A DNA stretch of 60,933 nucleotides. It comes from an uncultured Bacilli bacterium (lineage in GTDB: Bacteria; Bacillota_I; Bacilli_A; RF39; UBA660). The position numbers and the translations under genes are program-made. Positions 1 to 60,933 of this stretch are shown one piece after another; position 1 is the first letter of the stretch, and each line of letters starts with the position of its first letter. The stretch spans positions 1 through 60,933 of the forward strand of contig CANRCX010000007.1 in NCBI GenBank assembly GCA_947629235.1, in the 5' to 3' direction. Under the pieces are notes generated by a model. That model was not told the origin of the DNA. It saw only the letters and a program-made list of their open reading frames with translations, and made no database searches.

Positions 1-37
1 AAAAAAGAAGTAAACTTGTTACTTCTAAATTAATATA

Positions 38-1891
38 TTATTCTATAGCTATTTTAAAAGCAGTTGTTGGTGTCTTTCCATCACCACCTGTGATTATAAC
101 ATTTTCATTTAATGTAATAGATGGTTTTGCGGCAAAATCTTGGTCATATGTTTCTTGAAATATACCTTTGGCATCTGGCTCAAATGCTCCAACCATTGGC
201 CAACTACCATCACCATACGGAGTCATTGTAGCTGTCAAATAATCATGGGTATCTTTTCCACCTAATGGATAATCAAACAATTCACCAACAATTGGAAGTC
301 CAACATAACCTTTCCAAGTTTTAGCTGTTTTTTCACAATTTTTTGTTGTTGCAGTAGTATTTTTATCTTTACATATAGTATTTTTATAACTACCAATAAC
401 ACTTCCATCAGTAGCTTTATTTTGAGCATTATCTACATAATAAGTATCTTCAACTAAATATTTTTTTAAATCTTCTGTAAGCCATGAACCATTTAAATAT
501 GCTCCCCAATATTGTTCTTTTTTTGATTTGACTATATCCCCATAATTAGGCATACCACTCATAGCACCAAACTTCTTTACAAGAACTTTACCAGTTTCAT
601 CTGTTATATAATTAACACTTGATAATTTAGTTACAAGTTTTCCATCTTCATTATGAGTATTTACTATACGGTATAACATACCATTAACCTCAACATATTC
701 TCCTGAAACTCTAGTATTAATTTTATCTCCAGACTTAGCAGCTGATTTATCATCTAGTAAAACAAATGGATCATTTTTTGTACCTTTTCCACTATACCTG
801 ACATCTGCTTTTAATACTACTACTGGACGAATTCCAAATGATGAATTAGGTACAACCACTCCTGTTATACTATATTTATCAATTGCATAAACATCAGTAT
901 TACTTAAATAATGCGAAGATAACCACCAAGAATGTCCAACATTTAAAAAGCTATTTTCATTATAACCATTATTAATTTTAGTAAATTCGTAAGTATTTAA
1001 TAATCCTACTGTAGCTTTATCAGTATCAGTCACAGCTGGTTTCTTATAGCACCAGGAATAAGAAGGAGATATATCCCAAGTAGCATTTGTTACTAATATA
1101 TTTTGATGATTATATAAAGTGTCCAAAAAGTCTTCATTTAACCATTGCTTCATAAATGAATCTTTAAAAGAAGCTGTCATACCAAAATTAATAGCAGATA
1201 AAATATCTTCAGAAATCATTTTTACTGTTCCATCTTTTAATATTTCTATTATTCTCCACATTTTTCCAGAATACCATACATAATTAAAATTCAAACATTC
1301 ATTAGTTCCTGATAAATAGTTGATCATAGGTGGAGTAGCCGCACCAGCATCATTACATTTAGTATCAGTGGTGTATAATGGACTTTTTTTGCCATTAAGA
1401 GAACAGGTTTTATTTTTAGCATTTTCCATCACATACTCACCTAATGTTTTTTTATTACCTACTAATTCATTTCCATTACAATCTAATATTTGTGATTGAG
1501 CATCACTAACTTTATATTTATTTCCTATATCATCTTTTTTTATTCCAGATGCAGATGATGCTATTAACTCAAATTCATCATCTCTTGCTGATACTTCTAT
1601 TATTGCACCATTGCTTGATAATTCTATTTTATATATTATATTATTTCTTCCTGTTGTACTTAATTTATTTGTACTACTATCAAAGCATAGATTAGCTACT
1701 TGTGTATTTATAGAATCTGATAAATACTTATTTTCTGCACTCCTTACTAAATTTTGTACTTCTGTTGCAAAAGAATTTTGTTTTGCAGTTCTATACATTT
1801 TTAAAATATTTGGCATTGCTATTATCACCAATATTGCAAGTATTGCTATTACTGCAAGTAATTCTATTAATGTAAATCCACGTTTTTTCAT
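38..1891 (-). CDS. Prepilin-like protein (class III/T4P-type N-terminus) with two tandem DUF6273-like C-terminal domains
   Basis: N-terminus MKKRGFTLIELLAVIAILAILVIIAMPNILKM; C-terminal 'YSGKMWRIIEI..DG.VKMI' and 'GIRPVVVLKADV' blocks. Confidence 0.8.
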   Translation of the reverse strand: MKKRGFTLIELLAVIAILAILVIIAMPNILKMYRTAKQNSFATEVQNLVRSAENKYLSDSINTQVANLCFDSSTNKLSTTGRNNIIYKIELSSNGAIIEVSARDDEFELIASSASGIKKDDIGNKYKVSDAQSQILDCNGNELVGNKKTLGEYVMENAKNKTCSLNGKKSPLYTTDTKCNDAGAATPPMINYLSGTNECLNFNYVWYSGKMWRIIEILKDGTVKMISEDILSAINFGMTASFKDSFMKQWLNEDFLDTLYNHQNILVTNATWDISPSYSWCYKKPAVTDTDKATVGLLNTYEFTKINNGYNENSFLNVGHSWWLSSHYLSNTDVYAIDKYSITGVVVPNSSFGIRPVVVLKADVRYSGKGTKNDPFVLLDDKSAAKSGDKINTRVSGEYVEVNGMLYRIVNTHNEDGKLVTKLSSVNYITDETGKVLVKKFGAMSGMPNYGDIVKSKKEQYWGAYLNGSWLTEDLKKYLVEDTYYVDNAQNKATDGSVIGSYKNTICKDKNTTATTKNCEKTAKTWKGYVGLPIVGELFDYPLGGKDTHDYLTATMTPYGDGSWPMVGAFEPDAKGIFQETYDQDFAAKPSITLNENVIITGGDGKTPTTAFKIAIE

Positions 1892-1960
1892 TTTTAACTT
1901 CTCCTTTTTATTATTACTCTAGTAATATTTTAACATTTCATATCATATATTACAATATTT

Positions 1961-4135
1961 TTATTCATTTAATAATCCTATTTTAAAAGCAGTTTCTGGT
2001 GTCCTTCCATCACCACCTGTGATTATAACATCTTCTTTTAAAGTAATAGTTGGTTTTACGGCAAAATCCTTATTATATGTTTCTTGAAATATACCTTGGG
2101 TTTCTGGCTCAAATGCTCCAATCATTGGCCAGCTACCATCACCATACGGAGTCATTGTAGCTGTCAAATAATCATGTATATCATTTCCCCCTAATGGATA
2201 AGCAAATAATTCACCAACAATTGGAAGTCCAACATACCCTTTCCATGTTTTTTCTGTTTTTTCACAATTTTCTGTTGTTTCAGTAGTATTTTTATTTTTA
2301 CATATAGTATTTTTATAACTACCAATATTACTATCATTAGGTGCTTTTTGAACATTATCTACATAATAAGTATCTTTAACTAAATATTTTTTTAAATCAT
2401 CTGTAAGCCATGAACCATTTAAATATGCTCCCCAATATTTTTCATCTCGTGAATTAACAACATCTTTATAACTATGCATACTATCCATATCACCAAATTT
2501 CTTTATAATAACATTACCATCAGAATCTGTTACATAATTAGCACTTTTTAATTTAGTTACAAGTTTTCCATCTTCATTATGAGTATTTACTATACGATAT
2601 AACATATCATTAATTTCAACAAGTTCTCCTGGAGTTCTTGTATTTATTTTATCTCCAGGTTCAGGAAGTTCAATATCATCTAATAAAACAAATGGATCAT
2701 TTTTTGTTCCTGCACCTTTAAATTTTACATCGGCTCTTAAAACTACCATAGGTCGAACTCCAAAAGCATTATTTGGCACTTCCCATCCTGTCAATATTCC
2801 ATCTGGATTCATTCCAGCAACAGCTGTATAAGGAGGAGCCAAATTAATAGGTGATGAGAACCACCAGCTATGTCCAAGATTTAAAAAACTTTTGTTACCA
2901 TATGCAGAAGTCTTGTTAAATTCGTAAGAACTTAATAAACCAACGGTGGCTTTTGTTGTAGAAGGCGGAGCAATATAACACCAACTATACCAACCTGATA
3001 TCTCCCACTCAGCATCGGTTACTAATATTTTTTTATAATTATATAAAGTATCTCGAAAATCTTCATTTAACCATTGTTTTATATATGAATTTTCAAAGTC
3101 TCCAGTTTCACCAAAATTTATAGCAGATAAAATATTTTCAGTAATCATTTTCACCGATCCATCATTTAATATTTCTGTTATTCTCCACATATAACCCGAA
3201 TACCAAACATAATTAAAATTAAGACAATCATTAGTTCCTATCAAATATTTATGATAAGGCGGTGGATCATTAAATCCACTATCACCATTACAAAAATTAT
3301 CAGTTTGTATTATAGTGGAATTTTGATCACCCCAATGACATGTTTTATCTTTTCCAAGTTCTAATACATATTCACCTAATGTTTTATATCTAACAACTAC
3401 ATCACCTGATATATTATTTACTGTTATAGTATTACCATTATTTTTATAAGTTGTTTTTTCTCCATCAACATATACATTTACATATCGTAATTCTACTTGA
3501 CTATCAAAATTTATTACTAAATCATTACCCTCTAAAACTTCTTTTGGGTAACTATCTGTATCAACATTAAAACCATAATATTTTACACTATGAAATGGTC
3601 TAAAATCAAAGGTTAATAATACATTATATTCAATATTTTCTTTATTAAATTTGTTATCTTTATACTTAACTTCTACATCTATATATTTCTTTATTCCTAA
3701 ACTGCATTTACTATCTACACATATTTTTTCTTTTAATTTATAATCACTTGTTATTACTGCTTCTAAATTTTCATTATTAGTAGTAATTTTTAATATTCCC
3801 ATTTCTACATTACCTATATTAGTTATTTCTACTCTATATGTAACACTTGAATTTTCATTTGGTAAAGTTATAGTTGAATATATATTTTTTACATTATAGT
3901 CTTCTCCTTTAGATAATGCCATTCCACTATTACCTGTTAGTTGTACCCCAGTTACTCTTATATTTTTTTCTACTCTTACTTCTGCTAATATATCTCCTAT
4001 ATTCAAATTTTGACTATATGAAGAATAACCAATTGAAATCATCATAATCATTACAACTATGATAGAACTTACAATAGCTATTTTTTTATCATTATTCCTT
4101 TTCTTTCTTTTTTTCATTTTTTCTCCATATAACAA
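1961..4135 (-). CDS. Membrane-anchored/secreted protein sharing its ~480-aa C-terminal block with the neighbouring prepilin-like protein
   Basis: Hydrophobic N-terminal segment KIAIVSSIIVVMIMMISIGYSSYS; from 'LGEYV' onward closely similar to ORF 38..1891. Confidence 0.75.
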   Translation of the reverse strand: MLYGEKMKKRKKRNNDKKIAIVSSIIVVMIMMISIGYSSYSQNLNIGDILAEVRVEKNIRVTGVQLTGNSGMALSKGEDYNVKNIYSTITLPNENSSVTYRVEITNIGNVEMGILKITTNNENLEAVITSDYKLKEKICVDSKCSLGIKKYIDVEVKYKDNKFNKENIEYNVLLTFDFRPFHSVKYYGFNVDTDSYPKEVLEGNDLVINFDSQVELRYVNVYVDGEKTTYKNNGNTITVNNISGDVVVRYKTLGEYVLELGKDKTCHWGDQNSTIIQTDNFCNGDSGFNDPPPYHKYLIGTNDCLNFNYVWYSGYMWRITEILNDGSVKMITENILSAINFGETGDFENSYIKQWLNEDFRDTLYNYKKILVTDAEWEISGWYSWCYIAPPSTTKATVGLLSSYEFNKTSAYGNKSFLNLGHSWWFSSPINLAPPYTAVAGMNPDGILTGWEVPNNAFGVRPMVVLRADVKFKGAGTKNDPFVLLDDIELPEPGDKINTRTPGELVEINDMLYRIVNTHNEDGKLVTKLKSANYVTDSDGNVIIKKFGDMDSMHSYKDVVNSRDEKYWGAYLNGSWLTDDLKKYLVKDTYYVDNVQKAPNDSNIGSYKNTICKNKNTTETTENCEKTEKTWKGYVGLPIVGELFAYPLGGNDIHDYLTATMTPYGDGSWPMIGAFEPETQGIFQETYNKDFAVKPTITLKEDVIITGGDGRTPETAFKIGLLNE

Positions 4136-4349
4136 TCTGAATTTTTTATAAACGAATTATTGTATTTTTTATTCAATATTATTGCAATTTAAAAAAAGCT
4201 CGCCTAAAAGAATTATATATATATATATATAAAAAGTCAATATTAAAGCCAAAAATTTCACATAAAAAAAGAAAAGAATAATCAATTTTGATTAAATTAT
4301 TTCTTTATTTTTTTATGCTTTAATCTTCATAAATTACAATTGGATTTTC

Positions 4350-4378
4350 TTGACTTAATATATATAAAGTATTATAAT
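4350..4378 (+). promoter_or_regulatory. Sigma-A-type promoter for the zinc-ribbon protein
   Basis: TTGACT (4350-4355), 17-nt spacer, TATAAT (4373-4378); AAGGAGGGG ribosome-binding site before ATG at 4402. Confidence 0.65.
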
Positions 4379-4401
4379 ATACGAGAAAAAAAGGAGGGGC
4401 T

Positions 4402-4710
4402 ATGGCATTAATAAAATGTAGTGAATGTGGTAAATCTATAAGTGACAAAGCAAAGGCTTGTCCAAAATGTGGTGCACCTATCAATAAAGAATTTAATACT
4501 TATGCACTTGCAGGATTTATTTTATCTTTGATTTCAATGATTATAAACATAGTATCTTTTGTAGCATTATATATGTCTGCAAAAGGATTTGATCAAATAA
4601 AAATAACAAATGAAAAAGGAAAAGGGCTTGCTATAACAGGATTTATTATAAGTGCTATATATGGAATTACTTTCATATATAAATTATTAGTATATAATAA
4701 TTTAATTTAA
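4402..4710 (+). CDS. Zinc-ribbon protein with two TM segments (DUF4190-like)
   Basis: CSECGKSISDKAKACPKCGAPI followed by two hydrophobic segments. Confidence 0.75.
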   Translation: MALIKCSECGKSISDKAKACPKCGAPINKEFNTYALAGFILSLISMIINIVSFVALYMSAKGFDQIKITNEKGKGLAITGFIISAIYGITFIYKLLVYNNLI

Positions 4711-4754
4711 TATATTTATAACATTTATATTTAAATAAAATAGTTTAAGAAACA

Positions 4755-4785
4755 AAAAGCATATATTACATAAATATATGCTTTT
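4755..4785. terminator. Bidirectional intrinsic terminator between convergent genes
   Basis: AAAAGCATATATT...AATATATGCTTTT inverted repeat. Confidence 0.6.
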
Positions 4786-4803
4786 AAAATTATCTAATTA
4801 ATA

Positions 4804-5799
4804 TTACATAAATAATTTCATAGTTTTAATCATTTGAGCAGTATAACCTACTTCATTATCATACCAAGCTACTACTTTTAATAGTTGTTTTCCATCACTT
4901 TCAACTACATTTGTTAATAGTCCATCAACAAGAGCTCCACATTCTTCACCAATTACATCACTACTAACGATTGGATCATCTGTATATTTTAATGTTTTAC
5001 TTTGATTAGATTTTAACATATTATTAACATCTTCTTTAGTAACATGTTTTTCTATTTCTAATGTAACATCAACTACTGATCCATCTCCAGTTGGTACTCT
5101 AAATGCTACACCATCCATTTTACCATTTAAATGTGGAATTACTTTACCTATTTGAGATGCAGCTCCAGTAGATGTTGGTATAATATTTAAAGAAGCAGCA
5201 CGACCTCTTCTAGACATTATACCTTTTTTATGTGCTATATCTAATGTTTCTTGATCATTAGTCATAGCATGAACTGTTGTCATAAATCCTTTTATAACAT
5301 TATATCTATCATCAATAGCTTTAACTACAGGTGCTAAGCAATTAGTAGTGCAACTAGCTGCAGATATAATTTTATCATCTTTACTTAATATATTATGATT
5401 AACTCCATAAACAATAGTTTTAACATCATCTTTTGCAGGAGCACTTATAATTACATGTTTAGCTCCAGCATTTAAATGTGCTTGGCATTTTTCAGCTGAA
5501 GTGAATACTCCAGTACATTCAAGTACTACATCTACTCCTAGTTCTCCCCAAGGTAATTTTGAAGGATCACTTTCTGCAAAAACTTTAATTTTTTTATCTC
5601 TTACTACTAAACAATTATCTTCATATCCAACTTTATAATTAATTGTTCTATGAACTGAATCATATTTGTATAAATATGATAATTGTGATGCATCAGTTAA
5701 ATCATTAACTGCTACTACTTCAATATCCTTATCTCCTTCTAATAATCTTAATGCTGTTCTTCCTATTCTACCAAAACCATTAATTGCTACTTTTAACAT
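4804..5799 (-). CDS. gap: Glyceraldehyde-3-phosphate dehydrogenase (type I)
   Basis: INGFGRIGR, SAASCTTNCLAPV active site, WYDNEVGYT. Confidence 0.97.
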   Translation of the reverse strand: MLKVAINGFGRIGRTALRLLEGDKDIEVVAVNDLTDASQLSYLYKYDSVHRTINYKVGYEDNCLVVRDKKIKVFAESDPSKLPWGELGVDVVLECTGVFTSAEKCQAHLNAGAKHVIISAPAKDDVKTIVYGVNHNILSKDDKIISAASCTTNCLAPVVKAIDDRYNVIKGFMTTVHAMTNDQETLDIAHKKGIMSRRGRAASLNIIPTSTGAASQIGKVIPHLNGKMDGVAFRVPTGDGSVVDVTLEIEKHVTKEDVNNMLKSNQSKTLKYTDDPIVSSDVIGEECGALVDGLLTNVVESDGKQLLKVVAWYDNEVGYTAQMIKTMKLFM

Positions 5800-5811
5800 T
5801 CTTTCTTCCTC

Positions 5812-7461
5812 CTATTCAAAATAACTATCCCCAATAAATTCTCTTAAAACACTTACACTTGGTACTTTTTCACTTGGTATTGTTAAAAATATTTTTAAGA
5901 ATTTTAATATTCTTATTGCTTCTTCATAATTTTCACTATCTTTACTAATAGAGAATAATAAAGGCTCTGCATAAGGTCTTAATACTCCAATTTCATAAGC
6001 AAGTGAAGTATTAATAATTACATCAGCTTGTCTTTGATATGGAAATACATAATCTTCTTCACTCTTTCTCATACCAGCCCAATTATTAAGTGTAGCTTCT
6101 GCCGAATATCCCCTATGATTATAATCTCTTACAAGTCTTCTTAATAATCTTACATCAGTAGTTGATATATGGTTATGTCTATCAAGACCAACTGGTGTAA
6201 ATGGACTTATATAAATCTTTAATTTATTTTTCTTTTGTATTACTTTATTTATTTTTTCATTAATAGCATGTAAACCTTCAACTATTAATATTTGTCCTTT
6301 ATTTAAAGTAGTTGGTTTATTTTTAAATTCTTTTTCTCCAGTAATAAAATTATATGTTGGCATTACTACTTCTTCATTATTTAATAATTTCTTTAAGTGA
6401 TCATTAAATAATTTAACATCTAATGCATCTACTATTTCAAATTCATAAGATCCATCTTCTTTTCTAGGAGTATCTACTCTATTTAAGAAATAATCATCAG
6501 TAGATATTACTAATGAATTAATACCTAATGATTTTAAATATAGTGCAAGCTTTTTAGATGTTGTTGTCTTACCAGATGATGATGGTCCTGATATAAATAT
6601 TGCCTTTATATTTTTATTATTTGCAACTAAAGAAGCAATATTCTCCATATTTTGATTATATATAATTTCATTAGTTTGAATAAAATCATCTATTTTACCA
6701 TCAACAATTATTTTATTTAAATCTGCTGCATACTTAACACCCATATTTAAAAGCTTTTTTTCATAAGTTTGAAATGCTTCTAATACTTTAGGAGTTGGAT
6801 TATATCTTGGTACATTATTATATACTGGATAACTTAATACAATTCCTTTATTTGAAATCATAGTTAAGTCAAATCTTTTTAATATTTTAGTTGATGCTGG
6901 TAATATATAATAGAAATAATTATAAGCATCATCTAATTCATACATAGTAACCGAATCACTTGTCATATATGTATAATTTAACATCTTTTCAGATTCTCCA
7001 AGACTTTGTACATAATCATATGCATCATCTCTTGAAACATTAACTGCTTTTATTGGCATATCTGCATTACATATTTCTTGCATTTTCTTTTTAATAGCAG
7101 AAACAACATATTTATCTACATCTCTTTTAATATCTAATTCTGTATATATACCTTTATCTAATGAATGTTTAATGTAAACCTTTGATTTTTTACCATAAAC
7201 TTCTTTTACTGCATTAATATATACATATTCAAGACCTTTCATGTATATTTTTTGACCAATTCTATCAGTTACTTTAACATAATTTACATAACAATCTTCT
7301 ACAATTTCAAAATCAGCTGGTACTGCTTCTCCATTTATTCTAAGAGCTATTACTTCTCCATCATTAATCATATTTAATACTTCTCTTACGGTTGTACCTG
7401 AACTTACCACCATATCGTTAGCATCTTCAAATATTAGATTAACTTCTTTTGTTACTTCCAT
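5812..7461 (-). CDS. Nucleoside (uridine) kinase family protein with N-terminal TGS/ThrRS-like region
   Basis: P-loop GPSSSGKTTTSKKL; DDYF; N-terminal TGS-like start and ThrRS-like second domain. Confidence 0.85.
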   Translation of the reverse strand: MEVTKEVNLIFEDANDMVVSSGTTVREVLNMINDGEVIALRINGEAVPADFEIVEDCYVNYVKVTDRIGQKIYMKGLEYVYINAVKEVYGKKSKVYIKHSLDKGIYTELDIKRDVDKYVVSAIKKKMQEICNADMPIKAVNVSRDDAYDYVQSLGESEKMLNYTYMTSDSVTMYELDDAYNYFYYILPASTKILKRFDLTMISNKGIVLSYPVYNNVPRYNPTPKVLEAFQTYEKKLLNMGVKYAADLNKIIVDGKIDDFIQTNEIIYNQNMENIASLVANNKNIKAIFISGPSSSGKTTTSKKLALYLKSLGINSLVISTDDYFLNRVDTPRKEDGSYEFEIVDALDVKLFNDHLKKLLNNEEVVMPTYNFITGEKEFKNKPTTLNKGQILIVEGLHAINEKINKVIQKKNKLKIYISPFTPVGLDRHNHISTTDVRLLRRLVRDYNHRGYSAEATLNNWAGMRKSEEDYVFPYQRQADVIINTSLAYEIGVLRPYAEPLLFSISKDSENYEEAIRILKFLKIFLTIPSEKVPSVSVLREFIGDSYFE

Positions 7462-7556
7462 TCTAACACCCTCTTTATTATATTAATAATATCAAATTAT
7501 AAGCGTTTTGTGAATAATAAATCTAAAAATTTATTAAAATAATATTAGGTGATTAA

Positions 7557-8120
7557 ATGCATATTCCATATATATTAGATGATAATAAAGTTTTTGATTT
7601 ATATTCAAAACTACTTACAAATAGAATTATATTCATTGAAGGTGAAATTAATGACTATTTATCTAATCAAGTAGTTGGAGAATTATTATATTTAGATTCA
7701 ATTAATAACGAAGATATTTATATTTATATTAATTCTCCTGGGGGAAGTATTACTGCTGGAATGGCTATTTATGATACTATGAAGTATGTAAATAGTAATG
7801 TTATAACAGTAGGTTTAGGTATTTGTGCATCTATGGGAGCTTTTCTTCTATCAAGTGGAGATAAAAGATATTCTCTTCCAAATACTGAAATAATGATACA
7901 TGAACCACTTGGTGGCGCTAGTGGTCAGGCTACTGAAATTAAAATTGTTGCTGATAGAATTATTAAACTTAGAAGTAAACTTAATAAAATACTTTCTAAA
8001 AATACAGGAAAACCAATTTCTAAAATAGAAAAAGATACACAAAGAGATTATTATATGGAACCAAATGAAGCTCTTGAATATGGTATTATTGATAAAATAA
8101 TAGATAAACAAATAAAATAG
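7557..8120 (+). CDS. clpP: ATP-dependent Clp protease proteolytic subunit
   Basis: YINSPGGS, CASMGAFLL (catalytic Ser), MIHEPLGG. Confidence 0.95.
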   Translation: MHIPYILDDNKVFDLYSKLLTNRIIFIEGEINDYLSNQVVGELLYLDSINNEDIYIYINSPGGSITAGMAIYDTMKYVNSNVITVGLGICASMGAFLLSSGDKRYSLPNTEIMIHEPLGGASGQATEIKIVADRIIKLRSKLNKILSKNTGKPISKIEKDTQRDYYMEPNEALEYGIIDKIIDKQIK

Positions 8121-8137
8121 CTTTTTAAAGAAAGCTA
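8118..8137. terminator. Short hairpin between convergent clpP and whiA
   Basis: TAGCTTT-TTAAAG-AAAGCTA. Confidence 0.45.
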
Positions 8138-9055
8138 CTTATTATTTTCTACTATTTCTTTAATTTTTCTAAATCTATGATTAATTCCACTTTTAGTAAT
8201 TACTCTTCCTGTTTCACTACTTATAATTTCAGCAAGTTCTGACATAGAACTCTCTGGATATTTTTCTTTATAAATACAAACATCTTTAAGTTTTTCATCA
8301 AGTAAATCAAAATCCCTAATACTTTTTAATTTATTAATTAATTCTAATTGTTCACTTGATGCATTCATACTTTTATCAACATTAGCTTGTTCACAATTAT
8401 TAAGTCTATTTGTCATATTTTTATGATCTCTATATATTCTTATATCTTCATAATAAAATAATGATGTTGTAGCATTAAGCATTTTAATAAAATCACTTAT
8501 TCTTTCTGCTTCTTTTATATAAACCATATAATTTTTATCTCTTTTAATTACTTTACTTCTAAAATTCATCTCATTTAATAAATCATTTACAAACTCTGCA
8601 GTTAATAAATTAGATATAACAAATTCAGCATGATATCTACTAGTTTTAGGATCATTTATACTACCACACATTATAAATACTCCTCTTAAATATGCTTGCT
8701 TTACTGTTAATTCATCAACTAAATATGAAGATGGAACATATAATCTAACTCCATCTTTTATTATAGATAAATCATTTAATATTAAGTCAATTTTATCTTT
8801 TATTATTAATGTAACTAATTTATTTTTTCTAAGTGAATTTACTTCACTAGTATCCATTTCTATTTCTATATGATATGTTTCTTTTAATAATTTATATATT
8901 CTTCTTGCTACACTTATATTTTCGGTTATTATTTCAAACTTATCATCATATATTTTAGCACCAATATTTAATATAGCAGAAAGTTCAGCCATATTTTCCA
9001 TATCACTATATTCAATATTACTAATTTCATTTTTAATATTTGATGTAAAAGACAT
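8135..9055 (-). CDS. whiA: WhiA family DNA-binding protein
   Basis: SFTSNIKNEIS N-terminus; LAGLIDADG-like AYLRGVFIMCGSI; C-terminal HTH SMSELAEIIS...ITKSGINHRFRKI. Confidence 0.92.
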   Translation of the reverse strand: MSFTSNIKNEISNIEYSDMENMAELSAILNIGAKIYDDKFEIITENISVARRIYKLLKETYHIEIEMDTSEVNSLRKNKLVTLIIKDKIDLILNDLSIIKDGVRLYVPSSYLVDELTVKQAYLRGVFIMCGSINDPKTSRYHAEFVISNLLTAEFVNDLLNEMNFRSKVIKRDKNYMVYIKEAERISDFIKMLNATTSLFYYEDIRIYRDHKNMTNRLNNCEQANVDKSMNASSEQLELINKLKSIRDFDLLDEKLKDVCIYKEKYPESSMSELAEIISSETGRVITKSGINHRFRKIKEIVENNK

Positions 9056-9088
9056 AATAACCTCCTAAACATTTATATTATACTCAAA

Positions 9089-10867
9089 TTATAAACTTTG
9101 TACATTTCTTTTTGAATATTCTCTCATACTTTGTAGTATTTCATCTCTTTCTCTAATTATATCATCAAATAAAATTGTATCATTTGTTACTTTATTTGAT
9201 TTTTCATTTTCTAATATATCATAATATTTAAATTCATCAATATTTTCATAAAATTTATGTATTAAATTATTTAATTTTATAAAATTATCTTGTCCAACTA
9301 CATCAAAAATATGATTAATATTATTATTTCTTCTACTAATAATAATATCTTTTAAATATTCTCTTAGAAAATCTATTACTAAAAATGAACAAAATTGATA
9401 TCCACTTCCATAATATCCTTCTTTTCCTTTTTCAGTAAATATATGATGATTTTTAGCATGTAAAATTCTAGTAATATTTTGAGCTATTAACTCATTTATT
9501 ATTTCACTAAACATTTCAAATTCTCTTTTATTATCTATATCTAATTCTTGGTTTTCTTCTTCCTGTGAAATATTTGCTTTTGCATAATCCCAACCTGTAA
9601 TAAATTCAAGGCTTTTATCTGATTTGTTAATTAAACTAAGTTCTAAAATATGATTTATTTCATGAATTATTGATTTATCTAATTTTTCTATACCATAACC
9701 ACTATTTATAAACATAATTGGATTTTCTACAATAGTTCCATTTTCTATCTTAGCATTTGGTGAAATTGAACAACAATCAACTCTATATAAATCACTTGTG
9801 AATCCATTATCTTTACATAATAAATCAAAATTTCTTGTTTTTTCTTTATTTTCTTTATAATCAGATATTAGACTATAATATTCTATTTTAAATTGTTTTA
9901 TATATTCTTCCCTTTTCAAAGATAATCTATCTATATATTCTTTATCTGGTATCATTTTTTTACATTTATCACTTTTTTCATATGCTTCATATGCATTACC
10001 TAAATCAATACCTAAACTTTTAAAATATTCTATTCTATTACCTTCAATTAATTTTTTTAAATAATCTTTACAACTTAATAATTTTTCATCAAATTTTTTA
10101 CTAAAATATTCTACATCAGTAACTGTATCAAATGAATATCCAATAATTTCTCTTATTTTATTTGTAGTAATTTTGCTTTTTTTATATTCTTCTAATTCTT
10201 CTGGTAAAAATTCTTCTATTAACTTTAATTTATATTTTTCTTTTACAGCATTTTTAATTTCATTATTTTTCTTTCCTTCTTCTATATATTTTGATAAATA
10301 TAAATTAACCATTTTATCATATTCTTTTTTCTCAAATCTATATGTCTCAATTAATTTTTTTAAGTTATCAAATTTACCTTCAAGTTCTAATTGTTCAATA
10401 TTATCATATGTTGCTTCATAACCTATTTTATTTAAAAATTGAACTGCCTTTTTCTTAATATTTTCATATTGATAGTCTTCTATTCCATTTAATTTTCTTC
10501 CACTTTCTGAAAGTTTACAGATATCTATAAAATTTGAATAATGTTCTATATTAGAAGTATTTTCAAATGAACCATAATATTCAAAATATTTATTAGCAAT
10601 TTCTGTTGTATATTCTATTCCAGCTGACTCTAATATTCTTTTTTTAGCTGAATCTGATATTTCTTTTTTTATACTGCTTATTAAAATTTGCATATTTTCA
10701 GGAGAAATAAATGTTACTAAATTAAAATGTTTAAATTTATTTTCAATAAATTCTCTTGACTCTTCTCCATAAAAAGTTATAAATGCATCTTTTATATCAT
10801 CTAAATGTTCTAAAATTGTTTCATTTGCATTTAACACTTTTAAATAATTATCGATCATATAATTCAC
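9089..10867 (-). CDS. Putative zinc-metallopeptidase-like protein
   Basis: IIHEINHILEL (HExxH) with downstream FEMFSEIINELIAQ as candidate third ligand; otherwise unrecognised. Confidence 0.55.
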   Translation of the reverse strand: MNYMIDNYLKVLNANETILEHLDDIKDAFITFYGEESREFIENKFKHFNLVTFISPENMQILISSIKKEISDSAKKRILESAGIEYTTEIANKYFEYYGSFENTSNIEHYSNFIDICKLSESGRKLNGIEDYQYENIKKKAVQFLNKIGYEATYDNIEQLELEGKFDNLKKLIETYRFEKKEYDKMVNLYLSKYIEEGKKNNEIKNAVKEKYKLKLIEEFLPEELEEYKKSKITTNKIREIIGYSFDTVTDVEYFSKKFDEKLLSCKDYLKKLIEGNRIEYFKSLGIDLGNAYEAYEKSDKCKKMIPDKEYIDRLSLKREEYIKQFKIEYYSLISDYKENKEKTRNFDLLCKDNGFTSDLYRVDCCSISPNAKIENGTIVENPIMFINSGYGIEKLDKSIIHEINHILELSLINKSDKSLEFITGWDYAKANISQEEENQELDIDNKREFEMFSEIINELIAQNITRILHAKNHHIFTEKGKEGYYGSGYQFCSFLVIDFLREYLKDIIISRRNNNINHIFDVVGQDNFIKLNNLIHKFYENIDEFKYYDILENEKSNKVTNDTILFDDIIRERDEILQSMREYSKRNVQSL

Positions 10868-11153
10868 TTACCCATTCTTTAAAAATATGATAATTATTTG
10901 GATATACTCCTTTACCATAATATTTATCAGTACCTTCACTCGTAACTATTTCAATATTAAATTCTTCCATGTCTATTCCTTTTAACCCATAATTATTTTT
11001 CCAATTAATTATTATATTTAATAATTCGTTAATTTTATCTTCTTTTATTTCTTTTTCTATATTATTAACAAAACATTTATTATATTCTGGCAAAATAATC
11101 ATATTAAAAGTATTACCTATATTATTTATTTCTATTAATATTTTATTTATCAT
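10848..11153 (-). CDS. Small hypothetical protein overlapping the start of the metallopeptidase-like gene
   Basis: ORF of 101 aa, 20-nt overlap with the downstream gene. Confidence 0.6.
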   Translation of the reverse strand: MINKILIEINNIGNTFNMIILPEYNKCFVNNIEKEIKEDKINELLNIIINWKNNYGLKGIDMEEFNIEIVTSEGTDKYYGKGVYPNNYHIFKEWVSELYDR

Positions 11154-11232
11154 ATTAATTCTCCTAAAATAATTATAACATTTAAGTTACTTTTAAAACA
11201 ATATACACATAAAAAATAAAATAGAAATAATT

Positions 11233-12345
11233 CTATTTTATATTTATCCACCATTCATCTTGATAATTTTTATATTCTGTTAGATTAAATGTTTCTCCAA
11301 GTAACGGTGTAACATAATTTACATTTTTTTCTTTAGAATACATTGTAAATCTTGATACTGGATCATCCCATGAATGAGTTGATAGATTAAAAGCACCATA
11401 ATGTATAGGCATACTAACACTAGCATTCATATCAATTGAAGCTTCTACTGCTTCTTCTGGAAACATATGAATATTATGCCAATTTTCATTATATTGAGCA
11501 CAATCAAACATAGCAAAATCTATATCGCCATATTTTTCTTGTATTTCTTTAAAATGTTTTCCATATCCAGTATCTCCACTTTCATAAATAGTATGATTTT
11601 CATCTTTAAATATCCATGATGACCATAAAGATTTATTTTTATCTATTATCATTCTTCCTGAATAATGAATAGCTGGAGTACTTGCAATAGTAAGACCATT
11701 TATATTTGTTTCTTCCCACCATGCCATATTTTTAATTTTATCTTCTGATATTCCAAATTTAATTAAATCTTTATCTATACCAAGTGGAACTATAAATTTT
11801 GTAGTTTTTTCATCTAACGATTTTAATGTTTTATAATCAGTATGATCATAGTGATCATGTGTCAAAATTACTATATCAATATCTGGTAATGATTTAACAT
11901 CAATAGTATTTTCACTATATCTCTTAGGTCCAATAAATGAAACTGGAGAAGTAATATTTGAAAACACTGGATCTATTAATATATTCATATTATGCATTTG
12001 AAGTAATATTGAAGAGTGACCAAACCAAGTTATTTTTACATCATTTAAATTATCAACTGGACTATATGTAAATTTTTTATAAGGTAATTTATCAGTTGGA
12101 GTACTATTTTTATTACTTGTTCTATCTTTATATGGATCAGTCCAATTAGTATATAATGCTACATCTTCTTCATTATGAAATTCTCCATTTTTAAAATTAT
12201 CTGCTCTTTTAGAATACTCTTCTAATTCTTTATTTGTTGGTATCCCACCAAATGGTTTATATAATAATACAAATAATATAATTGCTACTATTAAAAGTAT
12301 TATAATTCCAAATATAATTAATATTACTTTCACTGCTTTATTCAT
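11233..12345 (-). CDS. MBL-fold metallohydrolase (UlaG/NAPE-PLD-like), membrane-anchored
   Basis: WFGHSSILLQ, LTHDHYDHTD, PIHYGAFNL; N-terminal TM. Confidence 0.88.
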   Translation of the reverse strand: MNKAVKVILIIFGIIILLIVAIILFVLLYKPFGGIPTNKELEEYSKRADNFKNGEFHNEEDVALYTNWTDPYKDRTSNKNSTPTDKLPYKKFTYSPVDNLNDVKITWFGHSSILLQMHNMNILIDPVFSNITSPVSFIGPKRYSENTIDVKSLPDIDIVILTHDHYDHTDYKTLKSLDEKTTKFIVPLGIDKDLIKFGISEDKIKNMAWWEETNINGLTIASTPAIHYSGRMIIDKNKSLWSSWIFKDENHTIYESGDTGYGKHFKEIQEKYGDIDFAMFDCAQYNENWHNIHMFPEEAVEASIDMNASVSMPIHYGAFNLSTHSWDDPVSRFTMYSKEKNVNYVTPLLGETFNLTEYKNYQDEWWINIK

Positions 12346-12356
12346 AATTCTCCTTT

Positions 12357-13307
12357 TTATTTTATTTTTGCAAATAGATTTCTAGCATTCATATAAATTA
12401 TACCATTTGTTATTTTTTTGTCAAAACTATTAATTAAATCTTCATATAGTTCTTCTTTAATATATCTATAATTATATATAGGTAATTTTTTATAATCTTC
12501 ATCTCCATTTGAAAAAGTCATATCATCTGTACTTAATAAAACTTTATCAAATCCAATAATATTTCCAATATATTTAATATGTTCAATATAAGCTTTTCTT
12601 AAATCACTATCACTAACATTATTTTTAACTGCATTTTTAATTACAAAATTTCTATTAGAACAAACACCTATATAGCCATTAACTTCCTTAATTTTTTTAA
12701 TTTGTTCATCTGTTAAATTTCTATTAATATCACAAAGCTTTTTACTATTTGAATGACTTGCATAAATATAAACTTTTTTACCTTTATTTTGTTCTTCTTT
12801 TACTAAATTAATAATATCATCAAAAGTTTTACTATTAGCATGTGATAAATCAATAATCATATTTAAATCTATTATTTTTTGAATTAATTTCTTGCCAAGA
12901 TTTGTAAGTCCATAAGTATCTCTATTACCACTTGCATATTTATTTGGTTCATTCCAAACAATATTTACTACTCTAACACCTAAATCATATAATATTTCTA
13001 AATCGTCTATGTCTTTTAAAAAATCACAACCTTCAATACCATATAAAATATCTATGTACTTAGGCATATATTTTTTTATTAAATTAATACTACTTTCAAA
13101 CATATCTATAATGTTATTACTATCTTTATAATATTCTTTATTGTATTCCCTATCCATTTCATCTTTACTCATAAAACACATAGTTGCAACTAAACCAATT
13201 ACATTATCTTTGTTATAACATTCTATCCACTCTTTAATATTTTTAAAATTATTGTTAAGTTTAGCCATATACATAGCAGTTAATAAATCATAATGCAAAT
13301 CATACAT
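12357..13307 (-). CDS. Membrane dipeptidase (peptidase M19)
   Basis: DLHYDLLTAM, GIEGCDFL, DLSHANSKTF, ASHSNSK, STDDMTF. Confidence 0.9.
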   Translation of the reverse strand: MYDLHYDLLTAMYMAKLNNNFKNIKEWIECYNKDNVIGLVATMCFMSKDEMDREYNKEYYKDSNNIIDMFESSINLIKKYMPKYIDILYGIEGCDFLKDIDDLEILYDLGVRVVNIVWNEPNKYASGNRDTYGLTNLGKKLIQKIIDLNMIIDLSHANSKTFDDIINLVKEEQNKGKKVYIYASHSNSKKLCDINRNLTDEQIKKIKEVNGYIGVCSNRNFVIKNAVKNNVSDSDLRKAYIEHIKYIGNIIGFDKVLLSTDDMTFSNGDEDYKKLPIYNYRYIKEELYEDLINSFDKKITNGIIYMNARNLFAKIK

Positions 13308-13369
13308 AAATGACTCTTCCTTTCTATTAATTAGTATATACTAAATACAACTTTTATATTATAAAAAGA

Positions 13370-14194
13370 TTACTTTTTATCGTAATCTTCTAAAAAACTT
13401 TTATACACTCCATCTTTTTTAGTACCAAGTACACAATTTAAATTAATATTATCAAGTGCTTTAAATATATTATAGTCTATATCTTCATTTACTTCTTTTA
13501 GCTTTTTTATTAATTCTTTCATTTCTTTTCGTTTACTATTTTCTTCTTTTTTATCTACATTTTCAGTAAACTTACATGCACAATTTAAAAATGTTAATTC
13601 ATTTGATTTTGCCCATGATTTAATAGTGTTCTCTTTAACTAAATATAAAGGTCTTATTAATTCAAGTCCAGGATAGTTTTCACTATGTAGTTTTGGCATC
13701 ATTGTTTTTATTTCTGAACCATAAAATAAAGATAATAGTGTTGTTTCTATTACATCATCAAAGTGATGACCTAAAGCTATTTTATTACAACCAAGTTCAC
13801 GTGCTTTATTATATAAATATCCCCTTCTCATTCTAGCACATAAATAACAAGGGCTTTTATCTACTTTTGATACTACATCAAATATATCACTTTCAAACAT
13901 TTTAATTGGAACATTTAATGTTTTAGCATTTTCTATAATTAAGTTTTTATTTACTTTATTATATCCAGGATTCATAACAACATATTCAGCATCAAAATTT
14001 ATTTTTCCATGTTTCTTTATTTCTTGAATACATTTGGCTAATAAAAATGAATCTTTACCACCACTAATACATACCATAATTTTATCATTCTCTTTTATCA
14101 ATTCATAATTTTGAACTGCTCTTACAAATTTACACCAAATATTTTTTCTATATTTTTTTATTAAACTTCTTTCAATTTCTTCATATCTTTCCAT
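13370..14194 (-). CDS. TtcA-like PP-loop ATPase (tRNA thiolation family)
   Basis: CISGGKDSFLLA; CYLCARMRRGYLY; IALGHHFDDVIETTLL. Confidence 0.88.
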   Translation of the reverse strand: MERYEEIERSLIKKYRKNIWCKFVRAVQNYELIKENDKIMVCISGGKDSFLLAKCIQEIKKHGKINFDAEYVVMNPGYNKVNKNLIIENAKTLNVPIKMFESDIFDVVSKVDKSPCYLCARMRRGYLYNKARELGCNKIALGHHFDDVIETTLLSLFYGSEIKTMMPKLHSENYPGLELIRPLYLVKENTIKSWAKSNELTFLNCACKFTENVDKKEENSKRKEMKELIKKLKEVNEDIDYNIFKALDNINLNCVLGTKKDGVYKSFLEDYDKK

Positions 14195-14281
14195 AGTAAA
14201 CCTCCAATGTAAAGAATAATTTTTATATAAATAAATTTATACACATAATAAATTAAATATATGTATAATATTTACAATTAA

Positions 14282-14325
14282 AAACAATATCATAATATTG
14301 AATAATTGTAAATATGATATTGTTT
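14282..14325. terminator. Putative intrinsic terminator
   Basis: AAACAATATCATA...TATGATATTGTTT inverted repeat. Confidence 0.5.
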
Positions 14326-14331
14326 ATTTTT

Positions 14332-15285
14332 TTATAATTCACTAAATTCTTCGTCTTCTTTTTTATGATTATATATTGCTACTATAATTTGTAGTACTAT
14401 TAATATTAATAAAACTATTAAACATATAATACTATAAAGTTTTATATTTGAATAAACACATTGAAGAGAAGATTCTATATATGTTTTAATCATATTTAAT
14501 TCTGTTGGATAATATTTATTAAATAATACTGGTAATGCTTTATATATTATGAATAGGATTCCACCAGTTAGTGTAAATGGTATCATTAAGTATTTAATAA
14601 ATCCAAAATGTTTAATTCTTAGTAATATAATTAATGCTAAACATATACCTATCACTATATATAGTACAAACTTATATTTAAATATCATTTGTACTTTATC
14701 TATAATTTCTCTTACTTGATCTAATTTTTCTTTAGCTTGTGCTAAATCTTCATTTTGCATTATTATATTTTCAAGTAATGTTTCAGCATCAGGTATTTTT
14801 TCTGCTATTTTTGGTGCCTTATCTCTTATTTCTTTCTTTATCTTTTCTTGATCTTCTTTAGATAAATACTTGCTTACATTAATATTATTCTTTTCTGCTT
14901 CACTTACTGCATATTCAAAACTATCTATTATAATATTAGTTATTTCATCAGTACTTGGAAGTTTTACTTCTTTATCATATAAAATATATTCAACAGCACT
15001 AGATACATAATTACCTAAATATTCTTTAACTTCTTCATTTTCTAATATTTTATCAACATATTCACGAGGTATCCCAGTTTCTTCTAATATTTTATTAAAT
15101 TCATTATTAATTTTTTCTCCTACTATTTCTTTAAAATCTAATTGTTTTATAGTCTCTGTAATATTTTCTCTTGATAAAAATTTTTCTGTACTATTAATTG
15201 TTGATAATGTAACCATAGCTATAAATGAAACTATTGCTAATATAATAATTAATATAAATGATATTATTTTCCATATTACTTTCAT
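14332..15285 (-). CDS. Membrane protein of unknown function
   Basis: N-terminal TM, long charged extracytoplasmic region, three C-terminal hydrophobic segments. Confidence 0.7.
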   Translation of the reverse strand: MKVIWKIISFILIIILAIVSFIAMVTLSTINSTEKFLSRENITETIKQLDFKEIVGEKINNEFNKILEETGIPREYVDKILENEEVKEYLGNYVSSAVEYILYDKEVKLPSTDEITNIIIDSFEYAVSEAEKNNINVSKYLSKEDQEKIKKEIRDKAPKIAEKIPDAETLLENIIMQNEDLAQAKEKLDQVREIIDKVQMIFKYKFVLYIVIGICLALIILLRIKHFGFIKYLMIPFTLTGGILFIIYKALPVLFNKYYPTELNMIKTYIESSLQCVYSNIKLYSIICLIVLLILIVLQIIVAIYNHKKEDEEFSEL

Positions 15286-15390
15286 TTATTTAACACCTCA
15301 TTATAATTATATCATTTATATATAATTTTTAATATTAATTTTTATAAAAAAAGGCATATATTTAATTAATATATGTCTTTTAAATTTAAC

Positions 15391-18300
15391 TTATTTTTTA
15401 ATTTTTACATTTTTTGTTGAACTCCAACCTGAATAATATTTTTTACCAGACACTGTTTTATATGTACGAATTCTTACATAATATTTTTTATTTTTAGTTA
15501 AATTTTTAATAGTAGTTGATGTTGTTTTATTTTTACTTATTGTAACTGTTTTAACACCACTTTTGAAATTCTTATCTGTAGAATATTGAATTTCATATCC
15601 TGTTACAGATGAATTCTTTTTCCATTTAATAGTCATTTTCTTTGATTTAACATTAGTTAATTTTGAAATACTAACTTTAGATGGATTTACTGTAACAGTA
15701 ATAGTTTTAGTTGCTTTATTATATCCTGTTGTACTTGATGCTGTTATTGTTATTGTAGCAGATCCGATATATCCTTTTTTAACAGTAATTTTACCATTTT
15801 TATCAACAGATATATTTTTACTATTATTACTACTATAAGTTAATTTTGCATTTCCAGATTGTTTTGCATTTATTTTAAATGTTTGTTTTTTAGATGAATA
15901 AGTTTTTGTAATATTTCCAGCTTTTATTGAATTATTTAATTTGCTTACTACTACTTGAATAGTTTTAGATGTTTTCTTATAAGCACCAGTTTCATTAGCT
16001 GATATTGTTATTGTGGCAGTTCCAACATAATCTTTTTTAATAGTAACTTTTCCATTTTTATCAACTGTTATATTTTTATTATTACTTGAATAACTTAATG
16101 TTGCATTACCTAATTGTTTTGCATTTAAATTAAATGTTTGATTGCTCTTTGAATAATTTTTATATGCATTTGATACAGTTAATGCATTATCAATTTTATT
16201 TATAGTAATTGTTAATGTTTTACTAGCTTTTTTGTATGCATCTGTTTCATTAGATGTTACTGTTATTACTGCACTTCCTGTAGTACCTTTTTTAATAGTA
16301 ACTTTTCCATTTTTATCTACTGTTATATTTTTATTATTACTTGAATAGCTTAATGTTGCATTACCAACTTGTTTTACATTTAAATTAAATGTTTGATCAC
16401 TATTTGAATAGTTTTTAGATATATTTGATACAGTTAATGAATTATTTAATTTATTAACAGATACAGTTACATTAGTTGTTGCTGATTTATAAATATTATT
16501 TTCATTTGCTTTTACTGTTATAGTAGATGTTCCAGTATAACCACTTTTAACTGTAACTTTTCCATTTTTATCTACAACTACATTATTGTTATTACTAGTA
16601 TAAGTAAGTGGTGCATTACCTTTTTGAGTAATTTTAATATTTTCTACTTGATCTTTAGTTGAATAATCTACTGTTATATTATTAGCTTGTAAATTATTAT
16701 TTATTTTATTAATTGTAAATGTTTTAGTAATAGTACCTTCAAATCCTACAATACCTGTTATTTTTACTGTTGCTACTCCTGGATTTAAATTATTTAAATA
16801 TTCTACTTTATAATCAGCATTTTCTTTTAATTTTCTATCATAATAATATACTGTTACTGTTGGTTTTTTATATGTTCCATCATAATCATAAGAAGTTCTA
16901 GCTACAGTAATTCTTGTTTTATCCATACTTACAGCACAACCATTATATGCAGTAAGTGTAGCAGTAGTAACTTTACCAGATACATCAGTTACAACTATTT
17001 CTTTAATTGGACTATTTAGTATAGGCATTACAAAAGTTTTTGATGTATCAGTAGTATTTGTAAATTTATATATTTGTTTTCCATTTACTTCTACTGTTGA
17101 AATACCAACATCATCACTAACTGTGATTGTAGGCATAGCACAATATACTTTACCTTTTTCATAACCAGTTATTTTTGGTGCTTCTTTGTCATCTACTTTA
17201 ACTATTTCAATATATCTATATGATGAATAGAATTCCATAAATTTTTCAGCACTTCTTCTTTCTGGATATCTGAATTTAGGATTTTCTTCTGCATATGCTC
17301 CAGCATTTATATAATAAGAACCTTTTTCTAATACTGGTCTATCTAAAGATACCATATTAGGACCTAAAATTAATAATTCAGCTCCATTTTTAATTGTTAC
17401 AGGTCCAGCAATTCCATATCCATCAACATCTAATTTATTAGCTACTACTCTTCCTGTAATTCTAATATCTATTTTTGTATCTTTATCAATAGTGATAGTA
17501 CCTGCTTCAAGTGTATTTACAAGACCATTTCCTATTCCTTTTAAATTTAATGTAGTATTTCCATCAATAATAACTGTACCATTTCCTTCTACTACAGATG
17601 CTCTTCTTGAATAAGCTTGAGCATTAACAGTAGAATCTGTAATAGTTAAATCACTTCCAGAATTAATAACATTATTTCCACCTTGTAAATCTAATTGTGA
17701 TGAAACAATATTAATATTTCCTTTTCTATGACGTGTTTCTAATGAAGCATATCCTGCTTTTTCTCCATTATCTTTAACTGTTGATGAATTAATAGTAATG
17801 TTGTTAGCATAAATACCCCTAGATCCTTCTCTTAAAATTAAATTACTATCATTTACATAAACACTTCCATTTGAGAATATAACAGATTTATCAGAAAATT
17901 CATCTTTTCCATTATATTCTGTCATATAAGAAGTAGTTTTTCCATCAAAACTAATACCATTTAAATAAATATCATCTGAAGCTGCTAATGCATCTGATGC
18001 ACTATCTATCTTAAATGTACCAGCATTTAAATGAATATTATGATTAGATCTAATACCATATGTTAAACTTTTAATATCATAATCAACATCACCAGTAAAT
18101 TCTACATCACTATAAATTCCCATACCATGTGTAGTATTCATAGTAAGTTTACCATCACCAGTAATAACTACATTTTTTACATATTCTATATTTAATCCAT
18201 CTTCATAACTATTTCTTCCATATATTAAGTTATCGCCATGAATTTCAATAGTAATATTTGTTTTTCTTGGTTTTGTACCACAAGCATTTTCACCTTCACC

Positions 18301-18636
18301 ACTAATAGTACAATTTTCATCTGCAGCGTCCATTGGTAAATTAATTTTACTTGCTTTAACTCCATTTAATATAAGTAAATAATAATCACCTGTTTTAGTT
18401 ATACTATAGTGATCTGTTTCTAAATCTCCATAAGAATTTTGATCTTCAAATGAATACTTATTAGTATCTGAAAAATCTAAAGATTGATAATACGCATCTG
18501 CTTCTACATTTAAGTTTACAACAGAATTTGGCATTGATAGAGTACCCATAAATAAAAATGCAAACAATATTACAAATTTAAAAAATATAATATGAGACTC
18601 TCTCTTTTTTTGCTTGCTCACAATATCACACTCCAC
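15391..18636 (-). CDS. Secreted multidomain protein: beta-helix/carbohydrate-binding-like region, Ig-like repeats, C-terminal fibronectin type III
   Basis: Signal-like N-terminus; repeats with SYSSNNKNITVDKNGKVTIKKG; C-terminal FnIII-like WKKNSSVTGYEIQYSTDKNFKSG. Confidence 0.8.
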   Translation of the reverse strand: MECDIVSKQKKRESHIIFFKFVILFAFLFMGTLSMPNSVVNLNVEADAYYQSLDFSDTNKYSFEDQNSYGDLETDHYSITKTGDYYLLILNGVKASKINLPMDAADENCTISGEGENACGTKPRKTNITIEIHGDNLIYGRNSYEDGLNIEYVKNVVITGDGKLTMNTTHGMGIYSDVEFTGDVDYDIKSLTYGIRSNHNIHLNAGTFKIDSASDALAASDDIYLNGISFDGKTTSYMTEYNGKDEFSDKSVIFSNGSVYVNDSNLILREGSRGIYANNITINSSTVKDNGEKAGYASLETRHRKGNINIVSSQLDLQGGNNVINSGSDLTITDSTVNAQAYSRRASVVEGNGTVIIDGNTTLNLKGIGNGLVNTLEAGTITIDKDTKIDIRITGRVVANKLDVDGYGIAGPVTIKNGAELLILGPNMVSLDRPVLEKGSYYINAGAYAEENPKFRYPERRSAEKFMEFYSSYRYIEIVKVDDKEAPKITGYEKGKVYCAMPTITVSDDVGISTVEVNGKQIYKFTNTTDTSKTFVMPILNSPIKEIVVTDVSGKVTTATLTAYNGCAVSMDKTRITVARTSYDYDGTYKKPTVTVYYYDRKLKENADYKVEYLNNLNPGVATVKITGIVGFEGTITKTFTINKINNNLQANNITVDYSTKDQVENIKITQKGNAPLTYTSNNNNVVVDKNGKVTVKSGYTGTSTITVKANENNIYKSATTNVTVSVNKLNNSLTVSNISKNYSNSDQTFNLNVKQVGNATLSYSSNNKNITVDKNGKVTIKKGTTGSAVITVTSNETDAYKKASKTLTITINKIDNALTVSNAYKNYSKSNQTFNLNAKQLGNATLSYSSNNKNITVDKNGKVTIKKDYVGTATITISANETGAYKKTSKTIQVVVSKLNNSIKAGNITKTYSSKKQTFKINAKQSGNAKLTYSSNNSKNISVDKNGKITVKKGYIGSATITITASSTTGYNKATKTITVTVNPSKVSISKLTNVKSKKMTIKWKKNSSVTGYEIQYSTDKNFKSGVKTVTISKNKTTSTTIKNLTKNKKYYVRIRTYKTVSGKKYYSGWSSTKNVKIKK
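15690..16715 (-). repeat. Four tandem ~75-codon Ig-like repeats within the CDS
   Basis: Recurring [YS]SxNxxxxxVDKNGKVTxKxGxxGxxxITVxAxExxxYKxAxKTxTVxVNKxxNxL. Confidence 0.8.
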
Positions 18637-18750
18637 TTCCTTAATTTATGCTTTTATTATATGATTTACTACACTATTTTGTCAACAATATTACACAAAA
18701 AATACACGATTATTACACAATAAAAAACACTCGTTTTTTGAGTGATTTTA

Positions 18751-19248
18751 TTAATTATTATTTCTATAATTATTTTTACAATTTTGTATTAAATCAAGAG
18801 CTTCATTTTCTTTATGAAAATCTTTTATTTCTACTTTTACATTTTGTAGTGTTTTATAATTTTGAAAGAAATCTTTTATTTCTGCTTTTTGATGAGAAGT
18901 TAAATCATCAAAAGTTTTAATATGATCAAATCTTGGATCTTTATCTACTACTGCTATTACTTTTTCATCATGTTCACCATTATCAATTATTTCTAAATAT
19001 CCAAGTACTCTTGCTGATACTATACATCCAGGAAAAGTTGGATATGAAGATAAAATCAATATGTCCAAAGGATCATTATCTAACGATAGTGTGTTTTCTA
19101 TATAGCCATATTCACCCGGATAAGATAAAGCACTATATAAAACTCTATCAAGTTTTATTCTTCCAGTAATTTTATCTACTTCAAATTTATTTTTAGTACC
19201 CATTGGTATTTCAATTACTGCATCTACTATATTATTCATTTTATTCAC
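18751..19248 (-). CDS. ppa: Inorganic pyrophosphatase (type I)
   Basis: DAVIEIPMGTKNKFEVD, YPGEYGYIENTLSLDNDPLDILIL. Confidence 0.95.
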   Translation of the reverse strand: MNKMNNIVDAVIEIPMGTKNKFEVDKITGRIKLDRVLYSALSYPGEYGYIENTLSLDNDPLDILILSSYPTFPGCIVSARVLGYLEIIDNGEHDEKVIAVVDKDPRFDHIKTFDDLTSHQKAEIKDFFQNYKTLQNVKVEIKDFHKENEALDLIQNCKNNYRNNN

Positions 19249-19287
19249 CTAATAAAAAGTATAATTTATAAATTTTTAATTGTCAAA

Positions 19288-19761
19288 TTACTTATTTTTT
19301 AAACTCATAACATTATTTTTTTCAATTAAATCTAAATTACCATTTATAATTATTGGTGAAAAACCTTCAATTTCATCATAAAGTAATCCATCTGGTATAT
19401 CATTATACATATATATTTTTTTATTTAATCTAAAAGCATCATACATTTCTAAAAAAGTAGCTCCACCTATATAATTTTTATAAATAACACCATCTTTTTC
19501 TTTATCAAAATTAAGTACAAGTACAGCATCTGAATCACTAATTTTTTCTTCACTTAATTTATACATATCACTTTTAAATTTTTGATGAGCTTCTTTTCCT
19601 AATGCATATGCCTTTTCTTCTGCTGTTGCATCTTCATAGCTATTAGGTAATACTATTTCAATATCTCTACTTTCTAATACATTTTTAATTTCTTCTATTC
19701 TATTATAAAATTTTTTACTACATATTATAAATATTTTCATTTTAAACTCCTTATGATACAC
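19288..19761 (-). CDS. Nucleoside 2-deoxyribosyltransferase-like protein
   Basis: Rossmann-like MKIFIICSKKF...SDAVLVLNFDK...YIGGATFLEMYDAFRLNKKIYMY; likely start at MKIF. Confidence 0.55.
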   Translation of the reverse strand: MYHKEFKMKIFIICSKKFYNRIEEIKNVLESRDIEIVLPNSYEDATAEEKAYALGKEAHQKFKSDMYKLSEEKISDSDAVLVLNFDKEKDGVIYKNYIGGATFLEMYDAFRLNKKIYMYNDIPDGLLYDEIEGFSPIIINGNLDLIEKNNVMSLKNK

Positions 19762-20380
19762 AAAATGTTTCTGGTTTCATTTCTAAAATATATTCTAAAT
19801 TTAAATCATCTAATTCTAACATACAATTATAACTCATCATACTCATACTCATATCATCATAATTAGGCAAATTATTAGAAAGAATTATATAAGCATCATA
19901 ATAATCATTACTTGCTTGTACTGAATTTAAAAAGATTAAAGTTGATAATATTTCTAAATCACCATCATATCTTATATAATCTTTTATTATTCCAAATATA
20001 TCATCAAATTTACTTTCTAAATAAAAAGGATATAATTCATAAAATTCTTCATCTTTATAATTATTATAATAATCCATTATTGAATATAATTTTGTATCCA
20101 TTGAATTTAATAATATTTCTAATTCTGGTGAATATAATTTATGATCTTCCCAAAAATATGTTGGGAAAATGCTTGTATAAAAATATTTATTAATTATAAA
20201 GCATAATGCTTGAATATTTTTATGATTTTCTTTTTTTAATGCTTTAATTGGTTTATATGGTTGATTAAATACTTGACAATATAAACCTAATATAAATTTT
20301 TCTATATAATTTAATTCTGTATTCATAATAATTCCCTCATAATGAGAATTTATTATAAATAAATTAATTTTTATTGTCAA
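19751..20380 (-). CDS. Hypothetical protein
   Basis: ORF with plausible internal start MNTELN; no recognised motif. Confidence 0.55.
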   Translation of the reverse strand: MTIKINLFIINSHYEGIIMNTELNYIEKFILGLYCQVFNQPYKPIKALKKENHKNIQALCFIINKYFYTSIFPTYFWEDHKLYSPELEILLNSMDTKLYSIMDYYNNYKDEEFYELYPFYLESKFDDIFGIIKDYIRYDGDLEILSTLIFLNSVQASNDYYDAYIILSNNLPNYDDMSMSMMSYNCMLELDDLNLEYILEMKPETFCVS

Positions 20381-20395
20381 GCAATCTAATCCAAA

Positions 20396-21667
20396 CTAAT
20401 TCAAACTCTTAAATGTTAAATCTACTATTGTTTCAAAGTCTGTTGTATTAAAGAAGTGTTCAGCAAAATCTAATTTATCTGGAGCATTATGAAATATATC
20501 TCGTATTAATGACTTTTGTTCTTCTTCTGTTCCAGATCCACGTTTTAATGCTCTATGACAAATTGGACATAATTTTACCATATTATTTTCATCATCTAGT
20601 TCTTTATTTTTACCTATTGATATTACATGATGTATTTCAAAATAATATCTTCCTGTATTTTTATTTATATATGATCTATCTTTAATATTATATCTATTTT
20701 TACAACAAACACATTCATCAGGAGTTAAATATCTAATAGCTTCCACTAGTGCTTTATTTCTAACTGATTTACTAGTAGTATCAAAATTTAATTCACTTCT
20801 CATTCTCTTAATATCATCTTGTGTAATATTTTTATCAAATACATTTGTTGAGTAAAAATTTAATCTTTCATCTAAAATATTATTATCTCTTCTTCTAACA
20901 TCATCACAATTAAAATAATAAACATTATTTACTTTATCTACCATTTTTAATTTTCTTGATTCTGCAAATATTTCAGCTTTATATCCATTAATAATACCAA
21001 TATTTTCCATATACCAAAATATGTTAATTCTTAATTGTGTATTTCTTTTACTTATTCCTGCATAATAATCATGCTGTAAATCTCTAAAATTGATATTAAC
21101 AACATTATATGGTATTGAAAAATAATCTACTAGCATTCTTGCTTTCTTTATTTCAAATAATGAATCATAAAAATAATCTTGTGCTATGTAATTAGCAGTT
21201 GTATCTATACTTCCTCTTAATTCCATATATCCACGAATAAAAGATTTCTTTTCTTCATTTAAATTTTCATCATATATCCATTCACATGATGATACAATTT
21301 TAGCATACAATTTGTTATAAAAATCATTAGGAGATAAATTTATATCATTTTCTAATGCATAAAAAGCTTGTCCACTTTTTTTACTTAATTTTATATTTAA
21401 TGAAGAAATTAATTCATCTTTACTACACCAATATGGATATTTTCCTGATTCTTTATTTAATGATTCTATATATTCTTTATCATAAGTTTTATAATCTATA
21501 GTTTTTGTATGAACTTTTTGTGATTCTTTATAAAATGCATATATTAAAATATATTTATTATCTTCTGTAAAAACTCTTCTACTAAAGAAGCCACCTAATA
21601 TTAATGGTGGAATATCTTCAGAAAAAAATTCACTAACTTTTAATGTTTTCATATATTTTACACCCAC
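20396..21667 (-). CDS. HNH endonuclease, putative restriction enzyme
   Basis: CVCCKNRYNIK...YFEIHHVISIGKNKELDDENNMVKLCPICHRAL; divergent to the methyltransferase gene. Confidence 0.8.
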   Translation of the reverse strand: MGVKYMKTLKVSEFFSEDIPPLILGGFFSRRVFTEDNKYILIYAFYKESQKVHTKTIDYKTYDKEYIESLNKESGKYPYWCSKDELISSLNIKLSKKSGQAFYALENDINLSPNDFYNKLYAKIVSSCEWIYDENLNEEKKSFIRGYMELRGSIDTTANYIAQDYFYDSLFEIKKARMLVDYFSIPYNVVNINFRDLQHDYYAGISKRNTQLRINIFWYMENIGIINGYKAEIFAESRKLKMVDKVNNVYYFNCDDVRRRDNNILDERLNFYSTNVFDKNITQDDIKRMRSELNFDTTSKSVRNKALVEAIRYLTPDECVCCKNRYNIKDRSYINKNTGRYYFEIHHVISIGKNKELDDENNMVKLCPICHRALKRGSGTEEEQKSLIRDIFHNAPDKLDFAEHFFNTTDFETIVDLTFKSLN

Positions 21668-21710
21668 TTATTAATATTATAACATAATTTTTATTTTTGA
21701 CTATATTGTA

Positions 21711-21739
21711 TTGTAAAACAAAATTATTAATGTTATAAT
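21711..21739 (+). promoter_or_regulatory. Candidate promoter of the methyltransferase gene
   Basis: TTGTAA (21711-21716), 17 nt, TATAAT (21734-21739). Confidence 0.45.
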
Positions 21740-21741
21740 AT

Positions 21742-21772
21742 TTTTGAGGGAACATAATATTGTCCCTCAAAA
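21742..21772. repeat. Perfect 10-bp inverted repeat in the methyltransferase leader
   Basis: TTTTGAGGGA-acataatattg-TCCCTCAAAA. Confidence 0.8.
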
Positions 21773-21788
21773 TTAGGAAGCGATGTAA

Positions 21789-23561
21789 ATGAGATTCAAC
21801 GTATTAGATTTATTTTCAGGTGCTGGTGGATTTTCATCCGGATTAGATAAGGTAAGAAATATTAGAACTGTTGTTGCAGTTGATTTTGATAAATATGCTA
21901 CTGAAACTTTCAAAAAGAATTTTCCTAATGCTTATGTTATAACTGGTGATTTAACAAATCAAGATGTTAAAAAAGAAGTAATAAAAGTTTCTAAAAAAAA
22001 GAGAGTTAATATGATTGTCGGTGGTCCACCATGTCAAGGTTTTAGTTTAAAAGGAAAAAATTTAGGATTAGACGATCCTAGAAATTTTTTGTTTTTAGAA
22101 TATTTTGATTTAGTAAAAGAAATTGAACCTGAAGTTTTTGTTATAGAAAATGTTAAAAATATTTTAAATTCTGAAAATGGTTATTTTATAGATCAAATAG
22201 TAGAAAAATTTTCATCTATTGATTATATCATTAATTTTGATGTTTTAAATGCTAAAGATTTTGGTGTGCCTGAAAGTAGAGAAAGAGCAATAATAATTGG
22301 TTCTAAAACACGTTCAATAGATTTACCAGTAGGTAATAGTAAACCAGTAACTGTAAGAGATGCAATTTCTGATCTTGCTTATTTGGAATCTGGAGAAGGA
22401 TCTTTTGAAAGCGAATATATTAATCCAGCTACTTCTTTATATCAAAAAAAATTAAGGGGTAAAAAGTTATATAATCATATTGCTACTAATCATTCTAAAG
22501 TTGCATTAGAAAAGCTAGCAATGATTCCACCTGAAGGAGATAAAACATCATTACCTAAAGAATTACATGGTAAGCAAAAATTTGCTACTACTTGGTCTAG
22601 ACTTCAATGGGATACTTTTAGTCCTACTATTGATACTCGTTTTGATACACCATCTAATGGTAGAAATTCTCATCCTTTTTTAAATAGATCTATTACTCCA
22701 AGAGAAGCAGCTCGTATACAAAGTTTTGATGATGATTTTATATTTTATGGACCTAAAAGTTCTGTATGTAAACAAATTGGTAATGCTGTTCCACCACTTC
22801 TTAGTAAAGCTATTGGTCAAGCAATATCAAATGCATATAATACTATAAGAATTAAAAAAGATAACTATGAACTATATTTAGGTAATGCTTATACTTTAAT
22901 TAAAGAATTTAAGAAAAATAATATTAAAGTTAATCATATTATTACAGATCCACCATATAATATATCTCAAGACAATAATTTTACTACTATGAAAAGTGCA
23001 AATAGAAAAGGTATTGATTTTGGTGAATGGGATAAAAATTTTGATCTTTATAATTGGATAAGTGATTATGAAAGTATCTTAGATAAAAATGGATCAATGA
23101 TTATTTTTTGTTCTTATCGTTTTATGAGTTTTATCATTGATAAATTAGAAGAATCTAATATGCTTGTCAAAGATATTCTTATTTGGAAAAAAACTAATCC
23201 TATGCCTAGAAATATAGATAGAAGATATGTTCAAGATACAGAATTTGCTGTATGGGCAGTTAAAAAGAATTCTAAATGGATTTTTAATAAGCCTAAAAAT
23301 AAATCTTATTTAAGATCTTGTTATGAAACATCTACAGTATCTGGAAAAGAAAAAACTGCACACCCTACTCAAAAAAGTTTAAAATTAATGGAAGATATTA
23401 TCAAAATTCATACTAATAAAGATGATTTAATACTAGATCCATTTATGGGAAGTGGTAGTACAGGTATAGCTGCCATAAGAAATAATAGAAAATTTATCGG
23501 AATTGAATTACAAAAACAATATTTTGATATAGCAGTAGATAGATTTGAAAGACGTCAATAA
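21789..23561 (+). CDS. Fused bifunctional DNA methyltransferase: N-terminal m5C domain + C-terminal beta-class DPPY (N6-A/N4-C) domain
   Basis: m5C motifs DLFSGAGGFSSG, GGPPCQGFSLKG, VIENVKNI, GNAVPPLLSKAIG; then TDPPYNIS and DPFMGSGSTGIAA. Confidence 0.93.
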   Translation: MRFNVLDLFSGAGGFSSGLDKVRNIRTVVAVDFDKYATETFKKNFPNAYVITGDLTNQDVKKEVIKVSKKKRVNMIVGGPPCQGFSLKGKNLGLDDPRNFLFLEYFDLVKEIEPEVFVIENVKNILNSENGYFIDQIVEKFSSIDYIINFDVLNAKDFGVPESRERAIIIGSKTRSIDLPVGNSKPVTVRDAISDLAYLESGEGSFESEYINPATSLYQKKLRGKKLYNHIATNHSKVALEKLAMIPPEGDKTSLPKELHGKQKFATTWSRLQWDTFSPTIDTRFDTPSNGRNSHPFLNRSITPREAARIQSFDDDFIFYGPKSSVCKQIGNAVPPLLSKAIGQAISNAYNTIRIKKDNYELYLGNAYTLIKEFKKNNIKVNHIITDPPYNISQDNNFTTMKSANRKGIDFGEWDKNFDLYNWISDYESILDKNGSMIIFCSYRFMSFIIDKLEESNMLVKDILIWKKTNPMPRNIDRRYVQDTEFAVWAVKKNSKWIFNKPKNKSYLRSCYETSTVSGKEKTAHPTQKSLKLMEDIIKIHTNKDDLILDPFMGSGSTGIAAIRNNRKFIGIELQKQYFDIAVDRFERRQ

Positions 23562-23575
23562 ATTATTATAAATTT

Positions 23576-23597
23576 AAAGCCCTATTTAGGGCTTTTT
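23576..23597. terminator. Bidirectional intrinsic terminator
   Basis: AAAGCCC-TATTTA-GGGCTTTTT between convergent genes. Confidence 0.8.
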
Positions 23598-24221
23598 AGT
23601 TAATGAAGAAGTAAATATTTCATCATATTCTTCTTTCCATTCAAAATTCCATTCATTATATTTCTCTTTTATTATTTCTTTTATTTCTTTATATAAATTC
23701 ATCATAATTGGAAAATTTCTAACAGCATTATCTGCATATGTTGCGAATAATTCATGATTCATAATAGGTTCATTTATTGTTAATGGATGAATCATACCTT
23801 CAAGTTTATCACAAGCATTTACAAATTTTGCTTCTTCAGATAATTTATCTTTATATTCATTATAATAATTTTCTATACTAGAATAATATTTTTTAGATAA
23901 TTCTTTAATTTTATATCTTTCATATTTATCTTTCTTTTCTTTAATATTACTAGATGTATTTTCTTTAATATCTACATCTTTTTCTAAATCCATTTCACCA
24001 AAATCATGATATATTGCTAATTCAATACATTTTTTATAATCTAATGATAAATTAAAATATTTATATAAACAATCTACCATTAAAATTACTTTAAAAGTAT
24101 GATCTGAGGTACTTTCACTAAACTTAGGATAATTTCCATATCTAGTTGTATTTTGTAAATCATTTATTTTATATAAAAATTCTATAATTTTATTATCTGT
24201 TTCATTTAATTCTTTTTTCAT
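23586..24221 (-). CDS. HD-domain hydrolase (YfbR-like)
   Basis: SDHTFKVILM, IYHDFGEMD, ACDKLEGMIHP. Confidence 0.8.
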   Translation of the reverse strand: MKKELNETDNKIIEFLYKINDLQNTTRYGNYPKFSESTSDHTFKVILMVDCLYKYFNLSLDYKKCIELAIYHDFGEMDLEKDVDIKENTSSNIKEKKDKYERYKIKELSKKYYSSIENYYNEYKDKLSEEAKFVNACDKLEGMIHPLTINEPIMNHELFATYADNAVRNFPIMMNLYKEIKEIIKEKYNEWNFEWKEEYDEIFTSSLTKKP

Positions 24222-24349
24222 AAAAAACTCCCATACATAAATTATAACATTATTTTTAAAAAAAATTTTATTTTATTAAAAAATAGTTTATAATAAAAAT
24301 AAAAAATTATCCACGTCAAAAACATATTTATTTATGAAGGAGTGAAAAA

Positions 24350-24805
24350 ATGAGAACATATCATTTAAAAAAGAATGAAATAATTATATTTAATGAAGAG
24401 TATACACATGGAATGTTTAATACTATTATTAACCTTACTTTAACAAATAAAAATATAATTATTGAACAAAAAGAAGGATTTATAACTAAAACATGGGAAT
24501 TAGAAGAAGTTATACCACTACAACAATTAGAAGGATGTAAAAGAATTGGATCTAATGTATTACTTACTAAGAGAAATGATGATTATCTAATTAAAACAGA
24601 TTCTAAATATTCAGCTAAAGATTTAGTTCAAACAATTAAAGATGTTAAAAAGAATCCAAACGATTATTCTAAAATTAATAATCCAAAAGAAGATTTAAAA
24701 GAAATAGCAAAGTTTGTTAAAGAAAATGTAACAGTAACTGATGCAGTAAAAGGAATTTATAAAGGTAAAAAAGAAATTAAAAAATTTTTAAAATTATTTA
24801 AATAA
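24350..24805 (+). CDS. PH-like domain protein, unknown function
   Basis: Beta-rich N-terminus (LTLTNKNIIIEQKEGFITKTWELEEVIPL) typical of bacterial PH-like domains. Confidence 0.5.
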   Translation: MRTYHLKKNEIIIFNEEYTHGMFNTIINLTLTNKNIIIEQKEGFITKTWELEEVIPLQQLEGCKRIGSNVLLTKRNDDYLIKTDSKYSAKDLVQTIKDVKKNPNDYSKINNPKEDLKEIAKFVKENVTVTDAVKGIYKGKKEIKKFLKLFK

Positions 24806-24837
24806 TCATATAAAAATGAATTAACATTTAAGTTAAT

Positions 24838-25347
24838 TCATTTTTGTTTTTTATAATATAATATTTTTTCTAATTTTAATGGATTTAAAATTTCATCTAA
24901 AGAATTAATTTTGGGATATTCATTTTTAGATAATCCATAATAAATAGAAATTCCTTTATTTGAATTCCAATCATCTAAATTACTAACATTATCATCTACT
25001 AAAATATTACCAGATGCATTTACAATTGTAGATTTACTTATCCCATCTGGAACAATTATTATATTATTTTTTAATTTTTGATCACGAAAATATTTAATTT
25101 TAGCAATTCCTTCTTGTAAAGAATGAACTTTTGTAAGAATATCTACATCTAAACAATCATAATTTTTAAGAATTTCAATCGAATCATTAAGAATTTTAGC
25201 TTGATTAATCCAATAAATCCAATTTAATTGTTGCAAATATAATCTTTTATTTAATTCAGGATTTCTTTTTTTATTCTCATAATATTCATCAAATAATCCT
25301 GTTTCTGTATCTAATATAACTCCATCACAATCAATATATTTTTTCAT
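24838..25347 (-). CDS. HAD-like hydrolase-related protein
   Basis: IDCDGVILDTETGLFD; ILVDDNVSNLDDW. Confidence 0.7.
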   Translation of the reverse strand: MKKYIDCDGVILDTETGLFDEYYENKKRNPELNKRLYLQQLNWIYWINQAKILNDSIEILKNYDCLDVDILTKVHSLQEGIAKIKYFRDQKLKNNIIIVPDGISKSTIVNASGNILVDDNVSNLDDWNSNKGISIYYGLSKNEYPKINSLDEILNPLKLEKILYYKKQK

Positions 25348-25657
25348 TGCTAATCACCTATAAACAATATTTTATTATAATAATTAATATTTATTTAGTC
25401 AATTATTCAATATTATATTTTACTTTAGTCATTTTTATAATTTGTTATTTATATTAGACAAAACCATTTAGTATATATAGTTTATGTTGCTATTATTACT
25501 ATAGATGATTTTTAATAAATTCTGCAAATACATTCCTTTTTCTTTATACTTCTCTTTATTACAAGAGTTTGCATTTAAGATCTTATCACGTATTCTGTTA
25601 AAATATAATTAGTAAAGGATTGTAATTTTTTAGTTATCACTAAGGATAACAGAAATA

Positions 25658-26434
25658 TCATTCATGAGTTTCTTCCACTTTCAATACTCTGTCATCCTCA
25701 GTTAGTTCAATAGAGTAATCTTCTTCAAAAAGATTGATAGTAGCTTCAATATAATTATTATCTAAATCAATATTCATAATAATAGCTTGAATCCCTGTAA
25801 ATGGTCCTGTGAGAATTTTAACTTTATCTCCTTTCTTAATCTCTTCAAATGGGGTATATTTGACCATTGATTCTTCTAGGTTAGGCTTTTTGCTCTTTCT
25901 TAGTTTTGGCCAAACACCTAATCTAACATGATTAGATTTTACTAAAGGAACATCATAACCATAAAAATATTTATTAATGCAATACATTTCATATTCTGTA
26001 GATAAACCATGTGCTGGAGCATCATAACCAAAATAAGTTATAGCTTGAGATATATATTTTTGAACATTAGTATTATCTTGATGTTCTTTTAATATTTTAC
26101 ATTCATCAATAATATTATCTTTAGTATTTAGAAGTTTTTCAATATAATCAATATCATAAGTAGCAGGTGTAATAATACCAAGAGAATCAGGAATAATGAG
26201 TGGTTCATCACCATCTTGTACATTTAAACCATAATAATACTTAACAATACAATATAAAATATACTTGGAATCTAAATCATAATCATTAAGTGTATTAGCA
26301 AGAATAAGTTCATCAATATAATGTCTTACCCCTTTTCTATACTTAAGTTTACTTAATTCTTTTAATTGATCAATAATATTATCCTTACTATCAACTATCT
26401 TTTTGACATACTTAGTTGATCTAGCATAATTCAT
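25658..26434 (-). CDS. KOW (NusG C-terminal-like) domain protein with duplicated N-terminal module
   Basis: EEIKKGDKVKILTGPFTGIQAIIMNIDLDNNYIEATINLF; RBS GAAAGGAGGAAATAA supports start at MNYARS (ORF track start is 26458). Confidence 0.7.
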   Translation of the reverse strand: MNYARSTKYVKKIVDSKDNIIDQLKELSKLKYRKGVRHYIDELILANTLNDYDLDSKYILYCIVKYYYGLNVQDGDEPLIIPDSLGIITPATYDIDYIEKLLNTKDNIIDECKILKEHQDNTNVQKYISQAITYFGYDAPAHGLSTEYEMYCINKYFYGYDVPLVKSNHVRLGVWPKLRKSKKPNLEESMVKYTPFEEIKKGDKVKILTGPFTGIQAIIMNIDLDNNYIEATINLFEEDYSIELTEDDRVLKVEETHE

Positions 26435-26607
26435 TAAAAAATTATTTCCTCCTTTCAATGTATATTAAGTATATCATAATATTTTTTTACTTTTTTAAAC
26501 GACAACAAAAAATATGCTGTTTCTATTTAAAATATAAAAATAACATACTTTTTGTAATTGTATTAATGAATAATATATCATATCACTAATTTATATATTT
26601 TTATATT

Positions 26608-26642
26608 TAAAAAGATCTCATTATTTGAATGAAATCTTTTTG
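26608..26642. terminator. Intrinsic terminator, possibly the ancestral secA terminator
   Basis: AAAAGATCTCATT-ATTTG-AATGAAATCTTTTT. Confidence 0.6.
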
Positions 26643-26669
26643 TTTCCATTGATAAAATCCTATTTTAAA

Positions 26670-26724
26670 AATTATTTGCCACAACAGTTTTTATATTTTT
26701 TATCACTTTCACAAACTCTTGCAT
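26670..26724 (-). repeat. Imperfect duplicate of the secA 3' end (SEC-C terminus), att-like repeat copy 1
   Basis: Minus strand encodes ARVCESDKKYKNCCGK-stop; ungapped match to 29396-29450 (about 43/55 by hand count). Confidence 0.65.
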
Positions 26725-26772
26725 TTTCGATATTTATAATATTTATATTATTATGAATATTTAGTGTTTTGG

Positions 26773-26805
26773 AAACAAAATGGAAACATTGTTTCCGTTT
26801 TGTTT
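26773..26805. repeat. 15-bp inverted repeat with 3-nt loop
   Basis: AAACAAAATGGAAAC-att-GTTTCCGTTTTGTTT, one mismatch. Confidence 0.75.
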
Positions 26806-26963
26806 AACTAATATCTAAAAATTTAATGTTAAATATTAACTTCTATATCAGTAAATATCATAATTTCAAAAGTGCAAATAAATTTTACTCTTACTATAAG
26901 TTAGTTTGTTGATTAGAAATTTTGAATTGGTTGGATCTAAAAAGTTATCTAAAAATAAAGTAT

Positions 26964-28667
26964 TTATATCGATTTATTATGTTCTTGCTCTCTAGCTACC
27001 AAAGCATTATAAAACTTATCACTCATTAAAATATCTAATAATTCATCAATATTAAAAATTGCTAAAAATATATCTTCATCTTTTACTAAAATGTTCGTAG
27101 TATCTATTGCATTAGGAATATTCTCTTCAGTTTCTTTTAAATATAAGTTAAATAGTTGTTTATGCGAAAAAGCATTTCTTAATCTATGGAATATTTCTTT
27201 GTTACTAGGCCTTACCTTAGGAATTCCATCTGCATCAGGAATTAATTTGCTTTGGAATTGACTTAGCTTTAGTTTTTTAGATTCTATTTTTTTATTTATT
27301 TTTTTGCTTTTTGGTTCTATCGCTTCTAACGATGAAATTTTCCTTTGTAGGTCATCAATTATCATTTGAACTTCTTTTCCAGATGCATAATCAAATGCTT
27401 TAACTTTCGATAAATCAAATGAATCATAATCTATATATTGATCATAAATTTCTTCCTTATTACCAGAAAATAATAAAACTCCTAGCATATAGGCAAGAGC
27501 CATTTTTTTCTTAAATGTGCCATAACAATATGTATAGTCTGCAAAAGCCCTTGGGACAGACGGTTGTATTTTTTTACCTTTAGAATTACATTCTTCAACA
27601 TAACCATAAAATTTAGTATATCCAGCTTGATTGCTTAATAATTCTAATCCAAAATCTATATTATGTGATTGTGATGGTATTAATTCTATAACCATGATAT
27701 CATATAAAATTGTTTCAATCATATTTTGTTGAGAATTTATTTCCATAGAATAAAAGCCTTTTATGTTTTTAATTTCTGAAATAATTCGCTGATAATATTT
27801 TTGTCCCAATCCTACTAACTTGAAACCACCATTCGTAACTTCTTTTGTCATAGTAGGAATATCTTTTACAAGATTACCATTTTTCATTACATTTTCCCAA
27901 AATGTAGTAAGTTCTGTTTTTGCTTTAATTTTTTCTTCGTTAGTACCTTTTAAATATAACAACGGAATAAAAACATGAAAGTTATTGCTATTTAAAAATT
28001 GTTCTAATTCACTTTCATTTGCTAATGGTTTTTCTAATGTGCGAAGCATAAATGGTTTTAAAAACAAGTGTGTATAATTGATTACTTCAGAACGTTCAGG
28101 TGTAATCAAATTACCTAATTGAGCCAACCAAAAGCATCCAACTTCACAGTTTAATTCATTACCATGTTCTGTATTATCTATAACAAATACTCCTCTATTA
28201 AAGTCAATAGAAAAATTACCATGAGCTATACACTTTTTTATCACTCCTAATACCCATCTAGAATCATGAATTTCGTCTTTTAAAACATAGGCTGGACCTT
28301 TTATTACTAAGGAGTTTACAGGGTATAAATTAGGAAATATGTCCGTTTTATTCTTTACAAATTTTTCAATAATGTCGATACCTAGTACTTTCTCTATGTC
28401 TTCACTTTTTTTATTACTATCTACTATTTCCTCTTCATATGCAATAAATTTCATTGCCCATATAAATGATAAAAATTGTTGATCAGTTTGTAAAAATTTT
28501 TCTTGAAACTTTTTTAAATTGTATTCAAAAAAGTTCATATCATATAAAAGAGCCTTACTTTTATTTATAATATACTTCCAAAATTCTGAAGGAAGTATAT
28601 CCTCATTGCCATTATTTTTCATCATATCAACTCCTATATTTATTATATCATTAATTGTATATATCAC
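26964..28667 (-). CDS. Hypothetical protein with two HEPN-like motifs
   Basis: FHRLRNAFSHKQ (Rx4H) near C-terminus; RWVLGVIKKCIAHGNFSIDF (degenerate HEPN-like) near N-terminus. Confidence 0.6.
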   Translation of the reverse strand: MIYTINDIINIGVDMMKNNGNEDILPSEFWKYIINKSKALLYDMNFFEYNLKKFQEKFLQTDQQFLSFIWAMKFIAYEEEIVDSNKKSEDIEKVLGIDIIEKFVKNKTDIFPNLYPVNSLVIKGPAYVLKDEIHDSRWVLGVIKKCIAHGNFSIDFNRGVFVIDNTEHGNELNCEVGCFWLAQLGNLITPERSEVINYTHLFLKPFMLRTLEKPLANESELEQFLNSNNFHVFIPLLYLKGTNEEKIKAKTELTTFWENVMKNGNLVKDIPTMTKEVTNGGFKLVGLGQKYYQRIISEIKNIKGFYSMEINSQQNMIETILYDIMVIELIPSQSHNIDFGLELLSNQAGYTKFYGYVEECNSKGKKIQPSVPRAFADYTYCYGTFKKKMALAYMLGVLLFSGNKEEIYDQYIDYDSFDLSKVKAFDYASGKEVQMIIDDLQRKISSLEAIEPKSKKINKKIESKKLKLSQFQSKLIPDADGIPKVRPSNKEIFHRLRNAFSHKQLFNLYLKETEENIPNAIDTTNILVKDEDIFLAIFNIDELLDILMSDKFYNALVAREQEHNKSI

Positions 28668-28725
28668 TAATAAAAAATGGTTAGTAAAATTATTTTGTTA
28701 ACTCTCTTTGTCATTATTTTTTTTA

Positions 28726-29137
28726 CTAATGTCTTTTAATGTTTTCACCAGTATTACCTTTAAGACGTTCATCATCTAACGTGAATCCTTTAATCATGCA
28801 TTCTTTTAATATTTCAGTAGCCCATTTTCTAAAATTAGGAGCTATTTTAGATTTAATATGACATTCTAAAGAAATAATCATATCTAAATTATAAAATAAA
28901 ATTTCTCTGATATCTCTCTATTTTTTTCTTTTCAAACTTGTCGGAAATTCTGATATGTTAAATTTATCTAATTTTCTCTCTAAATATATAATTCAACAAT
29001 ATTTGTTCTGAAGTTTAAAAAAATGCCATTTATTGTTGAGATAACCAAACAGTTTCATTTTCCAATTTTACATCAATTTTAGTTTCTCAATCACCAGATT
29101 GATAAATTATTGTATTATTAGAAACATCTTTGTTCTC
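28726..29137 (-). pseudogene. Decayed RhuM-family gene
   Basis: Minus-strand translation NNTIIYQSGD*ETKIDVKLENETVWLSQQ*MAFF*TSEQI... and REILFYNLDMIISLECHIKSKIAPNFRKWATEILKECMIKGFTLDDERLKGN; in-frame stops and frame disruption. Confidence 0.8.
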
Positions 29138-29397
29138 AATTTATACGGCTAAAAGATATCAACAATTTATAATATCGCGACATCATTTATTTTACGTGAT
29201 TTTTTAATTTTTTTGTTGACAAAATTTAAATTAGATTATATTTTTTATTAATTAAAATCTTCTAAATTACTTTATTTATTTCATTTTCTTATTTTGATTG
29301 ACTTATATCTTTTGTTAAATTTCAAAATTTTTTCATAAAAAAATGTCAACAAAAATGTTAACACTTTTCTAAACTGTAAACAATTCTTATTTTACAA

Positions 29398-31890
29398 TCA
29401 TTTTCCGCAACAGTTTTTATACTTTTTTCCACTTCCACAAGGACATGGATCATTTCTACCTATTTTTTTAGCTGCTTTCTTAGGTTTTGACTTAACCCCT
29501 TCACTACTATCGTTTGTTCTCATATTTTTAACTTCTTCTCTTTCAATATTTTGTCTTACTTCAGCATTAAGTAAGAAGCTAGATATTTCTCCACTAATAG
29601 TAGCCATCATATTATCAAACATTTGGAAACCTTCTAATGCATAAACTTGAAGTGGATTACTTTGAGCATAACCTCTAAGTCCTACACCTTCTTTTAAAGC
29701 TTCTAATTCATCTAATTGATTCATCCAATTCTTATCAATTATTCTAAGTGAAATAGATTTTTCAAAATCATTTTGTATTTCTTCTGGTACATCTTTTAAT
29801 TTATTATTATAATCTTCTACAACTATATTATAAATATAATCTATTATTTCTTCATTTGATTTATCTTTAAAATCTTTTTCAGTTAATTTTTTTCTTTTTA
29901 ATAAATGTGCATTAAAATGTTCAATAATATTATTAATATCATTTTCTGTTAAATAACCTTCTGGTTCAATATGAGAATTAATTTGATTTTTAACATAATC
30001 TTTAAATGTTTCTAATACTCTATCTCTTATGCTATCTTTATCAAGTATTTCATTTCTTCTTTCATAAATTATTTCTCTTTGTTTACTAATTACATTATCA
30101 TAATCAAGTAACCCTTTTCTTCTATCAAAGTTAAATCCTTCTACTTTCTTTTGTGCTGCTTCTATATTTTTAGATATCATTTTATTTGATATAGCTTGAT
30201 CTTCTTGTATACCTAAAGTTTGCATAACTGTTTTCATTTTTTCAGAACCAAACTTAAGCATTAAATCATCTTCCATTGATACAAAGAATCTTGTAGTTCC
30301 TGGATCTCCTTGTCTTCCTGCACGACCTCTTAATTGGTTATCAATTCTTCTTGAATCATGTCTTTCAGTACCAATTACAAATAATCCACCAAGTTCTTTT
30401 ACACCTTCACCTAATTTAATATCAGTACCACGTCCAGCCATATTTGTTGCTATTGTTACAGCACCTTTTTTACCAGCCCCTTCTATAATATGTGCTTCTC
30501 TTTCATGATTCTTAGCATTTAATAATTCATGTTTTACACCTGCTTTAGTTAATAATTGACTTACAATTTCACTTGTTTCAACTGATGCTACACCTACTAG
30601 TACTGGTCTTCCTGTTGCATGTATTTCTTTTACAGTCTTAACTAATGCTTTATATTTACCATTTAATGATGAATAAATTAAATCAACTTGATCATCTCTT
30701 ATTACTGGTTTATTAGTTGGTATACATACTACATAAGTATTATAAATATTTCTAAACTCTTCTTCTTCAGTTTTGGCAGTACCTGTCATACCTGATAGTT
30801 TATTATACATTCTAAATAAATTTTGGAATGTTATTGTAGCTAATGTTTTAGTTTCTTCATTTATAGTGACACCTTCTTTTGCTTCAATAGCTTGGTGTAA
30901 TCCTTCACTAAATTGTCTTCCATGCATAAGTCTTCCAGTAAATGTATCAACTATAATAACTTTATCATTTTCAACTACATAATCAACATCTTTTTTAAAT
31001 CCATAATTAGCTACTAATGCTTTATCTAAATTATGTACCATTACACTATTAGAAATATCATACAAATTATCTAATTTTAATAATTCTTCTGCATGTCTTA
31101 CTCCATCTTCAGTAAGAGTAACTCTTTTAGTTTTTTCATCTACTACATAATCATCTATTTTTAAGGCTTTAGCTACTCTATCAGCTTCTTTATAAACATT
31201 AGCACTCTTTGCAACTCCACCTGAAATAATTAATGGTGTTCTTGCTTCATCTATTAAGATTGAATCAACTTCATCTATAATTGCAAAGTTAAGTCCCCTT
31301 TGAGTTCTATTTTCTTTTCTTACAACCATATTATCTCTTAAGTAATCAAATCCTACTTCATTATTAGTTGTATATGTTATATCAGCATTATATGCCTCTT
31401 GCTTTTCTTGTGGACTCTTATCTCTTGTATTAATTCCAACACTTACTCCTAGCATTTCATATATTGGACCCATCCATTCTGCATTACGAGTTGATAAGTA
31501 TTCATTTGTTGTAATAACATGAACACCTTGTCCACCAAGAGCATTCAAATAAGCTGGTAATACTGTTGTTAATGTTTTACCCTCTCCAGTTTTCATTTCT
31601 GCAATATTACCCCTATGAATTGCAATTCCACCTATTAATTGTACTCTAAATGGTTTTTCACCTATTGCACGATAACAAGCTTCTCTTGCAAGAGCAAATG
31701 CTTCAACTAAAATATCATCAAGAGTTTCTCCTTTACTTAATCTTGTTTTAAATTCATCAGTTTTAGCTTTAAATTCAACATCTTTTAGTTTTTGCATATC
31801 TTCATCTAAAGCTTCTATTTCTGTAACTAATTTATCTATTTTCTTTAGTTCTTTTGTTTCATAATCAAATATACTTTTTAAAAATCCCAT
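29398..31890 (-). CDS. secA: Preprotein translocase ATPase SecA
   Basis: MKTGEGKTLTTVLPAYLNAL, DEVDSILIDEARTPLIISG, C-terminal SEC-C CPCGSGKKYKNCCGK. Confidence 0.98.
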   Translation of the reverse strand: MGFLKSIFDYETKELKKIDKLVTEIEALDEDMQKLKDVEFKAKTDEFKTRLSKGETLDDILVEAFALAREACYRAIGEKPFRVQLIGGIAIHRGNIAEMKTGEGKTLTTVLPAYLNALGGQGVHVITTNEYLSTRNAEWMGPIYEMLGVSVGINTRDKSPQEKQEAYNADITYTTNNEVGFDYLRDNMVVRKENRTQRGLNFAIIDEVDSILIDEARTPLIISGGVAKSANVYKEADRVAKALKIDDYVVDEKTKRVTLTEDGVRHAEELLKLDNLYDISNSVMVHNLDKALVANYGFKKDVDYVVENDKVIIVDTFTGRLMHGRQFSEGLHQAIEAKEGVTINEETKTLATITFQNLFRMYNKLSGMTGTAKTEEEEFRNIYNTYVVCIPTNKPVIRDDQVDLIYSSLNGKYKALVKTVKEIHATGRPVLVGVASVETSEIVSQLLTKAGVKHELLNAKNHEREAHIIEGAGKKGAVTIATNMAGRGTDIKLGEGVKELGGLFVIGTERHDSRRIDNQLRGRAGRQGDPGTTRFFVSMEDDLMLKFGSEKMKTVMQTLGIQEDQAISNKMISKNIEAAQKKVEGFNFDRRKGLLDYDNVISKQREIIYERRNEILDKDSIRDRVLETFKDYVKNQINSHIEPEGYLTENDINNIIEHFNAHLLKRKKLTEKDFKDKSNEEIIDYIYNIVVEDYNNKLKDVPEEIQNDFEKSISLRIIDKNWMNQLDELEALKEGVGLRGYAQSNPLQVYALEGFQMFDNMMATISGEISSFLLNAEVRQNIEREEVKNMRTNDSSEGVKSKPKKAAKKIGRNDPCPCGSGKKYKNCCGK

Positions 31891-31955
31891 GTCTATTTCC
31901 TCCTAATAAATATTATAACATAACGTTAAAAATGTAACAATATAAAGAAAAAGAG

Positions 31956-32573
31956 TTAATCACTTTCTAACTCCTTATCATCATTATCTTTTTCTTCATT
32001 TTTTTCTTTTTCTTTCTTTTCTTTTTCTATTTTCTTAGAAGAACCAATACCAAACATTTTTAATATATAATATACTTCATACATAATTAATGCTAATGGT
32101 GGTAATATTACAAATATTATAAATACTATTTTATTTTTAAAGAAATTTATAATATTTCCAAGACCATTAATAGTTTTTAAATGTGTACCAATTATTGAAT
32201 TATTTTTATAATTTCCACTATCACCTTCTAAAACATAATATTTTGGATTAGTATCAAGACTTATTTTTTCTACTTTATCAATACTTATATATACTTTATT
32301 ATTTGAATCAGATTTATATGAAAATATTTCATTTCCTACTTTTATAGTATTTATATTTTCTTTTTTTACTATTACTAATGATCCTTTTTTATATTTATCA
32401 TTTGAATTATCTTTATTAATTATTACATATACTTTATTATTACTTTCAGTGATTCCATATTTATTTTCTTTTAAAATAAAAGTACAAAGTAAAATAACAA
32501 ATAAAAAATATAATACAAAAACAACACCTAAAGTAATTTTTATAACTAATTTTTTATCTTTCATACTAACCAA
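31956..32573 (-). CDS. Signal peptidase I (SipW/ER-type)-like membrane protein lacking recognisable catalytic residues
   Basis: KGSLVIVKKENINTIKVGNEIFSY, YYVLEGDSGNYKNNSIIG, C-terminal TM; no SxSM or THRV-type His motif. Confidence 0.6.
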   Translation of the reverse strand: MVSMKDKKLVIKITLGVVFVLYFLFVILLCTFILKENKYGITESNNKVYVIINKDNSNDKYKKGSLVIVKKENINTIKVGNEIFSYKSDSNNKVYISIDKVEKISLDTNPKYYVLEGDSGNYKNNSIIGTHLKTINGLGNIINFFKNKIVFIIFVILPPLALIMYEVYYILKMFGIGSSKKIEKEKKEKEKNEEKDNDDKELESD

Positions 32574-32635
32574 CCTTCTTGATTAAATTTTACCATATTT
32601 ATTTTTATTATAAAAGAAAAAAGTAGATTTCTCTA

Positions 32636-33169
32636 CTATTTTGCATCTATGATACCATAATCTCCATCGTTTCTCTTATAAGCAACATTGATTCTATCAG
32701 TATCTACATTTTTAAATACAAAGAATGTATGACCTAATAATTCCATTTGAGTTATGGCTTCTTCTTCATCTATTGGTTTTAAGAATACTTCTTTTCTTCT
32801 TACAATAGTTTGGCCATCTTCTTCAAAATAATCTTCAATTTCCATATCAGGTACTACTTCTTTAGTAGCTCTTTTATTACTTATTTTTCCTTTATATTTT
32901 TTAAATTGTCTTTCTAGTTTATCAACAACTAAATCAATAGCAGAATATAAATCTTCATTAGTTACTTCTGCTCTTATATTATATTTACCACTCCAAATAG
33001 TAACTTCTACCTTTTCATCTTTCCCTTTAGCAGAAATCAAAACTTTTGCTTCTACTACATCATTATCATCTAAATATTTTTCTACTTTAGATAACTTACT
33101 TCTTATGTAATCATTAATTGAGTCTGTAACTTCTAATTTGTTACCACGTATATTATATTTCATACACAT
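32636..33169 (-). CDS. hpf: Ribosome hibernation promoting factor, long form
   Basis: N-terminal RaiA domain (MKYNIRGNKLEVTDSINDYIRSKL) and C-terminal PIDEEEAITQMELLGHTFFVFKN. Confidence 0.95.
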   Translation of the reverse strand: MCMKYNIRGNKLEVTDSINDYIRSKLSKVEKYLDDNDVVEAKVLISAKGKDEKVEVTIWSGKYNIRAEVTNEDLYSAIDLVVDKLERQFKKYKGKISNKRATKEVVPDMEIEDYFEEDGQTIVRRKEVFLKPIDEEEAITQMELLGHTFFVFKNVDTDRINVAYKRNDGDYGIIDAK

Positions 33170-33271
33170 ATCCTCCTAACTAAAGGATAACATATAATCA
33201 AGATTTATTCTACTAATTTTACTCTTTTTTACATATTTTTATGCAAAATAAAATACACATTATTAGTGTAT

Positions 33272-33526
33272 TTATAGAAGTTTTAGTTCTATCTCTTTTA
33301 CATCAACAGCTTGACATCCTTTAGCTGTTTTAATTAATCTAAAATCAACTAATTCATCTTGCTTAAGAGACTTAAAACCATTTTGATCAATAGAAGTATA
33401 ATGAACAAATACATCTTCATTTACTAATCCTGAATATTCAATAAAGCCATATCCTCTTTGATTATTAAACCACTTCACACGACCTCTACTCATATAACAC
33501 CTTCCTTCCTGTACTAAATATAACAT
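33272..33526 (-). CDS. Cold shock protein
   Basis: [22 protein letters not shown]...DVFVHYTSI; likely start at MSRGR. Confidence 0.92.
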   Translation of the reverse strand: MLYLVQEGRCYMSRGRVKWFNNQRGYGFIEYSGLVNEDVFVHYTSIDQNGFKSLKQDELVDFRLIKTAKGCQAVDVKEIELKLL

Positions 33527-33662
33527 ATATCTATTTTTATGTACTAGAAAAGAATACTCTATATTTCGACATTATTTTTTAGTTTTTGTTTAAAATACTA
33601 ATATTATTGTATAAACTTAATTTTTTATTATTGCAAAGAAAAAATACACAAACTTCGTGTAT

Positions 33663-33929
33663 TTAAACAACAGTGAGTTCAACTTCCTTTACATTAATTG
33701 CTTGTGAACCTTTAGCAGTTTCAATTAATGTAAAGTCTACTATTTCGCCTTCTTTTAAAGACTTATAGCCTTCTTGCTCAATAGATGAATAATGAACAAA
33801 TACATCTTCGTTTACTAATCCTTCGTATTCAATGAAGCCATAACCTTTTTCATTATTAAACCATTTTACACGACCTCTACTCATATAACACCTTCCCTTC
33901 ATAAATATCTTAGCACATCTATTATTCAT
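33663..33929 (-). CDS. Cold shock protein (paralog of the preceding)
   Basis: [22 protein letters not shown]...DVFVHYSSI; likely start at MSRGR. Confidence 0.92.
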
Positions 33930-34000
33930 GTACTATAGAAAGGATACATTATAATTCGACAATATTTTTAATTATGTCATTAAATGTTATATTTTTGTCA

Positions 34001-34720
34001 TTAACTATTAATTAATAATTTTTCTATTTCTTTTCTATGTGATAAAGATACTATATGAAAACTATTACCATCTTTAAAATAAACTTTAAGATTATTCCAA
34101 TCAATTTTTAATATATTATTTTTATTTATTATTACTCCTTTTGATGAAACTATAAAGTTATCTGAAAGATATTTTTTAATTTCAGTTAAAGATATATTTT
34201 GATAATATGTTTCTCCAGTTGTAACTATTTTAGTCTTTCTTCCATCTCTTTGAATATAATTAATACTTGATAAATTAATAATATATTCTACATTCTTATA
34301 TGTATATCTATAAAATTTTTCAAAATTTAACATTTTTATACATATATCTATATTTTCATATATAGATATATTCATATTATTAGAATTTACTATTAAATCT
34401 AAAATATATAATTTAGATTTTAATACTTGAATACTATATTTATCACTTTTATCAAAATATATAAATGGAGTAACCCAATCATTCTTTTCATATCTAACAT
34501 ATTTAATAATATCAAGATTACTACATGATGGTGAATTTAAATCAACAAAGAAAATTGAATTACCTTTATCTTTATTAATATAATCCTTTAATTCATCGTT
34601 AAAACAATCAAATTCATGTATTTTAAAAAGTATTTTATTACTCATCATTTTACTAATAATTATTTTATTAATTTTAGTTCTTTCATTTATATTATTATTT
34701 ACTATAACAAATTTTATCAT
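34001..34720 (-). CDS. LytTR-type response regulator-like transcription factor
   Basis: Receiver-like N-terminus FFVDLNSPSCSNLDIIKYVR; LytTR region INYIQRDGRKTKIVTTGETYYQNISLTEIKKYL. Confidence 0.75.
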   Translation of the reverse strand: MIKFVIVNNNINERTKINKIIISKMMSNKILFKIHEFDCFNDELKDYINKDKGNSIFFVDLNSPSCSNLDIIKYVRYEKNDWVTPFIYFDKSDKYSIQVLKSKLYILDLIVNSNNMNISIYENIDICIKMLNFEKFYRYTYKNVEYIINLSSINYIQRDGRKTKIVTTGETYYQNISLTEIKKYLSDNFIVSSKGVIINKNNILKIDWNNLKVYFKDGNSFHIVSLSHRKEIEKLLINS

Positions 34721-34766
34721 ATTATCACCCTCCTGATTAATTTTATTGCTAAATTTTGTGCAAAAA

Positions 34767-34830
34767 ATAAAACTAGAATTTAGTAATCATGATGTAAAAA
34801 ATAAGTAAAACTAATTCTAGTTTATTTTAA
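34767..34830. terminator. Long-loop inverted repeat, putative terminator
   Basis: AATAAAACTAGAATT...AATTCTAGTTTATTTTAA. Confidence 0.45.
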
Positions 34831-34866
34831 TACTTTTTGATTTACTTTTTAACTTATGAATTTAAT

Positions 34867-35649
34867 TTACGAATTTAATGCCATGTTTAGTCCACTTGCT
34901 TGATCATATACATCAGCTGCAGTTCCATAAAAATCAAAAACATTTCCATAGCCTAACATATCCAAAGTATATAGTTTACTATTTGCTTCTGATATTTGTC
35001 TCATTGCATGTTGATAACTTGCAAATACTCTACCTGATTTTTTGGCATAGTAAGAAGTCGAAACTATAATATTTGTTGTATCTGGAATCAATACAGAATA
35101 ACCAAAGCCATTATCAAATTTTTTAGGTGAGCTATACGTTTTATCATAATTTTTTCCTTGAACTACTGCCATTCCATATAAAGTAACTTTAGTATTATCT
35201 ACTAACGTACCTATAACATCATAACTTGTAGTTACTGGTGTACCTGCCCAATTGACTATAATAGTAACCAAGCACTCATCATTTAAACATGATTTACTTA
35301 ATGTCATCGTTCTACCTTTTTCATATACTTCAATAATAGGCATATACTCAGGTGTTTTAATTTTTTCTATTGGTTGACTCACTAAACCTAATTCCCTAAT
35401 TTTTGAAATACTCTCAGCAGTTACAAATTTTTGATAGCCTTCATAATACATATTAGTTATAAAATCATATTCATCTTTTGATAGCTCTACTCCATTATCA
35501 TTTGCATAATAACTTTCAGCTTTAACAAATGAAAAACTTAACAATATCAAAAATAAAGCAAATAAAACCTTCTTCACAAAAAACACTACTCCTTTCACAA
35601 ACAAAATTTTAAATTTACTATATAAAAAAGTAAAGTGCAATTTTTGCAC
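34867..35649 (-). CDS. Secreted protein of unknown function
   Basis: Signal peptide KKVLFALFLILLSFSFVKAES; likely internal start. Confidence 0.7.
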   Translation of the reverse strand: MQKLHFTFLYSKFKILFVKGVVFFVKKVLFALFLILLSFSFVKAESYYANDNGVELSKDEYDFITNMYYEGYQKFVTAESISKIRELGLVSQPIEKIKTPEYMPIIEVYEKGRTMTLSKSCLNDECLVTIIVNWAGTPVTTSYDVIGTLVDNTKVTLYGMAVVQGKNYDKTYSSPKKFDNGFGYSVLIPDTTNIIVSTSYYAKKSGRVFASYQHAMRQISEANSKLYTLDMLGYGNVFDFYGTAADVYDQASGLNMALNS

Positions 35650-35658
35650 ATCCCTTTT

Positions 35659-36759
35659 TTAATCAAAAATATATTCTTTTATATACTTATTATAATATTG
35701 ATTATATAATTCTTCTTCATCATGACAATTAGCAGAAGTACACTTTATTTCATTATTACTATTTACTATAAAATTATTGTTTGATTTATCAACATAAATA
35801 AATTTATTTAAAAGAATTGAATAACTAATATTTATATTATTTTCAATATTTATATAAAATGTTGAATCTTTTATAAAATAACTTAATCTTACATTATCTT
35901 TTTCTAAAACATAATTACCATCTTCTAAAGTAAATTCTTCTTTTATTTTAGTTGGAATATTAGTATCTGTTTTTGATAAACTTGTTACTCCACCATTTTC
36001 ATTATCAAATATCATATCATCATTAGTAAAATTTGTTTTGAAATTTAATTTTATTATTTCATCATTTATATTAATATATAAATTATTTTTTAAGTCTTCT
36101 ATATTTTTAGCATTAATAATTGAATCATAACCGAAAAAATCAACTAGTATTCTATCTGGTGTTCCTTTATATACTTGTATTTCTTTATCATTATTTTTAT
36201 ATATTAATTTTATTTCATTTACCATTTCATTATTATCATTATTTCTATTTATAATTTGTCCTATTTTTAAATATGATTCTTCTCTAGTAGTTATTAAAAT
36301 ACCGTCAATTATATTATAATTTTCTGATGTTCCACCAACTCTATATACTTGTGTTTTATTATAAGTTTCATAAAAATAATATATTAAAAATGTTATACCA
36401 ATAAGGACTATAGCCAGTGATAAAAATATTGTTGTTATTTTTGATCTTCTATATTTAGTGTTTTGATCAACTAAATAATCTAAGAAATTTTTTTTAACTG
36501 CACTTTGATTTTGTTGATTATTAGTTTCACCATATACAAGTTCATCTAAACTTACATTAAACATTTCACTCATTTTTACTAAGTATTTTAAATCTGGTAT
36601 ATGTTTCCCACTTTCCCATTTACTTATAACACTTCTATCAATAAATAATTCATTTGCTAGTTCTTCTTGACTCATATCTCTTTTTATTCTTAAATCTTTA
36701 ATAAGATTTCCAATCTTTTTTGGATTCATAACACTACTCCTTACCATTTTTATTCTCAA
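35659..36759 (-). CDS. XRE-family HTH regulator with a transmembrane segment and extracytoplasmic domain
   Basis: IGNLIKDLRIKRDMSQEELANELFIDRSVISKWESGKHIPD; TM IFLSLAIVLIGITFLIYYF. Confidence 0.85.
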   Translation of the reverse strand: MRIKMVRSSVMNPKKIGNLIKDLRIKRDMSQEELANELFIDRSVISKWESGKHIPDLKYLVKMSEMFNVSLDELVYGETNNQQNQSAVKKNFLDYLVDQNTKYRRSKITTIFLSLAIVLIGITFLIYYFYETYNKTQVYRVGGTSENYNIIDGILITTREESYLKIGQIINRNNDNNEMVNEIKLIYKNNDKEIQVYKGTPDRILVDFFGYDSIINAKNIEDLKNNLYININDEIIKLNFKTNFTNDDMIFDNENGGVTSLSKTDTNIPTKIKEEFTLEDGNYVLEKDNVRLSYFIKDSTFYINIENNINISYSILLNKFIYVDKSNNNFIVNSNNEIKCTSANCHDEEELYNQYYNKYIKEYIFD

Positions 36760-36864
36760 TGATATTTCTACATTCTCTATGATAATCTTAGCATAAAATA
36801 TTTAATTTTAGAAGTGTCAATATTGCACAACAAATTAAAAAAACAATAATTTTTTCTTATTGTT

Positions 36865-37497
36865 TTATTCTAATTCATTTACTTTTAATGTATATAAATT
36901 TTCAGGATCCATTGGATTTTCTTTATAATAAACTTCAAAATGTAATAGTGATTTATTTTCTGTATCTAATTTAGATGAAGTAGAACTTGCAATTATTTCA
37001 CCTTGTGATACTTTATAGCCTGTAGCTACTAAAACATCTGTTACATTACTATAAACTGTTTTTAAATTATCATTATGTTTTATAGTTATAACTTTTCCAT
37101 ATACTTCATTTTCTTCAACTGATATAATTTCACCATCTAATACTGATAAAACATCAAAATCTTCATCATTTACATAATCTACTCCTTTATTTTGCATATA
37201 TGTATTTTCAAAATAAATAAGTGATCCTTCTTGTTTTTCTTTATCTGTTTCAAAATCATAAAAATATTTTCCTACTTTTACTTTATCATCAATATATGGT
37301 CTTATAATAGTATCACTTTTTGTACTAACAACTGGACTTAAATCACTTTGAAAAAAATCATCAAGTGTATAATTATATTTTGGTTCTTCAGTTAAATAAT
37401 TTTTTACACCTGTCACTACTAACATTACACTTACAACCATTACTGCTATTACACCAATATAAATTGTTGGCATTAAATATTTTGTATACTTTTCCAT
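36865..37497 (-). CDS. M23/LytM-domain membrane protein, SpoIIQ-like
   Basis: N-terminal TM; NKGVDYVN...LDGEIISVEENEVYGKVITIKHNDNLKTVYSNV...LLHFEVYYKENPMDPENLY; adjacent SpoIID-like gene. Confidence 0.75.
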   Translation of the reverse strand: MEKYTKYLMPTIYIGVIAVMVVSVMLVVTGVKNYLTEEPKYNYTLDDFFQSDLSPVVSTKSDTIIRPYIDDKVKVGKYFYDFETDKEKQEGSLIYFENTYMQNKGVDYVNDEDFDVLSVLDGEIISVEENEVYGKVITIKHNDNLKTVYSNVTDVLVATGYKVSQGEIIASSTSSKLDTENKSLLHFEVYYKENPMDPENLYTLKVNELE

Positions 37498-37539
37498 AAA
37501 TTCACTCTCCTAGTTATAGAGTGAACATTTTTTTAATTA

Positions 37540-38487
37540 TTATTCATTTATTTTTACTCCTGTATAATAATATTTTAGTATTTCATCATATGAATAACCT
37601 TTTTTAGCCATAGCATTAGCTCCATATTGGCTCATACCAACTCCATGACCATATCCCTTTGTATCAATATAAACTTTATTATCTTTTCTAGTTATTTCAA
37701 CATCTGTACTTCTGAGTCCTAAAAGTGTTCTAAAATTAGTACCTTTAAAAGTTTTTCCATTAACTATAACACTACTTGCTCTTCCTGTTGAACTTTTATT
37801 CACTTTTATACTATCTACTTTATCTGCATTAATACCTAATTTTTTTAAGAAATCTTTTTCTGTAAAACTAACTGTTTTTTCTTTATAATCATATTCACTA
37901 TCCCAACTTGAATCTACACTTTTTAAATAATCTAATTTTTGACTAAATACATTTTCACAATTTTCTGTATATCCATTTGAAATAGAAAAATAAAATGAAA
38001 TAATTACTTTATCTTTATAAGTCATAAATTGATTTTTAGTATCATTTACAGCTTCTTTTATTTTTTCATAATTTTTATCAAAACTACTTCCCCAATTCTT
38101 TTTCATTTGATCAACTGAAATATAACACTGATCTTTAGTTGTTGTTGATAACTTATAGTTTTTATTTGTATTTATTTTATATAATGCAAATGTTCTTGAT
38201 GCTACTGCCATTGCTTTTAACGCTTCAATATCAAAAGATGCTGGCATTTCACAAGCAACTACACCAACTACATAATCTTCTAAATCCATATTTATAGTTT
38301 CATCATCATAAATAATATAAACACTTTGTGTTTTATCTTCTTCTACTATAATTTTATCTTCTTGTTTTTGATTAGTGACTTCTTTTGATGATTCTACTTC
38401 TATTTTATTTTCTTTATTATATTTATGTTGATAACTTGTTATTAATATTATAAAGACAATAAAAAATACTATGATTTTTCTTTTCAT
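37540..38487 (-). CDS. spoIID: SpoIID/LytB domain protein
   Basis: VVACEMPASFDIEALKAMAVASRTFALYKI, GYGHGVGMSQYGANAMAKKGYSYDEILKYYYTGV. Confidence 0.9.
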   Translation of the reverse strand: MKRKIIVFFIVFIILITSYQHKYNKENKIEVESSKEVTNQKQEDKIIVEEDKTQSVYIIYDDETINMDLEDYVVGVVACEMPASFDIEALKAMAVASRTFALYKINTNKNYKLSTTTKDQCYISVDQMKKNWGSSFDKNYEKIKEAVNDTKNQFMTYKDKVIISFYFSISNGYTENCENVFSQKLDYLKSVDSSWDSEYDYKEKTVSFTEKDFLKKLGINADKVDSIKVNKSSTGRASSVIVNGKTFKGTNFRTLLGLRSTDVEITRKDNKVYIDTKGYGHGVGMSQYGANAMAKKGYSYDEILKYYYTGVKINE

Positions 38488-38504
38488 AGTATATTTTATG
38501 TTTA

Positions 38505-38906
38505 TTAGTTATTTAATATTCTTGCTTTTTCTTTTTCATATTCTTCTTTAGTTAATACTTTATCTTTATATAGTTTGTTTATTTTTTCAAGATCATCATA
38601 TTTATCAGTATTATTTACCTTAGTAGTATTTGTTAAATTTTTATTTGAATCATTATTAAGAAAAATATAATAAACTAAACCTAAAATTCCTGATAATTGA
38701 CAAAGAAATAAGAATACTATTGACCATATTAATATTGTTTCTTTATTTGCTTCAATTTCTGCATCAGATAATTTTGATAAGTCATTAAATTTCATACCAC
38801 CAATAATAATAGGTACCCCAACAATTAAACCTATAATTGTTATACAACATAATACTCCCAATACTATTGCAAAAATACCAGCAACTTTTAATATTGTTTT
38901 ATCCAT
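38505..38906 (-). CDS. Membrane protein with C-terminal SHOCT-like motif
   Basis: Two hydrophobic segments; DDLEKINKLYKDKVLTKEEYEKEKARILNN. Confidence 0.75.
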   Translation of the reverse strand: MDKTILKVAGIFAIVLGVLCCITIIGLIVGVPIIIGGMKFNDLSKLSDAEIEANKETILIWSIVFLFLCQLSGILGLVYYIFLNNDSNKNLTNTTKVNNTDKYDDLEKINKLYKDKVLTKEEYEKEKARILNN

Positions 38907-38924
38907 TTTTCAAATCTCCCTTCA

Positions 38925-39353
38925 CTACTTTAAATTTCTAATTTTATCTAATCTTCTTTTATGTCTTTCTTCATCTGATGGTTTAGTATTTATAAAATTA
39001 TCTAAAATTTCTTCTAAATTTTCTGTATATTCTGCTAGTGTCATAACATTTGCTTGATTATGACTTCTAGATAAGAATGCTTCTCTTGGAGTATTAACTT
39101 TAGCTGCTATAATATTATGTATTTTATTAGCTGCTATACTCATACCTATTCCAGTACCACATATTAATATTCCAGCATCTACTTTTTTATTATTAATACC
39201 ATTACATAATGAAACGGCATAATCTACATAATCTACATTATTTTCTTCATCACAACCATAGTTTTTATATTCAATATTATGTTTTGTTAAATATTCAATT
39301 ATTCTTTTCTTTAATTCTATTCCATGATGATCATTTGCTATTCCTATTTTCAT
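38925..39353 (-). CDS. rpiB: Ribose-5-phosphate isomerase B
   Basis: IANDHHGIELKK, ILICGTGIGMSIAANK, SRSHNQANVM. Confidence 0.95.
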   Translation of the reverse strand: MKIGIANDHHGIELKKRIIEYLTKHNIEYKNYGCDEENNVDYVDYAVSLCNGINNKKVDAGILICGTGIGMSIAANKIHNIIAAKVNTPREAFLSRSHNQANVMTLAEYTENLEEILDNFINTKPSDEERHKRRLDKIRNLK

Positions 39354-40078
39354 TTTTCACTTTCCTTTTTTGTTTTTCTTTTTGATGATTTTTCTTCGTA
39401 TTTAGCTTCTCTTACTTTATTAGTTACTTTCTTTTTTGATGTTTTAGGCTTTTCTTCTGACTCTTCTGTTTCTTCTTTATAATTAGCATCTACTACTAAA
39501 GTATGAGCAAGTAAATCATGAAGACCTACACCATCTTCTCTAAATAAAATCATACCTATTGATGTAAATATTAATCCCATATCTATAAAACCAATTACTG
39601 AGTTTACAGTTAAAAAACTTGGCTTAGATAATGCTAATAATGTAATTATTGTAGCAGAAGATGTAAGTAAACTATTTATTATTCCACTTCTAATAATAAA
39701 TTGATATATATTTAATTTTTCATTATTAGTAGAAACAATTTTTATATTTAATAAAGCTTTTCCAATTGTTTTACCACCGTTATAGAATTGAAATATACAG
39801 AAATATAAAAATGTTACAATTAAACTTATTATTGAAACATATAATCCATTATGTGCTATATCATAAATTAAATCATTATATTCTTCCCCCATTACCATTT
39901 CTGGATTATTACTATCTGAAAATTTAAGAACATATTCTTGATATTCTTTATAAGTATTTTCATATTCTTCTTTATATGGATTAATTAAATCAATATTAGA
40001 GAATATTGATACTATTGCTACAATAAGTATACTATCAACTAAATATGCTAATATTCTTCTAAAAACTGGTTTTTTCAT
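39350..40078 (-). CDS. RDD family membrane protein
   Basis: RRILAYLVDSILI, GGKTIGKALLNIKIVS, C-terminal charged tail. Confidence 0.85.
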   Translation of the reverse strand: MKKPVFRRILAYLVDSILIVAIVSIFSNIDLINPYKEEYENTYKEYQEYVLKFSDSNNPEMVMGEEYNDLIYDIAHNGLYVSIISLIVTFLYFCIFQFYNGGKTIGKALLNIKIVSTNNEKLNIYQFIIRSGIINSLLTSSATIITLLALSKPSFLTVNSVIGFIDMGLIFTSIGMILFREDGVGLHDLLAHTLVVDANYKEETEESEEKPKTSKKKVTNKVREAKYEEKSSKRKTKKESEK

Positions 40079-41526
40079 TATTTTTTATCCTCCTTTGGCT
40101 TTTTATATAAAAATGAGAATAAACTAGATTTTCTTTTTATTAAACCTGTTATTTTATAATCATTATTTATATTCTGATATATTGAATTAGCTAAATCATA
40201 TAATGAACCTTCTGAAACAGTAAATTGTGCTAAATTTATTACTTCATCATCAATAACTAATGGTACTTTTCCAGAAAAATTAACCTTACATAGTTCTTGT
40301 TTTTGATTATATAAATCAACTTGTAGTCCATATAAAGATGTTATGAACATTGAATAATGATTTTCTCTTATATAGTTATCAAGTACTCCAATTACAGCAT
40401 CTATTTTAGAAAGTCTATCTTTTATTTCTTCTATTGTTTTACATGAACTAATTTCATAATTTATTATAATCAATTCATTATTTAAAGATTTAACTATTTC
40501 TAACATTTTATTAGGATCATAAATAAATCCATCATCTGTAGGTAAATATTTTAAATCTTCATCAATTACATTTCTAAGACCCGTTAAATAATAATTAATA
40601 TTTGGACAATTATCTTTTTTATCCATTACTATACATTTCGCATTTATACTTTTTATAGAATTTAACATATAATTTGAAGATACTGCATAATTATACATAA
40701 ATGGTACTTGTATTTTATCACATTTTATAGGAAATAATGAATAGAACTTAATAGTATCTAAATTTAGAGTTCTATATTTTTGAATATATAATTCTTGAAT
40801 AAATGAATTAAGATTAATACTAGCATAATTAAATATTATTACTTGATCATTTTCTTCAAATTTATAATCAAGATTTACTGAAAATGTTCTAGTATCAAAT
40901 GGTTTTGTTTTAGTTTGAGATAATACTTGAACTTTTTTATCTAAGTCTTTCCATTTTTCACCAGCTTCAGTTAGCATACATTTTACATATTCTTTCATAC
41001 CAGTCATATTTGCAATATTATTTTCTCCAGCTATTACACCTAATTTTACATTAGCTCCTAATTCATAACTTAATATTTGGAAACCTCTATCTATATCTTT
41101 ATAATCGTTAAGTGATTTTTGACAAAGAATAATATGTATAAATATTTTAGCTTGTGTTTGTGATTGAATAGTTCTTAAATATGCTACTAAATGATCTACA
41201 GTACTAGCTGAATCCCAATAACAAATAATATGTAATCTTGAATTTAAATTATTAACTGTTGTAGTTATATTAGTTAAAAGATCATTAGTTAATGTTTCAT
41301 TATTTATATTATTTTCTATCACACTATATGTTAATGGTTCATTTATACCCATACTGAAATTTCTATATGCACTAATATAATCTAAGTAATTATTTGGAAT
41401 AGATACAAATACTCTTTCTTTAGTAAGTCTATCCATATTAGGCATTAACTCACCAGAATAAATATTATATGAATCAGCTTTTTCAACACCAAAACCATTT
41501 ATTAGTAGTAATATATTTCTCTTCAT
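40078..41526 (-). CDS. Phosphoglycerate mutase (iPGM)/alkaline phosphatase superfamily-like protein, catalytic residues not conserved
   Basis: ILLLINGFGVEKADSYNIYSGELMPNMDRL; LHIICYWDSASTVDHLVAYL; KIFIHIILCQKSLNDYKDIDRGFQIL; QVIIFNYASINLNSFIQEL. Confidence 0.65.
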   Translation of the reverse strand: MKRNILLLINGFGVEKADSYNIYSGELMPNMDRLTKERVFVSIPNNYLDYISAYRNFSMGINEPLTYSVIENNINNETLTNDLLTNITTTVNNLNSRLHIICYWDSASTVDHLVAYLRTIQSQTQAKIFIHIILCQKSLNDYKDIDRGFQILSYELGANVKLGVIAGENNIANMTGMKEYVKCMLTEAGEKWKDLDKKVQVLSQTKTKPFDTRTFSVNLDYKFEENDQVIIFNYASINLNSFIQELYIQKYRTLNLDTIKFYSLFPIKCDKIQVPFMYNYAVSSNYMLNSIKSINAKCIVMDKKDNCPNINYYLTGLRNVIDEDLKYLPTDDGFIYDPNKMLEIVKSLNNELIIINYEISSCKTIEEIKDRLSKIDAVIGVLDNYIRENHYSMFITSLYGLQVDLYNQKQELCKVNFSGKVPLVIDDEVINLAQFTVSEGSLYDLANSIYQNINNDYKITGLIKRKSSLFSFLYKKPKEDKK

Positions 41527-41560
41527 ATTATCTCCTTTATTATTTTTTTATAATATATTA

Positions 41561-44209
41561 TTATATCATCTTTTTCTTCTTTTTTAAATGCTTATATACT
41601 TCCATAATGACAAGTATTGGTAAAGATATTAAGAATAATATTATTAGATTATAATATGGTATTTGATATGTTTGTAAGAACTTTGATAAGAATGGTACTT
41701 CCATAATTATTATTTGTAGTAAAATACTTGATACAATTGTAAATAATACAAATGGGTTTTTCTTAAAACTATTTTCAAAGATGCTTTTACTTTCACTTCT
41801 ACAATTAATAACATGTATATTTTGAATAAATACCATTAATGCTAAAACATAACCTCTTGCGTGAGCTACTTCCATATTAAATTTATTTATTAATAAATAC
41901 CATACAAAGAATACAAGTATACCAATAAATAAACCTGATATTAATATTTGTTTAACAAGTTCACGTTCAAATAAGCTTTCTTTTGTATCTCTAGGTTTTT
42001 CTTTCATAATTGTATCTGTTTCTCTTTCAAAAGAAAGTGCCATATCTTGAAGACCATCAGTTACTAAATTTAACCAAAGTAATTGAATTGCTACAAGTGG
42101 TATTGGTAAATTAAATGCAATTGCTAGTACAAAGAATAATACTTCTGCTAAACCACAAGATAATAACATTAATGATATTTTTCTTATATTTGAATAAGCA
42201 TTTCTACCTTCTTCTATTCCTGCTACTATTGATGCAAAATTATCATCTATTACTATCATTTTAGCTGTTTCTTTTGCAACATCAGTACCACTTCCCATAG
42301 CAACACCAATATTTGCTGCTTTTATAGCTGGAGCATCATTTACTCCATCTCCTGTTACTGCCACAAATTCACCTTGTCTTTGCAATGATTCAACTATTTT
42401 CAATTTTTGAAGTGGTGTTACTCTTGCAAATACTCTTTTATCTTTTATAAATTCATCAAATTTATCTTCATCTTCAATGTAAAAATCCAAATCACTTCCA
42501 GTAGTAACTTCACTTTTATCTTTTAACATATCTAAATCTTTTGCAATAGCATAAGCAGTAAGCGCATGATCTCCTGTGATCATTAATACTTTAATACCTG
42601 CATTTTTACATTCTTTAACAGCAGCATGCGCTTCTTTTCTAACTGGATCTATAAATCCAACTAAACCTATAAAATTCAAATTATCTATATCTTTTTCACT
42701 ATATTTTTCTTTTTCTTTAATTTCTCCATCACAAAGAGCAATAACTCTATATCCATTTGCTGCCATTTGTTCATTTTGTTCTAATATTTCTTCTTTATTT
42801 AATTTTGTTTGTTTTCCATTTTTATAAGAATGTTTACAAAATTCTAATATTACTTCTAAAGATCCTTTAGCTGTACAATAAACTTTATCATCTTTTTTAT
42901 AAACTACTGCACTAAATTTCTTTTCTGATTCATATGGTACTTCATATAATTTTTTATATTCTATTTTATTTGTTTTTAACTTTCTTGATAAAGCTAAAAA
43001 TGCAATATCAATTGAATCTCCAAAAGAATCCCATTTTCCATTTGTTTTTTCTAACATTGCTTCATTATTTATAAGACCTAGTGTAGATATATATTCAGCA
43101 TTTTTAATATTAGAATTATTTATTGGTATAATATGTCCTATATCATTATAACCATTTCCTTCAATATCAAATTCTTCATTATCTGGTAACATTATTTTTT
43201 TAGCAGTTTGTTCATTTACAGTAAGTGTTCCTGTTTTATCACTTGCTATTACTGTACAACTACCTAAACTTTCTACTGAATTTAATTTTTTTACTATTAC
43301 ATTTCTTTTACTCATTTTATTTGATCCAATAGTAAGTGCCATTGTAAGTGCAAGTGGTAATCCTTCTGGCATTGCTGATACAGAAAGAGCTACTACTGAT
43401 AAAAATATATCAATTGCTGAATAATTTTTTGTATACAATACGATACCTATTATTATAGATATTCCAACTATGATTAATGTTATTTGTTTTGAAAATTTTT
43501 CCATTCTAATAGTTAGTGGTGATTTTGTATCTTCTGTTGTTGTAACTTTTTCTGCTATTTTACCTACTTCTGTTTTAATACCAGTAGATGTTACTACTGC
43601 AAGAGCACGACCTGTTAATACTGATGTTCCTGCATATAACATACATTTTTTAGATATTTCACTAGAAGAAGATGGTTCAAAAGTTTTAGTAACTCCAATA
43701 CTTTCACCAGTAAGTACTGATTCATTTACTGTTAAATTATTAGTAGTTAGAAGTCTTGCATCTGCACAAACTACAGTACCTGGTTCTATTACTATTATGT
43801 CTCCAGGAACTATTGTTGATGAATCTACTTCAAAATGTTTATTTTCTCTTATTACTTTTACTTTAACCTTTATTAAATTTTTAAGTGCTTCACTATTTTG
43901 TTCTGCCTTATATTCTTGAATAGTTGATACTACTGCATCTACTAAAATTATAAATATAATAGCAAAGCCATCTACTATTTCTCCTACTACAAATGATAGT
44001 ATTGCAGCAACTATTAATACATAAATAATTGGATCATTTAATGCACTTAGAAATATTTCTATTTTTGTTTTTTTCTTTTCTTTTGGAAGTTCATTTAATC
44101 CATATTGTTTTAATCTTTTTTTTGCTTCTGATACTTTAAGTCCACTAAGAGAACTATTAAATTCTTTTAATACTTTTCCTTTTTCTAATCTACTATAATC
44201 TTTATTCAT
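41561..44209 (-). CDS. P-type Ca2+-transporting ATPase, SERCA-like (P2A)
   Basis: SVSAMPEGLPLALTMAL, SDKTGTLT, TGDGVNDAPA, LLWLNLVTDGLQDMAL. Confidence 0.93.
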   Translation of the reverse strand: MNKDYSRLEKGKVLKEFNSSLSGLKVSEAKKRLKQYGLNELPKEKKKTKIEIFLSALNDPIIYVLIVAAILSFVVGEIVDGFAIIFIILVDAVVSTIQEYKAEQNSEALKNLIKVKVKVIRENKHFEVDSSTIVPGDIIVIEPGTVVCADARLLTTNNLTVNESVLTGESIGVTKTFEPSSSSEISKKCMLYAGTSVLTGRALAVVTSTGIKTEVGKIAEKVTTTEDTKSPLTIRMEKFSKQITLIIVGISIIIGIVLYTKNYSAIDIFLSVVALSVSAMPEGLPLALTMALTIGSNKMSKRNVIVKKLNSVESLGSCTVIASDKTGTLTVNEQTAKKIMLPDNEEFDIEGNGYNDIGHIIPINNSNIKNAEYISTLGLINNEAMLEKTNGKWDSFGDSIDIAFLALSRKLKTNKIEYKKLYEVPYESEKKFSAVVYKKDDKVYCTAKGSLEVILEFCKHSYKNGKQTKLNKEEILEQNEQMAANGYRVIALCDGEIKEKEKYSEKDIDNLNFIGLVGFIDPVRKEAHAAVKECKNAGIKVLMITGDHALTAYAIAKDLDMLKDKSEVTTGSDLDFYIEDEDKFDEFIKDKRVFARVTPLQKLKIVESLQRQGEFVAVTGDGVNDAPAIKAANIGVAMGSGTDVAKETAKMIVIDDNFASIVAGIEEGRNAYSNIRKISLMLLSCGLAEVLFFVLAIAFNLPIPLVAIQLLWLNLVTDGLQDMALSFERETDTIMKEKPRDTKESLFERELVKQILISGLFIGILVFFVWYLLINKFNMEVAHARGYVLALMVFIQNIHVINCRSESKSIFENSFKKNPFVLFTIVSSILLQIIIMEVPFLSKFLQTYQIPYYNLIILFLISLPILVIMEVYKHLKKKKKMI

Positions 44210-44298
44210 ATTTTCACCTTTACTATTATATTTATTATAAGTTATATTAATAGTTTTTTCAATAATTCATATATAAAAAAGAAATTGAATCAATTTCT

Positions 44299-45270
44299 TT
44301 AGTTTTTAGTAATTAAAAATTTATATATATCATTTTTATCTTTTACTCCATTTATAATATCATATATTAAATTAATTATAGGTATTTTAACTTTCTTTTT
44401 TCTTACTAATTTATGTATTGACTCTAAAGTGTACATACCTTCTACAGTAGTATTTTTTAAATATTCTTCTAGTTCTTCATTTTTAGCTCCTCTACCAATT
44501 AAATATCCAAAACTAAAATTTCTAGATGTTTTAGAAGTACAAGTCATTAAAATATCACCAAATCCAGCATATGATAATATTGTATTTTTTCTTCCACCTA
44601 ATACATATATTAATTCCTTAATATCATTCATACTTTCAGTTAAAAATAATGCTCTCGTAGAATCTGTTACTCCCATACCTTCTAACATGCCAGAAGCAAT
44701 TGCCATAACGTTTTTAATACTAGCACATATTTCTACTCCTATTATATCTTTGCTTCTTCTAAATCTTACTTTATCATTTTCAAATGCCTTTCTTACTATT
44801 TCTTCTACTTTATTACTTTTAGTTGCTAAAGTAAGTCCGATTGGAACATCTTTAATAATATCATAAGCAAAGGTAGGTCCAGATATAATAGCATAACTAT
44901 TATCACAAATACTTGTAAATACATCATGTAAAAATCTACATGTACCTCTTTGTATACCTTTTGTTGCTATTAAAACAGGTATTTTTTTATCAATAAATTT
45001 ATTCATTTGCTTAATAGTATCTTCAAATGCAAAAGCTGGTACAGATATTATTACTAAATCTGTATTTGATAAACTTTCTTTCAAATTATTAGTTATTTTT
45101 ATTTCTTTTGGTATTTTATATCCATTTAATTTAGAACTTTCTCTTTTTAAATTTAATTCTTCTATTTTATTTTTATTATAATACCATACTATAACTTCAT
45201 TTTTATTTTTATTTAATATACTTGCAAGTGCTAAACCATATGCACCAGCACCTAACATAGTTACTCTCAT
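44299..45270 (-). CDS. gpsA: Glycerol-3-phosphate dehydrogenase [NAD(P)+]
   Basis: MLGAGAYGLALASIL, ISGPTFAYDI, SIKNVMAIASGMLEG. Confidence 0.95.
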   Translation of the reverse strand: MRVTMLGAGAYGLALASILNKNKNEVIVWYYNKNKIEELNLKRESSKLNGYKIPKEIKITNNLKESLSNTDLVIISVPAFAFEDTIKQMNKFIDKKIPVLIATKGIQRGTCRFLHDVFTSICDNSYAIISGPTFAYDIIKDVPIGLTLATKSNKVEEIVRKAFENDKVRFRRSKDIIGVEICASIKNVMAIASGMLEGMGVTDSTRALFLTESMNDIKELIYVLGGRKNTILSYAGFGDILMTCTSKTSRNFSFGYLIGRGAKNEELEEYLKNTTVEGMYTLESIHKLVRKKKVKIPIINLIYDIINGVKDKNDIYKFLITKN

Positions 45271-45341
45271 ATCTCACTTCCTAAATAATTTTTTCATATG
45301 TTATTATATCATTTTTTTATTTATAAAAAAAAGAAATGTGA

Positions 45342-46808
45342 TTATTCACATTTCTCTTTACCATTAACTATTCTTGTTTTTCCTGTCTTAGTATATCCTT
45401 TTAATGAATTACTAGAACTCCATTTATATACATAAGATTTAGTTGTTTTCTTAGTAGCTTTTGCTTTAGTTTTTTCTTCACCATATAGGTTACATTTTTC
45501 TCCTTCTAGTTTATAACCAGTTGGACAAGATTTTGTGTAAGATTCTTTATTTTCTACTTTATAACACATTTTATCTTTTAATGTATAACCATTAGGACAA
45601 CTACAATTAACAGTTCCATTTTTAACTTGATAACATTTTAAGTTTGCTCCACTACCTTCTTTAACATCAGTATTAGCAGGACAACTATATGATTTTTCAA
45701 CTTTATAACATTTTAAGTTTGCTCCGCTACCTTCAGCAGTTGTTCCAGCAGGACAACTATAAGTAGTTACTGGATCTGTTGTAACAGTTACATCTCTATA
45801 ACATGTAGATTGAACTTGTTTTTCTACATCTCTATAACATGTATCTGTATATTCTTCTTTAACATCACTACAGCTTTGTACTGGTACGCTTCTATAGCAT
45901 ACATCACAACTTGATTGTAATACTCCACCTACAAATTTAGTTTTACAATTACAAGAGTATGCTTCTGATGTAGATGATTCTGTACATTTTCTCTTAGTAG
46001 TTGATTTAGTACAATCATAAGCTTCTCTTTCAGTCTTAGTTGTTGTACAAGCATAAGCTTGTTTTTCAACTCTTGTACTACCTGGAGTAGTTTTTACTAT
46101 TCTATCAACATATACTTTATTTTCTGTAACATTTGTTTTTAATTGTGTTTTACTACCAGATGTAACTGAACAACTAGCTGGTGTAGTATATGTAGTAGTT
46201 TCACTTCTTTTAACTGTTGCATTTTTACTATCTTTTAATACTGTTTTATAACAATATTTACCATTTAAAGTTGCACCAGATGCACAACTATAAGTTGTTT
46301 TTGTACTTGTAACTTGTTTTTTGAATTGATATTGAGTTATCTTTTCAATACTACATTTCTTTTCACAATTATTATCTTTACAATAATTATGACATCCTAA
46401 TACTTTAACAGTAAAGTCGCTTTCTTTATTACATACTAAGTTAGTTTTTAATTCATATCCGTTTTCTGTTTTAACAACACTTACATATGAACTATATAAA
46501 TTACATGGATTACCATCTTCATCAACAAATGGTAATATTAATTTTTTATTAATCATTTCATCAAGTGTTATTTTAACTTCTTGACCTAATTCTTTAGGCA
46601 TTTTATCGTCAGTGAAATAACTTTCACCAGCTTCTTGCATATATTTTATATTTTCTCTAAATACATTACTATAAAAAGGTTTCATATTTGGAACATTTTT
46701 ATTAAATAACCAAATTAGAATAAATATAAATAATCCTGCAAATATGATCTTAACTAGTAAATCAAATATACTAAAACCATTTCTTCTTTCATTACTATAC
46801 ATATTCAA
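45342..46808 (-). CDS. Cysteine-rich repetitive membrane-anchored protein with divergent pilin-like N-terminus
   Basis: NGFSIFDLLVKIIFAGLFIFILIWLF; pilin-like YMQEAGESYFTDDKMP...VKITLDEMINKKLILPFVDEDGNPCN; many C-terminal Cys-containing repeats. Confidence 0.7.
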   Translation of the reverse strand: MNMYSNERRNGFSIFDLLVKIIFAGLFIFILIWLFNKNVPNMKPFYSNVFRENIKYMQEAGESYFTDDKMPKELGQEVKITLDEMINKKLILPFVDEDGNPCNLYSSYVSVVKTENGYELKTNLVCNKESDFTVKVLGCHNYCKDNNCEKKCSIEKITQYQFKKQVTSTKTTYSCASGATLNGKYCYKTVLKDSKNATVKRSETTTYTTPASCSVTSGSKTQLKTNVTENKVYVDRIVKTTPGSTRVEKQAYACTTTKTEREAYDCTKSTTKRKCTESSTSEAYSCNCKTKFVGGVLQSSCDVCYRSVPVQSCSDVKEEYTDTCYRDVEKQVQSTCYRDVTVTTDPVTTYSCPAGTTAEGSGANLKCYKVEKSYSCPANTDVKEGSGANLKCYQVKNGTVNCSCPNGYTLKDKMCYKVENKESYTKSCPTGYKLEGEKCNLYGEEKTKAKATKKTTKSYVYKWSSSNSLKGYTKTGKTRIVNGKEKCE

Positions 46809-46822
46809 AACCCCCTTTAAAT

Positions 46823-48184
46823 CTATTTTGTTAATTTCATTGTGTCTAAATGATCATATTTATATTCTAAAGTATCAAGTAAATCTTGTGTAAATGCTAT
46901 TGATTCTGGTTCAGCATCTACTTCAACTCCAGCAGCTTTAGCAATAACTGTATTCCATTGACCACTTGTAATTCCTACGAAGATTTCATTTACTGGAATT
47001 TCTTGCATTTCTTTTGAATTATAATCTATACATGAATAAATACATACTGGTTGCATAGCATTTAAATTATATTCAAATGCATATGATGCATAAGGTGCCA
47101 TTGTTGACATATAAGCAAATAATCTATCTTTAGCATTAAAGTTATATGGATTCATATCACCATACATTCCTTGAACAGCCCATTCATTCCACATTTTTTC
47201 ACCAAGAGATGCAATTGCTGCTCTAGTTTTTTCAGCACTTCTTTCATTTCTACCTTCAGCTATTTTTGCATAATCTTCATCATATCTTTTTACGAAATCT
47301 TGTAATTCTGTATTATCTAAAGTAAATAGATATGTTGGAACATGATATACTTGATCAAATTCTGGAGATGATGCATAATTTCCTATTAATTCTGTATAAA
47401 CTTGACCCCAATCATCAACCATATTAATATCAAATATTTTATTTCCATTTTCGTCAACTGGTAATTCACCATTCATAACTCTAATTACGTTAGCAATTTT
47501 ATCAACTGTAACATAATCTTGTTCACCTTGAGTCATTTGACCTAAAAATTGTTTATAATAATTGTCATATATATATTGTGCTCTTGCATTTACTTGTTCA
47601 TCATTTGTTATATCTGTGAATGTACCAAATTCTCCTAATTTTAAATTTGATGTTAAATTTGGTGTTTCAGTAGTTTCTGGAAGTTCTACAACTTCTTCAG
47701 TTATTTCTTCAGTTACTTCTGGTGAAGGTGTAACTTCTAAATCGTTTTCACTTTCATCATAAGTTGCATCTTTTGCTTGATCAGCAATTGCATATCCAGC
47801 AGCTCCTGCAGCTCCAACTCCTAATAATGCAAGTGTAGCAGCAGCCCATCCTTTAGCATGTGATTTTTCTTCTGTTGCTGGTTCTGTAACTTCAAAATTA
47901 TCCTCCATAACTGGATCTGGTAATACATATCCATAATCATTATACTTTTCATTTAATGAATTTAATGTTTCAGCATCAACTTTACCATTCATTAAATTAA
48001 CTAAATCTTTTTGAGCAGTTAATATATTTTGATTGTTTTCTATAACAGCATTATATATTCTAACAATCTCCTCTTTATTACCACTCTTTTTTGCTTCTTC
48101 AAATTCTACACGAAGAGAAGCATCTTCCTTTCTGTACTCTGCTATTTTACTTCTAATAACAGATATTAAATTTTCCTTATTCAT
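46823..48184 (-). CDS. Membrane-anchored hypothetical protein
   Basis: Coiled N-terminus, TM GWAAATLALLGVGAAGAAGYAIA, acidic Pro/Thr linker, C-terminal globular region. Confidence 0.7.
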   Translation of the reverse strand: MNKENLISVIRSKIAEYRKEDASLRVEFEEAKKSGNKEEIVRIYNAVIENNQNILTAQKDLVNLMNGKVDAETLNSLNEKYNDYGYVLPDPVMEDNFEVTEPATEEKSHAKGWAAATLALLGVGAAGAAGYAIADQAKDATYDESENDLEVTPSPEVTEEITEEVVELPETTETPNLTSNLKLGEFGTFTDITNDEQVNARAQYIYDNYYKQFLGQMTQGEQDYVTVDKIANVIRVMNGELPVDENGNKIFDINMVDDWGQVYTELIGNYASSPEFDQVYHVPTYLFTLDNTELQDFVKRYDEDYAKIAEGRNERSAEKTRAAIASLGEKMWNEWAVQGMYGDMNPYNFNAKDRLFAYMSTMAPYASYAFEYNLNAMQPVCIYSCIDYNSKEMQEIPVNEIFVGITSGQWNTVIAKAAGVEVDAEPESIAFTQDLLDTLEYKYDHLDTMKLTK

Positions 48185-48329
48185 TTACCTTTACCCCCTT
48201 TGTAAATTGTGAACATATTATATCACATACTTACAATTTTGTCAACATTTATATTCTTTTTAATAAAAATTGACTTAATGCCTAATATTATTGCATAAAA
48301 AAAGAAAATAGTCAAGACTATTACTTTTA

Positions 48330-48794
48330 TTATTTTTTTCTTCTTTTAGAATCTTTTTTATTATTGCTTTCTTTCTTAGTTTCAAAGTGTTGCATTAGTA
48401 TTTTATCTAATTTAAATTCTAATAAAGTAAATACAAATATTACAAAATAAATTATTCCTTTAAATATATCTTTATATATAAATATTGATTTGATATATTC
48501 TTTAGAACTATCAATATAATTCATATTATTAATAACAATGTATTCTAAAATATAACTATTAAATATTCCAAGTATTAAAATAATTATTAACTTACTAATT
48601 CTAGCAGTACTATAATATTTCTTATAATTATATGCAGTTGGTACAAGAAAAAATATAATAAGTAAATTTATAAGCAAATATATAAGTCCATATAAAGTAT
48701 TATCTATTATAAAATATTTAACTAATTCTATTAAAAAAAGCAAAATATATAAAACTGTTATTATATTTAATGTTAACTTTTTATATTTATACAT
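48330..48794 (-). CDS. Small multi-TM membrane protein
   Basis: Four hydrophobic segments, basic C-terminus. Confidence 0.6.
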   Translation of the reverse strand: MYKYKKLTLNIITVLYILLFLIELVKYFIIDNTLYGLIYLLINLLIIFFLVPTAYNYKKYYSTARISKLIIILILGIFNSYILEYIVINNMNYIDSSKEYIKSIFIYKDIFKGIIYFVIFVFTLLEFKLDKILMQHFETKKESNNKKDSKRRKK

Positions 48795-48909
48795 ATTAAA
48801 CCTCCTAACAAGTTAAATTTCTAATTAAATTATATCACTTATCATAAATTAAGTAAATTTATTACTTTTTATGAAATAATATGCTAATATATATTTAGGA
48901 GATTTCTTT

Positions 48910-50625
48910 ATGAGACATGAGTTAATATTTGAATTTATTAAAAATGGTAATTTTAGTAAAAATAGTATTGATAAAATAAAGAAAAAATTACTTTTAACTG
49001 ATAAGCAATTTTTAAGAATGATTTTTAAATTATTAAACTCTCTTTTAGCAAAAGTTGCTAGTTATAGATATTATATTCCTTTAATTAGAAATTGTTGTAA
49101 TCTTATTTATATATTATTTAACGATTATGATTTAAAAGAAGAGGACGTAGAAATAAATAAACTAAGAATAAATAAATCAAAAATGGCTATTATAGCTAAT
49201 GCTAATAAACTTAATAGTGATGAATTAAGATATTGTGCAAATAAATTAGATCAAATAATGTTAGATAAATATTTAAATACTGAAGATTTAAAAAAGTTTG
49301 TTATTAGTTTAATTGATAAAAAAGAAGACATAAATATTATTAAACAATTTACTAACAATTATAAAGGATCTTTAATAGCTGCTGATTTATTTAATTATGT
49401 ATTTTTTAAATCTATTTATTCTCTTCAAAATAATGATTGTGATATTTATTATTATATAGCTCTTTTAAAATTATTTTATACACCTAATATTGATAGAGAT
49501 GAATATGTTAGAATATTAAATCTTGCTAGTGATGATCAAAATGAATTTGCAAACGAAATATATTTTATATTATATGGTATGAAAAAAGCTTTAAAGAAAG
49601 AAGATATAATAAAGAAATATGGTATTGTAGAAGATTTAAAATCATTTAATATAAGATCATCAAAAGAAAATAATGATGATATATTATTCACTATTGATGA
49701 TGAATCTACTATTTTAAGAGATGACGCAATAAGTATTAAAAAAGATGGTAATAAATATATTATTGGTATACATATTGCAGATGTTGGTAAATTTTTAAAT
49801 CCTAAAAGTGAAATGGATATTCAAGCATTAAATAATTATAAATGTTTATATTTACCAAACAAAGGTATTAGAATTTTTCCAAGTAATGTAGAAGAAAGAC
49901 TTTCTTTAAATGAAAATAATATAAGAGATATTATTAGTTTATATGTAATATTAGATGATAGTGGTAATATTATAGACTATTATTTAAAAGAAAATAGTGA
50001 ACTTATAAATAAAAATTTAATTTATAAACAAGTAGATGATATTATAAATTATAATTTAAAAAGTGAACTTGATTATAAATTAAGAGATTTATATTATTTA
50101 TCTTGTGCTATTGGAAGAGGTAATAATAAAGATGCTTATTGGGTTAATAAAAATAAATTAAAAGAAAATTATTTTACTCTAACTTCTAAAGGTGAAAGAA
50201 TTGTAAGTGAATTTATGATTTTGTATGGTTATTTACTTGCTAATATTGCAAATGATAATAATTTTCCATATGTATATAGAATTCAAAATAAATCTTATTT
50301 AAATGAACTTGCTAAAGACTTAAATATTGATGTTGATTCTTCTACACAAGCTATGATTAATAGTATTTATCTTCCAAGTAAGTATTCTAAAACTCCAGGA
50401 TATCATAATGGTCTTAATCTTGATATGTATTCTCATTCAACTGATGCATTAAGAAGATATCCTGATACTTATAATCAATATTTATTACATAAATTTTATT
50501 TTAAAGATAAAAAATTTGATTTTAATCAAGAAGATTTTGACTTTTTAGTAGATTATTTTAATCAAAGAAATATGGAATTAAATTTAATGAGATATGAATA
50601 TATTAAATCCAAAAAACCAAACTAA
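48910..50625 (+). CDS. RNase II/R-family RNB-domain protein lacking CSD and S1 flanks
   Basis: FTIDDESTILRDDAISI...YIIGIHIADVGKFL; SHSTDALRRYPDTYNQYLLHKF. Confidence 0.8.
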   Translation: MRHELIFEFIKNGNFSKNSIDKIKKKLLLTDKQFLRMIFKLLNSLLAKVASYRYYIPLIRNCCNLIYILFNDYDLKEEDVEINKLRINKSKMAIIANANKLNSDELRYCANKLDQIMLDKYLNTEDLKKFVISLIDKKEDINIIKQFTNNYKGSLIAADLFNYVFFKSIYSLQNNDCDIYYYIALLKLFYTPNIDRDEYVRILNLASDDQNEFANEIYFILYGMKKALKKEDIIKKYGIVEDLKSFNIRSSKENNDDILFTIDDESTILRDDAISIKKDGNKYIIGIHIADVGKFLNPKSEMDIQALNNYKCLYLPNKGIRIFPSNVEERLSLNENNIRDIISLYVILDDSGNIIDYYLKENSELINKNLIYKQVDDIINYNLKSELDYKLRDLYYLSCAIGRGNNKDAYWVNKNKLKENYFTLTSKGERIVSEFMILYGYLLANIANDNNFPYVYRIQNKSYLNELAKDLNIDVDSSTQAMINSIYLPSKYSKTPGYHNGLNLDMYSHSTDALRRYPDTYNQYLLHKFYFKDKKFDFNQEDFDFLVDYFNQRNMELNLMRYEYIKSKKPN

Positions 50626-50631
50626 AAGGAA

Positions 50632-53220
50632 TTAGACACCCATACTAATTCCTTTTTTCTTTAATATTATTTTTCTTATTATATCAAATGGTATTACACT
50701 AAAAGCAATTAATATCATTATTTCAAATTCATATATTGTAAGTCCTGTTGTTCTAAATACTTCTCCACCATAATATATTAATGTTATTTGTACTATTGTT
50801 ATAAATAAGAATATTAATAGGAAAACTTTATTTTTAAATAGATTAGAAAATGTATTTATTCTATGTGTTCTTGAATTAAATGCATTAAATATATCTATAA
50901 ATATAAAAAGTCCAAAGAATGCTGTCATTAAATATTTATTATTTACATCATATCTATATAGTGAATATATGAATGGTGATTTTAAAAACCAAATACAAAG
51001 TAACATAGAATATATACCATCTAAAAATATTTGACTTTTCATATATCCATTAATTATTTTTTCATTTTTACTTTTAGGTTTTTCTTCCATATATTCAAGT
51101 AGTGCTGGTTCAAATGAAAATGCAAGTCCTGCGAATGTATCCATAACCATATTAACCCATAATACTTGTACTACTGTAATTGGAGATAAAATGCCTATAA
51201 AAGGTCCTATAATACTAAGTAACACTGCACAACAATTAACACTTAATTGAAATATTACAAATTTTCTAATACTTTTAAATATTGTTCTTCCATATAATAT
51301 TGCACTAGATATAGACATTATATTATTATCTAGTATTACTATATCACTTGTTTCTTTTGCTATTTCTGTTCCACTACCCATTGAAAAGCCAACATTAGCT
51401 TTTTTAAGAGCAGGAGCATCATTTACTCCATCTCCTGTCATACCTACTACTAAATCTAATTCTTCTGCTATTTTAACAAGTCTATTTTTATCTTGTGGAA
51501 GGCTTCTACTTAATACTTTTAATTTAGGTAGTATTTTCTTTATTTCTTCATCATCTAAATTATTAAATTCTTCACTTGTTAAAACTATATCATCCCTACT
51601 ATCAACTATTTTTAATTCTTTAGCAATAGAATATGCTGTTTCTTTAGCATCTCCAGTTACCATTACAACTTGAATTCCTGCTTTTTTAATAAGTTCTATT
51701 CCTTTATATGCTTCTTTTCTAATAGTATCTTTTAAGAATATAAAACCAACTAATGTTAAATCTTTTATATCATTATTATCACTAATAGCAATAGCTAAAA
51801 CTCTTTCACCATTAGATGTTTTTGAATTAATATATGCTTCTATTTTATCTTTTTCTATAAGTACTCTACTACTACCATCACTTTTTAAATATTTATTACA
51901 TTTATTAAGTATTATTTCATAAGCACCTTTTACAAATATAGTTTTATTATTATAGTTAGTTGTTACTGTTGAATATTTAACTTTACTATTAAATACTTCT
52001 TTATCTAATATTTTATATTTACTTTTATCATCACTTTTAACAAATTCTAAAACTGCTCTATCAGTTGTATTTCCACCTTCACATTTTCCTTCACTAAAAA
52101 ATGATTCATTATTATAAACTAAAGATTGATAAATAATATCATAATTAATAGAATGTTTAATATCTTTAATATTATTATATTCTTTTAATTCACTAGTTGT
52201 ATATCTAATCATTTTAAGCTCACCTTCAGTAAGTGTACCTGTTTTATCTGTGAATAAAATGTTTAGAGAACCTGATGTTTCAATACCTACAAGTTTTCTT
52301 ACTAAAACATTTTTCTTTAAAAGTCTTTTCATATTAGATGATAATACTAAAGTAATCATCATTGGAAGTCCTTCTGGTACTGCCATTACTACTACTGCTA
52401 CACTTAATGTAAGAGCATAAACAAAATGTGGAAAAAATATTTCAAAATCAAATATTTTACTTAAATCAAAATTATTAGGTATTATTACTGCATTAAACAT
52501 ATATGAAAGAAATACAAGTATTGCTCCAATATAACCTACTTTACTAATTACTTTAGCTAAATCAGTAAGTCTTGATTTAAGTGGACTTGGTTCACTCTTC
52601 TCTTGAATATCTTGTGCTATCTTTCCATAATAAGTTTTATCTCCTACTAAAGTAACTCTCATAACAGCATTTTTTTCAGTAATTATAGAACCCATATAAA
52701 TAACATCATTAATATTTTTTTGTTTTTCAAATGTTTCACCAGTAAGTGAACTTTCATTAACATTAACTTCTCCTTCTATAATTACTCCATCAGATGGTAC
52801 TTTATCTCCACTATTTAAATATACAATATCCCCTACTACTACATCATCCATATCAATTACTTGTTTCTTACTATTTCTTAATACTTTAACTTTTATAGTA
52901 CTATTTTCTTCTGATAATTTTTCAAAGGCTTTTTCACTACCATACTCACTAATTGCAGAAATAAATGATGCTAAAAATATAGCTACTGCTATACCTACAG
53001 TTTCATACATATTTGAATCTTGAAATAAAAAAAGTATTTTAATTCCAAGAGCAATTAATAATATTTTGATAATTGGATCATTTAATGATTCAATAACTAA
53101 TCTAATAAATGAATTTTTCTTTTTATTAGAAAGTTTATTTGTTCCATATAGTTTTCTTGATTCTACTACTTCTTTACTACTAAGACCTGTTTTTTTATTA
53201 GTATTCATACTTTTCCTCAA
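50632..53220 (-). CDS. P-type Ca2+-transporting ATPase, PMCA-like (P2B)
   Basis: VVMAVPEGLPMMITLVL, TDKTGTLTEG, TGDGVNDAPALKKANVG, LWVNMVMDTFAGLAF. Confidence 0.92.
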   Translation of the reverse strand: MRKSMNTNKKTGLSSKEVVESRKLYGTNKLSNKKKNSFIRLVIESLNDPIIKILLIALGIKILFLFQDSNMYETVGIAVAIFLASFISAISEYGSEKAFEKLSEENSTIKVKVLRNSKKQVIDMDDVVVGDIVYLNSGDKVPSDGVIIEGEVNVNESSLTGETFEKQKNINDVIYMGSIITEKNAVMRVTLVGDKTYYGKIAQDIQEKSEPSPLKSRLTDLAKVISKVGYIGAILVFLSYMFNAVIIPNNFDLSKIFDFEIFFPHFVYALTLSVAVVVMAVPEGLPMMITLVLSSNMKRLLKKNVLVRKLVGIETSGSLNILFTDKTGTLTEGELKMIRYTTSELKEYNNIKDIKHSINYDIIYQSLVYNNESFFSEGKCEGGNTTDRAVLEFVKSDDKSKYKILDKEVFNSKVKYSTVTTNYNNKTIFVKGAYEIILNKCNKYLKSDGSSRVLIEKDKIEAYINSKTSNGERVLAIAISDNNDIKDLTLVGFIFLKDTIRKEAYKGIELIKKAGIQVVMVTGDAKETAYSIAKELKIVDSRDDIVLTSEEFNNLDDEEIKKILPKLKVLSRSLPQDKNRLVKIAEELDLVVGMTGDGVNDAPALKKANVGFSMGSGTEIAKETSDIVILDNNIMSISSAILYGRTIFKSIRKFVIFQLSVNCCAVLLSIIGPFIGILSPITVVQVLWVNMVMDTFAGLAFSFEPALLEYMEEKPKSKNEKIINGYMKSQIFLDGIYSMLLCIWFLKSPFIYSLYRYDVNNKYLMTAFFGLFIFIDIFNAFNSRTHRINTFSNLFKNKVFLLIFLFITIVQITLIYYGGEVFRTTGLTIYEFEIMILIAFSVIPFDIIRKIILKKKGISMGV

Positions 53221-53299
53221 TTAATTTTATTAAGCAGCTTTATTTTTAATGACAAAATAGTTTCAAAATGTTAAAATAATTTATAAGAGGTAAAGTAGT

Positions 53300-53788
53300 A
53301 TGAAAAGAATTGACAAAAATAACTATTATTTAGACATGGCTGAAGCTGCTTGTGAAAGATCAACATGTCTTAGAAGAAAATGGGGAGCAGTTATTGTAAA
53401 AGATGATGAAATAGTATCAACTGGTTATAATGGTGCTCCTAGAGGTAGAGCAAATTGTACAGATTTAAAAAGATGTATTAGAGAAGAATTAAATGTACCA
53501 AGGGGAGAAAGATATGAACTTTGTAGAAGTGTTCATGCAGAACAAAATGCAATAATATCTGCTGCTCGTAAAGATATGATTGGTTCAACTTTATATGTAG
53601 TTGGAGTTGATCCTAAAACTAATGAATATGTTGAAAATTCAATGTCATGTAGTATGTGTAAAAGATTTATTATAAATAGTGGAATTGAAAAAGTTGTTTT
53701 TAGAGATACTAAAACTAAATATAGAGAAGTACCTGTAAGTGATTGGATAGAAAATGATGAAAGTGTTAATGGTACTAAAGGCTACTAG
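53300..53788 (+). CDS. dCMP/cytidylate deaminase family protein (ComEB-like)
   Basis: GAPRGRANCTD, VHAEQNAIISAA, SCSMCKRFIINSGI. Confidence 0.92.
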   Translation: MKRIDKNNYYLDMAEAACERSTCLRRKWGAVIVKDDEIVSTGYNGAPRGRANCTDLKRCIREELNVPRGERYELCRSVHAEQNAIISAARKDMIGSTLYVVGVDPKTNEYVENSMSCSMCKRFIINSGIEKVVFRDTKTKYREVPVSDWIENDESVNGTKGY

Positions 53789-53797
53789 GAGATTATA

Positions 53798-54637
53798 ATG
53801 ATTTTAGATATAGTTATACCTACATTTAATAAAGAGAAAAGTATTTTAAATTGTTATAATAAAATAAATGATGAACTATCTAATATTAAACATAGATTTA
53901 TATTTGTTGATGATAATTCTAATGATAAAACTTTTGAAATTTTAAAAACTATTCAAAAAAGTGATGAAGATAATGTAAAAGTAATTAAACTTTCTAAAAC
54001 TTCAGGGAAAGATACTTGTATATACGCAGGACTTGAAAATACAAAACATAGTTTAGTTTGTACATATGATATGGATTCATGTACAGTATCAAATATTTCT
54101 AAAATGTATGAATATATAACAAATCATAATGTTGATATGGTTTGTATGATAACAAATAATGAATTAAATCTTAAAAATAAATTTGTAAACTCATTATTAA
54201 CAGAAAAATTTGATAATAATAAAACACATAATAGAATAATGACAAGAAATGTTGTTAATTCAATTATCAAATATAGTGAAAATAATAAATTTACAAGGTA
54301 TACTTATGAATTAATAGGATTTGATACTTATTATATTAAATATGATAATAAATATAATTATTATTTTGATACAAATGAATTAATAAGTCATTCTAATAAA
54401 TTAATTAATTTAGCTAAGTATACAAGTTATATATTATTAACTATTGCTTTTATTTATTTATTATTTATATTATTTAAATTAATTAGTATAAATAATGAAC
54501 TATTATTATTCTTTATGTTAGTACTTATATCTATTCAAATACTATTAAATTATTTAATTAATAAATATAATAAAACAAGTAATAAAACAATTTATTTTAT
54601 AAGTGATAAAATTGGTTTTGATGAAGACTATTTATAA
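53798..54637 (+). CDS. Family 2 glycosyltransferase with two C-terminal TM segments
   Basis: IVIPTFNKEKSILNCYNKI, FVDDNSNDKTFEIL, CTYDMDS. Confidence 0.85.
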   Translation: MILDIVIPTFNKEKSILNCYNKINDELSNIKHRFIFVDDNSNDKTFEILKTIQKSDEDNVKVIKLSKTSGKDTCIYAGLENTKHSLVCTYDMDSCTVSNISKMYEYITNHNVDMVCMITNNELNLKNKFVNSLLTEKFDNNKTHNRIMTRNVVNSIIKYSENNKFTRYTYELIGFDTYYIKYDNKYNYYFDTNELISHSNKLINLAKYTSYILLTIAFIYLLFILFKLISINNELLLFFMLVLISIQILLNYLINKYNKTSNKTIYFISDKIGFDEDYL

Positions 54638-54709
54638 TAGTCTTTTTATATTCTTGTTTTTTACTTTATTTGTGATAAAATATATATAAGATACTAATAA
54701 AATAGTAAG

Positions 54710-56128
54710 GTGATTAAATTGAGAAAAAAGGGTTTTACATTAGTAGAGTTATTAGCTGTAATAGCTATTTTAGCTGTATTAATTATTTTGGCATTACCAA
54801 ATATTTTAAAAATATTTAATAAATCTAGAGAAGATACTTTTGTTGATCAAGTATATAATTTAGTAAAAGCTGCTGAAAATACTTATATGAGTAATCCACT
54901 TAATGATAGAAATTTATGCTTTGATAATAAAACAAATCCAATAAGTATTACTGGTAATTCAAAATTGATTTATAGAATTGATTTTTCTAATACTGGAAAA
55001 GTAATTAGTATAAATGTAGTAGATGAAAATTATAAATTACGTATCAGTAATGTAAATGGTATTCTATTAGAAGAAATTGGAAATAGTAAATCTGATAAAA
55101 AATATAAAGTTTCCAGTAGAGAAAAAGTTGTAGTTATTGAAGCTTGTGATTCAAGTGAAATAAGAGATGAAGTTGAAGGCTCTGGGGAAACAGGAGATAC
55201 TGGTGATTCTGGTGACACTGGTGATACTGGTGGATCTGGTAGCACTGGAGATAAAGATACTAATAAAGTGTTACCTAAAATTAAAAATGTAACTCAAAAG
55301 AAAAATTTATGGGGAGTTACAACAGATAAAGAAAGTTTATACACTTATGAATTAACAGTTGAAGCTACTAGTGAAAATAATAATAATTTGATGTATAGTT
55401 TTAATGGTGAAGAGTTCACAACTAGTAATAAATATTATTTTACAACAGGTGGAGAAATCGAAGTTAAAATAAAAGATAAAAATGGAAATGAAGATAAAAC
55501 AAAAACAACATTAACTATAGAAAGTGGTATTAAAATTGTCATACCTAATGGAATAAAAGCTTCACCTAATAAATGTATTTTAAAAGGTAAATGTAATAAT
55601 GGTACAGATGTTTATGTAAAAGTAAATAATAGTGAAATAAATAAATTTTATGTAATTAATGATACTGGTAACAAATTATCATTAATTATGAATAAAAATT
55701 TAAGTACTGAATCAGCATGGTTTGATGAAAATGAATGGTATAAAATTACTACTAATGCTTATGGACCACTTATTGCTTTAGATACATTAAAAAATGAAAC
55801 TAGCAACTGGTCAAATATTCCAAATATGAATTATGTATTAAATGATGATGGTGGAGATGATGCTTATTCATCAACAACAATATCTAATGTTAAAACAAGA
55901 TTAATAAGTCTTACAGAAGTAAATAATGTAGGATGTACCTCTTCAGATAAATGTCCTAAATGGTTATATGAAAACTTAGATAAAAATAAATCATATTGGA
56001 CTTCTGCTGCATCTAATAAAATAATTTTAAATTTGTATGCATGGACTATAGATTATAATGGAAATCAAAAAGATGTACATATTATAAATAAAAAAGGTAT
56101 TCGTCCAGTTATTGATATTAATAAATAA
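54710..56128 (+). CDS. Prepilin-like protein with Gly/Thr/Asp-rich linker and DUF6273-like C-terminus
   Basis: KKGFTLVELLAVIAILAVLIILALPNILKIF; GSGETGDTGDSGDTGDTGGSGSTGD; C-terminal GIRPVIDINK. Confidence 0.8.
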   Translation: MIKLRKKGFTLVELLAVIAILAVLIILALPNILKIFNKSREDTFVDQVYNLVKAAENTYMSNPLNDRNLCFDNKTNPISITGNSKLIYRIDFSNTGKVISINVVDENYKLRISNVNGILLEEIGNSKSDKKYKVSSREKVVVIEACDSSEIRDEVEGSGETGDTGDSGDTGDTGGSGSTGDKDTNKVLPKIKNVTQKKNLWGVTTDKESLYTYELTVEATSENNNNLMYSFNGEEFTTSNKYYFTTGGEIEVKIKDKNGNEDKTKTTLTIESGIKIVIPNGIKASPNKCILKGKCNNGTDVYVKVNNSEINKFYVINDTGNKLSLIMNKNLSTESAWFDENEWYKITTNAYGPLIALDTLKNETSNWSNIPNMNYVLNDDGGDDAYSSTTISNVKTRLISLTEVNNVGCTSSDKCPKWLYENLDKNKSYWTSAASNKIILNLYAWTIDYNGNQKDVHIINKKGIRPVIDINK

Positions 56129-56209
56129 AGTAGATTATATCTACTTTTTTATTGCTTATTTATTTTATTCTGTTATAATATATTTCCTATAAAGTGAAGG
56201 TGTTTTTAT

Positions 56210-57463
56210 ATGTATGAAAATATGTATACTGAAAATGAAGTAAAAACAAAAAAATATAGTGTATTAGAATTAATAAAACCTGAAAAATATGATAGTAAAA
56301 ATTTATATATTGCTAAAGTTAAATTCCCAAAAAAATTACATAAAGATGACTTTTATACAATAGTATATAAAGAAGATGGAGCATTATTTTATAAAGATAT
56401 CTTTTATCACGATATTTATGATGGAGATAAAGAAGTAAAAGTTGATTTACCAATTGAAAAATGCAAACAATTTATAGAATGTGATAAGGATTTAGTAAAA
56501 ACATTTTGTAAACTAAATAACATAAGTCCATATAAAAAAGTAATATGTAATGAAGAAAGTAATAAAAATAATTTAATTCCTATTATTAGATTAGATATTT
56601 ATATAGTAAATGAAAATAATAAAACAGAAATATTTATAGGAAAATTTCATAAAATGCATTATGAAATGATTAAGGGCGAATGGAAACTTGCAAATTTTAA
56701 TTGGATGGAAGATATATTAACTAAAAGATATCATAGTAATGTTAAAATAATTGCAAAAATACCATTAATTGCTTATTTAAAAGGATATCCTAAATTAGAT
56801 ATTTCTAAAAAAGATATTAAAAATGCTTTAGAGCAATTTATTTCTGAATATAATTCAAAAGATCTTATTGGTTATCATAAATTCAAAGAAATAGCTGGAT
56901 CTAATATTTATGAAAATGAAAATATAAGTGAAATTGATGAATTAAAAGAAAAACAAGATGAAGAAAAAAGAATTAATACTGAAAGAGAAGAACTTATTAA
57001 CAGTGTATTAAATTTATTAAATGCTCTTAATAAAAATGTTCAAAGATTAGAAAAATTAAATAATCCAAATAGTAATATAATGAAAGATATATATCATAGT
57101 ATTAAGGTAGATGAAAATCTATTATTTGAAAATATCAATGATCATTTTGAAGTTAGAAGTGAATTTATACCTTTATTAAAATTTATTGATTTATCTATAA
57201 TTACACCTAGTAATTTAAAACTATCTGGTATTGATTGGAGTGAAACTAATTTAGCAAGTTATAATCCGCAACTAGCATATAATAAAGATTTAAGTAATGC
57301 TAAATTTAGTGATTCTAATTTATTTGGTGATTTTACAAATTGTAATTTGAGTGGTACTGATTTAAGTAATGAAAAATGGTTAATAGGTATTGAAAATGCT
57401 ATTACTGATGAGAATACAATACTTTCTAATAATATTAAAAAATACATAAAAAAGCTTGATTAA
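56210..57463 (+). CDS. Hypothetical protein with C-terminal pentapeptide-repeat-like segment
   Basis: LKLSGIDWSETNLASY...DLSNAKFSDSNLFGDFTNCNLSGTDLSNE. Confidence 0.65.
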   Translation: MYENMYTENEVKTKKYSVLELIKPEKYDSKNLYIAKVKFPKKLHKDDFYTIVYKEDGALFYKDIFYHDIYDGDKEVKVDLPIEKCKQFIECDKDLVKTFCKLNNISPYKKVICNEESNKNNLIPIIRLDIYIVNENNKTEIFIGKFHKMHYEMIKGEWKLANFNWMEDILTKRYHSNVKIIAKIPLIAYLKGYPKLDISKKDIKNALEQFISEYNSKDLIGYHKFKEIAGSNIYENENISEIDELKEKQDEEKRINTEREELINSVLNLLNALNKNVQRLEKLNNPNSNIMKDIYHSIKVDENLLFENINDHFEVRSEFIPLLKFIDLSIITPSNLKLSGIDWSETNLASYNPQLAYNKDLSNAKFSDSNLFGDFTNCNLSGTDLSNEKWLIGIENAITDENTILSNNIKKYIKKLD

Positions 57464-57484
57464 TTAATTTAATCAAGTTTTTTA
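57450..57484. terminator. Bidirectional intrinsic terminator
   Basis: AAAAAGCTTGATTAA-TTAA-TTTAATCAAGTTTTTT. Confidence 0.7.
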
Positions 57485-58486
57485 TTATAATCTTATATGA
57501 CTTTGGGCATTAGTTGATAATGGTGAAAATTGTTTATTTTTATATAGTACATATGCAGCAGCACCTATCATAGCAGCATTATCTGTACAATATTTCTTTT
57601 CTGGCATATGCATCTCTACTCCAATACTATCACACATTGATTTTAGTGCTTCTCTTATATGAGTATTAGCAGCAACTCCACCACTAATTAAGAATGTTTT
57701 TAAATTATAATTTAGTAGTGCTTTTTTAGTTTTATCAACTAAGTGTTCTGTTACACAATCTTGAAATGAACGAGCTATATCATATTTATTAACTTCATTT
57801 CCCCTTTGATGTTCATTATGTACTAAATTATTTACATGACTTTTAATTCCACTAAAACTAAAATTATATGAGTCATCATTTAAAATATTAGGCATTTTAT
57901 ATGTTGGCTCCCCTTGTAAAGCATATTTTTCTACATTAGGTCCACCTGGATATGGTAAATCTAGAATTCTTGCAACTTTATCATATGCTTCACCAATAGC
58001 ATCATCTAATGTTTGACCTAAATATTCAAATTCATTTTCACTATTCATAAGTATTAAATCAGTGTGTCCACCAGATACAATCAATGAAAGTAATGGATAC
58101 TCTAATTTATTACCTATCATATTTGCATAAATATGTCCCATCATATGATTAGTTGCAATTAAAGGTTTATTATAAATAAATGCAAGTGCCTTAGTTGCTT
58201 CTACACCAACAAGTAAACTACCAAGAAGTCCTGGTGCATAAGTACATGCAAATGCATCCATATCTTCTAATTTCATATTAGCTCTTTCTAAACACTCATC
58301 TATAACCATTGTTATATTTTCTAAATGTAATCTACTAGCAACTTCTGGAACTACTCCACCATATTTTGTATGTACATCTATTTGTGAATTAATTACAGTA
58401 GCAATATCTTCAAAACCATTTTTAATTATACTAACACTAGTTTCATCACAAGAAGATTCTACTGCTAAAATATATACATCTTTCAT
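57485..58486 (-). CDS. tsaD: tRNA N6-adenosine threonylcarbamoyltransferase TsaD
   Basis: AVESSCDETSVSII, ATNHMMGHIYAN, SGGHTDLILM, SGGVAANTHIRE. Confidence 0.97.
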   Translation of the reverse strand: MKDVYILAVESSCDETSVSIIKNGFEDIATVINSQIDVHTKYGGVVPEVASRLHLENITMVIDECLERANMKLEDMDAFACTYAPGLLGSLLVGVEATKALAFIYNKPLIATNHMMGHIYANMIGNKLEYPLLSLIVSGGHTDLILMNSENEFEYLGQTLDDAIGEAYDKVARILDLPYPGGPNVEKYALQGEPTYKMPNILNDDSYNFSFSGIKSHVNNLVHNEHQRGNEVNKYDIARSFQDCVTEHLVDKTKKALLNYNLKTFLISGGVAANTHIREALKSMCDSIGVEMHMPEKKYCTDNAAMIGAAAYVLYKNKQFSPLSTNAQSHIRL

Positions 58487-58845
58487 TATTTCACCTTCTC
58501 CATAATTATTGCTGTATCTTCACCATAATATCTTTCTCTTAAACTAATTTCTTTAAATCCAAGTTTACTATACAATTTAATTGCTTCAATATTATTTTCA
58601 TTTACTTCAAGCATTATTCTACTATAATCTTCTTCTTCAATCATTTTATTCATAAGTGAAGTAGCAATACCTTTTTTTCTATCTTCTTCATTTACAAATA
58701 GATTCATAATATCAACTACACCATCTACTAATCTTATTTCTAAATATCCTAGTACTTTTTCACCATCCATATAATTATAAATACTATCTGTATCACTTAA
58801 TATTTCTTTATTAATCATGAGCTTCCACCTCAATTTTTTTAACAT
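58486..58845 (-). CDS. rimI: RimI-like ribosomal protein alanine N-acetyltransferase (GNAT)
   Basis: NLFVNEEDRKKGIATSLMNKMI, LEVNENNIEAIKLYSKLGFKEI; likely start at MINKEIL. Confidence 0.85.
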   Translation of the reverse strand: MLKKLRWKLMINKEILSDTDSIYNYMDGEKVLGYLEIRLVDGVVDIMNLFVNEEDRKKGIATSLMNKMIEEEDYSRIMLEVNENNIEAIKLYSKLGFKEISLRERYYGEDTAIIMEKVK

Positions 58846-59362
58846 AATTTGCTTTTACAAAATGTGGATTTTCACTCTTCATATTTTCACAATATTTAAT
58901 AATTTTCTCTACATCTAATTTTTCTTCTACTCTTTCATACTCACAATTATTTTCTTCACTATAATATTCTGGTACTATATTATTGTCATTTTCATCAAAT
59001 GCACTTATATAATAACCTTTGCTATCTTCAATTATTGCAGCTCTTTTTTTACCACTTCCATTACTAACTAAATATGCAGTTAAACTAGATATAGTATTTA
59101 TATCTATTTTTAGGGCATAAGCCATAGTTTTAGCAATAGAAACACCTATTCTGATCCCTGTAAAACTACCAGGTCCATTTACAACAATTATCTTTTTTAA
59201 ATCTTTAACATTTAAATTATTTTCTTTAAATATTTCTTCAATCATAGGCATTGTATAAATAGAATGACTATATTCACTTTCTTTTGTTTTTATATATAAA
59301 TCTTCTTTATTTTTTAATGCAATAGTTATTAAGCTTGAATGAGTATCTATAAATAAAATCAT
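58811..59362 (-). CDS. tsaB: tRNA threonylcarbamoyladenosine biosynthesis protein TsaB
   Basis: ILFIDTHSSLITIAL, VNGPGSFTGIRIGVSIAKTMAYAL; overlaps rimI, next to tsaD. Confidence 0.93.
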   Translation of the reverse strand: MILFIDTHSSLITIALKNKEDLYIKTKESEYSHSIYTMPMIEEIFKENNLNVKDLKKIIVVNGPGSFTGIRIGVSIAKTMAYALKIDINTISSLTAYLVSNGSGKKRAAIIEDSKGYYISAFDENDNNIVPEYYSEENNCEYERVEEKLDVEKIIKYCENMKSENPHFVKANYVKKIEVEAHD

Positions 59363-59518
59363 AAGTGCACCTCTTTTCTTGCAATATTATAACACTTTTT
59401 TTAGTATATTGCTATTAAAAATTAAGTTAATAATTTTAATTAAAAAATTATAATTAAATATTCAAAAAAATATATCAAACAAAAAGAAGTTTTTAAAAAC
59501 TTCTTTTGTTAATTATCA

Positions 59519-60769
59519 TTATAATCTACCATCATATTTTGAATTGTACTTAATATATGGCTCATTTATTAATTTATCTGTTCCAAAAAACATACTTCCT
59601 ATTTCTGTTTCATCATTTACTACAAATTTCTTTCCATATTTTATTGATGTTAAATTTTTATTGCTTTCAAACATAAAGCCCATATCTGTTACATTTGAAG
59701 TATCAAAACTACTTAAATCCAATGTTGTTAAATTTGAACAACTACAAAACATCATATTCATATTTGTTACTTTTGAAGTATTAAAGCTACTTAAATTTAT
59801 ATTTGTTAAATTTGGACAATTATAAAACATATATGACATATTTGTTACTTTTGAAGTATCAAAATTACTTAAATCTAATGTTTTTATTTTAGAGTAAGAA
59901 AACATACTCCTCATATTTGTTACTTGGGATGTATCTAAATATGTTAAATCTAATGTTTCTATATTATTTAAATCACTAAACAAATCTGAACTATCTGTGT
60001 TAGCTCTTACTCCACCTGCTCCACCTATTGTTACTTCATAGAATCCATCATTATCTATATCAGTCCACCACATCATTATATTTTTACTATTATCATTTGT
60101 TACATCAGCACTTCCTAATACTCCTTCCGGTACTTTATTTGTGTTTGATATTTTTAGTGATTTAATTGTTCCTGAAACTAATGGTGTTCCCTTTTTTCCC
60201 TCATAATTAGTACAAAAATAATAAGGCAATCCTTCTGCATATTCGCACTCTGAATAATGTGGGAAAACTCTTAACATTGAAGCATATTGTATATTTAATT
60301 TAGAATTTTCTTCACTACTTTCATCACAAGATGGTACTTTCATTTCTGCTGTTGCAGGAGAACTCATTTTCTTTTTACCACTTGTACTATTTCCTATATC
60401 TGCTACTTGTATTACTTCTCCTTCTGATACGAATTGATAACTATCGTCTTTTGCTACTAAATTTATTATTTGTCCTTTATCGTTAAATTCTACATAATAT
60501 TCTATATCTTTTCTTCCTGATAAATCTAAATTATGTTTCTTATCTGTTGATTTACTACTAAAGCAATGGCATTCTTCACTTGTAAATGCTGTTGTTATAT
60601 ATTTGTCTTCTGCTGTCTTTATTATTTCTTGTAATTCTGTTACAAATGTATTTTCTTTTGCTTGTCTAAACATTTTTAAAACATTTGGTAATGCTATTAT
60701 TACTAATATTGCTAGTATTGCTATTACAGCTAAAAGTTCTACTAATGTAAATCCCTTTCTATTTTTCAT
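59519..60769 (-). CDS. Prepilin-like protein with C-terminal BspA-type (DUF285) leucine-rich repeats
   Basis: RKGFTLVELLAVIAILAILVIIALPNVLKMF; TLDLSNFDTSKVTNMSYMFYNCPNLTNINLSSFNTSKVTNM repeats. Confidence 0.85.
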   Translation of the reverse strand: MKNRKGFTLVELLAVIAILAILVIIALPNVLKMFRQAKENTFVTELQEIIKTAEDKYITTAFTSEECHCFSSKSTDKKHNLDLSGRKDIEYYVEFNDKGQIINLVAKDDSYQFVSEGEVIQVADIGNSTSGKKKMSSPATAEMKVPSCDESSEENSKLNIQYASMLRVFPHYSECEYAEGLPYYFCTNYEGKKGTPLVSGTIKSLKISNTNKVPEGVLGSADVTNDNSKNIMMWWTDIDNDGFYEVTIGGAGGVRANTDSSDLFSDLNNIETLDLTYLDTSQVTNMRSMFSYSKIKTLDLSNFDTSKVTNMSYMFYNCPNLTNINLSSFNTSKVTNMNMMFCSCSNLTTLDLSSFDTSNVTDMGFMFESNKNLTSIKYGKKFVVNDETEIGSMFFGTDKLINEPYIKYNSKYDGRL

Positions 60770-60933
60770 TCAAACCTCTTTTCTACTTTCCATGTTTTTA
60801 TTATATCGTGTATACAAATATATATCAAGATTTATTTTTTTACTTATTGATTATTATTAGAAATTCCCACTATATATACTAATGGGAAATAAGTCTTAGA
60901 AGTAAGTCAAGGGCGAACGAAGTGAGTTCATTT

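What the first reader, a model, noticed from the sequence alone, without database searches (positions are those of the whole stretch)
40078..41526. iPGM-like pseudoenzyme with systematic loss of catalytic and metal-binding residues
The layout follows cofactor-independent phosphoglycerate mutase, but key motifs are replaced: LDGWG to LINGFG (metal Asp to Asn); the GNSEVGH Ser region is absent (DYISAYRNFSMGINE); SDGGVHSH to YWDSASTVDH; DGRDTPP to CQKSLNDYK; FRPDRAR to YASINLNS; TADHGNAE to TSLYGLQVD; HTTNPVPF to NFSGKVPLV. Loss at nearly every catalytic motif with the frame intact suggests a repurposed scaffold or regulator, in an apparent operon with rpiB and an RDD protein.
Basis: partly seen in the sequence, partly recalled or inferred. 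Interest (0 to 1): 0.6.

Follow-up and report, generated by a model that had tools for sequence, protein, structure and literature searches.

The report
Membrane-tethered dead phosphoglycerate mutase family
The gene encodes a protein descended from the glycolytic enzyme phosphoglycerate mutase that has lost every catalytic residue but is kept under selection in about 18 genera of one family of uncultured bacteria, where its tail end has become a membrane anchor or anchor-like basic tail, so an enzyme fold seems to have been reused for a non-catalytic job.

Summary
Confirmed and extended. The 482-aa minus-strand ORF (41526..40078) descends over its full length from cofactor-independent phosphoglycerate mutase (iPGM): family profile vs solved iPGM 7tl8, E=6e-40; vs iPGMs of the same bacterial family, E=3e-44 over 470 columns. 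It keeps 0 of 15 catalytic/metal/substrate positions. 42 distinct relatives keep 0-1 of 15; genuine iPGMs of the same bacteria mostly keep 13-15. It is a clade (support 100/100) found in ~18 genera of one GTDB family (30 of 288 genomes of the order) and not in the other families sampled in class and phylum. Close relatives show dN/dS 0.08-0.14, so it is no decaying pseudogene. Former metal positions carry new conserved residues (D12>N, S62>Y/F, D444>L, H445>Y/F). New here: nine early-branching members end in a transmembrane helix, and 32 of 33 others end in a conserved basic-hydrophobic tail that true iPGMs lack. The genome has a separate gpmI, but a relative whose only detected mutase is the unrelated dPGM still keeps the pseudoenzyme, so it is probably not just a gpmI regulator. 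Most likely: a membrane-attached, non-catalytic scaffold or adaptor, partner unknown (mechanism about 50%). Fold not modelled: the shallow AlphaFold run failed.

The parts
40078..41526 (-). pseudo-iPGM gene, 482 aa
   Evidence: orthologues L028-L031 at 62-88% identity
41488..41505 (-). LINGFG (residues 8-13), former LDGxG metal motif; Asp12 is Asn10 (Asn in 41 of 42 relatives)
41365..41382 (-). residues 49-54 (DYISAY), former GNSEVGH nucleophile loop; Ser62 aligns with Tyr50 and ten residues upstream are deleted
40951..40962 (-). GEKW (residues 189-192); Glu190 and Trp192 invariant in the pseudoenzyme family, not an iPGM motif
40327..40344 (-). ITSLYG (residues 395-400) in place of TADHGN; Asp444 to Leu, His445 to Tyr
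40273..40281 (-). NFS (residues 416-418) in place of the His462 motif
40081..40158 (-). C-terminal basic-hydrophobic tail (residues 457-482, YKITGLIKRKSSLFSFLYKKPKEDKK), net charge +7 over the last 25; early-branching relatives have a transmembrane helix at this end
39350..40078 (-). RDD-family membrane protein, start overlaps the pseudo-iPGM stop by 1 base; probable co-translated neighbour, conserved in the genus and in G009

Best explanation
The gene is one member of a dedicated family of catalytically dead iPGM descendants. SHOWN: common ancestry with iPGM over the full length; loss of both metal sites, the nucleophilic serine and the substrate arginines throughout the family; purifying selection; a single clade restricted, in the genomes sampled, to one bacterial family; a hydrophobic C-terminal helix in the early-branching members and a conserved basic-hydrophobic tail in the rest. 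INFERRED: the protein is cytoplasmic (no signal peptide noticed; basic residues lie before the helix, so the iPGM part should face the cytoplasm), is held at the membrane by its C-terminal end, and works by binding, as a scaffold or adaptor for a membrane-associated process, using surfaces rebuilt around the old active site (N10, Y50, L398, Y399, N416) and the new GEKW motif. A likely history (inferred) is duplication of the lineage's own gpmI, early catalytic loss with gain of a tail anchor, then shortening of the loop and of the tail in the branch to which the window belongs. The partner is unknown.
For: 0-1 of 15 catalytic positions kept in 42 distinct sequences; window 0. Profile bits clearly bimodal, 374 or more for pseudo copies against 209 or less for genuine gpmI. 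One clade, 100/100. dN/dS 0.12-0.13 for window vs L028/L029, like the neighbouring M23 and SpoIID genes, and 0.08-0.09 for other close pairs. All 9 long forms have a hydrophobic C-terminal segment (best 19-residue mean 1.9-3.5, 1-8 residues from the end, net +1 to +6 just before it); 32 of 33 short forms carry the tail motif against 2 of 25 family gpmI and 0 of 15 outgroup gpmI; mean tail charge +4.5 against -2.0 and -1.1. Fusions of true gpmI to a transmembrane segment plus DUF6273-like domain in two other genera of the family show that membrane attachment of iPGM occurs here. gpmI lies 3-4 genes upstream of the pseudo copy in L128/L129, a possible trace of tandem duplication.
Against: No structure model, so the rebuilt surface is not seen in 3D. 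No single neighbour is shared by all lineages, so no partner is indicated. Membrane binding of the short tail is inferred from sequence only and could instead be a protein- or nucleic-acid-binding tail. The tail motif was written after looking at the tails, so the 32/33 count is descriptive. The placement of L019 among family gpmI rests on moderate support and a very long branch.
Confidence: 0.5

Rival explanations
1. Ligand sensor: the degenerate cleft between the two iPGM domains binds a small molecule without turning it over and signals at the membrane.
For: Positions around the old site carry new conserved residues (N10, Y399, L398); P-II-like and DUF1538 genes lie downstream in g103 and g92.
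Against: All phosphoglycerate-binding arginines are lost, so the old ligand is unlikely; few charged residues are conserved in the family (H99, H131, E190, D227, D376 and a few Lys/Glu); no evidence of a pocket without a structure.
Confidence: 0.2
2. Regulator or dominant partner of the cell's own iPGM.
For: 18 of 22 pseudo-bearing genomes also have a gpmI above the curated cut-off; iPGM regulation by a binding protein is known in cyanobacteria (PirC, PMC12077085).
Against: G092 (94% complete) has a true dPGM above cut-off and no detectable gpmI, yet keeps the pseudoenzyme; G013, G019 and G042 also lack a detectable gpmI. iPGM is generally monomeric (prior knowledge), so a dimer-poisoning role is unlikely.
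Confidence: 0.12
3. A new enzyme using a different catalytic set on the same fold.
For: Strong conservation of H131, E190, W192, D227, D376, S397, Y399.
Against: No conserved set resembling a metal site; D227 and D376 align with acidic positions also conserved in true iPGM, suggesting structural roles.
Confidence: 0.1
4. Accessory part of a type VII secretion system.
For: In L128/L129 the pseudoenzyme is the first gene of a same-strand run that includes small EsaB/WXG100-sized proteins, DUF4176 and an EssC-like FtsK/FHA ATPase; an EssC gene lies near it in G191.
Against: EssC above cut-off in 15 of 23 pseudo-bearing genomes against 72 of 170 others, only a weak excess; G110, G046, G180, G073, G083, G017 and G190 have no EssC over cut-off. 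Pfam did not recognise the small proteins.
Confidence: 0.05
5. Decaying pseudogene or strongly diverged but active iPGM.
For: Low identity to true iPGM (15% in the profile alignment).
Against: Open frame in 42 distinct sequences, dN/dS far below 1, and loss of nucleophile and both metal sites in all of them.
Confidence: 0.02

Closest known systems
[quoted passage not shown] TIGR01307, PF06415+PF01676; structures 1ejj, 7tl8)
   Same: Same full-length two-domain architecture by profile alignment, similar length, conserved structural positions (G11, P29, D227, N233, G316, D376).
   Different: 0-1 of 15 catalytic residues, about ten residues deleted before the serine loop in the short forms, D403/H407 loop shortened, a new C-terminal anchor or tail, far below the TIGR01307 cut-off.
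Bacterial dedicated pseudoenzymes in general (for example the EssB/YukC pseudokinase with a transmembrane segment; prior knowledge)
   Same: An enzyme fold without its catalytic residues, attached to the membrane.
   Different: A different fold and lineage; no iPGM-derived family of this kind was found in the open-access papers searched.
Cyanobacterial iPGAM with extra loop and C-terminal extension regulated by PirC (PMC12077085)
   Same: A lineage-specific C-terminal extension on iPGM.
   Different: That enzyme is active and the extension tunes its activity; here the activity residues are gone.
gpmI-TM-DUF6273 fusion of genera g107/g138 in the same family (L200-L202)
   Same: iPGM part on the presumed cytoplasmic side of a C-terminal membrane helix.
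   Different: The L200 fusion scores as a full iPGM (686 bits) and continues into an outer domain; the pseudoenzyme ends at the helix.

Membership tests
iPGM (TIGR01307 equivalog) | Score above curated cut-off (330.65 bits) | tested here: not met
   34.2 bits for the window protein; L019, the closest relative to iPGM, 213.9
iPGM (TIGR01307 equivalog) | Homology over both phosphatase and transferase domains | tested here: met
   hhalign E=2.9e-44, 470 columns; profile vs 7tl8 residues 1-505, E=6.4e-40
iPGM (TIGR01307 equivalog) | Nucleophilic serine (Ser62) | tested here: not met
   0 of 42; mostly Tyr/Phe
iPGM (TIGR01307 equivalog) | Two Mn sites (D12, D403, H407, D444, H445, H462) | tested here: not met
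   retained in 1, 1, 0, 0, 0, 0 of 42
iPGM (TIGR01307 equivalog) | Substrate residues (H123, R153, D154, R185, R191, R261, R264, K336) | tested here: not met
   0-3 of 42 at each site, none in the window
iPGM (TIGR01307 equivalog) | Mutase activity | not testable with these tools
   needs protein
iPGM fold (alkaline phosphatase superfamily) | Predicted 3D fold superposes on iPGM | tested here: inconclusive
Tail-anchored membrane protein | Single hydrophobic helix at the C-terminal end, basic residues before it (window protein) | tested here: not met
   the window protein has only the basic-hydrophobic tail (maximum 19-residue hydropathy in the last 60 residues 0.53); the 9 long relatives do meet it
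Functional (selected) gene rather than pseudogene | dN/dS well below 1 among close relatives, open frames | tested here: met
   0.08-0.14 for the closest pairs

The most novel reading that the evidence does not exclude
A clade-specific family of tail-anchored pseudo-iPGMs that acts as a membrane scaffold in one family of small-genome uncultured Bacilli, within a lineage that repeatedly brings iPGM to the membrane (dead copies with their own tail, live copies by fusion to a TM-DUF6273 protein), implying an undescribed membrane role for the iPGM fold.
Probability: 0.35. Interest if true: 0.75.

Novelty: new variant of a known kind. Interest (0 to 1): 0.58.

Why it matters
Catalytically dead versions of a core glycolytic enzyme kept as a separate, selected family are rarely documented, and a 2010 survey reported iPGM paralogues of any kind as rare in bacteria (PMC2964296). 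Here the near-intermediate L019, the membrane-anchored forms and the derived short forms survive side by side, so the route from enzyme to non-enzyme can be reconstructed and tested. It also warns that annotation by weak iPGM similarity would misassign these genes as glycolytic.

Tried and rejected
AlphaFold of the window protein with its four permitted relatives: mean pLDDT 38, so no fold search was run. Anti-phage defence and phage origin: no PADLOC or PHROG match. Type VII secretion as general partner: weak co-occurrence only. A conserved operon partner: none across genera; multi-membrane-spanning +1 genes are more common than background (18 of 35 vs 23%) but this is driven by a few genera. 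dPGM in the window's own genome: none found. Papers on iPGM pseudoenzymes: none in the open-access library searched; this is not proof of absence elsewhere.

Full report
Observation. The ORF lies on the minus strand at 41526..40078 (482 aa) with a ribosome-binding-site-like AAGGAG just upstream. The next gene (RDD family) starts inside the stop codon (TAATG), followed by rpiB, a DUF5362/SHOCT membrane protein, SpoIID and an M23 peptidase; a P-type ATPase precedes it.

Ancestry. Alone, the protein scores 34 bits against TIGR01307 (E=9.4e-9; cut-off 331). A profile of 26 relatives (A1) finds only iPGMs in the PDB, best E=6.4e-40, and aligns with an 18-sequence profile of genuine iPGMs from the same bacterial family over 470 columns at E=2.9e-44, 15% identity. 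The structure prediction failed for lack of alignment depth, so the fold is assigned by profile.

Loss of catalysis. At the 15 positions that in G. stearothermophilus iPGM are D12, S62, H123, R153, D154, R185, R191, R261, R264, K336, D403, H407, D444, H445 and H462 (numbering from prior knowledge; columns invariant or nearly so in true gpmI), the window retains none. Forty-two distinct relatives retain 0 or 1. True gpmI of the family retain 13-15 (one exception, L079, keeps 7), and 15 outgroup gpmI retain all. The replacements are uniform (D12 to Asn in 41 of 42; H445 to Tyr/Phe in 42 of 42; D444 to Leu in 36), so the site was rebuilt rather than merely eroded. Family-specific invariant residues include S19, E190, W192, F215 and S397.

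Distribution and history. In the order-level sample 30 of 288 genomes carry the pseudo form; its profile scores (374 bits or more) are cleanly separated from true gpmI (209 or less). No member was found outside the window's family in class (395) and phylum (295) samples. Together about 18 genera carry it. The tree gives one clade at 100/100; L019 (214 bits to TIGR01307, still D12) branches nearest to gpmI, the other long forms next, the short forms including the window last. With outgroup gpmI added, L019 joins inside the family's gpmI rather than outside, on a very long branch and with moderate support. In L128 and L129 a gpmI sits 3-4 genes upstream of the pseudo copy, compatible with tandem duplication.

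Selection. dN/dS is 0.08-0.14 for the closest pairs, and for window vs L028/L029 (0.133, 0.120) similar to the neighbouring M23 and SpoIID genes.

C-terminal end. All nine distinct long forms (L019-L024, L100, L112, L113) end in a hydrophobic helix 1-8 residues from the C-terminus with basic residues before it. The 33 short forms lack it; 32 match a basic-hydrophobic motif in the last 26 residues, against 2 of 25 family gpmI and 0 of 15 outgroup gpmI; mean charge of the last 25 residues is +4.5 against -2.0 and -1.1. I infer membrane attachment for the long forms with good confidence and for the short forms with moderate confidence.

Relation to the glycolytic enzyme. The window's genome has a separate gpmI (L001), with two substrate-side substitutions (R153E, R191N), and no detected dPGM. 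Of 22 other pseudo-bearing genomes 18 have gpmI above cut-off. G092 has no detected gpmI but a dPGM above two curated cut-offs and keeps the pseudoenzyme. Function is therefore probably separable from iPGM.

Context elsewhere. No shared partner: RDD in the window's genus and in G009; DUF1538 plus P-II-like in g103/g92; a small multi-membrane-spanning protein in g58/g85; EssC-type secretion genes in g149. EssC co-occurrence is only weakly raised.

Side discovery. In genera g107 and g138 a gpmI is fused to a transmembrane segment and a DUF6273-like domain (943-945 aa). The free-standing relative of that part ('X') is followed by a phosphodiester-glycosidase-family (PF09992) gene in all 30 loci read. 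gpmI lies directly next to X in G121 and G142 by read sequence, and by hit coordinates also in G064, G075 and G112. X lies 1-4 genes downstream of the pseudoenzyme in the five g103 loci read. This supports, without proving, a membrane theme for iPGM in this family.

Verdict. A selected, lineage-specific pseudoenzyme family: near certain. Membrane-attached non-catalytic scaffold or adaptor: best explanation, about even odds. Naming the lineage is left open: contig titles say uncultured Bacilli, Tenericutes or Erysipelotrichaceae.

Noticed in passing
L001:859-2358 (own genome, C15): The only phosphoglycerate mutase found in the window's genome has substitutions at two substrate-binding positions (R153E, R191N); a congener (G191) carries a similar copy (L078, R191N) plus a more canonical one (L069).
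   Followed up: partly
L079 (G083, C13): A second, separate partly degenerate gpmI that keeps 7 of 15 catalytic residues, outside the pseudo clade, in a genome that also has a canonical gpmI and the pseudoenzyme.
   Followed up: partly
L200:130-2967, L201:94-2925, L202:353-3187: iPGM fused to a transmembrane segment and DUF6273-like domain (943-945 aa); L200 scores far above the TIGR01307 cut-off.
   Followed up: partly
L203-L232: The TM-DUF6273-like protein X (free-standing, or in L224 fused to gpmI) is followed by a PF09992 (NAGPA, phosphodiester glycosidase) gene in 30 of 30 loci; gpmI adjoins X in several genera.
   Followed up: partly
L128:8804-17634, L129:1009-10084: The pseudoenzyme heads a same-strand run with small EsaB/WXG100-sized genes, DUF4176 and EssC; the small proteins have no Pfam match.
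   Followed up: partly
G000 C20, C1, C22: Three EssC-type genes over the TIGR03928 cut-off in a 1.43 Mb genome.
   Followed up: no
window 38-4135: Two large proteins (617 and 724 aa), one with a pilin-like N-terminus, share the DUF6273-like region of protein X.
   Followed up: no
window 36865-38487: SpoIID and M23 peptidase genes side by side, reminiscent of the sporulation SpoIID/SpoIIQ pair, in a small genome; also next to the pseudoenzyme operon in congeners.
   Followed up: no
L193:1177-2467 (G092): The dPGM gene sits next to the EngB-type GTPase gene, near which gpmI and the pseudoenzyme lie in L128/L129; possible replacement of one mutase by the other at one site.
   Followed up: no
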